A stretch of DNA of 64,000 nt. Origin: Acidimicrobiaceae bacterium. Lineage in GTDB: Bacteria > Actinomycetota > Acidimicrobiia > Acidimicrobiales > Aldehydirespiratoraceae. The translations under genes were made by a program, and so were the position numbers. The DNA is taken from contig JAPOYA010000024.1 of assembly GCA_026706815.1 (NCBI GenBank), forward strand, positions 1-64,000. The letters run 5' to 3'. This document shows, piece by piece, positions 1 through 64,000 of this stretch. Under the pieces are notes generated by a model. That model searched no databases. It was not told the origin of the DNA and worked only from the letters and a program-made list of their open reading frames with translations. Numbering within the stretch: position 1 is the stretch's first letter; every line of letters starts with the position of its first letter.

Positions 1-1
1 G

Positions 2-1195
2 GTCACGCTCACGCTCAACGCCGGCAGCGGCTACACCGTGTCCGCGACCAGCGGGTCGGCCGCCGTCGCCGTCTCCGACGACGACGACCCGCCCCAAGAC
101 GACGACACTGATACCCCCGACGACCCCCAAGACGACGGCCCGGGCACGCCCGACACCGATCCTGACGACCCGACGCCCCCGCCGCCTCCTGACCCCGATC
201 CGGAGATCAGCGTGACGGCGGGCAGCGGGATCACCGAGGGCCAGAGAGCGGCGTTCACCGTCTCGGCGAGCCCGGCCCCGAAGACACCGCTGACGGTCAC
301 CGTCACCGTCACCCAGGTCGGTGACTACGGCGCCACGACCGGAACCCATACCGTCGTGATCGGAACCGGCGGCAGCGCGACGTTAAACGTCGCCACAACC
401 GGTGACAGCGCCGACGAGGCCGACGGGTCGGTCACGATCACCGTGAGCGCGGGCAGCGGCTACACCGTGTCCACCGCGCACGGCGCAGCCACCGTGACCG
501 TCGCCGACGACGACGTGCCCCAGATCAGCGTCACGGCCGGGCCCGGCATCACCGAGGGCGGCTCAGCCGTGTTCACCATCACCGCCAGTCCCGCGCCGGC
601 CGGCCCGCTGGCCGTCACCGTGACGTTCGCCCAGACCGGCGACTACGGCGTGACTGCCGGGACGAGGACCGTCGACGTGCCTGCCGGCGGCACCGTCAAG
701 CTCGCCGTCGCCACCGCCGGTGACAGCGCCGACGAGGCCGACGGGTCGGTTACGCTCACCGTGAGCGCGGGCAGCGGCTACACCGTGTCCACCGCGCACG
801 GCGCAGCCACCGTGACCGTCGCCGACGACGACAACCCGCCACCGCCTCCGACGGGGGCAAGCCTGTCAATACGCGACGCCGAGGTCTCAGAGAACGGCCA
901 CCGCTACCTGCGGCTCATGGTCTACCTCAGCGAGACCCCCGACGAGACCGTCACCGTGCAGGTCACCACCCGCGACGTCACCGCCGAACACGGCGCCGAC
1001 TACCGCGGCCACCCCACCCCCAGCCGCACGCTGACCTTCGCCAAAGGCACAAGGCTCCTGTACCGCTACATCTACATACCCATCCTCGACGACAACACCC
1101 CTGAGGGCGACGAGACCTTCCAAGCGATCCTCACCAACCCGACCGGCGCAACAATCAGCCGCGGCACAGCCACCATCACCATCAAAGACAACTAA
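2..1195 (+). CDS. Calx-beta repeat surface protein, C-terminal part (5' end outside window)
   Basis: The reading frame is open from the left edge, so the N-terminus lies outside the window. The visible ~397 residues begin with an Asp/Pro-rich linker (acidic run around bases 75-200). Two tandem ~105-residue domains follow, each starting near ISVTAG and ending in a VTVADDD motif. Bases ~411-512 and ~721-824 are almost identical, so the domains were duplicated recently or homogenised. A final Calx-beta-like domain (SIRDAEVSENG, ending ILDDNTPEGDETF) closes the protein. Calx-beta domains are known as extracellular Ca2+-binding adhesion modules. A cell-surface or secreted adhesin is likely, but the export signal is not visible. 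Part of its 3' end recurs at 3360-3503. Confidence 0.8.
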   Translation, partial: VTLTLNAGSGYTVSATSGSAAVAVSDDDDPPQDDDTDTPDDPQDDGPGTPDTDPDDPTPPPPPDPDPEISVTAGSGITEGQRAAFTVSASPAPKTPLTVTVTVTQVGDYGATTGTHTVVIGTGGSATLNVATTGDSADEADGSVTITVSAGSGYTVSTAHGAATVTVADDDVPQISVTAGPGITEGGSAVFTITASPAPAGPLAVTVTFAQTGDYGVTAGTRTVDVPAGGTVKLAVATAGDSADEADGSVTLTVSAGSGYTVSTAHGAATVTVADDDNPPPPPTGASLSIRDAEVSENGHRYLRLMVYLSETPDETVTVQVTTRDVTAEHGADYRGHPTPSRTLTFAKGTRLLYRYIYIPILDDNTPEGDETFQAILTNPTGATISRGTATITIKDN

Positions 1196-1257
1196 CCCGC
1201 GCCGGCGGCCCACGAATAGCGGCCTACACGAAAAGGGAGTGACCCCAGAGGGGCGAA

Positions 1258-1320
1258 TAAGCGCGAAAAGACGAAGCGATACGAAAAGACGAATAGGCGC
1301 GAAAAGGCGAAGCCGGGCGA
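1258..1320. repeat. Short degenerate tandem repeat, ~17-18 bp unit
   Basis: Three degenerate units built around GCGAAAAGACGAA follow each other just after the Calx-beta gene. A 70-codon ORF runs through them, but its Arg/Lys/Pro/Ala-rich product looks like translated repeat, not a gene. The rest of 1196-1891 holds the two gene remnants listed separately and nothing else I recognise. Confidence 0.45.
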
Positions 1321-1360
1321 TAAGGTGGGCCCTGTGGCCGGTTCCCGAGCCTCCGCCTAA

Positions 1361-1489
1361 TACGCCCGCACCTACCGCCGCCGCCTCATCGCCGCCGGCG
1401 CTATCAGCCCCGCCTCCAAAGGCCGCGTCAGCTTCCGCCATCACGCGCTGAGGGCGCGGGCCGAGACCGCTGTTCGCGAGCAGGAGTAG
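1361..1489 (+). pseudogene. Possible C-terminal remnant of a winged-helix AAA ATPase
   Basis: After an in-frame TAA at 1358, about 42 codons read through to a TAG at 1487. The text YRRRLIAAGAISPASKGRV resembles the winged-helix tail of prokaryotic AAA ATPases, where an Arg-rich helix, RLIxAG and a GRGRVxF strand are common. There is no start codon and no ATPase domain upstream. The assignment is by pattern only and could be coincidental. Confidence 0.35.
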
Positions 1490-1621
1490 GGGGTTGCGCC
1501 ATCCTCCCCGAAGAGGAACAGGGTTTTCGTCTCTTGCGGTGGGGGAGGCGTTTCTGCATCGTTGTTTTTGTCGCTTCGTCTGGCGGCGAAAGGATGGCAG
1601 CGGCGCCGGTTCATCAGCTAG

Positions 1622-1771
1622 CAGATCGACGATGACGTTCGACACTTTCATTGGCTGGCGCAGCGAATCGGAGCCGACTTGCTCGACGCAGCTGTTGTCA
1701 CGACGGGCACCGAGGCCTACCGGCGACAGGACGGTATCGGAGTCATTCCCGCAGCCGTGCTCGGACCGTGA
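1622..1771 (+). pseudogene. 3'-terminal remnant of a DUF4143-type ATPase
   Basis: From 1622 to a TGA at 1769 the plus strand encodes about 49 residues, including DVRHFHWLAQRIGADLLDA and ending EAYRRQDGIGVIPAAVLGP. This matches the usual C-terminal end of actinobacterial DUF4143 ATP-binding proteins (HLRWLAxRLG followed by a VVxTTGxEAYRR strand). An in-frame TAG at 1619 and no start codon show it is a fragment. It lies 120 bp from, and on the opposite strand to, an intact DUF4143 gene of a different subtype. Confidence 0.6.
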
Positions 1772-1891
1772 CAGCTCCACCCGAGACCGTTGATTTCACT
1801 GGATGACCAGCAGCTCGACCCGCACGATCCCCGCCGCAGCACAAAAGGCCTGCGTCGTAGCCTACGCCAGGTTGGGTTCACTTGTCGGCAG

Positions 1892-3169
1892 CTACTGGGT
1901 GGACTGTGTCCACAGGCAGCCAATTGGCCGCATGTGGATGCGGTCGCCGAGGGAGAGGGTGAGAGGGCCGGTGTGCAGGAGGATTCCAGCTTGGAAGGCG
2001 CCGGGTGCGACGACATCGATCTTGTCCCGCAGCCAGCGGAGGTGGCGGGTGTGCTGGGGTGATGGGGAGGAGGTGGCCTTGATCTCCACGGCCACCACAT
2101 CGCCGTTGGGTGCTTCGATCAGCAGGTCCACCTCACGGTCCCGGTGGTCGCGGTCTCGGTGGTTGCGCCAGTGGTAGAGGGAGCGCTTCCGTGGAGAGGC
2201 TACGAGCTGGCGAGCGATTTCGCCGACGGCGAATGTCTCCAACAACGGCCCGGCCGCCGGGGAGGTGGGCGAGGCCAATGCCTCGGGCTCGACATCCAAC
2301 AAACTGGCGGCTAGTCCAGCGTCGGTGATGTGGATCTTGGGCCGCGAGGTCGTTCGGGATGAGAGGTTTCGGGACCAGGCTGGCAGTTCGTGTACCAAGA
2401 AGACGGTTTGGAGCCATTCAAAATACGAGGCGATCACCGATCGGCTCACTCTCAGTCCTTTAGCAGCGTCTGTACGGTTCATCTCGCTGCTGGTGGAGGC
2501 CGCTGCCCAGCACAGCAAGCGTGGCAGCGAGGCTGCTCTGCGTATATCGGCGAGTGCGAGTATGTCCCGCTGGACCACCGTTTCGATGTAGTCGTCGAAC
2601 CAGTGACGCCTTTGATCCTGGTCCAGGCTCACAACCTCGGGATAGCCCCCTCGACAGGCTGAGGCGAAGTAGTCCGCCCGGCTGAGGTCGGTCACCGGAG
2701 CCGGCCTGGGAGCACCCTCGAACCAGTGGTCGATCTCGGTGGGGACAACTCCAACCAGTTCGGCCTCCGACAGCGGCCATAGCCGAAATAGTCGTACTCT
2801 CCCCGCGAGTGACTCGCTGATATTGGGTACAGTGAGGAAGTTGGTGGACCCGGTGAGGATGAACCGTCCCGGAGTCTGGTCCTCGTCTACAAGCCGTTTC
2901 ACAGCGACGATGACCCGATTCCCTCCGAGTTGGACCTCGTCAATGGCCAGTGGATAGCGTTGGCTGGACAAGAAGGCCACCGGATCAAGCAGAACGCTCT
3001 CGCGTTGCTCATCGTCGTCGAGCGAGACATATGTGCCGCCTCGGGCTTCGGCGATTCCCCGTACCAGCGTTGTTTTTCCGGTCTGGCGCGCTCCGTGGAT
3101 CATCACCACCCGCGACCACTCCAGCGCGGCTTCGATCTCGGGCCGAATATGCCGTTCGATGAATTCCAT
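1892..3169 (-). CDS. DUF4143-family AAA ATPase
   Basis: This 425-residue protein has the usual length and order of the AAA_14/DUF4143 family. Walker A is HGARQTGKTTLV near residues 25-37, Walker B is LAIDEVQ near 73-79, and sensor 1 is FILTGSTNF near 101. The C-terminal DUF4143 half ends with HLRWLRDKIDVVAPG and DRIHMRPIG. Family members are widespread, often single accessory genes of unsettled function, and are thought to bind nucleic acid or protein partners. It has its own ~190-bp upstream region. Gene remnants lie on both sides, which points to a transferred module. A second, truncated relative occurs near 42.1 kb. Confidence 0.85.
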   Translation of the reverse strand: MEFIERHIRPEIEAALEWSRVVMIHGARQTGKTTLVRGIAEARGGTYVSLDDDEQRESVLLDPVAFLSSQRYPLAIDEVQLGGNRVIVAVKRLVDEDQTPGRFILTGSTNFLTVPNISESLAGRVRLFRLWPLSEAELVGVVPTEIDHWFEGAPRPAPVTDLSRADYFASACRGGYPEVVSLDQDQRRHWFDDYIETVVQRDILALADIRRAASLPRLLCWAAASTSSEMNRTDAAKGLRVSRSVIASYFEWLQTVFLVHELPAWSRNLSSRTTSRPKIHITDAGLAASLLDVEPEALASPTSPAAGPLLETFAVGEIARQLVASPRKRSLYHWRNHRDRDHRDREVDLLIEAPNGDVVAVEIKATSSPSPQHTRHLRWLRDKIDVVAPGAFQAGILLHTGPLTLSLGDRIHMRPIGCLWTQSTQ

Positions 3170-3359
3170 ATCTCGAACACTAGCTCAAATCATCATTTTC
3201 GCAGGCATCTAATTTGCAAAACCGCAGCAACTTAATGCGCGAATCCGCAGCAATCTACGACAACGCAACGACTGACCGCCGCCCGCCATCTGCCACTGCA
3301 AGGGCGCAGCTTGGTTGGCCTCATCAGTTGGACCACCGTCTCCACGCAGAACACCGCCT

Positions 3360-3503
3360 CCGTTGTACCGGTACGTGTACATACCCATCCTCGACGACAA
3401 CACGGCCGAAGGCGACGAAACCTTCCAAGTCGTCCTCGTCAACCCTCAAGGCGCCACCATCGCCCAAGGCACAGCCACCGATACCAACAAAGACAACGAC
3501 TGA
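3360..3503 (+). pseudogene. Duplicated 3' end of the Calx-beta gene
   Basis: About 48 codons ending in TGA at 3501 repeat the last strands of the Calx-beta protein at 1-1195: LYRYVYIPILDDN and EGDETFQ recur, with about three quarters of bases matching over ~145 bp. There is no start and no upstream domain. The copy is in the same orientation as the full gene, with the DUF4143 module between them. The surrounding 3170-3534 holds only this remnant and the ATPase promoter region. Confidence 0.75.
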
Positions 3504-3534
3504 CACCCCCGGCGCCATCACCGACAGCAACCCG

Positions 3535-4089
3535 TTAGCCTCGAGCGTCCTCCGCGTTGCTTGTGCGTGCCGCGGTCAACGCGACGATCATCACCAGACC
3601 GAGGATCGTGGCCGACAGCAGTGACTCTGAGGCTGTGATCGTGTTGTCCGAATACTGATCGACCGACCCCTCGGACCACTCAAGGGGATCCCTGTGTACC
3701 AGCATTGCGATCATGGCCGAGAAGATCCCGATGGTCACAACAATGCTGGCAGCCATCTCGCTCACCGACCCCGGCGTGGTCCGGCGCCAGCCGGCAACCA
3801 GCAGCACGATCGCCGGGACCCACAACGGGAGCGCCACAATCGAGATCATCGCCGCCGGAATGATCCCAGCTCCCGCGGCCATGACGAATCGTCCGCGGCC
3901 TGCTGAGTGGGCCAGCAGCGCCACTAGAGCGGCAACAAGGAACGGCGCAGCCAAAGAAACTGAGATGCGCAGACTGCCGGGCTCCCCCTCGGATCCGAAG
4001 AACCTGATTGAGGCGATCACCGCCGAATAGGCAATGGTCGCCCAGCAGGCCGCAACCACCCAGCGCTGCATTCGATCATCGTCTCCCAT
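3535..4089 (-). CDS. Hypothetical integral membrane protein
   Basis: About 184 residues with four to five likely membrane segments: WVVAACWATIAYSAVIASI, an Ala/Leu-rich stretch after SVSLAAPF, AAGAGIIPAAMISIVALPL, IVVTIGIFSAMIAML, and a C-terminal one after SATILGLVM. I recognise no family. I chose the ATG at 4089 over the upstream one at 4095 because the two differ by two codons and the later one leaves MGDDDRMQRW before the first membrane segment. The gene stands alone between the Calx-beta remnant and the flavin reductase. Confidence 0.6.
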   Translation of the reverse strand: MGDDDRMQRWVVAACWATIAYSAVIASIRFFGSEGEPGSLRISVSLAAPFLVAALVALLAHSAGRGRFVMAAGAGIIPAAMISIVALPLWVPAIVLLVAGWRRTTPGSVSEMAASIVVTIGIFSAMIAMLVHRDPLEWSEGSVDQYSDNTITASESLLSATILGLVMIVALTAARTSNAEDARG

Positions 4090-4128
4090 GAACACCGGCC
4101 TCCCCTGTGTTGTCGTTGCGGACTGCTG

Positions 4129-4638
4129 TCAGTGTCGCCTCACCCCACCGTATTTCATGCGGGTGTCGTTCATGGAAGCGGAGCGCTTGGCGTCGTCGAC
4201 GATCGCCGCGTCGACCAGTTCCCCGACAAAAAGAGTGTGCGTTCCAAGGTCGATCGCATGGCGGACCTCGCAGTCCATCCAGGCGATGGCCTCGGTGAAG
4301 ATCGGTGCTCCGGTACGGCTCGGTCGAACAGCCCGACCGTTCAACGTGTCGCCGTCGTCGCGGGCGGGTTTCGAGAACTTTACGAAGACCCTGGTGTCCT
4401 CGGAGTCCCAGAGGTTGATCGTGAAGGAACCACCGTCGGAGATGAGCCGATGGGTGACCGCGGTGTTGTCGACTCCGACGCCGATCAGCACAGGCTCCAT
4501 CGACAGCTGCGTGATCCAACTCGTGGTCATTGCGTTGCGTTCATCGCCTGCCCGGGATCCCACCAGCGCCAACGCGTTGGGGATCTTCCAGGTGACCCGG
4601 TTGATGAGCTCGCTTTCCAGTGCCGCTTCTGATGCCAT
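4129..4638 (-). CDS. Flavin reductase-like FMN-binding protein
   Basis: A 169-residue protein of the flavin reductase (DIM6/NTAB) fold. Visible family features are the N-terminal NALALVGSRAGDERNAMTTSW strand-loop that contacts FMN, a central SFTINLWDSEDT segment and a C-terminal HTLFVGELVDA strand. Such proteins reduce flavin or carry FMN for a partner oxygenase. The ATG at 4638 places the conserved domain near residue 20; an in-frame GTG or ATG further upstream would add eight odd residues. It lies 54 bp downstream of the hydantoinase-like gene on the same strand, so co-transcription is possible. Confidence 0.78.
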   Translation of the reverse strand: MASEAALESELINRVTWKIPNALALVGSRAGDERNAMTTSWITQLSMEPVLIGVGVDNTAVTHRLISDGGSFTINLWDSEDTRVFVKFSKPARDDGDTLNGRAVRPSRTGAPIFTEAIAWMDCEVRHAIDLGTHTLFVGELVDAAIVDDAKRSASMNDTRMKYGGVRRH

Positions 4639-4692
4639 GCCCAAAGCGTAGACCGACAGCACCGAAGAAGTTCAGCGGCTATTGAGTTGGGA

Positions 4693-6699
4693 TCAATCGA
4701 GTTGCGGGCGACCAGTGCCGATGACGGTGGCGACGCCTTCCACGAACAGGGTCCGACCGTCCACATCGACGGACTTCTCGTCCCATTGGGTCTCCAGATC
4801 GAACTCGGGAGCTCCCGCGGCAACCATCGCCGCAGCCACCGCTGAGCCGGCCTGCTCGACAGCCGCTTCTTTGGCGGACTCGAGCTCGAAAAAGGTGTCC
4901 GGTTCCGCTCCGACATGAACCCTGAAAACCCCTCGCCGCGGCGACGAGACAACCACACGCCGCCTCAACCGGACTTTGCCCACGGCAGCACCGATCGCGT
5001 TGGCGACATCTGCGTGCTCGGGAATCTCGACCCTAGTGCCGAGCAGATCTCCGATCGCGGGATAATAGGCAGCCGCCGGGGCGCCGAGGCCCACCAACGG
5101 AACCGCCAGACCGGCCACCAGCTTCGAGGTGCGCGGACTGCCGTCGAGTGCTGCGGCCACCACCTCGGATGCAGCGGCCCGTTCAGGCAGGCCATCGCTC
5201 GCGAGGGCCGAGGCGAGCAGCTTCTCAGCCGACTGACGCACCAGAGCTGCTGTCACAGCCTCAGCGAACTCCTCTGGAGTGTCGGCGATGGTCTTGCCGC
5301 GATGATCGCAACGCCGCGCCCACACTTCAGCAGCAGCTTGGGCAACCGCAGCATCGTGGGTTGACTGCGTGCCCAGCACGTGGCTGGCGTCGGTGGGTGT
5401 GAATGCCGACACGCGCAACACCCCGCGAGCCGCCAGCCTTCTGGTGGCGAGCACGTCTCGGCTGCCTTCGACAACCGTGTCCGCGGCAACGATCTGGTCG
5501 CCGATCCTCTCCATCAGCAGACTCTCGACACGATCCAGCGTGGCCTGTGCGGCTTTCGCGGTCGGCTGCAGAAAAACGGTGCTCCACTCCTGGGGGCTGG
5601 TGTCGGCGGTAAGTTGACGCCTCAACTGCGCTTGCAGGAAGTCACCGTGACTCTGGGCTGTGACTACCAGCGGAACCACACGTCGCGGCCCAACAAGCAG
5701 GTCCGCCCCGAGCGCGCGGTCCGCTAGCAGCACCTCGCTGTCACCACCGAGACCGTGCGTCGCCATGGCCACCGCCTCAACCATGGTCTGATGCCCGCCC
5801 ACCTGCGCCCCTTTGTCGCCGAAGTCGAAAATCCCGTCGCGCAAAGCCGCGATGTCGGTGGTGGTGCCACCGATGTCGGAGATGACGGCATTGCTCGCGC
5901 CCACGAGGTGCGCCGCGCCGAGCAGGCTCGCAGCCGGGCCCGACAGGATCGTCTCCACCGGGCGTTCCCTGACGAAGTCTGCCGACACCAGAGAACCGTT
6001 GCCGCGCACCACCATGATCGGCGCGCCTATTCCCTGCCTGTCGAGCACTTCAGCGGTGGTCGACACGAGCTCATTGATCAGGCCGATCATGCGGGCGTTC
6101 AGCAGAGCCGTCACAGACCGTTTCGGGCCGTCGAGCGCATCGGCCAGCTCATGGCTGCAGGTGACGGGCAGACCGGTTCGCTCCCGAATCAACTTGCGGG
6201 CCGCAATCTCATGGTCGGCATTGCGCACGCTGAACTGCGAAGTGACCGCGAACCCATCGACCGACGGTGCGATCTCAATGACCGCAGCGACGAGCGATTC
6301 CTCGTCGAGCGGTTCGGCTTCGGCACCGTGCGGCGTGTGCCCGCCTGCGACCATCACCACCGAGTCGCGGCCGATCGCATTGCGCAGACCACCCCGGTCG
6401 AGCACGGCCTCCTCGAAACCGATCATCACCAACGCGGCCGGGCGTCCCCTGCCCTCGACGAGCGCGTTGGTTGCCAATGTGGTGGACAACGAGACGAAGC
6501 TGATCTCGCCCGGATCGACCGCAGCCGCGTCGAGCACCCGTTCGATCGCCTCGCCTACGCCCACGGAAAGGTCGTCATGAGTGGTCGGCGCCTTGGCCTT
6601 GGCGAGCAGAGCGCTCGAGCCCTCGTCGTAGACGACCGCGTCGGTGTAAGTACCGCCGGTGTCGACACCGAGGATCCACCGGTTCGCTGAAGCTGGCAT
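4693..6699 (-). CDS. Hydantoinase/oxoprolinase family protein (HyuA-like)
   Basis: The 668 residues carry the ASKHA-type nucleotide-binding fold of HyuA/5-oxoprolinase A subunits. ILGVDTGGTYTDAVV at residues 9-23 is the N-terminal phosphate loop, SLSTTLATNALVEG follows near 70-83, and ISDIGGTTTDIAALRDG near 270 is the second phosphate loop. Family members open cyclic amides with ATP (hydantoins, 5-oxoproline, N-methylhydantoin). No HyuB-type partner is nearby, so the substrate cannot be assigned and the enzyme may act alone or with a distant subunit. Neighbours are a flavin reductase and a nitroreductase on the same strand. Confidence 0.85.
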   Translation of the reverse strand: MPASANRWILGVDTGGTYTDAVVYDEGSSALLAKAKAPTTHDDLSVGVGEAIERVLDAAAVDPGEISFVSLSTTLATNALVEGRGRPAALVMIGFEEAVLDRGGLRNAIGRDSVVMVAGGHTPHGAEAEPLDEESLVAAVIEIAPSVDGFAVTSQFSVRNADHEIAARKLIRERTGLPVTCSHELADALDGPKRSVTALLNARMIGLINELVSTTAEVLDRQGIGAPIMVVRGNGSLVSADFVRERPVETILSGPAASLLGAAHLVGASNAVISDIGGTTTDIAALRDGIFDFGDKGAQVGGHQTMVEAVAMATHGLGGDSEVLLADRALGADLLVGPRRVVPLVVTAQSHGDFLQAQLRRQLTADTSPQEWSTVFLQPTAKAAQATLDRVESLLMERIGDQIVAADTVVEGSRDVLATRRLAARGVLRVSAFTPTDASHVLGTQSTHDAAVAQAAAEVWARRCDHRGKTIADTPEEFAEAVTAALVRQSAEKLLASALASDGLPERAAASEVVAAALDGSPRTSKLVAGLAVPLVGLGAPAAAYYPAIGDLLGTRVEIPEHADVANAIGAAVGKVRLRRRVVVSSPRRGVFRVHVGAEPDTFFELESAKEAAVEQAGSAVAAAMVAAGAPEFDLETQWDEKSVDVDGRTLFVEGVATVIGTGRPQLD

Positions 6700-6766
6700 G
6701 GCCCGTTATTCTGCCCTACCCGCCACCCCACCGCGACCACCCACCCGGTATTTGGGGATCGGGACG

Positions 6767-7417
6767 CTAGGGCCAGAGGGGTTCGTTGACCTCTGCGCCC
6801 AGTGGCGTGCCCCAGGTGTTGCGATACGACACCTCGTGGGCCGGGCGGCGGCCGGCAGTCCCCCAGGTACCGGTCGGGTAGCCCATGGGCACACAGCAAG
6901 CCATCCGCCATCCCTGGTCCTTGGGCACGTTGAGGACGTCTAAGGTCTTGTCGTTCTTGAACAACAGCACGCTGGTCAGCGACGAGCCCACACCGTCGGC
7001 CCGTGCGGCCAACATGGCGCTCCATACAGCCGGGAAGATGGAACCACCGGTCGTGTCGAACTGGTCGAAGGCGAAGAGCAGCAGCGGATAGGAGGCGAAG
7101 TTCTTCTGTGCCCAGGTCACAGACTTGATGATCTTGGCGAACTGGCGCGACTCGGCAGTCTCAGCGGCGGCGGCCTCGGCAACCTGGTCCTTATAGATCG
7201 TCTCCCACAACATGTCGATGCAGTCCGAGTAGAGAGCGCCGATCTCAGCGATCTGTTCGGAGTCGTCGACGATCAGGAACCGCCATGCCTGGCTGTTGCC
7301 CCCGCTCGGGGCGCGGATGGCTGCATCGAGTATCCGCAGTTGGACCTCTTCGGGAACGGGGTCGGGTTTGACCCGCCGCATCGCTCTGGTCGTGTACAGC
7401 GCCTCTCGGACGTCCAT
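6767..7417 (-). CDS. Nitroreductase-family FMN oxidoreductase
   Basis: A protein of ~216 residues starting MDVREALYTTRAMRR, the classic N-terminus of the nitroreductase fold, with the FMN-contacting RAPSGGNSQAWRF near 32-44. The C-terminal part contains GVGSSLTSV and MACCVPMGYPTG, the last near the usual second FMN contact. The ATG at 7417 is preferred to the upstream start because family members begin right at the RxSxR-type motif. It is 60 bp downstream of asd. The physiological substrate is unknown. Confidence 0.85.
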   Translation of the reverse strand: MDVREALYTTRAMRRVKPDPVPEEVQLRILDAAIRAPSGGNSQAWRFLIVDDSEQIAEIGALYSDCIDMLWETIYKDQVAEAAAAETAESRQFAKIIKSVTWAQKNFASYPLLLFAFDQFDTTGGSIFPAVWSAMLAARADGVGSSLTSVLLFKNDKTLDVLNVPKDQGWRMACCVPMGYPTGTWGTAGRRPAHEVSYRNTWGTPLGAEVNEPLWP

Positions 7418-7477
7418 TGTTGTTCGCCTCTCAGTTCCGTCGGGTTGTGCTGCGGTCAACCCTAAGCGTTGCAGGCG

Positions 7478-9392
<1,915 letters not shown>

Positions 9393-9581
9393 TCACCACC
9401 GAGTCTACGGACTCCCAACACCACAGGCAGCGCGTCTTGGCCGCCGGTTCCAGTGGGAGCTGGTGCGACGATGGCAGGCCAGAGCCCGATGACGAGGAAT
9501 GGACTTTGCGCTCTCACGGTACTTGTCGTCCCGTCAGCGGCTCAAAATGGGGAAACAATAGGGAATCGCGGTGAATGCTCG

Positions 9582-9866
9582 TCAGTGCATGAGTTCGATC
9601 TCGCAGTGAACACCGGGAGCGCCGGCTAGACGCCGGTCCGACGTCAACAAAGTGGCACCCGTCACCTCTGCCAGAGCCACGTAACAGGCGTCATAAGCGG
9701 TGAGGTAGTCGCGAAGTTCCCAACAGCGTTCCAGCAGAGGCTCATGGGGAATGCGCCTGATCGGCAGATGGGCGAGACTCCCCAGCGAGCCGCGGGCGAC
9801 CGGTTCGGGGATCTCATTTCGGCGCAGGAGCCCTCTCAGAGCAGAAACCACTTCCAGCGGAATCAG
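9582..9866 (-). pseudogene. PIN-domain (VapC-like) toxin, N-terminus missing
   Basis: Roughly 93 codons encode the C-terminal two thirds of a VapC-type PIN ribonuclease: LEVVSALRGLLRRNEI helix, LTAYDACYVALAE with a catalytic aspartate, and ATLLTSDRRLA with another. The first ~45 residues, which should hold the initial catalytic aspartate, are missing. The frame runs open into the 3' end of the zeta-type toxin gene, which ends at 9863, so a junction lies near 9865. A truncated product could start at an internal GTG, but an active nuclease is unlikely. Confidence 0.65.
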
Positions 9867-10453
9867 ATGTCGGCCCTAGGCTTGGCACGTGTCAACTCGG
9901 CCGGCGTCCAGAGCGGCCATTCCGGGTCGTTGATGAGCACTCCGTTGCGGAAAGTAGCCAGAAGTCTGAAGGGCACTCGCGCAGAGGTGTTGTTGTAAAT
10001 GTGGGCTTCTGAGGACAGGTCGATGGCTTCACCGATGTGGGACCAGAGCCGTCGATGTCTAGAACGGACCTTCTCCTCTGGAACGTCATGGCCCCCGTTC
10101 TCGACGCGATTCTCAACTCGGGCCACAGCCAAGTCCTCTGGAATGAGGATGACGTGAATCGCCACCAGGTAACCGTCGGCCACTGCGCTGCGAATGAGCT
10201 CAACCTTTGACTCATGCGAGAAAACCGTCTCGGTTGCAAAGGACACTCGGTTCACAAGCAGTTCTGTTCGCCGATGGGCGGCAAGCCGCGCAGCGGTGTA
10301 GGCATGGTTGAGGGAATCGCCTGGCCACCGTTGCGCCGCTATGACATCCGCATTGACGAACTCCAGCGGGACAGGAGCGAGAATCCTCTCGTAGAAGGTC
10401 GTCTTGCCGGCGCCGTTCGGCCCGGCAACAACGTGGAGTACTGGATCTGACAC
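9863..10453 (-). CDS. Zeta-type toxin (P-loop kinase)
   Basis: The 196-residue protein starts with a kinase P-loop, AGPNGAGKTTF at ~11-21, followed by FVNADVIAA and ATETVFSHESK, as in zeta toxins and related small kinases. Zeta toxins phosphorylate UDP-N-acetylglucosamine or other nucleotide sugars and block wall synthesis; that activity is family knowledge and not shown here. The start is GTG at 10453, six bases after the stop of the antitoxin-like gene, the usual order for a toxin-antitoxin operon. Its 3' end abuts the truncated PIN gene. Confidence 0.75.
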   Translation of the reverse strand: MSDPVLHVVAGPNGAGKTTFYERILAPVPLEFVNADVIAAQRWPGDSLNHAYTAARLAAHRRTELLVNRVSFATETVFSHESKVELIRSAVADGYLVAIHVILIPEDLAVARVENRVENGGHDVPEEKVRSRHRRLWSHIGEAIDLSSEAHIYNNTSARVPFRLLATFRNGVLINDPEWPLWTPAELTRAKPRADI

Positions 10454-10459
10454 TGAAGG

Positions 10460-10834
10460 TCAAACAGCAGTTGATTGATCGTCGGTTCGCGCGTGCTCAA
10501 CGATGTTGCCGTCTTCATCGAGTTCGACGAACGACCGCCCCGCTGCGATGAACTCGGCGGCGAGGTCAAGCGCTTCACGCCGTTGTTTCATGTGTTCAAC
10601 CCATTCGGCTCGAACCACCGCTTGTTCTTTGGCGTTGAGTCCATCGTAAGATGCCTCGCCCTCCAGGACTTGTGCGATCGCTTGCTGGGACACACTTTGA
10701 GAAGTCTCCAGTTCCCGCCCGATGCGCGCCCAATGAGCGACCTGCTGCGCGGTGCTGCGGCTCATCACCGATGCCATGAGCTTCGCTGAGGCATGGACAT
10801 CGTCGTCGATTCGGATGGGTGAACTAGTAGCCAC
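10460..10834 (-). CDS. ParD-like antitoxin, partner of the zeta-type toxin
   Basis: About 124 residues. The N-terminal SSPIRIDDDVHASAKLMA strand-helix is the ribbon-helix-helix-like DNA-binding start of the ParD-like antitoxin family, followed by RSTAQQVAHWARIGRELE. The C-terminal acidic segment (FVELDEDGNIVEH) could wrap the toxin. I chose GTG at 10834, preceded by AGAGG, over the upstream start of the open frame. A perfect 8-1-8 palindrome lies 21 bp upstream of the start and probably serves as its operator. It is the first gene of a two-gene operon. Confidence 0.72.
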   Translation of the reverse strand: MATSSPIRIDDDVHASAKLMASVMSRSTAQQVAHWARIGRELETSQSVSQQAIAQVLEGEASYDGLNAKEQAVVRAEWVEHMKQRREALDLAAEFIAAGRSFVELDEDGNIVEHARTDDQSTAV

Positions 10835-10854
10835 AAAGCACCTCTCCACATGAC

Positions 10855-10871
10855 TGTAGCAAATTGCTACA
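10855..10871. promoter_or_regulatory. Palindromic operator candidate of the toxin-antitoxin operon
   Basis: TGTAGCAA-A-TTGCTACA is a perfect 8-bp inverted repeat with a one-base centre, 21 bp upstream of the antitoxin GTG. RHH-type antitoxins usually bind such repeats over their own promoter, so autoregulation is inferred. Confidence 0.6.
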
Positions 10872-10889
10872 CTAGACCGCAACGAGGTC

Positions 10890-11219
10890 CTAGATCAGCC
10901 ATTCGAGGGCGCGGAAAGAGCCCATGCCGGACGGGTCGTAGAGGGCTTCGGCTTCGCTGATTCGGCTGCGGGCCCGCAGGGCTGCCAGGTCGCCGACATG
11001 GGCTGACTCGTGCCACTGGCGCTTGCCCTCGGCCACCAGATCATCGATGCCGTGCGCTCGCAGGAAATCCGCTTGAGTACGGTTCGAGTCGGCTCTGCGA
11101 ACCAGCTCAAGCTGATCGATGGCAACGTCGACGGTGATGTCACAGGCTCCCGGCTCTCTGAGCCAGCGATTCGAATCGCCTGCATCATGTCCTGAGTGGG
11201 TGCGCAACCAGGAGCCCCG
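10890..11219 (-). repeat. 330-bp direct repeat, distal copy: detached 3' end of the MidA-family gene
   Basis: This segment aligns without gaps to 13285-13614, the 3' end of the MidA/NDUFAF7-family gene, at a constant offset of 2395 bases. I count 16 or 17 mismatches in 330 (about 95% identity), mostly in third codon positions. It begins exactly at the stop codon and encodes the same C-terminus, but lacks the first 245 or so residues, so it is a gene fragment. The restriction-modification genes lie between the two copies. Confidence 0.93.
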
Positions 11220-11268
11220 GAACCAGTTCAGTTCTGAATACGCGCTCTCAGTCGTTATTATCCCAACA

Positions 11269-12135
11269 GTGAGCAACGACAACGATTCGGATCTTGAACA
11301 GGAGAATGTTGGCGGCCTCTCCGGTCAGGTCCGTGATATCACCGTGAGCGGATTCCCCCAAGGTTACGACTACAAGGCGACCCGCTACGCAGATGTCATT
11401 CTGAAAGAAGCGTTCCCCAATCGCTTCGCTGATCTGCAGTCGGCGCTTGACGCATTCAGGCCTACGCTGGATGAACTCCGATCAGGAGGAGGTGGGAGGA
11501 CCGTTTTCGTCAGGCGGTTCGACGAGTCTCTGGCGAACCGACTAGAAGACGAACAAATCATCTGGGGCAAACAAAACATCACCATTGAGAAAGGTATTGG
11601 ATTTGACGGGACGGTGATGCCTGTTTCAAGAGTCCGCGGCCATGAGATAGACATGTTTGGCCTGGGTTCGGTAGCGCAACCCCTTCCTGGAGTCGCAGTC
11701 GAGATGGAGTGGAACAACAAAGACCCGTTCTTTGACCGCGACCTAATTAACTTCCAGGCGCTTCACCATGAAGGGGCGATCGCGGTGGGAGTCATAATCA
11801 CGCGGGGAGCTGACCTCCAGAATCTCATATCTACAGTGATCCAGAGCAAGGATGGAGGTTTCAAGTACGGGGCCTCGAGTACGCATTGGGACAAGCTGGT
11901 ACCCAGAATCAATCTGGGCGGTGGGGGTGAATGCCCTCTACTTCTCATTGGGATCCGCCCCGACAGAATCGACGGTATCGATCTTGCACACGTTGTCCGT
12001 GAGAAACTAGATGACGCAGACCTGCTCAGGGAGACTTGGCGGGACACTTACAAGAGCTGGAACGAAGCTAAACCGGTTTTTGACAAACTCCGAAACGATG
12101 CCCTCGAACTCCTTCCTCCTGTGTCGAACATATAG
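11269..12135 (+). CDS. BglII-type type II restriction endonuclease
   Basis: The 288-residue protein fits the BglII/BstYI endonuclease family. The core IDMFGLGSVAQPLPGVAVEM followed by EWNNKDPFFDRDLINF carries the PD-(D/E)xK-like set: an Asp in the EIDMF strand, then ExE before the helix, with ALHHEGAIAVGVIITRG after it. It would cut DNA left unmethylated by its partner; the target sequence cannot be read from the protein. GTG at 11269 gives MSNDNDSD and starts 50 bp after the distal repeat. The gene is visibly more AT-rich (about half GC) than its neighbours. It converges on the methyltransferase with a 19-bp gap. Confidence 0.8.
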   Translation: MSNDNDSDLEQENVGGLSGQVRDITVSGFPQGYDYKATRYADVILKEAFPNRFADLQSALDAFRPTLDELRSGGGGRTVFVRRFDESLANRLEDEQIIWGKQNITIEKGIGFDGTVMPVSRVRGHEIDMFGLGSVAQPLPGVAVEMEWNNKDPFFDRDLINFQALHHEGAIAVGVIITRGADLQNLISTVIQSKDGGFKYGASSTHWDKLVPRINLGGGGECPLLLIGIRPDRIDGIDLAHVVREKLDDADLLRETWRDTYKSWNEAKPVFDKLRNDALELLPPVSNI

Positions 12136-12154
12136 TCCGCGGAGTCATTGAGGT

Positions 12155-13006
12155 TCAACCGTAGGCTGCATACGGTTGGCCTCGCGGTGTCACCTGATCA
12201 TCTGCTTCGTTACCCCAAGAGACCCAACCGGGCCTCGAATAACGAGCGAACAATTCAAGATACGGCCCGGGCGAACAATCTTCAATGACATCGTACTGTT
12301 CGTCAGGTTTGCGTGAATGCTCGCGCTTTCTCGTTTCGATCATGTTGACCTGCCGCCGGCCGGGCGCAAGCGTTCGCATGCTGCCTCTCACACCAAACAA
12401 GATCAATTCGGTCACGTTCCGAAAGTAGAATCCCACACCTCTCCCGTCAGGTCCGCCGTCTTTGCGGCGCTTGGCCCACACGATATTGGACTTGTAGGTA
12501 AATCCCCAAGACTCCATGACCTGCAGCCCGTCGGCGATGAGTGCGTTCGGTACCCACAGATAAAGATGCGCGTTGTCGGTCAGCACCTCCGGGATAGGGA
12601 GTACCCGAATCTCGGCCGTTGTCATTGTGTCGTACCGCGACAATCGACGATGCTCTGGAGCCACCTTGCCCGTACGATTCATGAACTGCCAAGGTGGATC
12701 GGCCAAGATCGTCGAGAATGGTCCACCTTCCACAGTCCGGAGATCTTCGGAAGCGGATTGAACTCCTGCCCCGCGATGTGCTGACACCGCCAGTTCTTCT
12801 CTGGACTTGGGCACGACTCGGATTTCGTGCCCAAGAACTTCGGCCAACGAAGCGAGCGTCGAAATCTGCGGATTGCGGTCACTTCCTGAGAACAACCTCC
12901 TAAGCGACGCCGGTTGGGTATCAGCCAACCGGGCTAGGTCCGCCTTGGATAGTCCCGCCTTCCGGCGAGCATTGTCTAGTTCCTTCAATAGCGTGTTCGT
13001 TTCCAT
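12155..13006 (-). CDS. XRE-fused MT-A70 family adenine-N6 DNA methyltransferase
   Basis: Residues 1-66 form an XRE/Cro-type helix-turn-helix (KAGLSKADLARLADTQPASL). From ~95 on there is an MT-A70 methyltransferase with the catalytic DPPW at ~103-106, the strand AHLYLWVPNALIADG near 150 and a late PGPYLELFAR SAM-binding segment. It should protect host sites from the convergent endonuclease. The ATG at 13006 is 10 bp from a perfect 18-bp palindrome, so the fused HTH may repress its own promoter. The ~250 bp upstream to the MidA gene (13035-13284) holds no other gene I can support. Confidence 0.85.
   Translation of the reverse strand: METNTLLKELDNARRKAGLSKADLARLADTQPASLRRLFSGSDRNPQISTLASLAEVLGHEIRVVPKSREELAVSAHRGAGVQSASEDLRTVEGGPFSTILADPPWQFMNRTGKVAPEHRRLSRYDTMTTAEIRVLPIPEVLTDNAHLYLWVPNALIADGLQVMESWGFTYKSNIVWAKRRKDGGPDGRGVGFYFRNVTELILFGVRGSMRTLAPGRRQVNMIETRKREHSRKPDEQYDVIEDCSPGPYLELFARYSRPGWVSWGNEADDQVTPRGQPYAAYG
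12156..12178. terminator. Hairpin between convergent restriction and modification genes
   Basis: CAACCGTA and TACGGTTG form an 8-bp perfect stem with a 7-base loop just inside the methyltransferase 3' end, 20 bp past the endonuclease stop. No U-tract follows, so terminator function is uncertain. Confidence 0.4.
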
Positions 13007-13016
13007 CTGAATCCAA

Positions 13017-13034
13017 CGTAACACATGTGTTACG
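13017..13034. promoter_or_regulatory. Perfect 18-bp palindrome upstream of the methyltransferase (operator candidate)
   Basis: CGTAACACATGTGTTACG is its own reverse complement and sits 10 bp upstream of the methyltransferase ATG. The neighbouring gene encodes an XRE-type HTH fused to a methyltransferase, so this is the natural binding site for autoregulation. No second full copy is visible near the endonuclease start. Confidence 0.7.
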
Positions 13035-13284
13035 CCTCCCTTGGTATTAGTGGGACGCATTCCCGCGCCGAGCTGAACCGGCAACATATCTAGACCCTGT
13101 GACAGCACAGCCCAAACGCCCGGGAGGGCAATCGAACCGGGTCACAACAAAGGCAAGATGACTTCCAAGCCGCGTCAACTCCCCCAACTGAGGGTCCGTC
13201 CGATGCGCACACGCGTTCTACTCGATTACTGATCGGATGAGCGCTTGGAAGCCATTCCCGATCTGGCTTCGCCGTAACGGCGTG

Positions 13285-13614
13285 CTAGAGCAGCCATTCG
13301 AGGGCGCGGAAAGAGCCCATGCCGGACGGGTCGCAGAGGGCTTCGGCTTCACTGATGCGGCTGCGGGCCCGCAGGGCTGGCAGGTCGCCGACATGGGCCG
13401 ACTCGTGCCACTGGCGCTTTCCCTCGGCCACCAGATCATCGATGCCGTGCGCTCGCAGGAAATCCGCTTGAGTGCGGTTCGAGTCGGCTCTGCGAACCAA
13501 CTCAAGCTGATCGATGGCAACGTCGACGGTGATGTCACAGGCTCCCGGCTCTTTGAGCCAGCGATTCGAGTCCCCTGCATCATGTCCTGAGTGGCTGCGC
13601 ACCCAAGAACCCCG
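13285..13614 (-). repeat. 330-bp direct repeat, proximal copy within the intact MidA-family gene
   Basis: This is the in-frame 3' end of the MidA-family gene and the partner of 10890-11219. Homology stops sharply on both sides: at the stop codon (13285) and at 13614, where the gene body continues and the other copy runs into unrelated sequence before the endonuclease. Confidence 0.93.
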
Positions 13615-14355
13615 CGCTGCGAGTTCCGCTGTGATGCCGCCATAGTCGAGCACCACCACACGGCCTGCGTGCAACGAACCGAGCGCTTCGGCGAGCCAAT
13701 CCCGCGCTGCCCTCTGCCAAACAACCTGCAACCCTTCAGAACCGCGCGCACCCACCAGCGTGTTGAGTTCTTCGACGATCACAGACGACTCCGGAGCCGG
13801 AACCGCAACCGTGGCGAACTGGCCCCAATCTGGGCCTTCGCGGATCCGCAACTCAAACCAGTCCCCACCACGGCGCTCGTAGAGGTCGAAGCCCAAGTTG
13901 TCCAAGAGCTCGTTCGCCAGCACGACCCCGACCGCAGCCGGCTCGCTGGGGCCCTTCTCGGCCGAGACCACCGACGGATGCTCGGGGTGCTGAGCCCGCT
14001 GCACAGCCGACCGCTCTATTGCATGCCATATGAGCGCGCCGGAGCGAAGCGCCTCGGGTTCAGCGGCGACAACTGAGCGCGCCAGCGTGCCCGGGCCGGC
14101 ACCCCACTCATAGACAGGAAACTGCCCTGGGGATCCAAGCTCTCGCCACCAAGTGTCGATCGCCCGGGCCACCACAGCACCGAATAACGGACCTACTTCG
14201 GGAGCAGTCAGGAAATCTCCCTGTCGCCCAGCTTGGCCTCTTGCCTGATAGAACCCCTCGCTTTCGTCGTAGAGCGCGGCGTCCACATATTCCGAAACCG
14301 GGATCGACCCCTTTTCAGCAATCCTTCTGCGGAGTCGAAGAGCGAGCGTCGCCAC
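13285..14355 (-). CDS. SAM-dependent methyltransferase, MidA/NDUFAF7 family
   Basis: The 356-residue protein has the family's N-terminal helix (RLRRRIAEKGSIPVSEYVDAAL), the SAM loop YEWGAGPGTLARSVV near 100, and a middle ANELLDNLGFDLYER motif. In mitochondria the homologue NDUFAF7 methylates an arginine of NDUFS2, the NuoD counterpart, and is needed for complex I assembly. Here it begins 20 bp after nuoN as the last gene of the 11-subunit nuo operon, which supports a similar role by context. Its last 110 codons are duplicated beyond the restriction-modification genes, so the 3' end may be partly of foreign origin. Confidence 0.85.
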   Translation of the reverse strand: MATLALRLRRRIAEKGSIPVSEYVDAALYDESEGFYQARGQAGRQGDFLTAPEVGPLFGAVVARAIDTWWRELGSPGQFPVYEWGAGPGTLARSVVAAEPEALRSGALIWHAIERSAVQRAQHPEHPSVVSAEKGPSEPAAVGVVLANELLDNLGFDLYERRGGDWFELRIREGPDWGQFATVAVPAPESSVIVEELNTLVGARGSEGLQVVWQRAARDWLAEALGSLHAGRVVVLDYGGITAELAARGSWVRSHSGHDAGDSNRWLKEPGACDITVDVAIDQLELVRRADSNRTQADFLRAHGIDDLVAEGKRQWHESAHVGDLPALRARSRISEAEALCDPSGMGSFRALEWLL

Positions 14356-14375
14356 GGTTACAGACTACGGGGCTA

Positions 14376-15887
14376 TCAGCCTCCGGCCAGCAGGCTCACC
14401 TCGGTGAAGCGGCCGACCACATCGCCCGGAACGACGCCCATGGCGATAGTGATCACCGCGGTCAAGGCCAACGCCACACCCAGCGACAGTGGAACATTCA
14501 CGGGGGTCAGATCGCCGTCGGGGGCGTCTTCAGCCCACATGCTGAATCCGATTCGGGCATAGTAGTAGAGCGCGATCACCGAGTTGACCGCTACGAATAT
14601 CCCCAGCACCAGGCCAGATGCTGTGTCTGCCTCAATGACCGCCTCCATCACGCGGAACTTGGCCAGCCAGCCTCCCAATGGCGGGATCCCGGCCAAAGAG
14701 AACAGGAAGATCGTCATAGCAACGGTGAGCCCGGGGGCGTAGTGGAACAATCCCCGGTAATCGGAGATTTCCGCTGACCGGGTCTTGCGTGCGACCGCAA
14801 TCACGACCGCGAAAGCACCGAGGTTCATGGCCGCGTAGATCACCAGGTAGGTGACAGAGGCGGTGAGGGCCTTGTCGGGCACGGTTCCGGCCACAGCAAG
14901 CGGTGCCAGCATGTATCCCGCCTGAGCAACACCCGAGTAAGCGAGCAGGCGCACGATGTTGGTCTGCCGCAACGCCATCAGGTTCCCGGCCGTCATCGAT
15001 GCTGCCGCCAATGCCCACATCAGCGGTTCGAAGATGTCGTCGCGGCCGAGGAAGCCGACGAACAGCAGGTTCATCAAAGCCACGAAGCCTGCTGCTTTGG
15101 AGGCCACCGAGATGAACGCGGTGACCGGGGTGGGAGAGCCCTCGTAGGCGTCGGGCGCCCAGGTGTGGAACGGGAACGCCGACACCTTGAAAGCGAATCC
15201 CACCACCACGAAGATGATGCCGATCACAACCACCGCAGACGGACTGGCCAGCGCGCTGACAGCATCGTTGATATCAACCAGCAGTGTCGAGCCTGCGGAT
15301 CCGTACAGCAGGGACATGCCGTACAGCATCACCGCTGAGGCGAACACGCCCATCAGGTAGTACTTGAGGCCGGCCTCGTTGCTCTTTAGGTCGCGTTTGC
15401 GCCAAGTGGCCAGCATGTAGGCGGGGATCGAGAGCAGTTCGAGGGCCACGAAGATCGAGATGAGGTCGCGGGCTGAGGCCATCAGGATCATGCCGAGTAT
15501 CGAACTCAGCAGCAGGCCGTAGTACTCGTTCTCCCAGTAGTCGCCCTCGGCGATGTAGTTGGTCGACATCAACACGACCACATAACCGGCCAGCACGAAC
15601 GTGGCCTTCATGATCAGGCTGTAGTCGTCGACCACGAATCCGCCGTTGAACATGGACCGGTCGTTGCCGTCCAGAGCCAGGGTGATGATCGGCACCATCG
15701 TCGTCAGCAGGGCCAGAGAGGTGAGCGGCGCGGCGATCCGTCGAGCCCGCTCGAGCCAGCCGATGTCGATCATCGTGATCAGAGCGCCGAAGCCGAGCAG
15801 GGTGAGTTCGGGCGCGGCCGCGTGCCAGTCGATCGCCGGCCGAACAAACTCGGCCGCTCCGAACATCGGCGCGATACCGGCGAGCAC
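14376..15887 (-). CDS. nuoN: NADH-quinone oxidoreductase subunit N, 11-subunit cluster
   Basis: A 503-residue antiporter-like membrane subunit with about 14 helices. The conserved Glu of TM5 is in FVALELLSIPAYM (~150), the TM7 lysine in GFAFKVSAFPFHTWAPDA, and LLAYSGVAQAGYM is the TM10 region. It forms one proton channel of the membrane arm. The gene begins about 3 bp after nuoM and is followed by the MidA-family methyltransferase. Confidence 0.94.
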   Translation of the reverse strand: MLAGIAPMFGAAEFVRPAIDWHAAAPELTLLGFGALITMIDIGWLERARRIAAPLTSLALLTTMVPIITLALDGNDRSMFNGGFVVDDYSLIMKATFVLAGYVVVLMSTNYIAEGDYWENEYYGLLLSSILGMILMASARDLISIFVALELLSIPAYMLATWRKRDLKSNEAGLKYYLMGVFASAVMLYGMSLLYGSAGSTLLVDINDAVSALASPSAVVVIGIIFVVVGFAFKVSAFPFHTWAPDAYEGSPTPVTAFISVASKAAGFVALMNLLFVGFLGRDDIFEPLMWALAAASMTAGNLMALRQTNIVRLLAYSGVAQAGYMLAPLAVAGTVPDKALTASVTYLVIYAAMNLGAFAVVIAVARKTRSAEISDYRGLFHYAPGLTVAMTIFLFSLAGIPPLGGWLAKFRVMEAVIEADTASGLVLGIFVAVNSVIALYYYARIGFSMWAEDAPDGDLTPVNVPLSLGVALALTAVITIAMGVVPGDVVGRFTEVSLLAGG

Positions 15888-15889
15888 TG

Positions 15890-17479
15890 TCAGCCCCCAC
15901 CCGACCCTGAAGAGGCGGCCGCCTCAGCGACCTCGCATCCCGTGAGGGTAGTAATGCAGTTGTCGAGCGACTGGGCCACCGCCAGGTCTGTCACCTCGAA
16001 GATCAAGCCAGGTGCGACTCCGAACAGGACGATCCCGAAGAGCAGCGGCGCCCAGGCGATCCACTCGGTCGTCGAGACGTCGGTGATATTGGGGTCGTCT
16101 GCGAATTCTGCGGACGGCTCACCCATCGCGGTGCGCTGCAGCAGCCACAGCAGGTATCCGGCAGCGAGCACCGTGCCGATCGCTGCCACGACCATGTAGA
16201 CCCGGAAGGTCTGCTCTGAGACCCCGGCGGCGGGTTCGTACGCGGCAAGGATCGCAGGGAACTCCCCCCAGAATCCGGCGAGGCCGGGCAGGCCGAGCGA
16301 GGCCATCGACACGAACCCCAGGATCCAGCCCAGGCGGGGGGCCTGAGCAAGCATCCCGCCGAGCCGTTTGATCTCCAGGGTGTGATAGCGCTCTTTGACC
16401 GAACCCGCAATGAAGAAGAGCATTCCGGTGATCAGCCCGTGCGCCACCATTCCGAAGATCGCCGCGTTGATGCCGAAATCGGTCAATGTGGCAATGCCGA
16501 GCATCACGAATCCCATGTGGGCGACGGACGAGAAGGCGATCAGGCGTTTCATGTCGGTTTGGGCCAGACAACCGAGCGCGCCGTAGATGATCCCGATCAC
16601 CGCCAGCAGGCCGATCCACGGCGCCCAGGCCTCCGCGGCCTCGGGCAGCATCGGGATGGCGATGCGGATGAAACCGTACGTGCCGAGTTTCAGAAGCACC
16701 GCAGCCAGGATGACCGAACCCTGGGTCGGCGCTTCGGTGTGGGCGTCGGGGAGCCAGGTATGGAACGGGAACATCGGCACTTTCACGCCGAAACCGAGGA
16801 ACATGCCCGCGAAGACCAGCAACTGCGTGCCCCTGGTGATCCCCTCGCCGGCATTCTCGGTCAGCACCAGCATGGAGAACGTGTCCGCTTCGGTGAGGAA
16901 GTAAAGAGCCAGGAACGACAACAGCATCAGAGCCGACCCGAACAGTGTGAACAGGAAGAACTTCAACGAGGCGTAACGCCGGTTCTCGCCGCCCCAGACC
17001 GCGATCATGAAGAACATCGGCAACAGCACGACCTCGAAGAACACGAAGAAGAGCACCAGGTCCTGGGCTACGAACGTGCCGATCATCCCCGTCTCCAAGA
17101 TCAAGGACAGGATCAGGAACGCTTTGGCATTGCCGGGTTCGGGTATGTGATTCCAGGAGTAGACGAACACCAGCGGCATGATCAGAGCGGTGAGCGCGAT
17201 CAACGGCAGTGACATGCCGTCGACGCCGATGGTGTAACCCGCATCGATCACCTCGATCCATTCGGTGTCCACGAAGTACTGCAACACCCCGGCTTTGCCG
17301 TAGTTGAAGTCGATCAACAGGAAGGCGGCGAGTCCCAGGGTGACCAGCGAGGTGAGCAGGGCCACCTGCTTGTGGGACTGCTCGTCTTCTTGGGGGATCA
17401 AGACCATGATCAGCGCCCCGACGAGCGGAGCGAAGACCAGGATTGTGAGCAACCAGTTGTTGTCGGAGATTGTTTCCAT
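15890..17479 (-). CDS. nuoM: NADH-quinone oxidoreductase subunit M, 11-subunit cluster
   Basis: The 529-residue antiporter-like subunit has the TM5 Glu in FVFFEVVLLPMFF, the lysine and HTWLPDAHTEAP loop in GFGVKVPMFPFHTW, and IAFSSVAHMGFV near TM10. Helix count and length are normal. The C-terminus carries a Ser/Gly-rich tail (EAAASSGSGGG). Only one nuoM is present, so this is not the 2M-type complex I that carries two. Confidence 0.94.
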   Translation of the reverse strand: METISDNNWLLTILVFAPLVGALIMVLIPQEDEQSHKQVALLTSLVTLGLAAFLLIDFNYGKAGVLQYFVDTEWIEVIDAGYTIGVDGMSLPLIALTALIMPLVFVYSWNHIPEPGNAKAFLILSLILETGMIGTFVAQDLVLFFVFFEVVLLPMFFMIAVWGGENRRYASLKFFLFTLFGSALMLLSFLALYFLTEADTFSMLVLTENAGEGITRGTQLLVFAGMFLGFGVKVPMFPFHTWLPDAHTEAPTQGSVILAAVLLKLGTYGFIRIAIPMLPEAAEAWAPWIGLLAVIGIIYGALGCLAQTDMKRLIAFSSVAHMGFVMLGIATLTDFGINAAIFGMVAHGLITGMLFFIAGSVKERYHTLEIKRLGGMLAQAPRLGWILGFVSMASLGLPGLAGFWGEFPAILAAYEPAAGVSEQTFRVYMVVAAIGTVLAAGYLLWLLQRTAMGEPSAEFADDPNITDVSTTEWIAWAPLLFGIVLFGVAPGLIFEVTDLAVAQSLDNCITTLTGCEVAEAAASSGSGGG

Positions 17480-17497
17480 GTCGAAAAGATTCCTGGG

Positions 17498-19672
17498 TTA
17501 GAGAGCGAAGATGATTAAGAAGGCTCCGGCGAGCACGGCCGCCATTGCGAACAGGATTGCGGCGTAGTTCTGGACCTTGCCGGAGTTGATCCGACGCAGT
17601 TCCTCACCGGTTGCGTCCGACACCCGGCCCGAACCGTCGACGAAACCGTCGATGACGCCCTGGTCGACCACGTCGTAGACCTGGCGGCCCACCAGCACCG
17701 CAGTTTCACCGGCTTTGTCGACCGTGCGGTCGATGACTTTCTGGTTGACCCAATAGGCGGCTCGGGCCAGCGGACCCTTGGTGAAGGCGACGATGACTCC
17801 CTCGTAGAGGTGGTCGAGGTAGTACTTGTTGACGAGCACCTTGTGGCCGGCTGCGGCCAGGCCGTTGGATTTGGACAGGCCGTCGGGCAGTTCGGTGAGC
17901 GACTGCTGCGTTTCGTCGGCCAGACGGTCCACCTTCACGAAGTAGTAGTAGACCGCTGCCCCGGCGCCCACCAGAGCCACGGCACTCGCAGCCACGGCCA
18001 ACGACCAACTCGGGGTCGCATGGTCGATCGCCGGGAAATACGACGATTTGTACGGTTCCACGTAGTGGCCGAAGCGTTCTGTCCACGAGTCGCCGACGAG
18101 TTGGAAGCCGGCCGGAAGATTGACGAAGCCGGCCACGACGGCCAGCCCCGACATAATGTAGAGAGGTACCAGGATGCGCGGCCCAGACTCGTGCGGATCG
18201 CCGTGTGAACGATCGCCGCGGAACTCCCCGTGGAAGGTCAGATACACGCAGCGGGTCATGTAGGCGGCGGTGAGCGCGGCTCCGAACATGCCCATCAGCA
18301 GATGGAAGGTGTAGGCGCCGTTGCCGCCGGTGCCGCCCAAGAGCCCCCAGCCTCCGGTTCCGACGAGGATCTCGTCCTTGGACCAGAACCCTGCCAACGG
18401 GAACAAGCCGGCCAGCGCCAGCGAACCGATGATGAACGTGACATAGGTCTTGGGCATGAACTTGCGCATTCCGCCCATGTCCTTCTTCATGTCGAACGAA
18501 TGCACCGCGTGGGCGACCGACCCCGAGCCCAGGAAGAGGTTGGCCTTGAAGAAGGCGTGGGTGAAGAGATGGAAGACCGCCGCGGTCCACGCCCCGACAC
18601 CGAGCGCCATCACCATATAACCGAGCTGCGAAACGGTCGAATAAGCCAGAACCTTCTTGATGTCGTCCTGCACGAAAGCGAGCAGACCGCCGAAGACCAG
18701 GGTGATGGCGCCGATGGTGGCCATCAGATTGATGCTCGACCCGCCGATCTGCATCCCCTCGAAGAAGACCGGGTACAGCCGGGCGATCATGAAGACCCCG
18801 GCGACGACCATCGTGGCTGCGTGGATCAACGCTGAGACCGGGGTCGGGCCGGCCATGGCGTCGGGCAGCCAGGTGTGCAGGATGAACTGACCCGATTTCG
18901 ACATGACCGCGGCCATCAGGCACAGCGACGCCACGATCAGTGCAGTGTGTCCGACCTCGCCTTGAACGATCGCTTCGTTGATGCGGACCGTGTCGAAGGT
19001 GACGCCGCCGCCCGCGGCGAAGAAGAGCGTGATCGTGCCGATGATCAGGCCGACGTCGCCGACCCGGTTGGTCAGGAACGCTTTCAGCGCGGCGTCGGAG
19101 TTGGGCTTCTCCTCCCACCAGTGCCCGATGAGCACGAACGAGCAGACGCCGACGAGCTCCCAGCCGACGATCATCTGCAGGATGTTGTCGCTGAGGACGA
19201 AGAACAGCATCGCCGCGGTGAACAGCGACAGGAACGCGAAGAAGTGGGTGTAGCGCTTGTCGTCGCCCACGTAATCGGTGCTGTAAACATGCACCAGCAG
19301 CGACACGATCGTCACCACCAACAGCATCATCACCGACAGCCCGTCGACGAGCACCCCGGCACTGAACTCGACTCCCCCTGATTGCAGCCATTGCGTAGAG
19401 TTCTGGACGGCGTGGTAGCCGATGTCGTCGTGATGCTGGATCCAAGCGATACCGGCGCATGCGGACAACAGGAACGAGAGCGCAACCGCCGCGATCCCCA
19501 GTTCGGCGCCCTTGTAAGGCATACGTTTGCCGAAGAAGAGAATCCCTGCGAACGACAGGGCGGGCAGCAGGGGAACGAGCCACGCGTACTCGAGGAACCA
19601 GTTCGCGCTGTGGGTCACAGTCGACGAAGTCGGCACAGAGCCGGAAGCAGCGAGCCCAAGGACAACAGACAC
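17498..19672 (-). CDS. nuoL: NADH-quinone oxidoreductase subunit L, 11-subunit cluster
   Basis: The 724-residue distal antiporter-like subunit shows GWELVGVCSFVLIGHWW (TM5 Glu), SKSGQFILHTWLPDAMAGPTP and LAYSTVSQLGYMV. The C-terminal third holds the long amphipathic helix and anchor region, ending in two membrane stretches. Unlike NuoL of the second cluster, it has only a short linker between the GEFRGDRSH segment and the next helix. It starts 3 bp downstream of the nuoK stop. Confidence 0.94.
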   Translation of the reverse strand: MSVVLGLAASGSVPTSSTVTHSANWFLEYAWLVPLLPALSFAGILFFGKRMPYKGAELGIAAVALSFLLSACAGIAWIQHHDDIGYHAVQNSTQWLQSGGVEFSAGVLVDGLSVMMLLVVTIVSLLVHVYSTDYVGDDKRYTHFFAFLSLFTAAMLFFVLSDNILQMIVGWELVGVCSFVLIGHWWEEKPNSDAALKAFLTNRVGDVGLIIGTITLFFAAGGGVTFDTVRINEAIVQGEVGHTALIVASLCLMAAVMSKSGQFILHTWLPDAMAGPTPVSALIHAATMVVAGVFMIARLYPVFFEGMQIGGSSINLMATIGAITLVFGGLLAFVQDDIKKVLAYSTVSQLGYMVMALGVGAWTAAVFHLFTHAFFKANLFLGSGSVAHAVHSFDMKKDMGGMRKFMPKTYVTFIIGSLALAGLFPLAGFWSKDEILVGTGGWGLLGGTGGNGAYTFHLLMGMFGAALTAAYMTRCVYLTFHGEFRGDRSHGDPHESGPRILVPLYIMSGLAVVAGFVNLPAGFQLVGDSWTERFGHYVEPYKSSYFPAIDHATPSWSLAVAASAVALVGAGAAVYYYFVKVDRLADETQQSLTELPDGLSKSNGLAAAGHKVLVNKYYLDHLYEGVIVAFTKGPLARAAYWVNQKVIDRTVDKAGETAVLVGRQVYDVVDQGVIDGFVDGSGRVSDATGEELRRINSGKVQNYAAILFAMAAVLAGAFLIIFAL

Positions 19673-19675
19673 AGA

Positions 19676-19975
19676 TCAGCCCTTCATGAGATCGATCTCG
19701 GAGAGGTCGATGCTGCGACGGTTCCGGTAGATGAGCAGGACGATGGCCAAGCCGATGCCGACTTCAGCGGCGGCCACAGCGATGGTGAACAGGGCGAACA
19801 CCTCGCCCCCCACATCGTCGGTGAGCGCGCCGAAGGCAACGAGGTTGATGTTCACGGCGTTCAGGATCAGTTCGATCGACATCAAGACCAGCACGCCGTT
19901 CTTGCGCGCCAGAACCCCGTAGACGCCTATGCAGAACAACATCGCAGACAGCAGCAGGAACTGGTTCAACAACAC
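19676..19975 (-). CDS. nuoK: NADH-quinone oxidoreductase subunit K, 11-subunit cluster
   Basis: A 99-residue protein with three membrane helices: [34 protein letters not shown] (with the membrane Glu essential for proton transfer) and [19 protein letters not shown] with the second Glu. Length is typical. It lies 12 bp after nuoJ. Confidence 0.95.
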
Positions 19976-19987
19976 CGGCTGCGCTCC

Positions 19988-20518
19988 TCAGTCCTTCCGC
20001 GCCACGACGATGGCGCCGATCAACGCTGCCAGCAACAACACCGAGACCGCTTCGAACGCCACGATGTACTGCGAGAAGATCGCGTCCGACACGGCGTTCA
20101 CCGATTGGGGGTTTTCGATGACCAGACGACCGTCTTCAAAGCTGTCGATCAGAGCGATCGCCATCACCGCGAACAGCAGCACCCCCACCACCGCGGCCAT
20201 GCCCCGCTTCTCGTCGCCCACCGACTCATCGTCGCCCAGCGATGCACGCGTCAACATCACCCCGAACAGGAACAGCACCACCACCGCGCCGATGTAGACC
20301 AGCACCTGAGTAACGGCAACGAACTCCGAGCCGAGCAGGATGAACTGAGCGGCCACCCCGGCCAGGACCACCACCAGCCACAGAGCCGCATGCACAACGT
20401 TGCCGGTGGTCACGACACGCACCGCCGAGAAGATCATCGCCGCGGCGATGACCGCGAAGAAGACGTTCTGCGCCACATACAGGTCGGCGTCGGCGGAAAG
20501 CGCGGCAAGCAGGCTCAT
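19988..20518 (-). CDS. nuoJ: NADH-quinone oxidoreductase subunit J, 11-subunit cluster
   Basis: The 176 residues form about five membrane helices with the conserved [18 protein letters not shown] helix (third helix with a pi-bulge in known structures). Its start overlaps the nuoI stop by four bases (ATGA), indicating translational coupling. The C-terminus is short and ends VARKD, unlike the extended tail of the second NuoJ. Confidence 0.94.
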
Positions 20519-21054
20519 GTGGGCGGCACCTTCAGCTTCTTCTGCTGCGAACCGGCCTCATAGTCCTCGAAGTCGGGGACCGTCTCCATCCACTCCGACA
20601 ATCGCGACATGTCGTGCAGCAGGTCAGCGATGCGCGGCTCGGAGAACTCGTACTCGGGACTCCAGAAAAGAGCCTCGAAGGGGCAGACCTCAACACAGAT
20701 CCCGCAGAACATGCACAGCGCATAGTCGATGTCGAACCGGTCGAGTATGTTACGCTGACGCGGCTTTCCGCCCGGCCGCCGCGGCGGCGCCTTCTCCTTG
20801 TGGCCCTCTATGTAGATGCACCAGTCAGGGCATTCACGGGCGCACAGCATGCACGCGGTGCAGTTCTCCTCATGAAGCGCTATCACCCCGCGGGCACGGG
20901 TCGGCGGCGCCTCTTTCTCATGGGGGTACTGCACCGTCTCGGCCCCCTTCACCGGCGAGGGAATCGGCTTCTTGACCCCGCCGGGGAAGATCGTCCGCAT
21001 CATGGTCGACCCGGTGACCCCGAGTCCTTTGACGAGTCCTGGTATGAGTGCCAT
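20515..21054 (-). CDS. nuoI: NADH-quinone oxidoreductase subunit I (two 4Fe-4S clusters), 11-subunit cluster
   Basis: About 179 residues with two ferredoxin-type motifs, [15 protein letters not shown] and [15 protein letters not shown], carrying clusters N6a and N6b. ATG at 21054 is used because upstream codons in the open frame are the tail of the preceding reading frame. This cluster lacks nuoEFG, so NuoI is the probable entry point for electrons from a soluble donor such as ferredoxin, as in cyanobacterial NDH-1. That role is inference. Confidence 0.93.
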
Positions 21055-21068
21055 GAGTACCTGCCGAC

Positions 21069-22106
21069 CTAGAAAGCGACCTTGAGAACGCCCGTCACAA
21101 CGATGTTGGCGAGAGCGATGGGAATGAGGAATTTCCATGCGAGACGCTGCAGCTGATCCTCGCGGAAGCGGGGCATCGTGAACCGGGTCCAGAACACCAG
21201 GAAGGTCAGGCCGACGATCTTGACGAGCATCACCAACGGGCCCAGCAGGTTCATGACGTCGGCTGTGGGATCGATGCCCGGGACGTACCAGCCGCCCAGG
21301 AACAGCACCGAGGCCACCGCTGCGAACACCCCGGCGGTCGCGAACTCGCCGATGAAGAACAACAGGAACCGCATCCCCGAGTACTCGGTCATGTAGCCGG
21401 TCACCAGTTCGGACTCGGCCACCGGCATGTCGAACGGCGCCTGGGCCAACTCGGCCTGCATCGCGATCAAGAAGATGACGAACGCCACTCCCTGGGTGAG
21501 GATGTACGGGTTCCCGACGATGCCCAGGCCGAATATCTCGCCGTTCGCCTGGGCGTAGACGATGTCGGCCATGTTCATCGTGCCCGCCTGGATCACCACG
21601 CCGACCACCGCGAGGATCAGCGGCAGCTCATAGGCGATGAGCTGGCCGGTCGCGCGCAGACCGCCGAGCAGCGAGTACTTGTTGGACGACCCCCAACCCG
21701 CCATGAGAATGCCGAGCACCGAGACCGACGAGACCGCCAGCCCCAGATAGATTCCCAGCTCGCTGTCGATGAACCAGGCATCGGGGCCCGCCGGCACCAC
21801 CACCACCAACAGGAACGTGGAGGCGAGCACCACGAACGGGGCCGCTCCGAAAACGAACCTGTCGGCCTTGGTGGGGAAGATGTCCTCTTTCTGGATGTGT
21901 TTGCCGACTTCGGCCAGCAGCTGGAGCGAACCGTAGGGGCCGGCCTCCATCGGGCCCAGCCGACTCTGCATGAACGACACGGCCTTGAAGAGATGCATAT
22001 AGACGAGCGCGCCCGCGACCAGCAGGACCGCAGCCAGTGCGGCGCCGACACGGATGCCGGTCTGCTGCCAGTAGGCGAGCTCAGCGAATACCTGGGTCGA
22101 GCTCAC
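21069..22106 (-). CDS. nuoH: NADH-quinone oxidoreductase subunit H, 11-subunit cluster
   Basis: About 345 residues, eight membrane helices, with the quinone-cavity loop [40 protein letters not shown]-like text and the TEYSGMRF loop. GTG at 22106 overlaps the nuoD stop (GTGA); the longer open frame upstream is nuoD in another frame. Confidence 0.93.
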
Positions 22107-23284
22107 CGGTCGATGTCTCCCAGGATGAAATAGAGACTGCCCAGGATCGTGATGATGTCGGGGACGTACACACCCGTCAGCAGCCATGGGGTTATCGACA
22201 TGTTGTTGAACGAGGCCGAACGGATCTTCACTCGGAACGGCACCAGACCGCCCGCAGAGACCACGTAGTAGCCCATCACCCCGAGCGGGTTCTCGGTCTC
22301 GACGTAGGCCTCACCCGCGGGAACCTTGATGATGCGGGGGACTTTGGCCATGATCGGGCCGCTGGGAAGGCCGTCGAGAAGCTGGTCGACCATCTTCGTG
22401 GACTCCCGGACCTCTTGAAGGCGGACCCAGAACCGGCTGAACGAATCACCATCGGGGTGGGTCCAGACCCGCCAGTCGAGTTCGCTGTGCACCAGGCCTC
22501 CCGCGCCGGTGGTGCCGTCGCGTCGCACATCCCAGTCCACCCCGGATCCGCGGATGTTGGCGCCCGAGAGTCCGTAGGACAGGCCGATGTCGGCAGGGAC
22601 CACACCGATTCCGCGGGTGCGGGCCTGGAAGATCTCGTTGCCCATCACCAACTCTTCGATCTCGTCGCAGAACGAGCGCATCTTCTTCATGACCTGCTTG
22701 GTCTCAACGATCCAGCCCTTTGGAAGGTCGTCTTTGAGGCCGCCGATCCGGTCGAAGTTGGGGTGGAAGCGCCCCCCGGTCGCGGCTTCGATCTGGTTGA
22801 GGATGTGCTCTCGGTCGCGGAAGGCGAAGAAGACCGGCGTGACCGCCCCCACCTGCACTGCCATATCGCCCAGGAACAGCACGATGTTGGCGATTCGGCT
22901 CATCTCGAAGAGGACTGTGCGGATCCACTGGGCGCGTGGCGGCGCCTCGACCTCCATCAACTGCTCAGCCGCAAGGATGAAAGGCACCTCGTTGGCGAAA
23001 CTGCCCAGCCAGTCGATGCGGTTGACAAGCGTCGTGACCTGCGGGTAGGTGCGGACCTCGCTGAGTTTCTCGTAGCCGCGGTGCATGTAGCCCATGACCG
23101 GATCGGCGGCGATGACCTGTTCCCCGTCGAGCTTGGCGACGATGCGGAGCGTGCCGTGGGTGGCCGGGTGCTGTGGCCCGATGTTGAGGGTCATGCCCTC
23201 GGTTTCAATCTCTAGGTTGACTCGGGCGTCCGCGGCCTGTGCGGCGATGTAGTTGAGTTGCTGGCGGCTTGAGACTGCGGTCAT
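22103..23284 (-). CDS. nuoD: NADH-quinone oxidoreductase subunit D, 11-subunit cluster
   Basis: The 393-residue 49-kDa-type subunit lines the quinone pocket: [13 protein letters not shown] near 35 with the conserved His, [10 protein letters not shown], and the C-terminal [18 protein letters not shown]. It is homologous to the large subunit of NiFe hydrogenases but lacks the metal cysteines. It overlaps nuoC by four bases. It is a separate protein, not fused to NuoC. It could be a target of the MidA-family methyltransferase at the end of the operon. Confidence 0.94.
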
Positions 23285-24075
23285 GCGTCGCCTGTCTCTT
23301 CGGTGCTTTCGCCGGGCGTGGCCAAAGCCGCGGCGGCGGGCGTCTCTGGTGCTTCGCCGTCGGCCTCGTCGGTCTGTTCAGTCGGCATCAACTCGACATC
23401 GACGATGCCCGGCCAGGGCTTCACACGCCTGGCCAGCAGCGGATAGTCCTTGCGAAGCGGGTTCCCTTCGAACGCGCCGGGAAGATAGATGTGGCGCAGG
23501 CCGGGATGCCCGACGAATTCGATGCCGAACATCTCCCAAGTCTCACGCTCATGCCAATTGGCGCCCGCATACACCGGCACCCAGCTCGGCGCCGACATCG
23601 CCGTGTCATCCACATCGGCCTTCAGGGTGACGGCGCGATGGCCGGCGACGTCGTTCACCCGGGCGAGGACTTGGAAGCGGGTTTCGCCACCGGCGAGTCC
23701 GTGTTCCATTTCTTCGGGCTCAACGGGCTCAGCGGCCGGCTCCAGTGCCAGGTCGACCTGGCTGTCCATATCACGACCGAACGGCGAGGGCAGCCAGTCG
23801 ATTGCGCTCAGGAAATTGAAGTAGGCGAACCCCATCTCGTTCTTCAAGAACTCGGCGGTTGAGGCCCAAGCCTCCGAGGTGACACGAACGGTGATGTCGA
23901 CGCCCGCGGCGATGTGGGACTCGACCACCGCCTCCCCCAGCTCTTCTTGAAGCTCGGACAGCATCGCTTCTCGGACTTCGTCGGTTGCTGATCCGTTTGC
24001 TGCTGCGGCGTCTGTTTCGTCCGCCCCAAAAGCGGCGGTGACGTCGACGGTGTCATTGGACGACAATCGGATCAC
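23281..24075 (-). CDS. nuoC: NADH-quinone oxidoreductase subunit C, 11-subunit cluster
   Basis: A 264-residue NuoC with the signature [20 protein letters not shown] and the PLRKDYPL end of the domain. It is longer than usual: an N-terminal stretch rich in Asp, Ala and Glu, a Glu/Pro-rich insert ([13 protein letters not shown]) and a disordered tail ending ESTEETGDA. The GTG start at 24075 overlaps nuoB by 23 bases. Confidence 0.92.
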
Positions 24076-24553
24076 CTCTCCAGCGCTGAGTCATGTCCTC
24101 GTTCTGGATCCGCTCCTGGAGCAGGACGATGCCCTCGAGCAGGGCCTCGGGTCGGGGTGGACAGCCGGGTACGTAGACGTCCACCGGGATGATCTGGTCC
24201 ACGCCTTTGGTCACCGAGTACGAGTCCCAATAGGGTCCGCCGCAATTGGCGCACGAACCCATCGAGATGACGTATTTGGGTTCGGGAATCTGTTCGTAGA
24301 GACGCAGAACCGACGGCGCCATCTTGTCGGTGACAGTTCCCGACACGATCAGCAGATCGGACTGGCGGGGGCTGGCCGGCAGCGGGATGACGCCGAGCCG
24401 CATCACGTCGTAACGGGGCGAGCCGAAAGCCGCTCCCATCTCAATGGCACAGCAGGCGAGTCCCCACTGATAGGCCCACAGGCTGTACTTGCGGCTCATG
24501 TTGAGCAGCGACGTCACCGGCTTGGGCACTTTCCCCGACTCGACTAGACCCAT
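24053..24553 (-). CDS. nuoB: NADH-quinone oxidoreductase subunit B, 11-subunit cluster
   Basis: About 166 residues carrying cluster N2: tandem cysteines in [11 protein letters not shown], a third in [10 protein letters not shown] and a fourth in [17 protein letters not shown] at 24553 gives MGLVESGK and overlaps the nuoA 3' end by 10 bases. N2 passes electrons to quinone at the NuoB/NuoD interface. Confidence 0.94.
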
Positions 24554-24909
24554 CGGAGCATCCCCTTCCGCCAGGCGTAGAGAAGGCCCAGCAACAGGAT
24601 GTAGATGAAGATCGCCATCTCGATCAGACCGAACATCTTGTAGAACTCGAGGCGCATGGCCCACGGGAAGATGAAGACCGCCTCCACATCGAACATCACG
24701 AAGAGCAGCGCGAAGACGTAGTAGCGGATGTTGGCCTGTGACCACATGTCGCCGGTCGGATTGACTCCGGACTCATACGAAGTGAGCTTCTGCTCGGTCG
24801 GATTCGAGGGTCTGAAGATCCGGCCCAGGCCCAAGAAGACGGCAACGAGCGCGACCCCTGCAAGACCGAAGATTCCGACGGTGAGGTAACTACGGAGAAA
24901 ATCCGACAC
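24544..24909 (-). CDS. nuoA: NADH-quinone oxidoreductase subunit A, 11-subunit cluster (first gene of operon)
   Basis: The 121-residue, three-helix subunit has the conserved [13 protein letters not shown] loop and [17 protein letters not shown]. It starts with GTG. Only ~60 bp separate it from the 3' end of the upstream unrecognised gene, so the operon promoter lies there or the operon shares the upstream transcript. Confidence 0.94.
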
Positions 24910-24970
24910 GAACGGTTAGCTTAGCGAGCGTGATGAACCAACAGACCACACAGAGCCTCCACAGATACGG

Positions 24971-26116
24971 CTATGGCATGCCTGTCTGAGGCGCTACTGC
25001 GGTGGGACTGTCGAAGCCGTCGGGCAGATACAAACCAGAGATCAGATTTTCGTGCATGCCGTAGCCGACACGCCCGTCGTTGGTCTCGTGGCGGCTCAGA
25101 GTCTCGTTGAGAAACGAGATATCCAAACGTTGCGTCGGCTCGCCGATAGGAGTGATCACACCCTCCACCTTCTCGTCGTCTCCCTGCCACACGCCATGGC
25201 CCCAATAGCCGTCGTACATGTAGCCGGAGCCGGCCTTGAGATAGACCGTTTGCAGCGGGGTTGTCCTGATGCGCAGGTCCGATGCCCCCGGGCCGCTGAA
25301 CCACACTTCTGCGCTGGCCACTTCCCGGGTTCCGGGGTGATAGGCGACGTCGATTTCGGGGCGGCCCAGATGCTCTGGTTCCCGCGGGTCGCCGAGGTTG
25401 TAGAGACGCACAGCTTCTTCCAGAAGCCTCCGCCCTGCATGGTCGTTGTCGATGGTGATCTTGACCATGTGATCGTCGAACTGGATCGGCAGCCAGTTGT
25501 GAAAGAAACCCATTGCCATCTCGGGTGAGACCTTGGAGCGAATCCCTCTGGGTTCAGGTTCACCAATGCCATGGCGCACTCCCCAGCTGTGGTCCCGGGC
25601 GCCTCCCCAACGGTCACCGGTGACCTCGTAGCGCTCCCCGTCGATTTCTATGGAACCCTCATAGGAGCCGACTTGGGCCAAGCGGTAGGTCTCCTGGGTG
25701 ACGCGGGTGCCCACCCGCGTCCAGCTCTTGGGTTCCGCCAGGGCTTCGGTCGTGCCCTGGAAGGTCACGTCGAGGGCGAGCCCCCACTCGTTCGGTTCGC
25801 AGACGACCCGCAGCGAACGGAGCCCTTCGATCACCTCTACCCGGATCGGGCCGACCCTGGTGTCAAGACGATCTGAACCGAGCTCGCGCGAGGCGCGGAC
25901 CGTGGTCTGCTGTCGGTGGTGGCTGACGCTCACGAACGCGTCGGTGACCCCCAAGTTGGGGTACTGGCCCATGCCCATCACCGCGAACAGAGTGTCGTCG
26001 GAGGCGTGCATGTTGAAGTAGTAGCGGTCGTAGAAGTGGCGGTCCCCTGTGAACACCGTGTCGATCGGCTCGGGGTACTGGTGGATCAGATAGTCGTCAG
26101 CGCGGCTCAGAGGCAT
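24971..26116 (-). CDS. Unrecognised soluble protein of 381 residues (possibly DUF7064/DUF7065-like)
   Basis: I do not recognise a characterised family. The protein is beta-rich with conserved-looking motifs DRHFYDRYYFNMH, GDRWGGARDHSWGVR near residue 170 and GYWGHGVWQGD near 310; the middle motif resembles the hydrophobic-ligand-binding DUF7064/DUF7065 type proteins common in actinobacteria and mycobacteria. No signal peptide or membrane helix is visible. It lies between the phosphotransferase and the nuo operon on the same strand. Function unknown. Confidence 0.6.
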   Translation of the reverse strand: MPLSRADDYLIHQYPEPIDTVFTGDRHFYDRYYFNMHASDDTLFAVMGMGQYPNLGVTDAFVSVSHHRQQTTVRASRELGSDRLDTRVGPIRVEVIEGLRSLRVVCEPNEWGLALDVTFQGTTEALAEPKSWTRVGTRVTQETYRLAQVGSYEGSIEIDGERYEVTGDRWGGARDHSWGVRHGIGEPEPRGIRSKVSPEMAMGFFHNWLPIQFDDHMVKITIDNDHAGRRLLEEAVRLYNLGDPREPEHLGRPEIDVAYHPGTREVASAEVWFSGPGASDLRIRTTPLQTVYLKAGSGYMYDGYWGHGVWQGDDEKVEGVITPIGEPTQRLDISFLNETLSRHETNDGRVGYGMHENLISGLYLPDGFDSPTAVAPQTGMP

Positions 26117-26142
26117 GGTCCGAGTCTTGCTCGCCTCGCTGG

Positions 26143-26191
26143 ACTCGTCCTAATCCTGTGCTAATCCTGCGCCACTCGTCCTAATCCTGGG
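26143..26191. repeat. Short tandem duplication around the phosphotransferase stop codon
   Basis: ACTCGTCCTAATCCTG occurs at 26143 and again at 26174 (period 31), with a third partial CTAATCCTG at 26161. The last copy contains the stop region of the phosphotransferase (reading VAQD then stop), so the gene's last codons were copied downstream. Confidence 0.6.
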
Positions 26192-27266
26192 CCACTCGAT
26201 CCAGCACGTTCCAACGCACCGCGCAGGCCATCATGCCGTCGACCATCTTCTCGAACCGCTGGTAGCTGCGGTGCTCGGGCTTGCCGCCACCGGCGATGAC
26301 TCCGCGCAGCGCTGCGGCTGAGCCAGTGCAGTGGAACTGCAGGCTGGCGGCCGCATCGTCGAGCAGTTCTTCCTTGGACCAGTCGGGCCCTCCCGCGGCT
26401 GCCAACGCGGCTCGGTAGGCGTCGAGCAGCGCGTCTTCTTCGGCAACCGATTCTTCGGTGGCCCCGACCCCTAGGAACCAGGCCACATCCTGGCCGGGGT
26501 TGCTCTTGATTGTGGTTTGCCAGTCGAGGATCACCGGACCGTCGGCAGCGAAGAAGATGTTGTCGAACTCGTAGTCGCCGTGGACCATCGTCCAAGGCCG
26601 TTCCCCGATCCGATCAAGCCATGTCTCAGTGTCATCGACCCAGGTGCGCTCGAAGAAATCGAGGATCTCGACAGGTCCCATGTCGGGCCAGATCTGCCTC
26701 ATCAGCGGCCAGTCCCCGCGAAGGATCGGAATGCCGGCCCGCAACGACGGGGCGCTCCAGTCGATGGCCCAGTCACGCGAGCCGAAAACATCGCTGCCCC
26801 AGTACTGCCCGTGCATCGTGCCCAGTTGTCGAATCAACTCGTTGAACATCTCGATGTCCGGGCCGTCGAGGATGTCGCCGGCGGTTCCTTCGATCTTCTC
26901 GATCAACAGCACGGCTCGGCCGGACTCGTCGTCATATTCGTTGACGAACGGGCGGGCGACCGTCATCGGGACCCGGTTGTGAAGATCCCGGTAGAACCCG
27001 TGTTCGCGTCTGTACGCGTTCGTCACCTTGTTGTAGAGCCGAGCGAGTTCGTCGTCGAGCGGGCATTTGCCGATCATGGTTCTCGGTAGATCGGTATCGG
27101 CTGCGTAGGCCAAGTCGAGGTTGGCGACCTCGCCCATGATGCCTGAGAACCCCTCCAAAGGTCTCACTTCTATACTCGTGACCTCGGAGTCATGCCCGCC
27201 GGCGGCCAACCGTTCGTTGACCCACTCAGGCGTCAACGCAGATAGAGATGCAGGTATGTCCGTCAC
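26181..27266 (-). CDS. Phosphotransferase (aminoglycoside/ecdysteroid kinase-like fold)
   Basis: About 361 residues with an APH-type kinase fold: the ATP-site strand TMIGKCPLDDELARLY with its Lys, the catalytic loop MVHGDYEFDNIFF near 245 (HGDxxxxN) and the metal-binding DWQTTIKSNPGQDVAWF. Such enzymes phosphorylate small alcohols, drugs or choline-like substrates; the substrate here is unknown. I use GTG at 27266 (VTDIPASLSAL), since the upstream codons look non-coding. The gene is divergent from the binding-protein gene, sharing a ~155-bp promoter region. Confidence 0.78.
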   Translation of the reverse strand: MTDIPASLSALTPEWVNERLAAGGHDSEVTSIEVRPLEGFSGIMGEVANLDLAYAADTDLPRTMIGKCPLDDELARLYNKVTNAYRREHGFYRDLHNRVPMTVARPFVNEYDDESGRAVLLIEKIEGTAGDILDGPDIEMFNELIRQLGTMHGQYWGSDVFGSRDWAIDWSAPSLRAGIPILRGDWPLMRQIWPDMGPVEILDFFERTWVDDTETWLDRIGERPWTMVHGDYEFDNIFFAADGPVILDWQTTIKSNPGQDVAWFLGVGATEESVAEEDALLDAYRAALAAAGGPDWSKEELLDDAAASLQFHCTGSAAALRGVIAGGGKPEHRSYQRFEKMVDGMMACAVRWNVLDRVAQD

Positions 27267-27421
27267 GCCGTGCAGTACAACACCTCCGCGTGCCGACCGC
27301 AATTTCGCAGGACTGTTCTGCGCGCACGACGGATGGACGCGGCAAAGTGAGATTCCTCCTCCTCGCCACCGCTGAAATTACACTGATACGCTGGTCGGGC
27401 ACACGCCAGAACGGATACGGC

Positions 27422-28330
27422 ATGAAGCATCAAAGGGTCCACACGACCACACGGAACCGGTTCAAGACACTCCGAGACCGGCGACTAGGCCCGGCCCCGA
27501 AACAAGGAACCGCCACGCACTGGCGCTGGACGCTCGGCCTTGCGGTTGCGGTGCTGTTCGGCGCGGTACTCACCGGTTGCGGAGACGACACAGACGACGA
27601 CTCAGGCGACGAGCTGACCATCGCCGTCGAGAACGCCTACCTGCCCTTCAACTATCTAGACCCCGAGACCGGCGAGCCGACCGGCTGGGACTACGAGGTG
27701 CTCGAAGAGATCTGCGAGCGCATCGGCTGCACCCCGGTGTTCGAGAACTTCCCGTGGGAGCCGATGATCCAAGCCGTCGCCGACGGGCAGTTCGACATGG
27801 CGGCCGACGGGATCACCATCACCGACGAACGCGCCGAGATCGTCGACTTCTCTGACAGTACCATCAACGTCGAACAGCGGTTGATGGTGCGCAAAGGTGA
27901 GGATCGCTTCACTGATTCGTCCAGTTTCGAGGAGGGCGACTTTGTGCTCGGAACCCAGATCGGCACAACCAACTACAACACCGGCGTCGAACTGGTCGGC
28001 GAAGACCGGGTGCAGCCGTTCGAGGAGTTCGGTTTCGTCATCCAGTCACTGATCGCCGGTGATGTGGATGCCGTCATCATCGATGAGGTCGCCGGTCAGG
28101 GCTACATCGGCGAGAACGCGGATCAGGTCGAACTGATCGGCGGGTCGCTGTCGTCTGACCAGCTCGGTTTCATCTTCCCCAAAGGCAGCAAGTGGGTGGC
28201 TCCCATCAACGAGGCGCTCGCCGAGATGAAGTCGGACGGAAAGCTCGAGGAAATCAGCTCCCGATATTTCGGCTCGTCCTTCACGATCACCTACGACGAC
28301 CTCGAGTTCCCCGAATACGACGAGGAATAG
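27422..28330 (+). CDS. Amino-acid ABC transporter substrate-binding lipoprotein
   Basis: About 302 residues. A long basic N-terminus precedes a hydrophobic signal segment and lipobox LTGC, then an acidic linker and the SBP_bac_3 fold: NAYLPFNYLDPETGEPTGWDYE, MIQAVADGQFDMAADGITIT and ERAEIVDFSD. It should capture a polar amino acid or similar solute outside the membrane for the permease that follows. ATG at 27422 is chosen because it leads directly into the signal region; the basic run of ~45 residues before the hydrophobic core is long for a lipoprotein, so a later start is possible. Confidence 0.88.
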   Translation: MKHQRVHTTTRNRFKTLRDRRLGPAPKQGTATHWRWTLGLAVAVLFGAVLTGCGDDTDDDSGDELTIAVENAYLPFNYLDPETGEPTGWDYEVLEEICERIGCTPVFENFPWEPMIQAVADGQFDMAADGITITDERAEIVDFSDSTINVEQRLMVRKGEDRFTDSSSFEEGDFVLGTQIGTTNYNTGVELVGEDRVQPFEEFGFVIQSLIAGDVDAVIIDEVAGQGYIGENADQVELIGGSLSSDQLGFIFPKGSKWVAPINEALAEMKSDGKLEEISSRYFGSSFTITYDDLEFPEYDEE

Positions 28331-28336
28331 CCGGAA

Positions 28337-29137
28337 CTGACTGACAAACCGCTTACCAGGAACAGCCGCCGCAGCGGATTCACTGTCGAGTCTTTTCCGT
28401 ACTGGGCGGTCCTACTGGCGCTGATCGTCGGCTGGCTGGGCTGGCTGTCACTGTTCACGGAGCGCTACCGGGAGGCCTGGGACCGCATCTTTGTCGGTAT
28501 TGGATTCACGATCCGAACAACGGCGCTCGCCTTTGTGATCTCGCTGGTCCTCGGCTTGGTGCTGGCACTGGGCCGGATGTCGCGCAACATCGTGTCGCGC
28601 AACGTTGCCCGGACATACATCGAGTTCGTCAGGGGCGTGCCGATACTGCCGCTGATCTTCTTCCTCGCGCTCGTCGTTGTCCCCGATGTTGCAAGTTGGC
28701 TCGGCATCGACAATCGCAACATCAGCACCGAATGGCGTGGCGTCATCGCCTTGGCCGTCATCTATGGCGCCTACATTGCCGAGGTCTTCCGCGGCGGAGT
28801 GCAGTCGGTCCCGCACGGGCAGACCGAAGCCGGACTGTCGCTGGGCCTGAGTCGGCGGGCAACTCTGCGCCGGGTGGTCTTTCCACAGGCGTTGCGAGCT
28901 GTCATCCCACCCCTCGGCAACGACTTCATAGCGATTCTGAAGGACTCGTCGCTGCTGTCGGTGCTCGCCGTCGGTGAGGTGACTCTGAGGGCTCGGCAGT
29001 ACGCTGCGGGCAGCTTCCGGTTCCGCGAGAGTTATGTGGTGCTGGTGTTCATCTACGTGAGCCTCGTGCTGATGCTCTCCTTCGCCCTCGACCGACTGGA
29101 GCGCCGCCTCAACCGAGGCCGGCAATCCCACGCGTGA
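28337..29137 (+). CDS. Amino-acid ABC transporter permease (HisM/GlnP type)
   Basis: The frame encodes a polar amino-acid permease: first helix [17 protein letters not shown], the [12 protein letters not shown] segment, and the coupling loop [26 protein letters not shown] (EAA motif). No ATG, GTG or TTG precedes the first helix: the frame is open from the binding-protein TAG at 28328, and the first non-standard candidate is CTG at 28337. A GTG at 28535 would lose the first helix and most of the second. No ATP-binding subunit follows; the next sequence is a vapC fragment. Confidence 0.75.
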
Positions 29138-29160
29138 ACTACCGGGCCTGCCATTGGTGG

Positions 29161-29402
29161 GGGCTTGACCAGCCGCCGCTCGCGTCGAAGGCCGTGGAGT
29201 GCCTAACTCCGAAAATCGAGGGCCGGGCCCTGGCAGTACAGATATCGCTGGCTGAAAGGGGCGTTCACCGCGCTGCGTCCATTCCGGACTTGCTCATAGC
29301 GGCAACCGCAGAGCTGGCACACCTCACCGTTCTCCATGTCGACAAAGATTTCGATCTGGTCGCCCAAGTCACAGGACAGCCAATGGAGCGACTCCGCCTA
29401 TG
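29161..29402 (+). pseudogene. 3' fragment of a vapC-like PIN toxin gene
   Basis: About 80 codons from GLDQPPLAS to QPMERLRL match the C-terminal 80 residues of the intact VapC at 41658-42062, ungapped at a constant offset of 12659 bases. About 40 of 242 bases differ (~83% identity), mostly silent. The start region is gone and the stop has become TGG. The following 29403-29569 contains no gene I can support, only the upstream region of the next ORF. Confidence 0.85.
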
Positions 29403-29569
29403 GCCGCATCACTGTGAAACTGAGCGCTGCTCACTGCAGCGCTCAGCCGCTGGCGAACAACCGGGGACAGCTTCGAAGGCCAGCACGCCGATGGAGCCGA
29501 GGACGTGGTTTCGATGTGATTTCAGGGTCGGCTTGATATTTCGCTGACCCATCCTGCTACCGTAGCGAC

Positions 29570-29812
29570 ATGGCCGCAACCAAGCAGCGAACCAACTACG
29601 AAGCTTACGTTCGTCAATTCAAGGACCAGTGCGAGGCTGAACATGCTGGACGGATAGTGCTGATGCATGACTGCGAAGTGTTCATGGTCTTCAACGATTT
29701 GGAGGATGCCTACAAAGTGGGGGTTAAAAACTTCGGCTTGGGAGATTTCTTGCTAGTTGAAGTCGGGGCCAAGCCAGCCGAACTCGGCGCGGTAGCCTTG
29801 ACCTTCACTTAG
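29570..29812 (+). CDS. Small protein paired with a retropepsin-like protease
   Basis: An 80-residue acidic-to-neutral protein with one alpha-beta unit (NYEAYVRQFKDQCEAEHAG, then RIVLMHDCEVFMVF and DAYKVGVKNFGLGDFLLVEVG). It resembles DUF5678-type small proteins, which are often next to retropepsin-like genes; that likeness is by memory of pattern only. It ends 8 bp before the protease gene, so the two form an operon. Both are clearly AT-richer than the surrounding DNA. Confidence 0.65.
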   Translation: MAATKQRTNYEAYVRQFKDQCEAEHAGRIVLMHDCEVFMVFNDLEDAYKVGVKNFGLGDFLLVEVGAKPAELGAVALTFT

Positions 29813-29820
29813 GATCCCGA

Positions 29821-30267
29821 ATGCCAACTTTCAGCGTTGCTGTTGAAGACAACAGCATCATTATTGCGGTCACCGTTGCGAATCCGGGTGAGTTCCTTCA
29901 AGAACCAAAAGTATTTACCGCCCTTGTGGATACAGGTGCGACAACATCAATGATCAGCCCAGCTGTAGTCGAGGCCATAGGGGCGGTGAACACCGGCTAC
30001 GGTAGTTACACCTCAGCAAACGGAGCGATAGAAGAAACAGAACTCTACCTCTTGCATATCGCAGTTCCCGTCAGTGAAGTGACACAGGGGGCTGACGGCG
30101 GACAACAAATCGGAACCTTCATTAGGGGTTCGAACTTGGAGAGAGTCTTGTTGATGCCTCCCCCCAACCCTGAGGATGCCAGACCAGTCGATGTGATTCT
30201 AGGCATGGATTTCTTGGTCCATTTTCACATCACCATGTGGGCCGGTCAGTTCGTTCTAAGCAACTGA
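29821..30267 (+). CDS. Retropepsin-like aspartic protease
   Basis: The 148-residue protein has the single-lobe aspartyl protease signature ALVDTGATTSMIS (~38-50), a flap-like segment SYTSANGAIEETELYLL and the hydrophobic VDVILGMDFLVHFHI near the C-terminus. Such proteins act as homodimers, each lobe giving one catalytic aspartate. No membrane segment or signal peptide is visible. Base composition is about 48% GC over its first 60 bases, unlike the nuo operons, suggesting acquisition. The target is unknown; the small upstream protein may be its partner or substrate. Confidence 0.75.
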   Translation: MPTFSVAVEDNSIIIAVTVANPGEFLQEPKVFTALVDTGATTSMISPAVVEAIGAVNTGYGSYTSANGAIEETELYLLHIAVPVSEVTQGADGGQQIGTFIRGSNLERVLLMPPPNPEDARPVDVILGMDFLVHFHITMWAGQFVLSN

Positions 30268-30359
30268 ACACTTCCACGCCAATTCGGGCCTACATGTCGC
30301 AGCAACCGATGCAGTCCACCCGACTGAAATTTCCCACTTTGCTCTAGACGCGTCGGCTC

Positions 30360-32222
30360 TCACGTGAAGTAGGCATCGACTGTGTGACCGAGGATCGGGA
30401 CGACCGCTCCTCGATCGAGGTAGCGATTGCCGACCTCGCAGGATGTCTCGGGCGCGAACAGGCAGGCGTGACAAGCCGCATTGTGCAGCGAGTCCCCAAG
30501 GTCGCCGGCATGGTGGTCGGCGCACATGGGATCAGTCGAGCAGAGCCTGGCGCGGCGCACTGCGTCTCGCAGCACACCAGCCAACCGATCTGGCTCAGAC
30601 AGCGCCACGAGACCGCCGAGTGTCCCCTCCGAATCGGGAGAAGCCGTGTACAGCAGCACACCCGCCATCGGTGGGCCCTCGGGGTCGCCGGACTCGCGGC
30701 AGTAGAGACGCTCCCGTATCGAGGCTGTCGAGTAACCGCAGTCGAGAGCGACCTGATGCACCAACAGGTGCGACAGCGTGTGCAGCAGCACAAATCGCGC
30801 CGGCGGCATCCCACCGGCCGGATCGAGTCCACGGCGGGTTCGCCAGTTGCGAGTCGCCTGTTCGAGATCCCGGTAGCGGCTGCTGGCGCGATAGTCCTTC
30901 TCCCACTGCTCGACTCGCGCCTCGGGAAGTCGGATGAGGATCCCCTCGCCCCGAACCTCTGCGGCAGGCAGCCACGATTGCTCTCCCTTCCAGATCGGCG
31001 CTATGCGGTTCGATTCCTCAGCGTCAGGTCCATCGATTCGCGTGAAACCGCACAATGCCTGCACTTCCCGCAGGCGGTCCACAGCGATGGGATGGTCGAT
31101 CGTCTTCCTGAACCCGGCCGGCACCTCCAAGGCCCGCACCTTGAAGTCGTCAGACTTCGGCGGAACCGCGGCTGTGAAGGCTTCCCACTCTGGCCCTCGC
31201 AGGTCGCCGGTACCGATGTCGCCCTCGTTGCCGCCTCGGTGATCGTCGATTGCCGTCCAAACGTCGTCGGCATCCCATCGCAGCACCCATCTCAGCGCCT
31301 TTTCTCCGGCCCCCTTCTGCAGTCGCTTGACGATGAAGTCGAACTCGGCGCGATCATCGATGTCACTGAGGTCGTCCCAGTGCTCGGCCACCTTCTGTTC
31401 GATATCGCCGGTGACTGTGGGAATAGTGAGCGCCGAGCGGTACACGGCGAACCAGGCGTTGGACGCGCCGAGCAGCAGTGCCCGAGTTGGCTGGGTGCAC
31501 TCGGGGTCGAAGCGCTGAAGATGAGGGTGCCGGCCACGGCATCGCGGCAGGTTCGCTTCGGCATCGGCGCCGAAGGCGTCCTGCACCAGCCGGTTGGCGC
31601 CGCAGGTCTTGCAGACAACCCGGACATCTGTGGCGCGGCTCGCCCTGCCCGCCTCCTTGAGTTCCAGAATCGAACCTCCGCCGGGGCACCGGCCGCCACG
31701 ATGCACGAACTCCTCCCACGGAAAGTCGTCCAAGTGCCCAGCTGGGCACGCCACAAAGAACCGCGCTGGCACCGCAGATGGTCGACGTCCCTTGCAACGG
31801 TCGTGGAAGTAGCGGGCGCGATCGGGTCGGTAGACGGGAACATCGAGTTGGAACCGCTTGCGATCAACCGGTGACAGCAGGTCACAACCGGTACACCGAA
31901 GCCAACGCGGGAACGGGTGCACGGGTACGCCGATGCGCGCCCATTCGTCGAACGGGCTCGCGGTCTCGTCTTCCCAAGGCGGCGTCCGGAACTCGTTGAC
32001 CAAGTGGCAACCAGGCAGCGCTCGCACAGCACCAAGAAGCCGAGGCTCGAGGACGCGTTCACTGTGGTTGATGTCCCACAGGTCGGTTCCGGCCAGCACG
32101 ACGGACAAGCCCGGCAGATCCACGACAGCACCGGGGCCGTAAGTGTGAATCATCTGCGACGGGCGAACCCCGCCGACTCGCCGGGATTGGTACGCCCCCC
32201 GCCTTGACCGCGGCGGGCTCAT
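30360..32222 (-). CDS. drmB: DISARM protein DrmB (DUF1998)
   Basis: A 620-residue, apparently full-length DrmB. It begins with RRVGGVRPSQMIHTYGPGAVVDL, contains Cys-rich zinc-like motifs (LRCTGCDLL; CKTCGANRL; the late CSTDPMCADHH and ACHACLFAPETSC), and the DUF1998 core FVLLHTLSHLLVHQVALDCGY near 470. DrmB forms the DrmAB core that binds and is loaded on phage DNA in DISARM. Its start overlaps the drmA stop by four bases (ATGA). No drmC follows: 30268-30359 is non-coding. Confidence 0.88.
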   Translation of the reverse strand: MSPPRSRRGAYQSRRVGGVRPSQMIHTYGPGAVVDLPGLSVVLAGTDLWDINHSERVLEPRLLGAVRALPGCHLVNEFRTPPWEDETASPFDEWARIGVPVHPFPRWLRCTGCDLLSPVDRKRFQLDVPVYRPDRARYFHDRCKGRRPSAVPARFFVACPAGHLDDFPWEEFVHRGGRCPGGGSILELKEAGRASRATDVRVVCKTCGANRLVQDAFGADAEANLPRCRGRHPHLQRFDPECTQPTRALLLGASNAWFAVYRSALTIPTVTGDIEQKVAEHWDDLSDIDDRAEFDFIVKRLQKGAGEKALRWVLRWDADDVWTAIDDHRGGNEGDIGTGDLRGPEWEAFTAAVPPKSDDFKVRALEVPAGFRKTIDHPIAVDRLREVQALCGFTRIDGPDAEESNRIAPIWKGEQSWLPAAEVRGEGILIRLPEARVEQWEKDYRASSRYRDLEQATRNWRTRRGLDPAGGMPPARFVLLHTLSHLLVHQVALDCGYSTASIRERLYCRESGDPEGPPMAGVLLYTASPDSEGTLGGLVALSEPDRLAGVLRDAVRRARLCSTDPMCADHHAGDLGDSLHNAACHACLFAPETSCEVGNRYLDRGAVVPILGHTVDAYFT

Positions 32223-34264
32223 CTCGATGCACCCTCGGCGACGCGACCCTCGGCCTCGTCGGCCTCGATGGCGTCGCCAACATCCTCATCACCGGCGACC
32301 GTCGGACGGCCGTGAGCGGGTGCCACACCCAGCGTGATCGGCGGCTGGCTGCCCGACTCGTAGGTGGGATCCTCCTCGATGATCTGGAGATTGGCCTGTA
32401 CCTCGGCATCGCGGAGCGAGTTCGGACAGGTCCACATGTCCCAGTCACCAGCTTCGGGCTTCCACAGCAGCGCAACGTCCTCCGCGGTCCGCTTGGCATA
32501 TGACAGGTCGGGCCGTACAGCAGCCTCGCGTTCCCAGGCGTCGAGGCGCTTGTCAGCCATCTCGGTCACCAGTCCAGCGATCGAAGACATGCCGGTGACC
32601 GATTCAGCTCGTTCAGCGATTGCCTCCACATGGTCGGCGATTCGCTGATCGGGACGAGCGAAGGATCGAGCTGACGGGTTCGGGTTCCAGTCTTCGTCAC
32701 CGTGGCGCACCGCCGAGACCAGCACGCCGGTCAGCCCCTTGTCGAGTGCTCGCTCTGAGAATGGGGTGACCGACAGCGGTTCGACGTGGCGGTAGAAGGT
32801 CGCGTGGTAGTGATCGAATGTCTCGTAGTGCGACAGGTCGCGCGGCCGAGCCCAGTTGTAGAGCGTGATCACCAGCCCCGGCCCGCTCGGGTCGCGACCG
32901 ACTCGGGATGTGGCCTGGATGTACTCAGCAGTGGCTTTCGGCTGACCGACCACGATCATCGAGCCCAAGCGAGGCACATCGACGCCGACAGAGATCATGT
33001 TCGTCGCCAAGAGCAAATCGACCGGCCGCTCGTCATCGGGGTCGCGGTCGGGGCGGTGGCGAATGAACAAACGACGCAAGATCGACTTGATATCCTCCGA
33101 CGACACCCGTGAGGTCAGCTCCTTGAAGTCGATCCCTGTCCGATTCACGAGCCCCGTCGTGAATCGTGTCCGACGGAGCTTGGCCCGCAATTCGTCCTCG
33201 GCCATGCGCCGCATCCCGGCCAACTCCCGCACAGCGTTGAAGTATCCGACGGTGGTCATCCACGGATCGGCAGCCCGTGCGTTGTCGCCGAGTTCGTCCC
33301 AGATGGCTTTGGCCGCAGCCATGACCGCAGCAAAGACCCGCAGTTCGACTTGCTTGAGCCGTTCGCCGTGGGCACAGACGCCGAGATACAGCCGGCCCGG
33401 AGTTTGGGGCGTCGGAGGTACCTGTTCGGCGAAGAACGACCTGCGGGCGTCGAGGAGGGGTGGTGGGAAGACCCGCAACTCCCGCCAGAACACTGACCAT
33501 GTCTGCTGCCGGGCCCGACGGATCGTGGCGGTCGAGGCGACCACCTTCGGCCGCACTGGCTGCCCCTGGTAACACCAAGCGGCCAGCCGGTCGACCGCAG
33601 TCTCGTAGAGGCCGGCCATCGTTCCCAAGGGACCGGTCACGAGGTGCATCTCGTCTTGGATGATCAGGTTGGGTGGCCGAAGCCGCATCGACTCGACGGT
33701 CTTGGCGGCAAGATGCAGACCGATCGGCTGGTGAGAGTCGCGTTCCTCCCAGTGTGAGCGGTGGAACCTGTCGAGATCAGGATTCCGATAGCCGTGCCGC
33801 TCGCAACGCGACTTCACTCGACCGAACAGCGTGGAAGTAGCCCCATTCCATGGAAGCTGGGCGAACTTGTCGATCGTGGCAATCACGAATGACGGCACCA
33901 GCCGATAAATCTCCTCGTCCACGGTGATGACGGGGATCCCCTCACCCGGGGCATGCTGCTGGGTGAACGAGCACTCCTTTGCGTCGCCGCAGTACACCAA
34001 GAAGCGAGCGAGGCCGGCGTCGTAGTTGACATCGGCTGTGACGTCGAGTTCTCGCCCGCACCAGGGACAGTCGGTGAGCTGCAGCGGTGTTGCTGGACCG
34101 CTGCCGTAGCCGCCGAGCTTTGCATCCTCGGCGAATTTCTCCGCGTCGCGGGCTTGATTCGGTGACACCGAGCCGCCCACCCACATGCCGAGTCGAAACG
34201 GTGCACCGGCGTAGCGTTCGTCGGTCTTGGCCCGACGTTGGCGCAGGAGTTCAGCTGCGCACAT
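32219..34264 (-). CDS. drmA: DISARM helicase DrmA, N-terminally truncated
   Basis: The frame holds the C-terminal two thirds of DrmA: DEMHLVTGPLGTMAGLYE (DExH motif), VASTATIRRARQQ (motif III), TNMISVGVDVPRLGSMIVVGQPK and QATSRVGRDPSGPG (motif VI), plus cysteines CPWCGRE near the start. There is no Walker A/motif I, which in DrmA lies in the missing N-terminal part of roughly 400-600 residues. The best start is ATG at 34264, overlapping the drmMI stop as TGATG. ATP-driven activity is unlikely. Probably the product of an internal deletion between drmMI and drmA. Confidence 0.82.
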   Translation of the reverse strand: MCAAELLRQRRAKTDERYAGAPFRLGMWVGGSVSPNQARDAEKFAEDAKLGGYGSGPATPLQLTDCPWCGRELDVTADVNYDAGLARFLVYCGDAKECSFTQQHAPGEGIPVITVDEEIYRLVPSFVIATIDKFAQLPWNGATSTLFGRVKSRCERHGYRNPDLDRFHRSHWEERDSHQPIGLHLAAKTVESMRLRPPNLIIQDEMHLVTGPLGTMAGLYETAVDRLAAWCYQGQPVRPKVVASTATIRRARQQTWSVFWRELRVFPPPLLDARRSFFAEQVPPTPQTPGRLYLGVCAHGERLKQVELRVFAAVMAAAKAIWDELGDNARAADPWMTTVGYFNAVRELAGMRRMAEDELRAKLRRTRFTTGLVNRTGIDFKELTSRVSSEDIKSILRRLFIRHRPDRDPDDERPVDLLLATNMISVGVDVPRLGSMIVVGQPKATAEYIQATSRVGRDPSGPGLVITLYNWARPRDLSHYETFDHYHATFYRHVEPLSVTPFSERALDKGLTGVLVSAVRHGDEDWNPNPSARSFARPDQRIADHVEAIAERAESVTGMSSIAGLVTEMADKRLDAWEREAAVRPDLSYAKRTAEDVALLWKPEAGDWDMWTCPNSLRDAEVQANLQIIEEDPTYESGSQPPITLGVAPAHGRPTVAGDEDVGDAIEADEAEGRVAEGASR

Positions 34265-36312
34265 CAGCGTCGCGGCACGCCCTCTGCTCGCCACGCGTGG
34301 ACGAGCTGCTGAGCCAGATAGCGGCAGGCTGCAACGAGGATGGCTCCCGACCCGACGGCAGGGTCGCAAACCTTCAAGTCAAGAATGTCGGCCGACGAGC
34401 GGATGCGCCACTCATTCGTGTCGGGGGTGTCCTGTGGGCCGGGCGAATAACAGAGCGGGGCGAGGGTGTGCTCAGCGACTTCTTCGGCGAGGTCGCGAGT
34501 GGTGTAGGCGGTACCGCTGTCTCGTCGTGCCCCAGTCTCGGTGACGTACACCGCGCCTTCGAGGAACACCAGCGGGCGTTCGCGCAGATCGAGCCGAAGC
34601 AAGTTGGCGAACGGCTCGATGCGTGCGGCCAGGCTCATATCTCCCTGACACGCTTGGCCCAGACCGGACCGACGATGCCGGTCGACCGATTCGGACAGAA
34701 GCTTCTCAACCTGTTTCTTGGTGCCGACTCGCCGGCCCGCGACCACGGCGTCTTTGTTGCTGAGCCACGCAACGAGGGCGTCTTCTCCGTCGATCAGCTT
34801 GGCTTCGAGTTCGGGGAGCGCGATCTCAGGCTCCTCGCCCGCTTTGCCCATCAACCCCAGTACGACATGTTCAGTGACGACGGCATCGTGGTCGAGGAGC
34901 CGTTCGTAGATGTGCCCGATCTGCTCGACATCGACGTATCGATACGAGAGACGGCGTGTGTCTGTGACACCGCTGCTGCTGCGAAAGCGCAACACGAGGA
35001 GGGCTTCGAGGATCGCGAGCACATCGAGGTCGGTGACGGGGATGGGTGTGCCCGGTGCCGTCTGCCAAGTGCCTTCAGAAGTCCGTCCTTCCAGGAAGGG
35101 GAAGCGGTCAGGATCGAAGAGGTTGCCCCCATAGGCGGGCACCGAGAGATCCTCGTGATGGACGCCGCTGTGCACGGCCCGACTGGTGGCAAGAAGGCGA
35201 TGCCAAGCCGTCGTGCGGGTTTCCAGCACCTCCGGGTTCAGATAGCTCTCCTGTTGGAGCGATTCGCGCAGGGTTCGAACGGCGTACAGGTCTTGGTAGT
35301 GCTGGTTGTCGATGGGAAGCAGGTCGTTCTCCTCAGCCACGAGGAGGAAGACCGTGCGCATCATCATGGTGACCGCCGCTTCGTACACCTCGTGAGGCTC
35401 GACACCGGCCAGCAGCGTCCCGTCGCGGCTCCTGTCGGCCCGCGAGATGGCATTCACCAGGAGTTCTGTGGCCCGCCTCACCTGGGTGCCGAGCTGGTCG
35501 GTGACCTCTGCTTGCGAGGCGATGGACTCGGTGAGCAGCGCCTCCGGCGTGTCCGTCTCGGCAGTTGCGATGAACCTCCGCGAGTGGAGCATCGATCGCA
35601 GCGAGTCCAACATGACCGACTCGCTCGCGAACTCTGAAGCTCGCCAGGTGCCCCAGCCTGTAGCGCCGCCTCGCGGCGCGTGGACGAGTGTGAAGTAGTC
35701 CCCGTCAGTGACGAGCGCGAGGGGCACGTCGTGGTGTCGACACGACATGGCCGACCGTTGCAGCCACGTCGCCGACCAAGTGTCGGTTCTCGGCCGGGAG
35801 CGGGGATCTGTTCCTGCGAGGAGCGAGAAGACCAGCACGCGTGCCTCGTCCTCGGAGGAGGAAACGATCCCCTCAACATCGGACGGCTCGTCGAAGAGGT
35901 CGACGGGTGCGACAGACGTCGGCTGGTACACGCCTGTAGGCACAACGGTGACATCGTGATGAGAGACGCCGCCGGCAAGCGTGTCGGGCAACTCGGCGCC
36001 CGTCAGGTAGTCGGCATTCCAGTTCAGGACATCCCGCAGGAGCCAGTCGATGTATTCGGTGCGGTCCTCGGCGACTCGCGCCGATTCGACGTCCTCGTCG
36101 CCGTACCACCGGGCTTTGTGCTCAGCTCGGATTTCGGGCGGAGTCGGATCGAGACCGTTCGCAAACGCTCTCTTGAGTACCGGCAACGAGAACCATGGAG
36201 CCTCAGCGTCAGCCAGATTGAGCCAGTCCTCGTGCTGCTCGGCGACGCGTCGGCGGGCGGCAACTACTTGGCTCCGAGCGGCACGAGGAACTCGACGGCG
36301 ACCGGGAACCAA
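34264..36312 (-). CDS. drmMI: DISARM adenine methyltransferase DrmMI, C-terminally truncated
   Basis: 682 residues of a type I/Eco57I-like N6-adenine methyltransferase. The helical N-terminal regions are present (MMMRTVFLLVAEENDLLPIDNQHYQ; VEQIGHIYERLLDH), and the protein reaches motif I, VCDPAVGSGAILVAACRYLA at ~650-670. It then stops about 15 codons later, before the NPPY catalytic motif and the target-recognition half. Without NPPY it cannot methylate. ATG at 36312 overlaps drmD by 49 bases; I see no better start. In class 1 DISARM this enzyme marks host DNA. Confidence 0.82.
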   Translation of the reverse strand: MVPGRRRVPRAARSQVVAARRRVAEQHEDWLNLADAEAPWFSLPVLKRAFANGLDPTPPEIRAEHKARWYGDEDVESARVAEDRTEYIDWLLRDVLNWNADYLTGAELPDTLAGGVSHHDVTVVPTGVYQPTSVAPVDLFDEPSDVEGIVSSSEDEARVLVFSLLAGTDPRSRPRTDTWSATWLQRSAMSCRHHDVPLALVTDGDYFTLVHAPRGGATGWGTWRASEFASESVMLDSLRSMLHSRRFIATAETDTPEALLTESIASQAEVTDQLGTQVRRATELLVNAISRADRSRDGTLLAGVEPHEVYEAAVTMMMRTVFLLVAEENDLLPIDNQHYQDLYAVRTLRESLQQESYLNPEVLETRTTAWHRLLATSRAVHSGVHHEDLSVPAYGGNLFDPDRFPFLEGRTSEGTWQTAPGTPIPVTDLDVLAILEALLVLRFRSSSGVTDTRRLSYRYVDVEQIGHIYERLLDHDAVVTEHVVLGLMGKAGEEPEIALPELEAKLIDGEDALVAWLSNKDAVVAGRRVGTKKQVEKLLSESVDRHRRSGLGQACQGDMSLAARIEPFANLLRLDLRERPLVFLEGAVYVTETGARRDSGTAYTTRDLAEEVAEHTLAPLCYSPGPQDTPDTNEWRIRSSADILDLKVCDPAVGSGAILVAACRYLAQQLVHAWRAEGVPRR

Positions 36313-39300
36313 TTGACATCGCGCACGGCATAACGGCGTCGAAGCACCTCAACTTCGGCCTCGACGTCATCACCGATCCGTTCGATGCGACTTCGCAGGG
36401 CCTGCATATCGGCGTCGAACTGCCTGCGCTCATCGGTGTCGAACAGTCGGAGTTGCTCGACATCTTCGGATTGCTCCAATTCGTCAAGCCGGCGCTGGAT
36501 GCTGGATTGGAGATCGGCGAGGGTTCCGCGCAGGCGCCGTTCCTCGGCGTAACGCTTCGCGTCCATTGCCCGGCTCCGTTGATCGCGCATCTCGTTGGCT
36601 CTGACTCGCAAGGCTTCTTGGACAGCCGGCTGCACTCGCTGCCACTGGTCGACGTAGCGGTCGCGCACATGATCTGGCGGAGATTCCGCGGTGGCGGACG
36701 TGACGGCCGCTCGGGTCTCGCCCACGTTCAGCCGCCCTTGGCGTCCGTCGACTCGAACCGCGGCGGGTTCTATGACCTCGTCGAGTGTCGAACCGTCGCC
36801 CCCATTGACGACAACGCGGGCGTGGGCGATCGCGACGGGCTCCGCGATGTCGGCATATCGAACTGCGACGCGGTTGATCGTGCGGTCCACCGCCGAACCC
36901 CAGACCTGCGCGCGCAAGGTCCGCAAGCAGCGGGCCACGAACGGGTGGCCGACATGGAGGTACACGACGTCATCCTGCCCGCGCGCCACGTTCGGGTCGA
37001 AGGTGACTGGCAGGCGATAGTCCTCGACTTCGTTGTGCAGGCCGACGAGGGTTTCGCCCCACGTTCCGCTGAGATCGTCAACTTCGAAGACGGAAACGTC
37101 GCCATCGGGTCGCAGCAGTGTCGATTCACGTAGCAGTGACTGGCCCTCAATCTGCAGTGCTACCTGCACTGCTCGCTGCACACTCTCAGGTGTCAGCACC
37201 AGTTCCTCGGCACTGGCTCGGTACAGGTCACGTACACGGGCTATATCCGCCGCGAACTGTTGCTTGAGCTTCTCTAAGTCGACTCTGGCTTGATGACGAC
37301 GGAGCGCAATCTGTTCGTCGATGTAAATTTCATTGACCCCCCCTTCGCGTAGCATGCGCGCTTCAACGCCTTCGGAGAGTACCGAGGACACGGTGCCGAG
37401 GTCATCGCGGATGTCGTTGACCTTCTGTGCCAACCGCAACAGAAACGAATGGTCCTCTCCCAGATTTCCGCCCTCCCCCGGCTTCGATGCGAAGTGGAAG
37501 ATGTCGACAGTTTCAGACTTCTGACCATGGCGATCAACCCGCCCGTTGCGCTGCTCCATCCGATTCGGATTGAACGGAACTTCCACATGCACGAGCCGAT
37601 GACACTGCCGGTGCAGATCGATCCCTTCGGACGCGGCATCGGTGGCAAGCAGAACGCGCACCTTGGTCTTGCGCGGGTTGTAGTTGAACTCGCGGATGAT
37701 GCGCTCTCGCTCGTCTGATTTGAGGTTTCCGTGGAACACCTCCACTCGGCCATTCATCGAGGGCCGATCGGGGTGCGGTGTCGTCAGAATCTCGTCGAGG
37801 TAGTTGAGCGTTGCCCGGTATTCCGTGAACACGATGACGCGCTCGTCGTTCCACTCCCCGTCGGGATAGCAGATCTCGCCGATCCACCCCAGAAGCCGCG
37901 TTGTCTTGGCATCGGCCCCTGCGCCAACACTCGTCTGCATGTTGACGCATGCGTTTAAGGACCGCGGCCGCTGAGCCGGAATTGGTCGCCCGGGTTCGCA
38001 TCCTCGCCAATGCGACCTGTTCCTGCTCGTCGTCGGAATCAGCAAGCGCGCTTGCGGTCAGCGCTAACGCTTCCATCTCTTGTTCCGATACGACTTCAGT
38101 GTCATCGGTATCGTCTTCGAGGGCAGCTGCAGCTTCGATGAGAGCCCGTTCGGTCGTTCTGCGGTGAGAAGCCTTGTTGAGCGTCGCTATGTGCTGATCG
38201 AGCGTGTGCTTGAACGCCGCCGGGGACGACAGCAGACGCTTCTTGAGCAGCAGCGTGACGAACCGAGAAGCAGCTTGCTCGCTCGGCGTCTCCGATGCGC
38301 TTCTACGGAGCGCAGTGTATTGATCCAATAGATCGAACAGCTCACGTTCCTCGGGCGGGAACGTCACTTCAATGGCACCGATCTTGCGACTAGGGAAGCG
38401 CTCGTCGCCGTCCGGCAGCATCGTGCGAAGGTGCGATTTGAGGCGGCGTATCATCACCGCGTCACGCTCGCGTGCGCTCGGCTGCACGCCTTTGGTGAAG
38501 CGATTGGGATCGAGCATCTCCAACAAAGCCTGGAACGACTCCGCGTATCCGTTGTGGGGAGTCGCCGTCAAGAACAAACGATGCTCGAAGTGAGGGGCCA
38601 GCCTGCGCATGGCTTTGGTGCGCAAGGATTCCTTGGCGTAACGGCCCACTGCGGACGGGGCGATCCGGTGTGCCTCATCAACGATGAGCAAGTCGAACGC
38701 CCGCGGGTAGGTGTTGGGATCGGGCGGGAGGAACTCATTGAACCAACACATCTGTGATTCGAACTTGATCCACTCCATCGACACGATGAGTCGAGGATGA
38801 GATCGAAAAGGGTTGACGCCGACGCCGCGCTCTCGGCGAAGGCGATGCACATAGTCGGTGTCAACGATTTCGAAGCCGAGGCCGAACTGCTCGCGCATCT
38901 CGCGCTGCCACTTCTGGCAGAGGCTCGGCGGACAGACTACGAGAATCTTCTGGGCCTGGTTCCGCAACACGAGTTCTTGGGCAATCAGGCCAGCCTCGAC
39001 GGTTTTCCCGAGGCCGACGTCGTCGGCGATCAGCAAACCGACGCGAGGCATCCTCAACGCTTCAACTAATGGAAGAAGCTGGTAATCCTCAATGTCGATG
39101 CCGGCCCTGAATGGCGATTGGAACGCTCTGGGGTCGGCTGAAGCTATGGCACCCCAACGCGCCGCGTCGAGGAAGGCAGCGAAGGTGTCGGCGGCATCAA
39201 CACCTTCCTTGGGGTCAGGCAACTCGGCTTGTGGACGGACCTCAGTACCGGGTTCGGTCTCCCAAAACACGCTGAGCGGGTCTGGGTTGCCCTTGTCGTC

Positions 39301-39471
39301 GATAGGCACGAGGTTGACTAGGTGGTGCTGCGTCAACCCGTTTGAGGTCATCGGGTCAAGCGGACGCCGCGACGGTTTGACAGATTTGACAACCCAATAC
39401 CTATCCCGAACACGAACGAGGTTCCCCTGTTCCGGCACGACCACCGCCAACTGCGACTCGAGTACCGTCAT
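36264..39471 (-). pseudogene. drmD: DISARM SNF2 helicase DrmD, disrupted by a one-base frameshift
   Basis: Two overlapping frames together encode one ~1068-residue SNF2-like helicase. The upstream frame has GLLIADDVGLGKTVEAGLIA (Walker A), DLLIVDEAHRIAPSA and LFLTATPHNGY. The downstream frame has VIVFTEYRATLNYLDEIL, LLATDAASEGIDLHRQ and PNRMEQRNGRVDRHGQ (motif VI). The frames switch at a G4 run (C4 on the plus strand, 37916-37919); removing one G restores HADECWRRADAKTTRLLGWI. Unless a ribosomal frameshift or sequence error is involved, the protein ends before the second RecA domain. It overlaps genes on both sides. Confidence 0.85.
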
Positions 39472-39833
39472 TCGGACCCGTCAATGGATTCGTCGAACAG
39501 GGATGGTTGCTCTTCAGTGATCGCCTGCAGGCTCGTACTTGGATCAGCCGGGTCCGCGTTTTCAATGCGGTCGATTACCGCTTCTTTGGTTTCGAGGTCT
39601 GGAAGATCGAACTCTCGTGAATCGGCAGAGCGATAGTTCAAATCGACGACAGTCTTGAGAGTTTTCTCCACGATCTTGGCCACCGAGTTGCTGAATGTCC
39701 GCCTATCTTGATCTCTCCACCGGCCGAATATGCCAAACGTTGCCTCCTTGAGCAGGGTGTCGCCGCGCAGGGTGACCGTCGCTGGCTGTAGTGGACATAG
39801 AGGTGTGGCGAGGTAGTTGGTCGGAGTGGTCAT
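39468..39833 (-). CDS. Unrecognised 121-residue protein, DISARM leader gene 3
   Basis: I do not recognise a family. The protein has a central helical segment (RTFSNSVAKIVEKTLKTVVDL), an acidic C-terminal half (DLPDLETKEAVIDRIENADP) and the tail TEEQPSLFDESIDGSE. There is no membrane helix or signal peptide. The stop overlaps the drmD start by four bases (ATGA), which makes translational coupling to drmD likely and argues it belongs to the system. Confidence 0.6.
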   Translation of the reverse strand: MTTPTNYLATPLCPLQPATVTLRGDTLLKEATFGIFGRWRDQDRRTFSNSVAKIVEKTLKTVVDLNYRSADSREFDLPDLETKEAVIDRIENADPADPSTSLQAITEEQPSLFDESIDGSE

Positions 39834-39843
39834 GGCGCCTCCT

Positions 39844-40062
39844 TCAGGCTGGTTGTACTGGTACTATCGACAAAGGGTTGCCGTGTTCCACACTCCACTC
39901 ATCCGTCGGCACAAGCACCCTTCTCCCTATGGCCTCTAGCTCGTAACCGGCCTGTCGCAGTATCGGTTGCACATCACTGTTGTCTGGAAGCTCCTCGAGT
40001 GCCCACAAGAAAGTGTTGAGCTGGAAGACTTGATCAGAAAGCAGGACGGATTCGTCGGTCAT
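39844..40062 (-). CDS. Unrecognised 72-residue protein, DISARM leader gene 2
   Basis: A small acidic protein, MTDESVLLSDQVFQLNTFLW onward, with a predicted helix followed by a short beta segment (RVLVPTDEWSVEH). No family recognised. Its ATG overlaps the stop of the 410-residue gene (ATGA) and it ends 10 bp before the next leader gene, so it is part of the same operon. Coding status rests mainly on this tight packing. Confidence 0.55.
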   Translation of the reverse strand: MTDESVLLSDQVFQLNTFLWALEELPDNSDVQPILRQAGYELEAIGRRVLVPTDEWSVEHGNPLSIVPVQPA

Positions 40063-41288
40063 GCGGCGGCTTGCATGGAGTTCGCAACAGCAGTCTCATA
40101 CGGTTCGCTACCTAGCCAGACCTCAACGTTCGGGTCAAGCCATCGTTGGACGTTGGTTACAAGACGGTGAATCGTGTTGCCACAGGTGCCGCGAGGCAGC
40201 ACAGCGGTGAGCTGCTGACTTGTAGCTTCTAGCAGAAAAGGCTGCCAGAGATGCCGATCAATGGCTGCAACATGAACTTTGGTGGGGCCACGCCTTGTGA
40301 TGTACCCGCCTATGCGGAGCTTGCTCGTGCGACGTTTCAAGCCAAGGTCGACAAAACGCGCGAAAGTGTCCTCATTGAGGGGTCGGCTGAACCGAATCGT
40401 GACTGGAGCGCCCTTGACCGTGAAAGCGTCGTCGCCGACTTCGGTCGTTTCTAACCAGAGCTGGTCCTCGGAATATTCAGTGACGGTACGGTACAGCTTC
40501 AGCACCTTTGCAATCTCTCGACGGTGCTCAACGAACGAATCGCTCCGATTCGTCGCGTGGCCGTCAAAGTAAAGCAAGTGTCCGCCGCGGTTCCCGCTCG
40601 GGATCTGCAAACTCACCAAAGAGTGCATCGGGTCGTACAGGGCGCGGAAGTCGGGTAACTTCTCCTCGAGCACACCAAGCCGCTCGGTGAGCGTCACCCG
40701 GGATCGGCGCCGCTCTGCAAGTCCCTGAGCCGAATCGTCATTTTGTGGCTCGTTATCGCCGAAGTCCTCCTCGTCGGCTTCAGCAAAACCATGTGTGGCC
40801 TCGTACCAGGCTTCGTGCTCAAAACCGAGACGTACGTAGCGATGTGACGGAGTTGTGCGCTTCACGTAGCCCCACAACTCAAAGAGGATCGGTGACGAGA
40901 GCCAGAGTCGATCCAGCCAGGGATTGCGGTCCACAACTTGTCGAACCCACTTGTTGCTCACATTTGCGTCGAGCGTGGTGTACAGAACCGGATGACGTTC
41001 TTCAAGCACCTCCAGCAGGCCGACAACGTGACCATCATGCTCACTGTCTTCCACGCGATACAGCGTGTCGTCGAGGCGTTCCAACTGAACGTGCTCAGGA
41101 AAAAGCGAATCCATACTTGGCATGGTGCTCTCGTGTCGAGCTGTCTCCAGCATGTAAGTCTTGAGCAGTTTTCGATTCAGTTTGCCAGCTTCCAGTTCTT
41201 CGACCACGGGCTCGGTGTAGCCCTCGAGGTAGTCGACGAACGCCTTGCGCGAGTCCAACCGGGGCAGATATCCAGGAGCTGTCGCCAT
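40059..41288 (-). CDS. Unrecognised 410-residue protein, DISARM leader gene 1 (operon start)
   Basis: No family recognised. Visible features: an N-terminal helical region (FVDYLEGYTEPVVEELEAGK), a conserved-looking RNPWLDRLWLSSPILFELW near 135, a charged middle with an acidic run (EADEEDFGDNEPQNDDS), and a C-terminal half with alternating strands (GAPVTIRFSRPLNEDTFARF, VHVAAIDRHLWQPFLLEA). There is no P-loop, nuclease motif or membrane helix that I can identify. ATG at 41288 (MATAPGYLPRL) is preferred to the TTG at 41363, whose extra residues look non-coding. It is divergent from vapB and heads a seven-gene operon ending in drmB. Local base composition is lower in GC than the nuo operons. Confidence 0.65.
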   Translation of the reverse strand: MATAPGYLPRLDSRKAFVDYLEGYTEPVVEELEAGKLNRKLLKTYMLETARHESTMPSMDSLFPEHVQLERLDDTLYRVEDSEHDGHVVGLLEVLEERHPVLYTTLDANVSNKWVRQVVDRNPWLDRLWLSSPILFELWGYVKRTTPSHRYVRLGFEHEAWYEATHGFAEADEEDFGDNEPQNDDSAQGLAERRRSRVTLTERLGVLEEKLPDFRALYDPMHSLVSLQIPSGNRGGHLLYFDGHATNRSDSFVEHRREIAKVLKLYRTVTEYSEDQLWLETTEVGDDAFTVKGAPVTIRFSRPLNEDTFARFVDLGLKRRTSKLRIGGYITRRGPTKVHVAAIDRHLWQPFLLEATSQQLTAVLPRGTCGNTIHRLVTNVQRWLDPNVEVWLGSEPYETAVANSMQAAA

Positions 41289-41402
41289 AGTCCGCAAAGC
41301 GTAGGCGGTTTTGTCGCATGCCACCCAGCTTCTGAAGCCTTCACGGACAGATCCGCTTCGCAAGTCTCGCCCCGAAGACCTGATTCGCAGTGCTGGGCAG
41401 TA

Positions 41403-41420
41403 TGATATCTTTAGATATCA
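41403..41420. promoter_or_regulatory. Palindromic operator candidate upstream of vapB
   Basis: TGATATCT-TT-AGATATCA has perfect 8-bp arms and lies 11 bp upstream of the vapB ATG, with GGAGGTGAGG between. VapB-type RHH antitoxins bind such repeats to repress their operon. It also lies in the divergent region shared with the DISARM operon start at 41288. Confidence 0.68.
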
Positions 41421-41431
41421 CGGAGGTGAGG

Positions 41432-41653
41432 ATGACTGACATTCTGATCCGCGGCGTTCCTGAGGAGGTAGTCGCCGAGATTGACATCAAAGCAGCAAAG
41501 GCTGGTGTGTCGCGTGCCGAGTATTTGCGACGAGTCCTCGCACGCGAACAGGCAAACTCTCGAAAACAAGTGGCCATCTCCTCATTGGCGGAATTCGCCG
41601 AGACTTTCAGCGATCTAGAAAGTCCAGATGTGATGGGCAACGCCTGGTCGTGA
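41432..41653 (+). CDS. vapB: VapB-type RHH antitoxin
   Basis: 73 residues. The N-terminus [35 protein letters not shown] is a ribbon-helix-helix DNA-binding unit, and the C-terminal tail ([13 protein letters not shown]) should contact the toxin. ATG at 41432 follows a strong GGAGG. It is four bases upstream of vapC. Confidence 0.85.
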
Positions 41654-41657
41654 GGTC

Positions 41658-42062
41658 GTGACCACATGGCTGATCGACAAATCCGCGTTGGTGCGGCTTT
41701 CTCGAAGTCCCGATGCTGACAAATGGGCTTCTAGAATCGAGCGTGGGCTGCTGCGCATCTCAACAGTGACTCTTCTCGAGGTCGGGTTCTCAGCACGCTC
41801 AGCGGGTGATTTACGTGCCGGGCTCGACCAGCCTCCGCTCGCGTCAATGCCCGTAGAGTATCTGACGCCGAAAGTCGAGGACCGGGCTCTGACCGTACAG
41901 ATTTCGCTGGCTGAGCAGGGCGTTCACCGCGCGGCGTCTATCCCGGACTTGCTCATAGCGGCTACTGCGGAACTGGCGCAGCTTACCGTTCTCCATGTCG
42001 ACAAGGATTTTGGGCTGATCGCACAGGTGACAGGACAGTCGATGGAGCGACTTCGCCTATGA
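41658..42062 (+). CDS. vapC: VapC-type PIN-domain ribonuclease toxin
   Basis: 134 residues beginning (GTG) [20 protein letters not shown], with the first catalytic Asp in LIDKSAL, the Glu in [13 protein letters not shown], the third acid in [17 protein letters not shown] and the last in [12 protein letters not shown]. VapC toxins cleave tRNA or rRNA. The last 242 bases are related to a fragment at 29161-29402. The stop overlaps a DUF4143 remnant on the opposite strand. Confidence 0.88.
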
Positions 42063-42232
42063 CCAAAGTGAAGAGATCGGGCGCATGTGGATACGATCGC
42101 CGATTTTGAGGTCGTGTTCGCCCATATGCAACACAATCCCGCCAAGGAACAGCCCGGGTGCCGTTTGGTCAAGTCGGTCGCGCAGCCAGCGCAGATGGTC
42201 TGCTGTGCCGGGCGACGTTTTTGCACATCAAC
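42058..42232 (-). pseudogene. 3'-terminal remnant of a DUF4143 ATPase
   Basis: On the minus strand about 55 codons encode DHLRWLRDRLDQTAPG and [14 protein letters not shown] then a stop, matching the end of the intact ATPase at 1892-3169 (HLRWLRDKIDVVAPG, GDRIHMRPIGCLW). An in-frame stop lies just upstream and there is no ATPase domain. The rest of 42063-42258 holds only a CTAGCGG micro-repeat at the nuoN stop. Confidence 0.75.
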
Positions 42233-42258
42233 TAATTGTGATTTTGCACGGCTAGCGG

Positions 42259-44052
42259 CTAGCGGCTGGCGGCGAACAGCTGGGGGACGGCTTCGCGGGC
42301 TAACTCGTCGAGGGGGCCGGGGATGACGCCGACGCCGACGGTGATCGCCAGGGCAATGCCGATGGCGAGACCGGCCGCGGGGTGTGCCCGCTCAGCGGGC
42401 GCATTGTCGGAAGTGTCGGAGTCGTCGGCGGGCGAGCCCAGATACACCGAGAGCACGATGCGCAGATAGAGGAAAGCGGACACGACCGCTGAGACCATGG
42501 CTACCACCGCAAGCCAGAAGGACCGTACCTCGACCGCCGCGCCGATGATCTGGAACTTCGCCACGAATCCCGAAGTCAACGGCACGCCCGCCTGGGCCAG
42601 CAGGAAGATCGTCAACGCGAGCGCAAGAGCCGGGCGGCGAGCAGCCAGACCATCCAGATCGTCAAGGCTGGTCTTGCGGTCGCCGCTGCCGGAAACGACC
42701 GTGAGAACGCCGAAGGCGCCGATCACCATGAAGGCGTAGGCCGCCACGTAGAAGACCACCGCTGCTGTGCCTCGATGCGAGGCCGCCTCCACTCCCACCA
42801 GAATGAACCCGGCGTGGGAGATCGAGGAGTAGGCCAACATGCGTTTGACGTCGCGTTGCACGATCGCCAGCACCGCTCCGACCAGCAACGTCAGTAGCGC
42901 CATCGCAAAAACCGCAGGTTTCCAGTCGAGCCGATAATCGCCCGCGACGAAACCGGAGTTGGTCAACGAAGGACCAAAGGTCACGACGAACACACGGACG
43001 AGCGCCGCGAAACCCGCTGCCTTGACAGCCGAAGCCATGAAAGCCACAACCGGGGTGGGAGCGCCCTGATACACATCGGGCGTCCACGTGTGGAACGGCA
43101 CAGCTGCAACCTTGAAACCAAGCCCGACCAGCAGCATCGCCAGTCCGGCCAACAGCATGGCGTCTTGCAGGATCACGACCGAGGCAAGATGGAGCCGGAT
43201 CTCATGAAGGTTCAATGAACCCGTCGCGCCGTAGACCAAAGCCATCCCGTACAGCAGGAAGGCCGATGAGAAGGCCCCGAGCACGAAGTACTTCAGACCT
43301 GCTTCAAGCGACTCGCTTCTGCGAACATGCAGGGCAGCCATGATGTAGACCGAGATCGACAGCGTCTCCAAGCCGAGGAACAAGACGATCAGGTCACCCG
43401 CGCCGGCCATCACCACGCCGCCCGCCGCCGACAGCATCATCAGCACGTACATCTCGGGTCCGTCGATGCGCTCACGACGCAGGTACTCGTCGAGCAGCAG
43501 CGCGCAGAGAACCACCGCCGACACCATCACCCCTGCCATCACCAGGCTGAATCCGTCGAAGGAGAACTGGTCACCGATGGCGGCCACGGGATCGCCGAGC
43601 AGGCCATCGGGCCTTTCGCCGAACTGCGCCGGCCACGCCACCCGGTGACGGTCGTTCCACAACTCGGCGATTGCAGTCAATGCGACCAGACCAGTGCCTG
43701 AGGTGAAGACCGCGTCGAAACCGACGCGTATGGTGCTCACGAAGAAACCGGCGACCACCAGCACGAAGGCGAAGAGCAGTGCGAACCACAGCGTGCCGAT
43801 ATCGGATTGAACGTTCGCCAAGGGCATCTCATCGCCGACCAGACCACCGACAACCCAGGCGACCAAGACCGCGGCCGGCCCTACGGCGATGGTCGCGAAG
43901 CGTTCCGCTTTTTCGGGCAGCCGTTTGATGACCGAGCGGAACATGATGAGCAGGAACGCCCCGACCGCCAGGATGATCAGCGGGCTCAACCCGGCGAGCG
44001 AATACTGCGGCGGTGTCACCGGATCGCTGATCCGGGCGAATTGAGTGGGCAT
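42259..44052 (-). CDS. nuoN: NADH-quinone oxidoreductase subunit N, 14-subunit cluster (last gene)
   Basis: A 597-residue antiporter-like subunit, about 90 longer than the first NuoN, with an extended N-terminal region and longer early loops. Key features are FLGLETLSISVYIMAAL (TM5 Glu), GFKVAAVPFHTWTPDVYQGAPTP and LAYSSISHAGFILVG. The start overlaps the nuoM stop (TGATG). Confidence 0.93.
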   Translation of the reverse strand: MPTQFARISDPVTPPQYSLAGLSPLIILAVGAFLLIMFRSVIKRLPEKAERFATIAVGPAAVLVAWVVGGLVGDEMPLANVQSDIGTLWFALLFAFVLVVAGFFVSTIRVGFDAVFTSGTGLVALTAIAELWNDRHRVAWPAQFGERPDGLLGDPVAAIGDQFSFDGFSLVMAGVMVSAVVLCALLLDEYLRRERIDGPEMYVLMMLSAAGGVVMAGAGDLIVLFLGLETLSISVYIMAALHVRRSESLEAGLKYFVLGAFSSAFLLYGMALVYGATGSLNLHEIRLHLASVVILQDAMLLAGLAMLLVGLGFKVAAVPFHTWTPDVYQGAPTPVVAFMASAVKAAGFAALVRVFVVTFGPSLTNSGFVAGDYRLDWKPAVFAMALLTLLVGAVLAIVQRDVKRMLAYSSISHAGFILVGVEAASHRGTAAVVFYVAAYAFMVIGAFGVLTVVSGSGDRKTSLDDLDGLAARRPALALALTIFLLAQAGVPLTSGFVAKFQIIGAAVEVRSFWLAVVAMVSAVVSAFLYLRIVLSVYLGSPADDSDTSDNAPAERAHPAAGLAIGIALAITVGVGVIPGPLDELAREAVPQLFAASR

Positions 44053-45685
44053 CAGTGACCGTCCCCGCTCTCAGCCGGCCCGTCGTGCTCGTCAAAGATG
44101 ATCACGTCCGCCACTGGCTCGGAGAAATCCGGCACATGCTCCTCTGGCTCGGAGAAGACATGCGCGATGAGAGCATCAACAGCCGGTTCCATCCGGTCGA
44201 TCACCGGCTTCGGATATACCCCCATGAAGACGATGCCGGCCACGAAGGGGGCCAACAGCAGTCCCTCACGCAGCTTGAGGTCGCTGACCTCGGCGTTCGC
44301 GCCCTCTGCGGGACCGTGGAACACCCGCTGGTAGGCCCACAGAAGGTAGAGGGCTGCAAGGATCACGCCGCTGGCCGCGACCACCGCCCACCAGCGATGA
44401 GCCTCGAACGCGCCGAGCAGGGTGAGGAACTCGCCCACGAAGCCGTTGAGCCCGGGCAGACCGACCGAGGACAGGGTCACCAGAATGAAGACCCCGGCCA
44501 GCTTCGGGGCCGGTTTCTGCAGCCCTCCCAGCTCCGAGATCATCCGAGTGTGGCGACGGTCGTAGATCATCGCCACCAACAAGAACAGCGCACCCGTTGA
44601 GAGTCCGTGGTTGACCATCTGCAGCAACCCGCCCTCGAGGCCTTTGGTGTTCAGGGAGAACGAGCCGATGATTATGAACCCGAGGTGGGCCACCGAGGAG
44701 TAGGCGACCAGGCGTTTCAGGTCGCGCTGCATCGTCGCAGCAACTGCCCCGTAGATGATGCCGATAGTCCCCAACGCGACGAGCGTCGGAGCGAACCACA
44801 GCGCCGCTTCTGGGAACAGATAGACGCCGAAGCGCAGGAACCCGTAGGTGCCGAGTTTCAGCATCACCGCCGCGAGGATCACCGATCCGGCCGTCGGGGC
44901 GTTGGTGTGGGCGTCGGGCAGCCAGGTGTGGAACGGGAACAGCGGCACTTTCACTGCGAAGGCCAACGCGAACGACAGGAAGATCCACCGAGCGGTTGTC
45001 GTGGCTATCGCTTGAGATTCAGCCAGAACCACCAAGTCGAAGGTGAGCACTCCAGTCTCAGCCTGGTTGAGGAACACCAGCGACAGGATCCCCACGAGCA
45101 TCAGGGCCGAGCCGAACATTGTGAAGATGAAGAACTTGGTCGCCGCGTATGCCCGCTCGCCGTGGCCCCACTTGCCGATGAGGAAATACATCGGCACCAG
45201 CACGATCTCGAAGAACGTGAAGAAGGCGAAGAGGTCCAGGGCCAGGAAAACCCCCATGCAGCCGGCTTCAAGAACCAGCAGCCACGAGTAGTAGGCCTTG
45301 GGACCGTGCTCGGCGTCGACGCCGACGATGGTCAGCGGGAAGATCAGCCCGGTCAATATCACGAGCCAGAGCGAGATCCCGTCGACTCCCAGCGACCAGG
45401 AGATCCCCAGGCTCTCGATCCAGGTGTGGTGGTCCCTCAACTGGAAGTCAGCGGCCAACGCCCCAGTGGAGCTGAAATCGGTGAGCACCCACACCGACAT
45501 GGCGCCCACCGCGGCACTGAACAGGAACGCGATCTGCTTGAAGTACTCGGGCCGGTTGTCAGGCAGGAACAGCAGCACCAAGGCGCCGATCATCGGAGTG
45601 ACCACGATCGCGCTCAGCACCGGGAATGTGCTCGCAGCGGAGCCCGTTTCAGCGGCGAAAATGCTGTTGGCCAACAGAGATCCCA

Positions 45686-45686
<1 letters not shown>
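44052..45686 (-). CDS. nuoM: NADH-quinone oxidoreductase subunit M, 14-subunit cluster
   Basis: About 544 residues. It has FFTFFEIVLVPMYFLIGKWG (TM5 Glu), FAVKVPLFPFHTWLPDAHTNAP and VAYSSVAHLGFIIIGSF. ATG at 45686 overlaps the nuoL stop (TGATG); the longer upstream frame is nuoL read in another frame. The C-terminal tail is acidic and His-rich (FDEHDGPAESGDGH). Confidence 0.93.
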
Positions 45687-48070
<2,384 letters not shown>

Positions 48071-48071
48071 G

Positions 48072-48377
48072 TCAGCCCCTCAACACCGAAATATCGTCGG
48101 CCGTGGCATCCGCTCGGCGCCTGTTGACGGCAACCACCAGAGCCAGTCCGACCACGACTTCGACCGCGGCAACCACCAGAACGAAGAACACCGCTATCTG
48201 TCCGGACACATCGTTGAGCTCTGTGCCGAGCGCCACGAAGGCGACGTTGACGGCATTGAGCATCAACTCCACGCACATGAACATCACGAGTGGATTGCGG
48301 CGCAGCAACAGGCCCACAGCGCCGATGACGAACATGGCCACCGACAGCACCAGATACCAGTCATTGGTCAGTTCCAT
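48072..48377 (-). CDS. nuoK: NADH-quinone oxidoreductase subunit K, 14-subunit cluster
   Basis: 101 residues, three helices, with FMCVELMLNAVNVAFVAL carrying the functional Glu and VAAVEVVVGLALVVAV the second. The start overlaps the extended nuoJ 3' end by 10 bases, and one base separates it from nuoL. Confidence 0.94.
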   Translation of the reverse strand: MELTNDWYLVLSVAMFVIGAVGLLLRRNPLVMFMCVELMLNAVNVAFVALGTELNDVSGQIAVFFVLVVAAVEVVVGLALVVAVNRRRADATADDISVLRG

Positions 48378-49066
48378 CGGATACCTCGTTGCTGGTTGCC
48401 GGGCGTAGCCGGAGCCGCGGAATCGTGTGTGGTAGCCGCGGGACTGGGCGTAGTCGGAGCCGCGGAATCGGAACCTGCGTCGGTTGGGGCGGCGGGGGGC
48501 AGATCCATGGAGGCTGCTTCGAGATCTTCGAGGAGTTCACTGCGTAGCTGTTTGCGGGTCAAGACCACGGCGCCGATCACCGCTACCGTCAAGAGGGCGG
48601 CGGTTATCTCAAAGGACAACGCGTAATCTGAGAACAGGACACGCCCGATGCGTTCAACATCGGTGAACCCATTGTCGAGAGCGCGTTCCCCGCCGCTGCG
48701 TACTGCTCCGGTGAGTGCGTCGGATGCAACCACCACCAGAGCCAGACCGAAACCAGCCAGCGCCGCCCCGACTATTACCGTCAGCGGGCGTTGCCCCGCG
48801 ATCGGCTCAACCGACCAGTCATCAGCGGTGTCCACGCCGAGCAGCATGATGACGAAGAGGAACAGGATGACGATCGCGCCGGCGTAGACGACGATCTGCA
48901 CGGCCGCCAAGAAGTGCGCTTCTTGCAGGACGAACAGCACTGCGACCCCGAACAGCGTCTGGATCAGAAAGAGGGCCGAATGCACTGGGTTGCGCGAGAC
49001 GACCACGCCGACGGCACCGCTCAACACGATGATCGCGGCAACAGCAAAGACGATTGCCTCGCTCAC
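48368..49066 (-). CDS. nuoJ: NADH-quinone oxidoreductase subunit J with Pro/Ala/Thr-rich tail, 14-subunit cluster
   Basis: 232 residues; the five-helix core includes VQIVVYAGAIVILFLFVIMLLG. After the last helix (VLTRKQLRSELLEDLEAAS) comes a ~55-residue low-complexity tail rich in Ala, Pro, Thr and Ser, which contains two related short DNA repeats, one of them shared exactly with nuoG. The GTG start overlaps the nuoI stop (GTGA). Confidence 0.92.
   Translation of the reverse strand: MSEAIVFAVAAIIVLSGAVGVVVSRNPVHSALFLIQTLFGVAVLFVLQEAHFLAAVQIVVYAGAIVILFLFVIMLLGVDTADDWSVEPIAGQRPLTVIVGAALAGFGLALVVVASDALTGAVRSGGERALDNGFTDVERIGRVLFSDYALSFEITAALLTVAVIGAVVLTRKQLRSELLEDLEAASMDLPPAAPTDAGSDSAAPTTPSPAATTHDSAAPATPGNQQRGIRWN
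48395..48418. repeat. 24-bp repeat shared with nuoG (copy in nuoJ tail)
   Basis: A 24-base sequence centred on GCCGGGCGTAGCCGGAGCC is identical to 52088-52111. It is an imperfect hairpin (CCGGgC/GcCGG arms). A degenerate second unit occurs at about 48444-48475. The two exact copies are translated in different frames, so the similarity is at DNA level. Confidence 0.75.
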
Positions 49067-49722
49067 ACGTCACCTCCGCCTGAAGTTCCTGTCCCCGTAT
49101 CGGACTGACCGAGCTCGGGTGCTCTCACGCCGTAGCCGAGTTCACCGGACCACTGCACAACACCTTCGTAGCGATGATCTCCTGACGGCGACGTTGCGCG
49201 CATCCAGCCCGAAGTCAGTTCGTCTTCACCCTCACGCCAATCCTCCCACGGAAGTTGCTGGGGCTTGCCGTCGTCACCGACGAGCAGCTCCTCGCGGGTA
49301 TAGATCGCATCGTTGCGGTCGGTGAATGAGAACTCGAACAGTTTCGATTCTGTGATAGCCTGCGTCGGGCACGCCTCCACACACAGGTCGCAGTGTATGC
49401 ACCGCAGATAGTTGATCTCGTAGACATAGCCGAAGCGCTCACCCGGTGACGTCGGGTTGTCGGGATCGTTGTCGGCGCCTCGTACATGGATGCACTTGGC
49501 CGGGCACACGCCTGCGCACAGTTCACAGCCGATGCACTTCTCCATGCCGTCTTCGTAGCGGTTCAAGACATGCCGCCCGTGCAGCCGCTCGACTTTGGGG
49601 CGCTTCTGGTCGGGTTGGCCGGGTTTGGCCTTCCCCCCCCGATAATCGCCGGTGACCCGCTCCTCGAAGAGCTTCTTGAAGGTGACGGCGAAGCCTTTGA
49701 TGTAGTCGGTCAGCTCAGCCAC
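49063..49722 (-). CDS. nuoI: NADH-quinone oxidoreductase subunit I (two 4Fe-4S clusters), 14-subunit cluster
   Basis: 219 residues with CIGCELCAGVCPAKC and CIHCDLCVEACPTQA binding clusters N6a and N6b. The C-terminal ~90 residues (after the second motif) form a longer tail than usual, ending in a Thr/Ser/Gly-rich stretch. GTG at 49722 overlaps nuoH by eight bases. Confidence 0.93.
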   Translation of the reverse strand: MAELTDYIKGFAVTFKKLFEERVTGDYRGGKAKPGQPDQKRPKVERLHGRHVLNRYEDGMEKCIGCELCAGVCPAKCIHVRGADNDPDNPTSPGERFGYVYEINYLRCIHCDLCVEACPTQAITESKLFEFSFTDRNDAIYTREELLVGDDGKPQQLPWEDWREGEDELTSGWMRATSPSGDHRYEGVVQWSGELGYGVRAPELGQSDTGTGTSGGGDV

Positions 49723-50992
49723 GCAACGTCCCCCTCGGTGAGCTCTCATCAAGATCAGCTCGTTCTTCATCAAGGTCGGCGAGGCGCTGCATGCGAGCCG
49801 AGCGCAACGCCATCATCAGCAGAGCACCGCACAACATGCAGACAACCCCGAAACTTAAAGCGAAGGCGCCGACTTCGACGCTGCTCCACCCTCGGTCCCG
49901 TCCGATCTGGATGCCTGCGAGAACCAGGAACCATGCCAGCGACAAAGGAATCAGCAACTTCCAGCCCAAGTCCATGAGTTGGTCGTAACGGAGCCTGGGC
50001 AGCGTCGCCCGCAACCACACGAACGCGAACAGGAAGAGCATCAGTTTGAAGAAGAACCAGAAGACGCCGACCCACCAACCCTTCGGCACGAACAGCGCTG
50101 GACCCGCGGGTCCGCCCAAGAAGAGCGTGACGATGATCGCTCCCATCGTTATCTGGTTCATGAACTCCGCCAGGTAGAACAGCGCGAAGCGAATCGACGA
50201 GTACTCGGTGTGGAAGCCGCCCACCAGTTCCTGTTCGGCTTCTACCAAGTCGAAGGGCGGGTGGTTGAGTTCAGCAGTCCCCGCGACCAAGAAGACGAAG
50301 AAGGGGATGAAACCGGTGACGATGATGTTCCAGTTGGGCACGAAGCTGTTGAAACCCGGGCCCGCTTGTGTCAGCACCATTTCATGCATCGACAACGTGC
50401 CGCTGACCAGCACGACTGAGGCGATCGACAGGCCCAACGCAGCTTCGTAGCTGACCATCTGAGCCGAAGCCCTTACCGAGCCCAACAACGGGTACTTCGA
50501 GCCCGAGCCCCACCCGGCCAACATCACCCCATAGATCGCGAGCGAGGACATCGCCAGGAAGAAGAGAACGCCGACGGGCGGGTCGGCCACTTGCAGCAGC
50601 GTGTCGTGGCCGAAAACCGATATCACGCCGTCTGGACCGTCCGTGCGGTTGAAGTCTCCCCCGATGGGCACGATCGCGAACACCAGGAAAGCCGGGATGA
50701 GCGACAGATACGGGGCCAGTTTGAACACGACTCGGTGGGATTTCTCCGGGATCAGATCCTCTTTGAAGAACAGCTTTACGCCGTCTGCCAAAGTGACCAG
50801 GATCCCCCACGGCCCAGCGAGGTTGGGGCCTATCCGGTTCTGCATGTCGGAAATGACCTTGCGCAGGAACCAGATGTTGAACATCACCGCTACCAGCAGG
50901 AAAACGAAGGCCACAACCACTTTGAGCAGCACCACGCCGACTTCGGGCAGGCCGAACGGGTCGGCGAACAGCGGATCGTTGGCGATGATCAC
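49715..50992 (-). CDS. nuoH: NADH-quinone oxidoreductase subunit H, 14-subunit cluster
   Basis: About 425 residues, longer than the first NuoH (345). Core motifs: RIGPNLAGPWGILVTLADG, FFKEDLIPEKSHR, HPPFDLVEAEQELV and HTEYSSIRF. An extra C-terminal helix and a charged tail (DLDEERADLDESSPRG) follow the eighth helix. GTG at 50992 overlaps the nuoG stop (GTGA). Confidence 0.93.
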   Translation of the reverse strand: MIIANDPLFADPFGLPEVGVVLLKVVVAFVFLLVAVMFNIWFLRKVISDMQNRIGPNLAGPWGILVTLADGVKLFFKEDLIPEKSHRVVFKLAPYLSLIPAFLVFAIVPIGGDFNRTDGPDGVISVFGHDTLLQVADPPVGVLFFLAMSSLAIYGVMLAGWGSGSKYPLLGSVRASAQMVSYEAALGLSIASVVLVSGTLSMHEMVLTQAGPGFNSFVPNWNIIVTGFIPFFVFLVAGTAELNHPPFDLVEAEQELVGGFHTEYSSIRFALFYLAEFMNQITMGAIIVTLFLGGPAGPALFVPKGWWVGVFWFFFKLMLFLFAFVWLRATLPRLRYDQLMDLGWKLLIPLSLAWFLVLAGIQIGRDRGWSSVEVGAFALSFGVVCMLCGALLMMALRSARMQRLADLDEERADLDESSPRGTLRG

Positions 50993-53625
50993 AGCCGCTC
51001 CACTCTCACATCGGTGACCACCGCGGATGCGTCTATGAGCGGCCTGCAATCTGCGCCGAGCGTCCGCCACGGCACGGCCGCCGAACCCACAGGGACGCCG
51101 ATGTCGACCTGCACAGGCATGTCGAGACGGCCCTTCGCCGATTCGACCCGCACGACGGTGCCTTCCTGCACCCCGATCTTGTCGAAGTCGACCGGGTTCA
51201 GTCTCAGTTCGAGAGACGAGGCATGCCCGCTGCTTGCGGGGCTGTGGCGCAGCGCGGTGCCGTCGTCATACATCCGTCGGGTCGTCAACAGTCGCAACGA
51301 GTAGCGGTCGTTCACCGGGCTGGTGGCCCCGGCCGGCTCCGGCGGCGCTATATCGCCGTTGCCGTTGAGCAGCACGCCGTCCACCTGGGAGTCGTCGAGG
51401 GCTTCTTCGGTGAGCGGTGCGTGTATCTCAGAGACCGTGGAGAGTTCCGCCCGGATCGCGGCGGGAGAGTCGAAGCCGAGGTCGGATCCCAGGCGGATTG
51501 CTATCTCGGCTGCGATCATCCAGTCGGGTCGCGAGATGCCTGCCGCTGTGACTATCTGGCCGCAAACGCTGACCCGGCCCTCGAGGTTGGTGAAAGTGCC
51601 AGACGATTCTGTTGGCCCGGCGGCGGCCAGGATCACGTCCGCCTCGGCCATGACCGTGTCGTTGGGCAAAAGGTCGACTGCTATGACCGTACCGGCGCCG
51701 GCCATCCCTTCACGCGCCAGCTCGGCGTCTGGGAAGTCGTTCAACGGATCAGCCCCGAGCAGGATCAGCGTGTCGATTTCGCCTGCTTTTGCGGCTCGCA
51801 GAATGCCGGCGGTGTCGTGGCCGACGTTTCGGGGGACACCCGGCCAGGCATCGGCGAAACGGTGTGCGCCACGTTCCAAAGTTGTGCGACCCGGGAGCAA
51901 ACCTGGTGCCAGACCAGCGTCGAGCGCTCCGTGAACGTTGCCGCGCCGAAGCGCCGACAGGAACGAGGCATCATCGAGAGCCGACAAGGCGACCGCGGCG
52001 TCGATCGTGGCATCCGCCGACTCACTGAGCGAGGACCGACCGAGCACCACCGTCACGGGCCCAGAAATGTCCCTCGCCGCGCGTTGTAGTTGCCGGGCGT
52101 AGCCGGAGCCGCTCTGCTCACGCCGGGTGTAGCCGGAGCCCTCCGGAACTGGGCTCGAAGCCTGACCCGCGTCTGCGGGGTCGCTCTGCTCTCGCAGGGC
52201 GTCCGCGGAGCTCTTGCCGTGCTGTTGCAGGGCGTCTGCGGAGTCGGCCGGGTCGTCGGTGGGGTCAGGTTTGGCAGCGGCGGCTACGAGGGCGGCGGCC
52301 AGCTCGCCGACCTCGCCTGGTCGGGGGTGCAACGAGTGCGTTGCGATGTTGCTGAGGCCCGTGCGCTGCGGGGTGAGCTCAATGAGCGTCGCTCCGTCCT
52401 GCACGACAGCATGACGCAGACGCAGATACAGCGCGCCCAGATCCTCTTTGGGGTCGGGGCCGCACAGGATGATGGTCCCGCCGCCGCGACAGGCTTCGTC
52501 GATCGTGGCCCGAGGCAAACCGAGCACGACTTCGGCGGGAAGGCCATCGCCGAGTTGTGCGTCGACATGATCGGTGCCGATCACCCCCTTGGCCAATTTG
52601 GCCCAGGCGTACTGAGCCTCGTTGTTGAGGCGGGCACCGCCGATCACCGCCACTCGGTCGGGATCGACGCCATTGAGCGCGGCCACTGCCCGTTCGAACG
52701 CCACGCCCCAGCCGACGGTTTCGAGTCGACCGTCGCTGCGCACCATCGGAGCGACCAGACGGCTCTCGCTGTTGAGCGCTTCGAAAGCGAACCGCTCCTT
52801 GTCTGAGAGCCAACCCCAGTTGACCGGATCAGCATCGACGCCAAGGACTCTCAACACCTGATCGCGCGAAGACTGGACAGTGATGCGAGAGCCGACTGAA
52901 TCGGTCCAAGCGGTCGAAATCGTCTCTTCGAGATCCCAGGGGCGCGCCTTGAAGCGGTACGGCTTGGCGGTCAGCGCTCCGACCGGACAGATCTGCACGG
53001 TATTCCCCGAGAAGTAGGAGGCGAACGGCTCGTCGGGGAACGTGTTGACCTGGGTGCTCGAACCACGGTCCATGAAGTGGATCAAGACGTCGCCGGCGAC
53101 TTCGTCCGCGAAGCGGGTGCAGCGGTCGCAGAGAATGCAGCGCTCTCGGTCGAGGTAGACGGTGTCGCTGATCGGTATGGGCTTTTCGAAGTGGCGCTTC
53201 TCTTCGATGAAGCGGGACTCGCCGGGGCCGTAGGCCATCGTCTGGTCCTGCAGCGGGCACTCCCCGCCCTTGTCGCAGACCGGGCAGTCGAGGGGATGGT
53301 TGATCAGCAGGAACTCGAGTACCCCGTCCTGGGCTTTCTTGGTGACCTCAGATTCGGTCTCAACCACCATGTTGTCGCTCACGGGAACCATGCAGCTCGG
53401 TTGCAGGCTCGATCCTCGCCCGCTGTCCACCTCTACCAGACACATCCGGCACATTCCCACCGGGTTCATCCGGGGGTGGTGGCAGAACCGGGGGATGTAG
53501 GCGCCGTTGCGCTCGCAGGCGTCGATCAACAGTTCGCCGGGGCGGGCCTGGATCTCACGGCCGTTGACGACGACTCTGACCGTCGAGGGGTCAGCTGCTG
53601 TGTCGGCGGGACGGGTATCGGTCAC
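50989..53625 (-). CDS. nuoG: NADH-quinone oxidoreductase subunit G, 14-subunit cluster
   Basis: About 878 residues. The N-terminus has a 2Fe-2S ferredoxin domain (PVGMCRMCLVEVDSG, DCPVCDKGGECPLQD) and then 4Fe-4S motifs (RCILCDRCTRFADE; ICPVGALTAKPYRF), followed by the molybdopterin-oxidoreductase-like domains. A low-complexity insert near residues ~455-515 (repeats of SADALQQ, SADALRE, GSGYTRRE, GSGYARQ) is encoded by degenerate tandem DNA repeats at ~52083-52260. GTG at 53625 overlaps the nuoF stop (GTGA). Confidence 0.92.
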   Translation of the reverse strand: MTDTRPADTAADPSTVRVVVNGREIQARPGELLIDACERNGAYIPRFCHHPRMNPVGMCRMCLVEVDSGRGSSLQPSCMVPVSDNMVVETESEVTKKAQDGVLEFLLINHPLDCPVCDKGGECPLQDQTMAYGPGESRFIEEKRHFEKPIPISDTVYLDRERCILCDRCTRFADEVAGDVLIHFMDRGSSTQVNTFPDEPFASYFSGNTVQICPVGALTAKPYRFKARPWDLEETISTAWTDSVGSRITVQSSRDQVLRVLGVDADPVNWGWLSDKERFAFEALNSESRLVAPMVRSDGRLETVGWGVAFERAVAALNGVDPDRVAVIGGARLNNEAQYAWAKLAKGVIGTDHVDAQLGDGLPAEVVLGLPRATIDEACRGGGTIILCGPDPKEDLGALYLRLRHAVVQDGATLIELTPQRTGLSNIATHSLHPRPGEVGELAAALVAAAAKPDPTDDPADSADALQQHGKSSADALREQSDPADAGQASSPVPEGSGYTRREQSGSGYARQLQRAARDISGPVTVVLGRSSLSESADATIDAAVALSALDDASFLSALRRGNVHGALDAGLAPGLLPGRTTLERGAHRFADAWPGVPRNVGHDTAGILRAAKAGEIDTLILLGADPLNDFPDAELAREGMAGAGTVIAVDLLPNDTVMAEADVILAAAGPTESSGTFTNLEGRVSVCGQIVTAAGISRPDWMIAAEIAIRLGSDLGFDSPAAIRAELSTVSEIHAPLTEEALDDSQVDGVLLNGNGDIAPPEPAGATSPVNDRYSLRLLTTRRMYDDGTALRHSPASSGHASSLELRLNPVDFDKIGVQEGTVVRVESAKGRLDMPVQVDIGVPVGSAAVPWRTLGADCRPLIDASAVVTDVRVERL
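52088..52111. repeat. 24-bp repeat shared with nuoJ (copy in nuoG insert)
   Basis: Identical to 48395-48418. A one-base variant unit follows at ~52120-52141, and further degenerate units built on TCCGCGGACGCCCTGC continue to ~52260. All lie inside the in-frame low-complexity insert of nuoG. Confidence 0.75.
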
Positions 53626-55025
53626 TGGAGCACCTCGGTGCGCACAGGAATCGAGTCGCGTCTGGTGATCTTCGCTTCGTATTCGTGGCGGAACCGCCGG
53701 ATCGTCGACACGATCGGCGCGACCGATGAGGGGCCGAGAGGGCAGATCGTCGTCTGTTTCGGCGGGAAGGGCACCGCGTCGAGGCCCTCCTGCGGGTTGG
53801 CTGCGACCGGGTAGGGGCCGGGGCTGATGTTGTCGCCGATGTCGAGCAGCATGTCGATGTCGCTGTGCCGGCCCTCGCCGTCGAGGATCCGCTGCAGGAT
53901 CCTTTCCTCCCAGGTGGTCCCCTCGCGACAGGGTGTGCACTTTCCGCACGACTCGCGGGCGAAGAACCTGACGACTCGCAGCGTGGCTTTGACCGCGTCG
54001 GTCGTGTCGTCCATCACCACAACGGCTCCGGACCCGAGCATCGAACCGGCTGCTCCGACAGGCCCGGCCTCCAGAGCGAGATCCAAGTGTTCTTCGAAGA
54101 ACCAGGGGGCCGAGCCGCCTCCGGGAATGAACATCTTCAGTTCACGGCCCTCGCGGATTCCCTGACAGAAGTTCTCTCCATAGATCAACTCTCGGAAGGT
54201 GGTGACACCATGCTCGACTTCGTACACCCCCGGTCTGCGGACGTGGCCTGAGACTGCGAACAGTCGCGTTCCCGGCGACGCCTCAGAGCCGTAGCCCTTG
54301 TACTGCTCGGCGCCGTTGACCATCAACCAACCCAGGTTGGCGAGCGTTTCGACATTGTTGACGATGGTCGGCTGACCATAGAGTCCGATCGCGGCCGGGA
54401 AGTAGGGGGGCTTGAGACGCGGCATGCCCCGGTTGCCCTCGAGGCTCTCGATCAGCGCTGTCTCTTCGCCGACGATGTAGGCGCCGGCTCCCCAAGTGAG
54501 CACGACGTCCACGGAGAAGTCGGTGTCGAGAATGTTGCGGCCGACGTATCCGGCGTCGTACGCCTCGTTGAGGGCGGTTGCGATCCGTTCTTGGGCTAGC
54601 GCCATCTCACCGCGTACGTAGAGGAAGCACTGGCTGAGGCCGAGCGCATAACAGGCGATCAGGCAGCCTTCGATGAGCTGATGCGGATCGCGCTCCATGA
54701 GCAGCCGGTCCTTGTATGTCCCGGGCTCGCTCTCGTCGCCGTTGACGACCAGGTAATAGGGGAATCTCCCGGGTGGCAGGAATCCCCATTTGACGCCCGC
54801 GGGGAATCCTGCGCCACCGCGTCCCAGCACGGTGGCGCTGCGAACTTCGTCGTGGACGTCGGCGGGTCGCTTGGCGAGCGCGGCGCGCAGGCCCTCGTAG
54901 CCTCCGGTTGCCTCAAAGCGGGCCAGGGTGAACGAGTCGGGGTGGCTGAAGCGTTCGCTGACGATTTTAGGGCCCTCGTTGTCGACATAGCCCGGTGCGT
55001 GTGCGACATAGCCGTTGGTTGCCAT
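53622..55025 (-). CDS. nuoF: NADH-quinone oxidoreductase subunit F (NADH/FMN), 14-subunit cluster
   Basis: 467 residues. GRGGAGFPAGVKWGF is the NADH loop, NGDESEPGTYKDR the FMN site, and ESCGKCTPCREGT binds the N3 4Fe-4S cluster. It is the NADH dehydrogenase subunit missing from the first cluster. Its start overlaps the nuoE stop (TGATG). Confidence 0.95.
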   Translation of the reverse strand: MATNGYVAHAPGYVDNEGPKIVSERFSHPDSFTLARFEATGGYEGLRAALAKRPADVHDEVRSATVLGRGGAGFPAGVKWGFLPPGRFPYYLVVNGDESEPGTYKDRLLMERDPHQLIEGCLIACYALGLSQCFLYVRGEMALAQERIATALNEAYDAGYVGRNILDTDFSVDVVLTWGAGAYIVGEETALIESLEGNRGMPRLKPPYFPAAIGLYGQPTIVNNVETLANLGWLMVNGAEQYKGYGSEASPGTRLFAVSGHVRRPGVYEVEHGVTTFRELIYGENFCQGIREGRELKMFIPGGGSAPWFFEEHLDLALEAGPVGAAGSMLGSGAVVVMDDTTDAVKATLRVVRFFARESCGKCTPCREGTTWEERILQRILDGEGRHSDIDMLLDIGDNISPGPYPVAANPQEGLDAVPFPPKQTTICPLGPSSVAPIVSTIRRFRHEYEAKITRRDSIPVRTEVLQ

Positions 55026-55654
55026 CAGCCCACCACCGAGTCTTCAGCAGCGTTGTTGCGTTGCAGCCACACGGGCGCTTCACGGGCCTTGTCGGGGGGC
55101 AGAATGCCCGCGAGCCTGTCTGCAGGAATCCGCTGGCGCACCCGGGCAAGGGTTCCGTGTCGGGGCAGATCGTCGACACGTCCGGCCTGTATGTCGTCGA
55201 TCATCTCGTCGAAATCGTCGTTGGTGACACGCAGTCGGTAGCGGTAGTTGACCTGCAAGCATGGCGCTTCGGTGCAGGCCGCGATGCACTCCACGTCTTC
55301 GAGGGTGAACATGCCGTCGTCGGTGGTCCCCCCGGTCTTGACGCCGAGTCGTTGTCGGGCGTGGTCCAGCAGTTCCTCGCCTCCCAGCAGCATGCACGAG
55401 ATGTTGGTGCAGACGTTGATCAGATAGCTGCCGACGGGATGGAACTTGAACATCTCGTAGAAGCTGCCAGTGCCCTTGACTTCCGCGGGGGTGACGCCGC
55501 AGAGGTCGGCTATCTGCCGCATGGCATCGCCCGTGACCCAGCCGTGCTGCTCTTGGGCGAGGTGCAACAGTGGAATGAGCGCGGAGCGCGGCGCCGGGTA
55601 GCGAGAAACGATCTCGCGCGCAATGTCGAGGTTGGCCGAGGTGAAGAAGCTCAT
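55025..55654 (-). CDS. nuoE: NADH-quinone oxidoreductase subunit E (2Fe-2S), 14-subunit cluster
   Basis: 209 residues of the thioredoxin-like 24-kDa subunit: HLAQEQHGWVTGDAMRQIA in the helical N-terminus, CTNISCMLLGGEELLDH with the first two cysteines and CIAACTEAPCLQVN with the others, binding cluster N1a. It has a ~45-residue C-terminal extension (TLARVRQRIPADRLAGILPP onward). Confidence 0.94.
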   Translation of the reverse strand: MSFFTSANLDIAREIVSRYPAPRSALIPLLHLAQEQHGWVTGDAMRQIADLCGVTPAEVKGTGSFYEMFKFHPVGSYLINVCTNISCMLLGGEELLDHARQRLGVKTGGTTDDGMFTLEDVECIAACTEAPCLQVNYRYRLRVTNDDFDEMIDDIQAGRVDDLPRHGTLARVRQRIPADRLAGILPPDKAREAPVWLQRNNAAEDSVVG

Positions 55655-56919
55655 CGGTCGACCTCGCCCAGGATCGGGTCGACGCTGGAGATGATCGCGA
55701 CCCCGTCGGCGATCAGGCCGCCGCGCATGAGGTGGGGCAGCGTCTGGAGGTTGATGAAGCTCGGCGGCCGCACCCTCATCCGGTAGGGCGTGGAGCTGCC
55801 GTCGCTGACGATGTAGACCCCCAATTCGCCGCGGGGAGACTCAACCGCCGCGTACGCCTCGCCTTTGGGCACCTTGTAGCCCTCGGTGAAGATCTTGAAG
55901 TGATGGATCAGCGCCTCCATCGACTCATCGAGCCGAATCCGCGGCGGAGGCGTGACCTTCTTGTCCTGCAGGCGGTAGTCGCCGCCGGGCATCTTGTCGA
56001 TGGCCTGAAGCACGATCTTCATTGATTCGCGAATCTCGTTGATGCGGATCGCGTAACGGTCATAGCAGTCCCCGTAGGTGCCAACGATGACATCGAAGTC
56101 GACTTCGTCGTAAGCGAGGTAGGGCTCGTCACGGCGCAGATCCCAAGCGTAACCGGTAGAACGCAGCAAGGGCCCCGTGGCCGACAATGCAATCGCCTCA
56201 TCCGCGTTGATCGCCCCCACACCCTGCAAACGCTCACGCCAGATGGGCTGACCTGTCATCAGCGTCTCGTATTCGTCGAGCCTCGGTTCTATGAGTTCCA
56301 GCAGCTCGCGCAGGTCCCCCTGCCATCCGTCGTGAAGATCCGCGGCCACACCTCCGGGCCGGATGTAGTTGTGGTTCATCCGCAACCCGGTGACCTTCTC
56401 GAAGAAGCGCAGCACTTCCTCGCGTTCACGCCAGCCGTAGATCATCATCGAGACGGCGCCGAGGTCGATGCCGTTTGTGGCAAGGAACAGCAGGTGCGAC
56501 GATATGCGATTGAGCTCGCACATCAGCATCCGAATCCAGGTGGCGCGTTCGGGAACCTCGATGCCGAGCAGTTTCTCAGTGGTGAGCGAGAAGGCCAGCT
56601 CCGAAAAGAGAGGCGACGCGTAGTCCATGCGGGTCACGTTGGTGCAACCTTGGAGATAGGTGAGATTCTCACCCTGTTTCTCCATGCCCGTGTGGAGATA
56701 GCCGATCACCGGTTTGGACCGCAGCACGGTTTCGCCTTCCATCTCCAACATCAGGCGCAGCACACCGTGGGTGGAGGGATGGGCGGGGCCCATGTTGAGC
56801 ATCACGCGTTCGTCGTCGGCGGGATCGGCCGTGTCGCCGCCGATACGCGCAGCCTCGGCTTCGGAGAGCCGCAGCACCGCGGAGTCGTCGCCGCGTCGCA
56901 TCACCCGCTCGGCGGTCAC
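55651..56919 (-). CDS. nuoD: NADH-quinone oxidoreductase subunit D, 14-subunit cluster
   Basis: About 422 residues: NMGPAHPSTHGVLRLMLE with the quinone-site His, GYLHTGMEKQGENLTY and the C-terminal GVAIISSVDPILGEVDR. GTG at 56919 overlaps the nuoC stop (GTGA). The upstream open frame is nuoC read in another frame. Confidence 0.93.
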   Translation of the reverse strand: MTAERVMRRGDDSAVLRLSEAEAARIGGDTADPADDERVMLNMGPAHPSTHGVLRLMLEMEGETVLRSKPVIGYLHTGMEKQGENLTYLQGCTNVTRMDYASPLFSELAFSLTTEKLLGIEVPERATWIRMLMCELNRISSHLLFLATNGIDLGAVSMMIYGWREREEVLRFFEKVTGLRMNHNYIRPGGVAADLHDGWQGDLRELLELIEPRLDEYETLMTGQPIWRERLQGVGAINADEAIALSATGPLLRSTGYAWDLRRDEPYLAYDEVDFDVIVGTYGDCYDRYAIRINEIRESMKIVLQAIDKMPGGDYRLQDKKVTPPPRIRLDESMEALIHHFKIFTEGYKVPKGEAYAAVESPRGELGVYIVSDGSSTPYRMRVRPPSFINLQTLPHLMRGGLIADGVAIISSVDPILGEVDR

Positions 56920-57455
56920 CGTGGAGCGCTCGCTTCGGAGAACTGAACCGGCACGTCGCCGACCGCGAAGTCCTTGCGAAGCGGATGACCGATCCAGTCT
57001 TCGGGCATCAGGATCCGGCTCATGTCGGGATGCTCGGTGAATTCGATGCCGAACATGTCGAACACTTCGCGTTCGAGGTTCTCGCATCCCGGCCAGAGGT
57101 CGAACAGGGACGGAGCAGTCGGTTCGGTGGCCGGTACCTGGACTCGCAGTCCCAACCGCTCGCCAGATGTGTGATCGATGAGTTGAACGACTACTTCGAA
57201 GCGTTCGGGTTGCACATCGACTGGCCGTGCCCGCGCGCCGGGATAGCTGAGATAGTCGACGGCTGTGAGGTCGATCAGTTGGTCGAAGCCGTCGTCGCGG
57301 GCCGCGGCGGCTACTTCCAGATACTCGTCGACAGTCACGAACAGAACCGTCTGAGACGATATTTCCGACGCCGAAACCCCGTAGCGCACGCTTTCAGCCG
57401 GCTCGGGCTTGGTCAGTTCCGGTTCAGTCATTTCCGGTTCAGTCAACTCCGGCAC
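56916..57455 (-). CDS. nuoC: NADH-quinone oxidoreductase subunit C, 14-subunit cluster
   Basis: About 179 residues ending in the NuoC signature NLEREVFDMFGIEFTEHPD and HPLRKDFAVGD. The first ~20 residues are a Pro/Glu/Thr repeat (ELTEPEMTEPELTKPEP). GTG at 57455 lies 2 bp after the nuoB stop with GGAG at good spacing; ATG at 57431 within the repeat is the alternative. Confidence 0.9.
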   Translation of the reverse strand: MPELTEPEMTEPELTKPEPAESVRYGVSASEISSQTVLFVTVDEYLEVAAAARDDGFDQLIDLTAVDYLSYPGARARPVDVQPERFEVVVQLIDHTSGERLGLRVQVPATEPTAPSLFDLWPGCENLEREVFDMFGIEFTEHPDMSRILMPEDWIGHPLRKDFAVGDVPVQFSEASAPR

Positions 57456-57457
57456 GA

Positions 57458-58066
57458 TCAGCTCCGGATGGCGAGACCGGCAGTTTGCCCATCGCGTTGC
57501 TGGACCATGATCCCCGCCCCTGTGGCGGTCTCGCCGGTGCCTGTGGTCTCCCTGCGCTTCAGCAGTTCGCCGGTGTGGATCTTGTCGTGGAGCGTCAAGA
57601 TCGCGTGCATCAGAGTCTCGGGCCCCGGGGGGCAGCCTGGGGCGTAGACATCGACGGGCACGACCTGATCGATGCCCTGCACGATCGCGTAGTTGTTGAA
57701 CATGCCCCCGCTGGATGCGCAGACTCCCATCGAGATCACCCACTTGGGCTCCATCATCTGGTCGTACACCTGACGCAGCACCGGCGCCATCTTCTGGGAC
57801 ACCCGGCCGGCGACGATCATGAGGTCGGCCTGGCGGGGGGAGGCCCGGAACACTTCCATGCCGTAGCGGCCCAAGTCGTAGTGGGCCGCTCCCGCGGCCA
57901 TCATCTCAAAGGCGCAGCATGCCAGCCCGAACGTGGCAGGCCAGCAACTGCGCATTCGCGCCCAGTTGACAAGCGCTTCGACGTTGCTGGTTATGAAATT
58001 GTGCTCGAGGCCGGCCAGTCCGTCATCGGCGATCTCAGCGGCTTTCCCTAGGCCGGGGATACGCAT
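57458..58066 (-). CDS. nuoB: NADH-quinone oxidoreductase subunit B, 14-subunit cluster
   Basis: 202 residues. N2 ligands are in [25 protein letters not shown] and [15 protein letters not shown]. The C-terminus is ~35 residues longer than in the first NuoB. The start touches the nuoA stop. Confidence 0.94.
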
Positions 58067-58581
58067 CAGGCCGCTTCCCCTGCACCGTCGTCAACGTCGT
58101 GTGCGGCGGCGGCCGGCTCGAGCGCATCGGCCGGGCCTCGGTCCTCCAGTCCGACCCTGCGCACCGTCGAGGTGATCGTCCGTTCGGCCGAGGTCGCGCC
58201 TGCGGGGCCGGCCACCTGTTTGAGCGGACCCCATTCGAGCGCTCCGTTGCCGATCAGGTACACGAACGACTCGAACACCGCGAACGAGAAGATCATGATC
58301 AGCACCAACCCGAACAGACCGAGTCCGCCCTGAGCGATCGCCCACGGATAGAAGAAGACGATCTCAATGTCGAACACGACGAAGATCATCGCCACCAAGA
58401 AGAAACGGACAGGAAAGCGTTCGGGGGTCTCGCGGGCGGGGATGATCCCGCATTCATAGGGCGCCCTCTTCGGTCCGGTCGGCCTGCGGGGCGCCAGCAG
58501 GCCCGATGCGACGAAACTTCCTGCGGCGAACAGGGCGGCCAGCACGAAGAGCGCAAACAGTGGGAGGTACTGACCGATCAT
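58066..58581 (-). CDS. nuoA: NADH-quinone oxidoreductase subunit A with C-terminal extension, 14-subunit cluster
   Basis: 171 residues against a usual ~120. The three-helix core contains [15 protein letters not shown] and [16 protein letters not shown]. After [10 protein letters not shown] there is a polar Ala/Asp/Glu-rich tail of ~45 residues ending DDGAGEAA. It starts 3 bp after the upstream membrane-protein gene, joining the bc-type genes and nuo into one train. Confidence 0.93.
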
Positions 58582-58584
58582 GTG

Positions 58585-59664
58585 CTATCCCGACCCTTTG
58601 TCGAACTCGGCTACGCGGGCCATCACTACTTTGTCCCGTTCGTGGAGCATGTAGCACAGAGCCAGGAAGATCAAGAGCGATCCGAGCGTCACCAGTGCCG
58701 GCACCAGCCGAAGGTTGCCGAGGTTGCGGATCATCACCACCGAAACGACCGGTTCGTCGGGATCGGCGATCGGGCGCTTGGGGACCTGACCGGGAAGGTT
58801 GTCGATCGACTCGGGCTGGACCGCCTGCATCTGCACGATTCCGTAGCGGGTCGGATGCTTCAACGTCAGCGCGGTGCGAATCTGCGTTTCGATCCGGTCC
58901 CAACGGCTCGGGTCCGAAGGCAGGCCGCGCTTGCCGCCTATGGTGAAGGAGTCGAGGATCTTGAACTCGTTCTGGGAGCTGAATGAGAAATCGCCGCTGT
59001 CCAACAGCATGGCGATTGCCGATGCCTGGGCTTCACCTGCTTGGGCTGTCGACAGCAAGGTCCAGCCGCCGAGGGAATCGTCGTTCTGGTTGATCAGGCC
59101 CGGTGCGACGGCGGCCAACTCGCTCAGCGTCGTCGCCCGGTTCTTGGCGTATTCCTCCTCGGCCAGCGCCTCTTGTTCTTGGGCTGTCAGGCCTTCGGTC
59201 ACATCCGCGGTGAGATCGGCGACGGTTATGACCCCGAACTCTTCGTTCGCCACTTCAATCTCGGCGCGCAGTTCGGGGTCCGTTGTGCTGCCGAGCCCTG
59301 CGTAGGCTTCGACCACCAGATCGTGCGCGGTCGGCAGATTCTCGGATCTGAGCAGCTCGGCTTCGTCGAGCGCGGCGAAGCTCAGATGCCCCTCGCCGCT
59401 GAACCCCTCGACTATCTCCACCTGTTCCCAGCGGGGCGCGTCGCCGCGGTAGCCGATGCCGTAGATCCACCAGATCGCCGCCATGATCACCATCCAGCCG
59501 AAGAACCCGGCCAGTGCTATGAGCGTGCCCAGGCGTATCCCGGAATTGGTGGCGAGCAGGAGCCACACCGAGCCCATGAGCACCACGACTCCGGTGAGGA
59601 CCGCGAGGAAGCCCCGGATCTCCGGGTCCCAGGCGAGGCCTGCAATGAGGTCAACCGCCTCCAT
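58585..59664 (-). CDS. Unrecognised membrane protein between cytochrome c and nuoA
   Basis: 359 residues. Two N-terminal membrane helices (FLAVLTGVVVLMGSVWLLLA; GTLIALAGFFGWMVIMAAIWW) precede a ~230-residue soluble region rich in Glu and Ala with possible helices (TAQEQEALAEEEYAKNRATT). One C-terminal helix follows (LVPALVTLGSLLIFLALCYML). No cofactor motif is visible. Its start overlaps the cytochrome c stop (TGATG). Context suggests an accessory or assembly subunit of the reductase or a link to complex I; no function is established. Confidence 0.75.
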   Translation of the reverse strand: MEAVDLIAGLAWDPEIRGFLAVLTGVVVLMGSVWLLLATNSGIRLGTLIALAGFFGWMVIMAAIWWIYGIGYRGDAPRWEQVEIVEGFSGEGHLSFAALDEAELLRSENLPTAHDLVVEAYAGLGSTTDPELRAEIEVANEEFGVITVADLTADVTEGLTAQEQEALAEEEYAKNRATTLSELAAVAPGLINQNDDSLGGWTLLSTAQAGEAQASAIAMLLDSGDFSFSSQNEFKILDSFTIGGKRGLPSDPSRWDRIETQIRTALTLKHPTRYGIVQMQAVQPESIDNLPGQVPKRPIADPDEPVVSVVMIRNLGNLRLVPALVTLGSLLIFLALCYMLHERDKVVMARVAEFDKGSG

Positions 59665-61001
59665 CAGAGGGTCCTCTCGTAGGCGACAATGGCGTCAATC
59701 TGCTCCGCTGTGAGGGTCGCCGGATAGGGGGTTTCGAGATCGTTGGGGATGCCGGGCCCGACGGTGTCGGTCTCGACTCTGGGTCCGAAGCCTGGCATCT
59801 GTCCATTGCCGCCCGATCCGCCCCTGCCGTATGTTGCGCCGATTGTCTGACCGTCCTCGATGAACTCCGCGTGGCTCTTCGCGGATTCGAACTGGGCCAG
59901 CGTCGAGCCTTCCCGCAGGTTGGGTCCGAAGAACCCGCCGGCCTGGTTGAGGCCGTCTTCGAAGTCCGGGATCGGCGTGTCCCGCCCGTTGACGCGCATG
60001 GTCATCTCCTCGGCCCCGCCGAAGCTGAACCCGTAGGTGTGGCATCTGGCACAGCTGTAGGTTCCCGCAGTTCCGGGGTTGGCGAACAGCAGGGCTCCGT
60101 AGGTCTTGTACTGCTCCCAGGCGTCCGAGTCGAGCTCCTCGCCCGAGTCGAGCCCCTTGCCGTTGACCAGGATGTCGAGTGCAGCCCATCTCAGGTCCTC
60201 TGCGTTCTGTTCGAGCGCCAGCGAGGCGTCTTGCTTGATTGCTATTCGCCGGGCTTCTTCGGCCACAGCTTGTGCGTCTGCAATCCATTGTCTGGCCTGC
60301 TCGTCGGTCGCCTCTTCGCCCGAGGCGGCGAGATGCGCGCGCACGGCTTGCAACACACCCGCCTCGACCTGAGCGGTGATGCGCTCGGGGGGGATCTGGA
60401 TGCTCCGCAGGTAGAACATGACTTCTTCGAGTTGTTGATCGGTCAGCGGACCGCCACCGGGGGCGCCCCACGCGGGCATCACTCCGTTTCGGCCGTAGTT
60501 GAGGGTGTGCAGGACCTCTTCTTCTGAGAACCGGGAGAACACAGTGTTGAGGGCGGGCGCGTCCCATGAGACCTGGGCGATGAAATCCCCCGATTCGGAG
60601 GTCAGTGCCACGCTGGTCGATCCTCCGGTCCCGTCGGCTCCGTGACAGGTGACGCATTGCGCGCCTTCGAGGTAGATCTCTTCGCCGCGGTTGGTGAAGA
60701 TGCGGGCGGTGTCGACGTCCCGTCCCGCTTGACGCCCCGGCTCGCCGAGCCAGTACAGCGGCAGGGACACGCCGATGATCGTGAGCATCACCAGGTTGGC
60801 GCCCAGCGCGAAGTCGAGGCGTTTGCCTTCGAGGTCTTCGTCGCGGACGTCGTCCCGGCGATTCGCGGCAAGTTCGATCTCGGAGCCGACCTCGCCCTTG
60901 GCGGCTCGGATGTTGAAGAACAGATAGACGAGTCCGCCGATGAAGACGATCGCCAGAATGACGAAGCCGATGGTTCGCTGGGTGGAAGCGGCGAGCAGCA
61001 T
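59664..61001 (-). CDS. Membrane-bound two-haem cytochrome c of the bc complex
   Basis: 445 residues. Two N-terminal helices (TIGFVILAIVFIGGLVYLFF and NLVMLTIIGVSLPLYWL) are followed by a cytochrome c domain with CVTCH at ~116-120, and a second domain with CARCH near 317. A methionine-containing AEEMTMRVNG follows the second haem. Between the haems lies a ~130-residue helical insert rich in Ala and Glu. Two haems c suit an actinobacterial-type QcrC role, passing electrons from the Rieske centre onward; exact partner unknown. Confidence 0.85.
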   Translation of the reverse strand: MLLAASTQRTIGFVILAIVFIGGLVYLFFNIRAAKGEVGSEIELAANRRDDVRDEDLEGKRLDFALGANLVMLTIIGVSLPLYWLGEPGRQAGRDVDTARIFTNRGEEIYLEGAQCVTCHGADGTGGSTSVALTSESGDFIAQVSWDAPALNTVFSRFSEEEVLHTLNYGRNGVMPAWGAPGGGPLTDQQLEEVMFYLRSIQIPPERITAQVEAGVLQAVRAHLAASGEEATDEQARQWIADAQAVAEEARRIAIKQDASLALEQNAEDLRWAALDILVNGKGLDSGEELDSDAWEQYKTYGALLFANPGTAGTYSCARCHTYGFSFGGAEEMTMRVNGRDTPIPDFEDGLNQAGGFFGPNLREGSTLAQFESAKSHAEFIEDGQTIGATYGRGGSGGNGQMPGFGPRVETDTVGPGIPNDLETPYPATLTAEQIDAIVAYERTL

Positions 61002-61019
61002 AAGGACGCAGAGAGGTTA

Positions 61020-61904
61020 CTAGTGGCTGGCTTGACCGATGCAGTTGGGCCCTTCGGCTTCCTGCCCGGTGGTGTTGATCCCGATGGCGGGGCCTTGGAT
61101 GATTGTCCCGGTGTCCACGGTGAGGGATCCGTCGACGCCGACGGACATGGCGAAGCGGTCCATCCCCCGTGGTGCTGGGCCGCCGCGTTTCTCACCCACC
61201 TGGTTGTACTGGGAACCGTGGCACGGGCACTCGAACCATTGCGAGGTGGGGCATTCAGGAACCCGGCAACCCAAGTGCGGACATTTCTGGTAGAGCGCCA
61301 CGACCCCGCCGTCGAGCCCGAGCGTGAACCCGGCTTCCATTCCGGCCAGTTCAGGACTCGAGTAGACAGCGCGGGCCTTCTCGACAGCGCCGTTGGGGTA
61401 TTCGGTGATCCACATGCGGCCGTCGGCGCGGTACAGGAACCCGTTGTTGTTGCGGATCTCGGCGAGGATGTCCGAGACGAGCCCGACTTTGATGGCAGAC
61501 CCGAACCCACCGCCGATCTGCGGCCATAGGAAGGCGATGCAGGCGACCCCGAAGCCGGACAGGCCGAGGCCGAACATCAACACGATCGAACGGTTGAAGA
61601 ACTGGCGCCGGGTCACTCCGAGGGTCTCGGGGTCCGGCGGCACGTAGGGGGCAGGCGGAGCGGGCAGGCGGCTTGCCAGCACGAGTTCTCTGCTCGCGGC
61701 TTCCCGTTGAGCGACGACTGCTTTCTCGACTTCGCGCCCGGTGAGCTCCTGGGCGGGGTCGAGCGAGTCGCTGGCGCTGTCGCGTTTGCGGGTCTCGCGT
61801 GACAGCATGCCGACCGCTTCGGAGTTCTGCCGGCCGCGCATGGCCGCGAAGGCGGACAGCACGACTAGAGCGCCCAAGACGATTATGGCGATCGTGATCG
61901 TCAT
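61020..61904 (-). CDS. Rieske iron-sulfur protein of the bc complex
   Basis: About 294 residues. Two membrane helices (TITIAIIVLGALVVLSAFA and SIVLMFGLGLSGFGVACIAF) precede the Rieske domain. Cluster ligands are in CPHLGCRV and CPCHGSQYN, separated by a CPTSQWFE insert with an extra cysteine as in other high-potential Rieske proteins. An extra N-terminal helix is also seen in actinobacterial QcrA. ATG at 61904 is preferred to the GTG three codons upstream. Confidence 0.9.
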   Translation of the reverse strand: MTITIAIIVLGALVVLSAFAAMRGRQNSEAVGMLSRETRKRDSASDSLDPAQELTGREVEKAVVAQREAASRELVLASRLPAPPAPYVPPDPETLGVTRRQFFNRSIVLMFGLGLSGFGVACIAFLWPQIGGGFGSAIKVGLVSDILAEIRNNNGFLYRADGRMWITEYPNGAVEKARAVYSSPELAGMEAGFTLGLDGGVVALYQKCPHLGCRVPECPTSQWFECPCHGSQYNQVGEKRGGPAPRGMDRFAMSVGVDGSLTVDTGTIIQGPAIGINTTGQEAEGPNCIGQASH

Positions 61905-61950
61905 GGCGTACACGCCGGAGCTTGTTCTTCGCTCGTAGCGCCTCGGTTGG

Positions 61951-61992
61951 TCAGCAGAGTGTGGTTGGCAGTCAGCAGAGTGCGGTTGGCAA
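61951..61992. repeat. Two-copy 21-bp tandem repeat in the cytochrome b/Rieske spacer
   Basis: TCAGCAGAGTGYGGTTGGCA occurs twice in a row with one base difference, within the 114-bp gap between the cytochrome b C-terminal gene and the Rieske gene. This is the longest gap in the gene train, so an internal promoter or a processing site could lie here. Confidence 0.6.
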
Positions 61993-62018
61993 GAGTGTCG
62001 TGGGTCATCAGAGTTCGA

Positions 62019-62798
62019 TCACAGTTCGAAGAAGAGGCCGGCTTCCCAGGGGAAGACGAAGTTGAATCCGGGTCCCCGGAAGAACGAGCCGATCATCACC
62101 AGCACCGCCCAGAACATGAGGTGAATGGTCATCAGCGAGATGGCGAACTTGCGGTCCTCGGGTTTGTTGGACGGGTTCTTGTCGATGTAGGGGGCGAGAA
62201 TGAGCAGGAAGATGCCGATTCCCGGGATGGTCACACCTGCAACCATCGGGTGGAACATCGTGAGCAGTTCCTGCAGGCCTAGGAAGTACCAGGGTGCTTT
62301 TGACGGGTTGGGCGTCTCGTTGAAGTTGGCGAGCTCCAACAGCGGCGCGTTCACGAATATTGAGAAGATGGTTGAGAAGGCTGTGATGAACAGGGCTGCC
62401 GCGAATTCGACCACGAGCAGATGCGGCCAGACATGCACTTTGTCCTGCGGCATCGACTTGACGTCCTGGATAGAACCGGACTTGACGACTGTCAGCAGTC
62501 GCTGAGTGTGCCCGCCGGGCCCGGTCGCCGCCGACGCGGCGGCTGCAGCAGCAGGGGCGGCGGCCGCGGGGGCTGCCGCCGCGGGCTCGTCGGCCTGGCC
62601 GCCGGCTGCGGCTTTGGCGGCCCTGGAGCGCTCAAGCAGATGCGCCGGGATCTTCGAAGCCGCTTCCTTCTGTGCTTCGGTCATCTCGGCCTCATCGCTT
62701 GCTGCCGGGTCGCCACCGGCGGCAGCTGCTTTGGCCGCCTCTGCCTTGGCGCGCGCTTCTTCTGCTCTTTTGCGAAGGTGTTCGGGGACTTCAACCAT
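62019..62798 (-). CDS. Cytochrome b C-terminal part (subunit IV-like) with N-terminal extension
   Basis: 259 residues. The last ~150 form a subunit IV-like unit of three helices, with APWYFLGLQELLTMFHP at the quinol site in the place of the PEWY motif (here KAPWY, Glu replaced by Pro one place away). The first ~105 residues are an unusual Ala/Lys/Glu-rich extension with two similar units (VPEHLRKRAEEARAK and IPAHLLERSRAAKAA) and a poly-Ala/Pro linker. It forms a split cytochrome b with the next gene upstream. Confidence 0.85.
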   Translation of the reverse strand: MVEVPEHLRKRAEEARAKAEAAKAAAAGGDPAASDEAEMTEAQKEAASKIPAHLLERSRAAKAAAGGQADEPAAAAPAAAAPAAAAAASAATGPGGHTQRLLTVVKSGSIQDVKSMPQDKVHVWPHLLVVEFAAALFITAFSTIFSIFVNAPLLELANFNETPNPSKAPWYFLGLQELLTMFHPMVAGVTIPGIGIFLLILAPYIDKNPSNKPEDRKFAISLMTIHLMFWAVLVMIGSFFRGPGFNFVFPWEAGLFFEL

Positions 62799-62817
62799 CT
62801 CCTGATCTCCTCACGAC

Positions 62818-63615
62818 CTACAGCGGACCCGAGATGCCGCCGTCTTTTCGCACGCGCCAGAAGTGGATCGCCATGAAGATGACGGCCACGAACGGGAGCA
62901 TGAGGACGTGCAGCACATACCATCGCAACAACGTGTCTGTTCCGATATCGAACCCTCCGAGCAGCACAAAACGGACTTGATCACCGAACACCGGTGTGTA
63001 CCCCATCATGTTGGTTCCAACAGTCACAGCCCAGAGGGCCAGCTGGTCCCAGGGCAGCAGGTAGCCGGTGAACGACAGCAGCAGCGTCAACGTGAGCAGG
63101 ATCACGCCGATCACCCAGTTGAACTCGCGCGGCGGTTTGTAGGCCCCGTGGTAGAAGACCCGCGCCATGTGCAAGAACACGGTCAGGACCATCAGGTGCG
63201 CGGCCCAGCGGTGCATGTTGCGGACCAAGAGTCCGAAGGTGACAGAGGTCTGCAACGTGTAGATGTCGTCCCAGGCCGCGGCTGCGGTGGGGCGATAGAA
63301 GAACATCAAGAAGATGCCGGTGATGGTCAGCAGAATGAACAGGAAGAAGGTCAGCCCACCGAGACAGAGGGTGTAGGAGACCTTCACGGCGTGACGCTTC
63401 ACCTTCACCGGGTGGAGGTGGTACATCACGCTGTTCATGATCACATAGCTGCGGTTGCGGGGGCTGTCGGTATAGCCCTTGCGGAATATCGACCCGGGCC
63501 TGAAGATCGAACTCCAGGCTTGGCTGCCTTGTATGTCATTGCCAAGCTTCGACATCTGTGCCGACAACCGCTCTTTGAGCGGCGGTTTGATGTCGTCGTC
63601 GGTATCAATTGCCAT
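62818..63615 (-). CDS. Cytochrome b N-terminal part (b6-like, di-haem)
   Basis: 265 residues with four membrane helices. Haem-ligand histidines are in RNMHRWAAHLMVLTVFLHMAR and YVLHVLMLPFVAVIFMAIHFW; GYLLPWDQLALWAVTVGTNM is the conserved quinone-site region. Length and the missing second half match b6-type proteins. It lies 19 bp upstream of the subunit IV-like gene. The ~70 residues before the first helix are a long N-terminal domain. Confidence 0.9.
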   Translation of the reverse strand: MAIDTDDDIKPPLKERLSAQMSKLGNDIQGSQAWSSIFRPGSIFRKGYTDSPRNRSYVIMNSVMYHLHPVKVKRHAVKVSYTLCLGGLTFFLFILLTITGIFLMFFYRPTAAAAWDDIYTLQTSVTFGLLVRNMHRWAAHLMVLTVFLHMARVFYHGAYKPPREFNWVIGVILLTLTLLLSFTGYLLPWDQLALWAVTVGTNMMGYTPVFGDQVRFVLLGGFDIGTDTLLRWYVLHVLMLPFVAVIFMAIHFWRVRKDGGISGPL

Positions 63616-63644
63616 GTGTTCAATCTCTCCTGCGGTGCCCGGTT

Positions 63645-64000
63645 CTAGCCGAGGCGCATTCCGTATCCGTAGCCGTGGGTATTGGTTCGCTGGTGGGCGT
63701 CACCTTCTAGCGAAGGATCGCCGACTTTGCCCATGATGATGACGCCCGTCGGGCAACGATCAACGCAGAGCGCGCACCGAGTGCAGACGTCGTCGTCGAT
63801 CGTGAAGATCACATGATCGCTCGGGTCGAGGCCCGGCTGCTCAGTGCCGATCGCTTCGTCGATGGCGTCAGGGCGCACCATGTGGATGCATTTCCACGGG
63901 CAGATATCGACACAGCCTTCGCACATGATGCACTCAGACTGATCGATGTGAATGAACTGCTTGGGCTTGACCGCCGCGCTGAGCCAGGCAGCGTCGACTT
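63645..64000 (-). CDS. Two-cluster 4Fe-4S ferredoxin, upstream of the bc complex (5' end outside window)
   Basis: The frame is open to the right edge; at least 118 residues are visible. Two cluster motifs are present, CIMCEGCVDICPWKC and CTRCALCVDRCPTGV, 46 residues apart, within a ferredoxin-like protein starting before AAVKPKQFIHIDQSE. It ends in a Gly/Tyr tail (GYGYGMRLG) 30 bp before the cytochrome b gene. It may bring electrons to the quinone pool or belong to an upstream respiratory complex; the missing part prevents a firm call. Confidence 0.8.
   Translation of the reverse strand, partial: VDAAWLSAAVKPKQFIHIDQSECIMCEGCVDICPWKCIHMVRPDAIDEAIGTEQPGLDPSDHVIFTIDDDVCTRCALCVDRCPTGVIIMGKVGDPSLEGDAHQRTNTHGYGYGMRLG

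Follow-up and report, generated by a model that had tools for sequence, protein, structure and literature searches.

A restriction-modification unit between recombining copies of a host gene tail in sister species of Acidimicrobiaceae

How restriction-modification units that carry no recombinase of their own move has been an open question since the genome comparisons made in Helicobacter. It is raised again by the window analyzed here, a 64,000-nucleotide stretch of an Acidimicrobiaceae genome (G000), where two restriction-modification genes lie between long direct repeats of the 3' end of a neighboring gene. The copies, at 10890–11219 and 13285–13614, can be aligned ungapped at an offset of 2395 and differ at 16 of 330 positions, just as the original prediction described them. 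Both represent the last 110 codons, stop codon included, of a gene on the minus strand (13285–14355), and its match to PF02636 bears out the predicted identity as a MidA-family SAM-dependent methyltransferase gene; its synteny with NuoN is conserved in the family. The proximal copy (13285–13614, minus strand) is the 3' end of the intact MidA gene. The distal copy (10890–11219, minus strand) is a MidA tail that lacks the first 247 codons, the 5' part of the gene, and its frame remains open through all 16 differences, interrupted by neither a stop codon nor a frameshift. The low-coordinate end of the repeat is the MidA stop codon, TAG on the minus strand, beyond which blastn adds only about 13 bp. 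An assembly artifact is unlikely because a sister species, assembled independently, shows this architecture too and because the copies differ from each other. The match is not due to chance: no long-range repeat in the 162.5-kb contig is stronger, and the next-best pair more than 1 kb apart (29161–29405 and 41820–42064, contig G000:C62) is a direct repeat of 245 bp, 83% identical, with its copies 12.7 kb apart. A crossover made in silico anywhere in the MidA repeat deletes 2395 bp and leaves an intact MidA frame of 356 codons.

ORF analysis and domain typing place only two genes between the repeats, tail to tail and with no integrase, in keeping with the prediction. One, on the plus strand at 11269–12135, encodes a BglII-family type II restriction endonuclease that scores 89.8 bits against PF09195, for which the Pfam gathering cut-off is 26. 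Its conserved residues include D128, kept in 95% of homologs, and the motif E145-x-E147-W-N-N-K, in which both glutamates are invariant in 44 homologs; a search of PDB sequences with the endonuclease gave no significant match. The other, on the minus strand at 12155–13006, encodes a DNA methyltransferase composed of an N-terminal HTH (HTH_3) and an MT-A70 domain, whose intact DPPW motif is invariant in 41 homologs; the query for the methyltransferase searches carried three extra residues ahead of the likely start at 13006. Directly upstream of that start lies an 18-bp palindrome, CGTAACACATGTGTTACG (13017–13034), which is kept in related units and is probably the operator for the HTH of the methyltransferase. 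Similar palindromes precede the HTH-methyltransferase at most of the related loci examined, which suggests that the methyltransferase is autoregulated through this putative operator. The promoter region of the methyltransferase (13007–13105, minus strand), which we take as the left end of the unit, aligns with restriction units at unrelated loci, the alignment beginning at a –35-like CTGTCA (13100–13105). At the other end, a 49-bp junction (11220–11268, plus strand) leads from the distal tail to the endonuclease start. Avoidance of palindromic 6-mers was uninformative as to the methylation site, since TGATCA is mildly avoided also in G001, a sister species that has no such unit at MidA. Carriage of the unit by a phage or plasmid was also rejected, because homologs found there are at most 30–56% identical and have no link to the locus.

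The genus sample consisted of five genomes besides G000, and three of the species represented, G000, G001, and G003, are sisters. G003 carries the same unit in the same orientation and at the same place, with a junction between tail and endonuclease that is the same within about 12 bp. The unit is 92–95% identical in nucleotide sequence between the two genomes, a divergence equal to that of the flanking NuoN and Asd genes (91–92%), so the unit is old and shared and was probably already present in the common ancestor of G000 and G003. The MidA gene of G003 (L032, 3751–4821) is unusually diverged, being 84% identical to window positions 13285–14355 compared with the 91–92% of the neighboring genes. 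In G003 the locus has a clean form, 475 bp–1792 bp–475 bp, whose repeat copies are 98.1% identical and consist, on both sides, of 342 bp of MidA, a 51-bp spacer, and 82 bp of the promoter and operator of the unit. The copies therefore share 133 bp past the MidA stop codon, and the prediction that the repeats start exactly at that codon, which is correct for the window genome, fails for the original duplication. The G003 repeat ends in the middle of the palindrome, after which the proximal copy enters the methyltransferase gene and the distal copy enters other DNA, and its last 82 bp align with the promoters of related units at unrelated loci. Because promoter sequence of the unit and half of its operator make up about 82 bp of this repeat, it is not a plain target duplication, and the distal copy, having a segment of the unit promoter, carries a stub of the unit. 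In the window, the repeat comprises target DNA only: the distal copy reaches only to the stop codon, directly beyond which lie a ParD-like antitoxin gene (10460–10882) and a zeta/AAA_33 kinase gene (9863–10453), a pair on the minus strand (9863–10882) that is a neighbor of the unit and lies outside it. The stub thus appears to have been lost or replaced in G000.

The relationship between the two tails does not agree with the original proposal that the distal one evolved elsewhere under selection. That proposal drew on the mostly silent differences between the copies, and the bias itself is real: 10 of the 16 differences are synonymous and 6 are nonsynonymous, against a neutral expectation of 73% nonsynonymous, or about 27% silent (P = 0.003). 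Exchange with the working MidA gene suffices to explain it, however, with no need to invoke selection in a foreign genome. Comparison of the copies with relatives, expected to tell a foreign tail from a native one, instead grouped them by genome. The tails are 95.2% identical within G000 and 98.5% within G003, compared with 86.7–87.9% between the species; 33 informative sites follow the genome and 2 follow the position, which is the orthologous pattern. The tail tree likewise places the G000 copies together (85/91 support) and the G003 copies together (100/99), a clade uniting the distal copies is rejected by an AU test (p = 1e-5), and none of the tail copies clusters with a foreign species. 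A tail from a foreign species is ruled out by this tree and the site counts. The two sites of orthologous pattern lie at the repeat edge, at positions –1 and 8, where both distal copies read GG[C/G]TCCTGGTTGCGCACCCAC and the proximal copies differ. At this high-coordinate end, the first 20–24 nt or so of the window's distal copy retain old differences common to the distal copy of G003, and in G003 all 9 mismatches fall within the first 33 nt, with the remaining 442 bp identical. Mismatches at the edge are the footprint to be expected where repeats undergo gene conversion or crossover and their homology ends at that point. The repeats appear, from these alignments, to be an ancestral duplication whose tails have been homogenized in place and kept alike by recombination, although interspecies transfer followed by conversion would look similar.

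In G001, three cobalamin-type genes (GHMP kinase, aminotransferase, and CobD/CbiB) come after MidA, with a 144-bp MidA tail beyond them, and a second contig of G003 holds the same cobalamin genes and a MidA tail. At these sites (L031, 4411–4554 and 8441–8584, in G001; L033, 4443–4586, in G003), the 144-bp tails end at the stop codon, are 95% alike between the species, and are not homogenized with MidA. Past its MidA gene, G001 shares the spacer and the initial 30 bp of the unit promoter, beyond which its sequence is unrelated. Because local alignment with a free choice of gaps had been weak, the 30-bp piece was compared in a fixed register with the promoters of four distant units. It matched at 77 of 120 positions, whereas the best of 237,334 sampled 30-mers of the genus reached 75 of 120; when the two promoter hexamers were left out, the excess stayed, with about 0.08% (0.0008) of random 30-mers scoring as high. 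We regard the piece, with moderate confidence, as the scar of a lost unit, a case that rests on 30 bp. The G001 site differs from a clean excision product in that the sequence after the stub is unrelated to that of G003. Empty sites, which the prediction had looked to relatives for, exist in two more distant species: the MidA 3' end is single-copy in both G004 and G002, and in G002 an HD gene comes directly after MidA. The ancestral order in the family is NuoN-MidA-(variable)-SnoaL-DUF4349-oxidoreductase-HD-Asd. As for the wider neighborhood, in window region 9582–10882 the ParD-like/zeta pair is followed by a PIN gene without about 35 N-terminal residues, and the SnoaL, DUF4349, and molybdopterin oxidoreductase genes of G001 and G003 are missing there. 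In G003 (contig G003:C38, L033), the tail of a SnoaL-like gene is also duplicated (882–1024 and 5298–5440; 143 bp, 98%), and its copies flank the same cobalamin/PIN segment; the ORFs listed there include no integrase. A genome-wide habit of tail duplication was considered and rejected, as this SnoaL case, in the same region, is the sole other recognized gene-tail duplication in about 520 kb of sampled contigs.

Direct repeats also flank some related units elsewhere. With a repeat of at least 33 bp and at least 88% identity, its copies 1.4–4.5 kb apart, 7 of 42 loci with related two-gene units are bracketed, whereas the rate in control intervals drawn from these loci is 1.4%; the nominal binomial p for the excess is 2e-6, and two of the seven are the MidA site in G000 and G003. 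At four of the seven the repeat is a tRNA gene or an apparent tRNA 3' end. It comprises the whole tRNA-Met plus 18 bp at L065 (710–802 and 2938–3030, 98.9%), where it flanks a related unit in a Thr-Met-Trp tRNA cluster, and tRNA 3' ends at L071, L074, and L076, the last judged by eye with no tRNA called by ARAGORN. A tRNA-Thr/tRNA-Met neighborhood is widespread in the class sample. An integrase remnant near L074 indicates that some of these bracketed units may be ordinary islands. At L106 (G041:C40), a 55-bp repeat of promoter character (2431–2485 and 3898–3952, 96%) brackets a divergent restriction unit; one copy lies upstream of the methyltransferase gene and the other seemingly upstream of a neighboring Dam-like gene, which gives the impression of a copied promoter.

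The history we consider reasonably probable is one in which an ancestral unit shared by the sister species acquired a duplicated segment of MidA tail, spacer, and promoter, with tails that have recombined ever since and a unit that can be excised. The common ancestor of the three sister species would have received a compact restriction-modification unit of about 1.85 kb at a point some 50 bp downstream of MidA, and a second copy of the MidA 3' end, the spacer, and the unit promoter would later have arisen at the opposite end of the unit. The simplest route that we infer would be a tandem duplication of the tail together with the unit, followed by loss of the second unit except for a promoter stub; alternatively, a circle made of tail and unit that entered through a single crossover in the tail would lead to the same arrangement. 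The inclusion of the unit promoter in the repeat of at least one genome points to one of these two routes over a target duplication at a staggered cut. Homologous recombination between the tails has since kept them alike, as the pattern of conversion shows, and the same recombination could delete the unit, so that it can probably drop out while leaving MidA whole. Such an event between the tails is the likely reason why G001 lacks the unit. Behind this history stand the unit and junction shared by G000 and G003, homogenization up to the repeat edge, the stub in G003, and the intact MidA frame left after excision in silico; the excision and mobility of the unit itself would be deduced from these. 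The three sister species present three states of one site, a clean 475-bp form, a trimmed form, and a putative lost form, which suggest that the repeats have been recombinationally active after speciation, with the host gene usable throughout. An unlikely extension is that the unit is an integrase-free mobile element that uses the host-gene tail as its own homology arm: a crossover between the tails would release a 2.4-kb circle of tail and restriction genes, leaving MidA whole, and the circle would reenter any cell with MidA by one crossover. If that is true, repeated cycles would yield both homogenized tails and a promoter stub.

One alternative is a strict insertion with long target duplication, in which the unit entered at a point roughly 130 bp downstream of MidA, its insertion copying 475 bp of host DNA to both sides. 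The clean G003 form and the resemblance to the form described for Helicobacter restriction units (PMC3031569, PMC3874152, PMC1643837) speak for it, and the original suggestion that the unit duplicated its target is upheld insofar as the repeats are long and the host 3' end is single-copy in G004 and G002. That suggestion is incomplete, however, because the distal copy of G003 also holds the unit promoter and half of the operator; with 82 of 475 bp being promoter of the unit type, host DNA does not account for the whole repeat unless a stub left by an earlier, lost unit was there beforehand, and we consider a strict target duplication rather unlikely.

Integrase-borne islands occupy gene or tRNA 3' ends, the tRNA 3' end being a classic attachment site. 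The unit could accordingly be a site-specific island served by an integrase in trans or since lost, with the MidA 3' end as the attachment site, a replacement tail brought along, and the cobalamin elements stacked at the same place. Two cargoes do adjoin MidA tails, the unit in G000 and G003 and the cobalamin genes with their 144-bp tail in G001 and G003, and the related units bracketed by tRNA 3' ends, together with the integrase remnant near one of them, keep this explanation alive. Yet no integrase was present between the repeats or among the neighboring ORFs typed in G000, G001, and G003, the repeats differ in length (475, 342/330, and 144 bp), and a tail borne by the element would not explain the 133 bp past the stop codon that are common to the copies of G003. 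An island of this kind seems quite improbable. The repeat begins at MidA codon 243–247 or so for the unit and at about codon 310 for the cobalamin genes. It is very improbable that G000 and G003 each acquired the unit on their own, along with a tail from another species, through recombination in MidA. The nearest species does differ between MidA, which joins G000 with G001, and the neighboring genes, but the identical junction, the divergence of the unit at the level of the genome background, and the grouping of no tail with a foreign species oppose independent acquisition.

Genome comparison, mainly in Helicobacter, has revealed restriction units whose insertion is accompanied by target duplications that are long and variable, on the order of 100 bp (PMC3031569, PMC3874152, and PMC1643837, citing Nobusato et al. 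2000 and Furuta et al. 2010). The MidA locus has the same outward form, as the prediction pointed out: a unit with no transposase or integrase of its own, recognized by genome comparison, lies between direct repeats of at least about 100 bp that copy host sequence, here the 3' end of a neighbor. It differs from the Helicobacter units in belonging to the class Acidimicrobiia, in its repeat of 330–475 bp that contains the unit promoter in G003, in predating a species split, and in having been homogenized by recombination. Direct repeats around a unit also permit tandem amplification (Sadykov et al. 2003, as cited in PMC3031569). The repeats at MidA would similarly permit unequal crossing-over, and a lost second copy would leave a tail and a promoter stub, but the locus now has one complete unit, and it is the stub from which amplification would be deduced. 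The locus resembles integrase-borne islands at gene or tRNA 3' ends in that the gene 3' end is repeated, the gene is intact, and several cargoes are found at one site, and it departs from them in its lack of an integrase and in a repeat that extends past the gene into the promoter of the cargo. Within the BglII/BstYI family of type II systems (PF09195), to which the endonuclease belongs by its score above the Pfam cut-off, the unit is set apart by its partner, an MT-A70 methyltransferase with an N-terminal HTH. The kind of arrangement, a restriction unit with long duplications, is already known from Helicobacter, and what is new here is the conversion footprint, the promoter stub, and the probable scar of loss.

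Follow-up and report, generated by a model that had tools for sequence, protein, structure and literature searches.

It is a standing question how restriction-modification (RM) genes can enter a new host without killing it. C proteins are among the known answers, as are modification enzymes that bear a helix-turn-helix (HTH) domain. Of the second route, a review states that the modification enzymes of several RM systems use an N-terminal HTH to repress their own genes at an operator overlapping the promoter; it also describes promoter competition for Ecl18kI (available part of PMC3874152). The Nph3I pair methylates RGATCY to RG(6mA)TCY and cuts RGATCY, as was demonstrated biochemically (available part of PMC10734518). 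Among toxin-antitoxin (TA) modules, the accessible text on the antitoxin HigA3 reports that only DNA2, the -10 box, was shifted and that the whole palindrome was not (PMC7340258). In this study, an RM unit that combines features of these systems was analyzed.

The unit consists of two convergent genes, a restriction endonuclease (REase) gene on the plus strand and a methyltransferase (MTase) gene on the minus strand, and lies in a 64-kb window (the whole stretch of DNA that was analyzed) of a 3.04-Mb genome in 65 contigs. The MTase gene (12155-13006, minus strand; ATG at 13006-13004) encodes a 283-aa HTH-MT-A70 fusion that is predicted to be an adenine MTase producing RG(m6A)TCY and an autorepressor. 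Pfam placed HTH_3 at residues 13-59 (E 3.4e-8) and MT-A70 at residues 97-267 (E 5.2e-31); this confirms the preliminary description, which had reported an XRE-type HTH fused to an MT-A70 MTase and had given its coordinates correctly. The DPPW-type motif DPPWQF is present. The XRE/HigA-like HTH occupies residues 1-66 (12809-13006, minus strand), with the recognition-helix stretch PASLRRLFS; the predicted structure of the fusion was mediocre (pLDDT 69.0) and served for the fold alone. The REase gene (11269-12135, plus strand, GTG start) is of the BglII/BstYI type (PF09195 Endonuc-BglII, E 2.1e-25) and retains the invariant block ExEWNNKDPFFDRDL. The nearest named relative of the locus is found in an Acidimicrobiaceae MAG (L056), in which the MTase is 98% identical. 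No separate small C gene was found between or immediately flanking the two genes, in agreement with the earlier view of a unit that lacks a C protein.

Over residues 70-270, the MTase is 64.4% identical to NrS3_07 (M.Nph3I) of phage NrS-3, and the REase is 35.6% identical to NrS3_08 (R.Nph3I). Because of this kinship with a characterized pair, RG(m6A)TCY is predicted for the MTase of the window, which most likely methylates the adenine of RGATCY and would thereby protect against the adjoining REase. Avoidance of RGATCY was dropped as evidence of specificity, for the window shows no clear avoidance (AGATCT, 11 vs. 16.5 expected; GGATCC, 26 vs. 24.0 expected). The pairing of a BglII-type REase with an MT-A70 MTase had at first been regarded as uncommon. 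That claim was rejected: an REase match was present in 43 of the 58 loci with HTH-less MTase relatives (L057-L114), 7 of 9 plasmid records with an REase match were also among the MTase matches listed, and the Nph3I pair is known. The pairing of MT-A70 and BglII-type enzymes is widespread.

The 10 nt that precede the MTase ATG are bordered by CGTAACACATGTGTTACG, a perfect 18-bp palindrome (13017-13034), as the preliminary description had stated. Its length and perfection prove little, because perfect palindromes of 18 bp or more are found twice in the window (13017-13034 and 20434-20451), and 30 mononucleotide shuffles of the window, with a mean of 0.33, reach a maximum of 2; significance by length alone was therefore rejected. 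The other palindrome (TCATCGCCGCGGCGATGA) sits within a coding region and is likely due to chance. Conservation is more informative. The set of fusion loci comprised the window, 13 full-length fusions from the genome scan (L044-L056), and one from the viral-contig scan (L023), 15 in all; two MTase fragments that lack the N-terminus (L109 and L110) were excluded from the count. The putative operator consists of the arms CGTAAC and GTTACG around a spacer, ACATGT in the window, and the conserved part is CGTAAC-N6-GTTACG. When the same palindrome was sought upstream of the fusion homologs, the arms were found before the MTase start in all 15 loci, exactly in 13 and with one mismatch in L054 and L023, and again in a 16th locus, L169 (11 of 12 arm bases), which alone was counted as an extra locus from the order-level sample because its site differs from all others; comparing neighborhoods to match the fusion loci of that sample to the earlier ones was unreliable on account of strand. 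Mean pairwise identity among the fusion loci was 0.98 in the arms, 0.53 in the spacer, 0.39 in the 50 bp upstream, and 0.36 in the 30 bp downstream. The central 6 bp are variable, and of the 15 loci only that of the window's genome has the perfect 18-mer. Since only the arms are conserved, the perfect 18-mer is an accident of the window's spacer: the palindrome is real and positioned as described, while its perfection is unique to the window and the conserved signal is the arms. In the whole genome, CGTAACN6GTTACG has a single exact site, at its own locus, with no others at one mismatch and 24 at two mismatches. The presence of the site in every full-length fusion homolog found supports, at the level of sequence, the earlier proposal that the fused HTH represses its own gene through the palindrome.

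The operator also appears to overlap a promoter. Extended -10 elements have the consensus TGN plus TANNNT, and TGNTACNNT lies across the right arm, read towards the MTase, in 15 of 15 fusion loci. In the window, the putative extended -10 element TGT-TACGTT (13015-13023, minus strand) overlaps the right arm and ends 8 nt before the ATG, so that the transcript is predicted to be near-leaderless. Site positions 11 and 19 always carry T (2.0-bit columns) while the mirror positions vary, which indicates that the right arm is under a second constraint besides symmetry; the asymmetric T columns fit a promoter element laid upon a symmetric operator. The distance from the site to the start codon is 7-14 nt in 13 of the 15 fusion loci, 19 nt in L052, and 27 nt in L055. 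A consensus scan of 11150-13250 revealed no two-hexamer promoter. An AATAC box (13044-13048, minus strand), located 10-14 bp upstream of the operator, is conserved within the fusion clade alone; its last four bases carry 1.43-1.65 bits per column and its first base 0.76, and it was not seen in the stand-alone HTH relatives described below.

The start of the REase gene is arranged differently. A putative -10 element of the leaderless type, TATTAT (11256-11261, plus strand), lies 7 nt before the GTG, and in 9 of 14 fusion loci a TANNNT was read by eye 7-8 nt upstream of the REase GTG. No operator was found at the REase start of the fusion loci, and the palindrome was thus rejected as an REase operator. 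Because the REase promoter has no operator, the control seen here concerns the MTase gene; with neither a C gene nor an operator at the nuclease promoter, the timing of the REase could only be indirect. The "self-timed restriction unit" proposed in the preliminary description is therefore retained as regards the operator at the MTase gene and is not borne out as regards a delay of the REase, whose promoter is operator-free. The REase and MTase genes converge in the window and likewise in each of the 13 genome fusion loci; the viral contig L023 (4.9 kb) has no REase match. A gap of 19 bp separates the convergent stop codons (12136-12154), and no terminator was seen in it; in 12 of the 13 other loci the gap is 11-28 bp, and in L047 the genes overlap. 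A bidirectional terminator between the two genes was considered and rejected, none being found at the junction. In L047, the REase match (4879-5491) skips residues 119-202, so this REase may be broken; the MTase and the operator are intact there.

The unit is flanked by direct repeats of 343 bp (94.2% identity). The left copy (10877-11219) duplicates the 3' end of a Methyltransf_28 gene, and the right copy (13272-13614) overlaps the 3' part of the Methyltransf_28 gene at 13285-14355. In L056, the flanking repeat is 475 bp long (98.1%; 3511-3985 and 5778-6252) and ends inside the operator, and in L054 two tRNA-Met genes enclose the unit, with a 93-bp repeat (98.9%; 3562-3654 and 5790-5882). The remaining 11 of the 14 loci searched showed no flanking repeat, the flanks being short in several of them. 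The copies are more alike within one genome than between the two related genomes. Such repeats recall an insertion with target duplication, and "insertion with long target duplication" appears in the title of a paper cited in PMC3874152 and PMC2630997. To the left of the repeat are TA-like genes, namely, a ParD_like gene (10460-10882), an AAA_33/Zeta_toxin-like gene (9863-10453), and a PIN-domain piece (9582-9851).

The MTase query also matched stand-alone HTH proteins, three of which in the phylum sample (L019, L021, and L022) carry all 12 arm bases upstream. A signature comparison was performed with a stand-alone HTH as the query, together with three plasmid loci. It excluded L135/L018, where the contig stops immediately short of the gene; L139, L146, and L154, in which the match lacks a full HTH; and L144 and L145, which are the fusions of the window's genome and of genome G263. 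Upstream of stand-alone HTHs whose recognition helix is of the VRRLF/RRLL type, 8-12 of the 12 arm bases were present, vs. 6-8 upstream of those without this signature. At least nine arm bases were present for 10 of 11 HTHs with the signature vs. 0 of 13 without it, a comparison that is suggestive only because the class was drawn after the sites had been seen. The operator of L136 scored 8, no higher than its shuffles.

An order-level test was free of such post-hoc classing: the first 70 MTase residues were searched against 198 genomes of the order, and all 21 hits were scored. All six fusions scored 11-12 of the 12 arm bases, and 12 of the 15 stand-alones scored at least 9 of 12, with sites located 119-144 nt before the HTH. 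Most of these stand-alone sites share the T two bases past the site, and in the stand-alone relatives the start codon is often 8-15 nt past it. Two of the 12 positives (L174 and L180, score 9) were not above their own shuffles at the 5% level. No site was found in three stand-alones of this sample (L181, L182, and L183), although L183 has RRLF. Genome G479 contains both a fusion MTase (L169) and a stand-alone HTH (L184) with operators that are alike, each with 11 of 12 arm bases. In the HTH tree, a 100/99 branch sets the fused and the operator-bearing HTHs apart from the rest, and the site-less L151 falls among them; the tree does not resolve the order within this clade and does not establish the fusions as one group, L023 standing apart.

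The motif by itself is less telling. In viral contigs, the bare motif with the -10 T occurs in at least 120 stretches, and none of 80 loci has an HTH or MTase relative; the HTH query had no match in phages, and scans for related viral loci with the REase and the stand-alone HTH contributed little. A pattern search of the phylum found 20 places in 18 of 396 genomes, and 4 of the 17 loci L115-L131, plus the window, adjoin the HTH family. In the order sample, the exact site adjoins a found HTH in 7 of the 15 genomes that have an exact site. Away from the HTH family, the bare motif is mostly due to chance.

The neighbors of the stand-alone HTHs point to TA modules. A conserved gene of 107-139 aa adjoins the stand-alone HTH in L019, L020, L021, and L022. 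Its product gave a weak Pfam match to Gp49 (E 0.012, below the cut-off, and in one of three proteins at that threshold), and Foldseek with its predicted structure (pLDDT 72.1) ranked HigB2 proteins at all of positions 1-7 (best E 0.0026, TM 0.39). With moderate confidence, the partner of the stand-alone HTH may be taken as a HigB-like toxin. The HTH itself weakly resembles the addiction-module antidote model dnstrm_HI1420. The HTH of the fusion belongs to the same clade, and has the same operator-promoter cassette, as a HigA-like antitoxin family. Since the neighbor of the fusion MTase is an REase, and no HigB/RelE-type toxin gene adjoins it, the fusion is not classed as a HigA even though it shares the HigA-like domain.

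These data bear on who reads the site. It could be the operator of another regulator, such as a host XRE protein or a phage repressor, instead of the fused HTH; XRE proteins are numerous in such genomes, stand-alone relatives have the same motif, and in G479 the operators of a fusion and of a stand-alone HTH are similar. We consider this very unlikely, because at E 1e-7 the fusion is the sole HTH of its clade found in the window's genome, the single exact site of that genome is the fusion's own, and site and fused HTH travel together through 15 loci, one of them on a viral contig (L023). It is also highly improbable that the HTH aids DNA binding or target recognition by the MTase and that the palindrome is a feature of the promoter with no connection to it. 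Methylation by M.Ecl18kI is indeed said to be altered as well by changes in its regulatory region (available part of PMC3695355), but close homologs of the MTase, including the active M.Nph3I, lack such an N-terminal domain, and the site accompanies the HTH, with none within two mismatches at the starts of non-fusion MTase genes.

Paired arm changes were observed in stand-alone relatives, namely, CGTAGC/GCTACG in L171 and CGTATC/GATACG in L140, and such symmetric changes are what a dimer-read operator predicts. The operators of L136, L140, and L171 have changed in both arms together and may allow the base code of the HTH clade to be derived. A role of the inverted repeat in RNA, as a 5' leader hairpin controlling translation or as a terminator, has the smallest probability of the alternatives: a hairpin with a 6-nt loop on a 6-bp stem can be drawn, and the paired changes would suit it, but a dimer-read operator predicts the identical changes, most of the repeat would not be transcribed because the -10-like element is inside it, the invariant T11 and T19 lie outside the stem, and no T run follows the repeat in the sequences shown.

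We regard it as probable that the protein is a bifunctional RGATCY MTase that shuts off its own gene via its HTH, by a switch common to HigA-like antitoxins. This reading draws on the domains, the conserved operator, the -10-like element that overlaps it, and the shared cassette. The C-terminal MT-A70 part would methylate the RGATCY adenine, by which the cell would be protected from the BglII-type REase. A dimer of the N-terminal HTH would bind the inverted repeat CGTAAC-N6-GTTACG and, because the right arm would be the extended -10 element of the MTase's own promoter, would exclude RNA polymerase from that promoter; once enough MTase had been made, its synthesis would be shut off. The HTH, together with its operator-promoter-start cassette, appears to share its origin with the corresponding parts of the HigA-like antitoxin family; the switch has therefore probably passed as one unit between a TA module and an RM module, in one direction or the other. 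An effect on the REase is possible as well, as convergent MTase transcription may run into the REase gene until repression begins.

A bolder extension, against which we lean slightly, is that an RM system gained or gave a whole TA cassette, that one operator code and cross-regulation follow, and that shut-down of the MTase promoter paces the REase. If this is true, the "antitoxin" of an RM system, the MTase, and the HigA-type antitoxins would obey one operator code, and genomes with both modules (for example, G479 with L169 and L184) should show cross-regulation. Because the RM genes converge about 20 bp apart, shut-down of the MTase promoter would itself pace the REase.

Among the open-licence papers listed in literature searches, no title or beginning of an abstract described an MT-A70/HTH fusion or this operator shared with antitoxins. 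An adenine MTase of the METTL3-like fold appears here to use a switch common to TA modules. Two kinds of "selfish" gene pair thus appear to share one switch, because the antitoxin-like HTH relatives keep the same site, and the two kinds of addiction module would be linked by their control parts, beyond mere analogy. As the operator is defined base by base across many loci, it offers a testable operator code for an actinobacterial antitoxin family.

In sum, the locus can be compared with four kinds of known system. Like M.EcoRII, M.SsoII/M.Ecl18kI, and ScrFI, the fusion has an N-terminal HTH and an operator at its own promoter (available parts of PMC3874152 and PMC3695355), and the overlap of operator and promoter recurs here, as judged from sequence and conservation. 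In these sources SsoII and Ecl18kI are cytosine-5 enzymes, whereas the fusion is of the MT-A70 (N6-adenine) kind, and one site serves both genes, whereas the present genes converge and no operator accompanies the REase promoter. The fusion further differs from the EcoRII/SsoII-kind autorepressors in that its HTH is HigA-like and its cassette is common to antitoxins. The Nph3I pair of phage NrS-3 likewise has an MT-A70 MTase adjoining a PF09195 REase, but M.Nph3I lacks the HTH, and the Nph3I genes are in tandem whereas the fusion unit is convergent. In the C-protein type II systems Esp1396I and Kpn2I, as far as the available texts describe them, a DNA-binding protein likewise sets the balance of two enzymes, but it is encoded by a separate C gene, whereas here the reader would be part of the MTase. 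HigA antitoxins act through an XRE-type HTH on a site at their own promoter, as is predicted here, although in the present case the HTH is fused to an MTase and the partner is a nuclease. The promoter palindrome of M. tuberculosis HigA3, given as TATAAC-N6-GTTATA in the accessible text of PMC7340258, has the same inner half-site and the same spacing as the operator described here.
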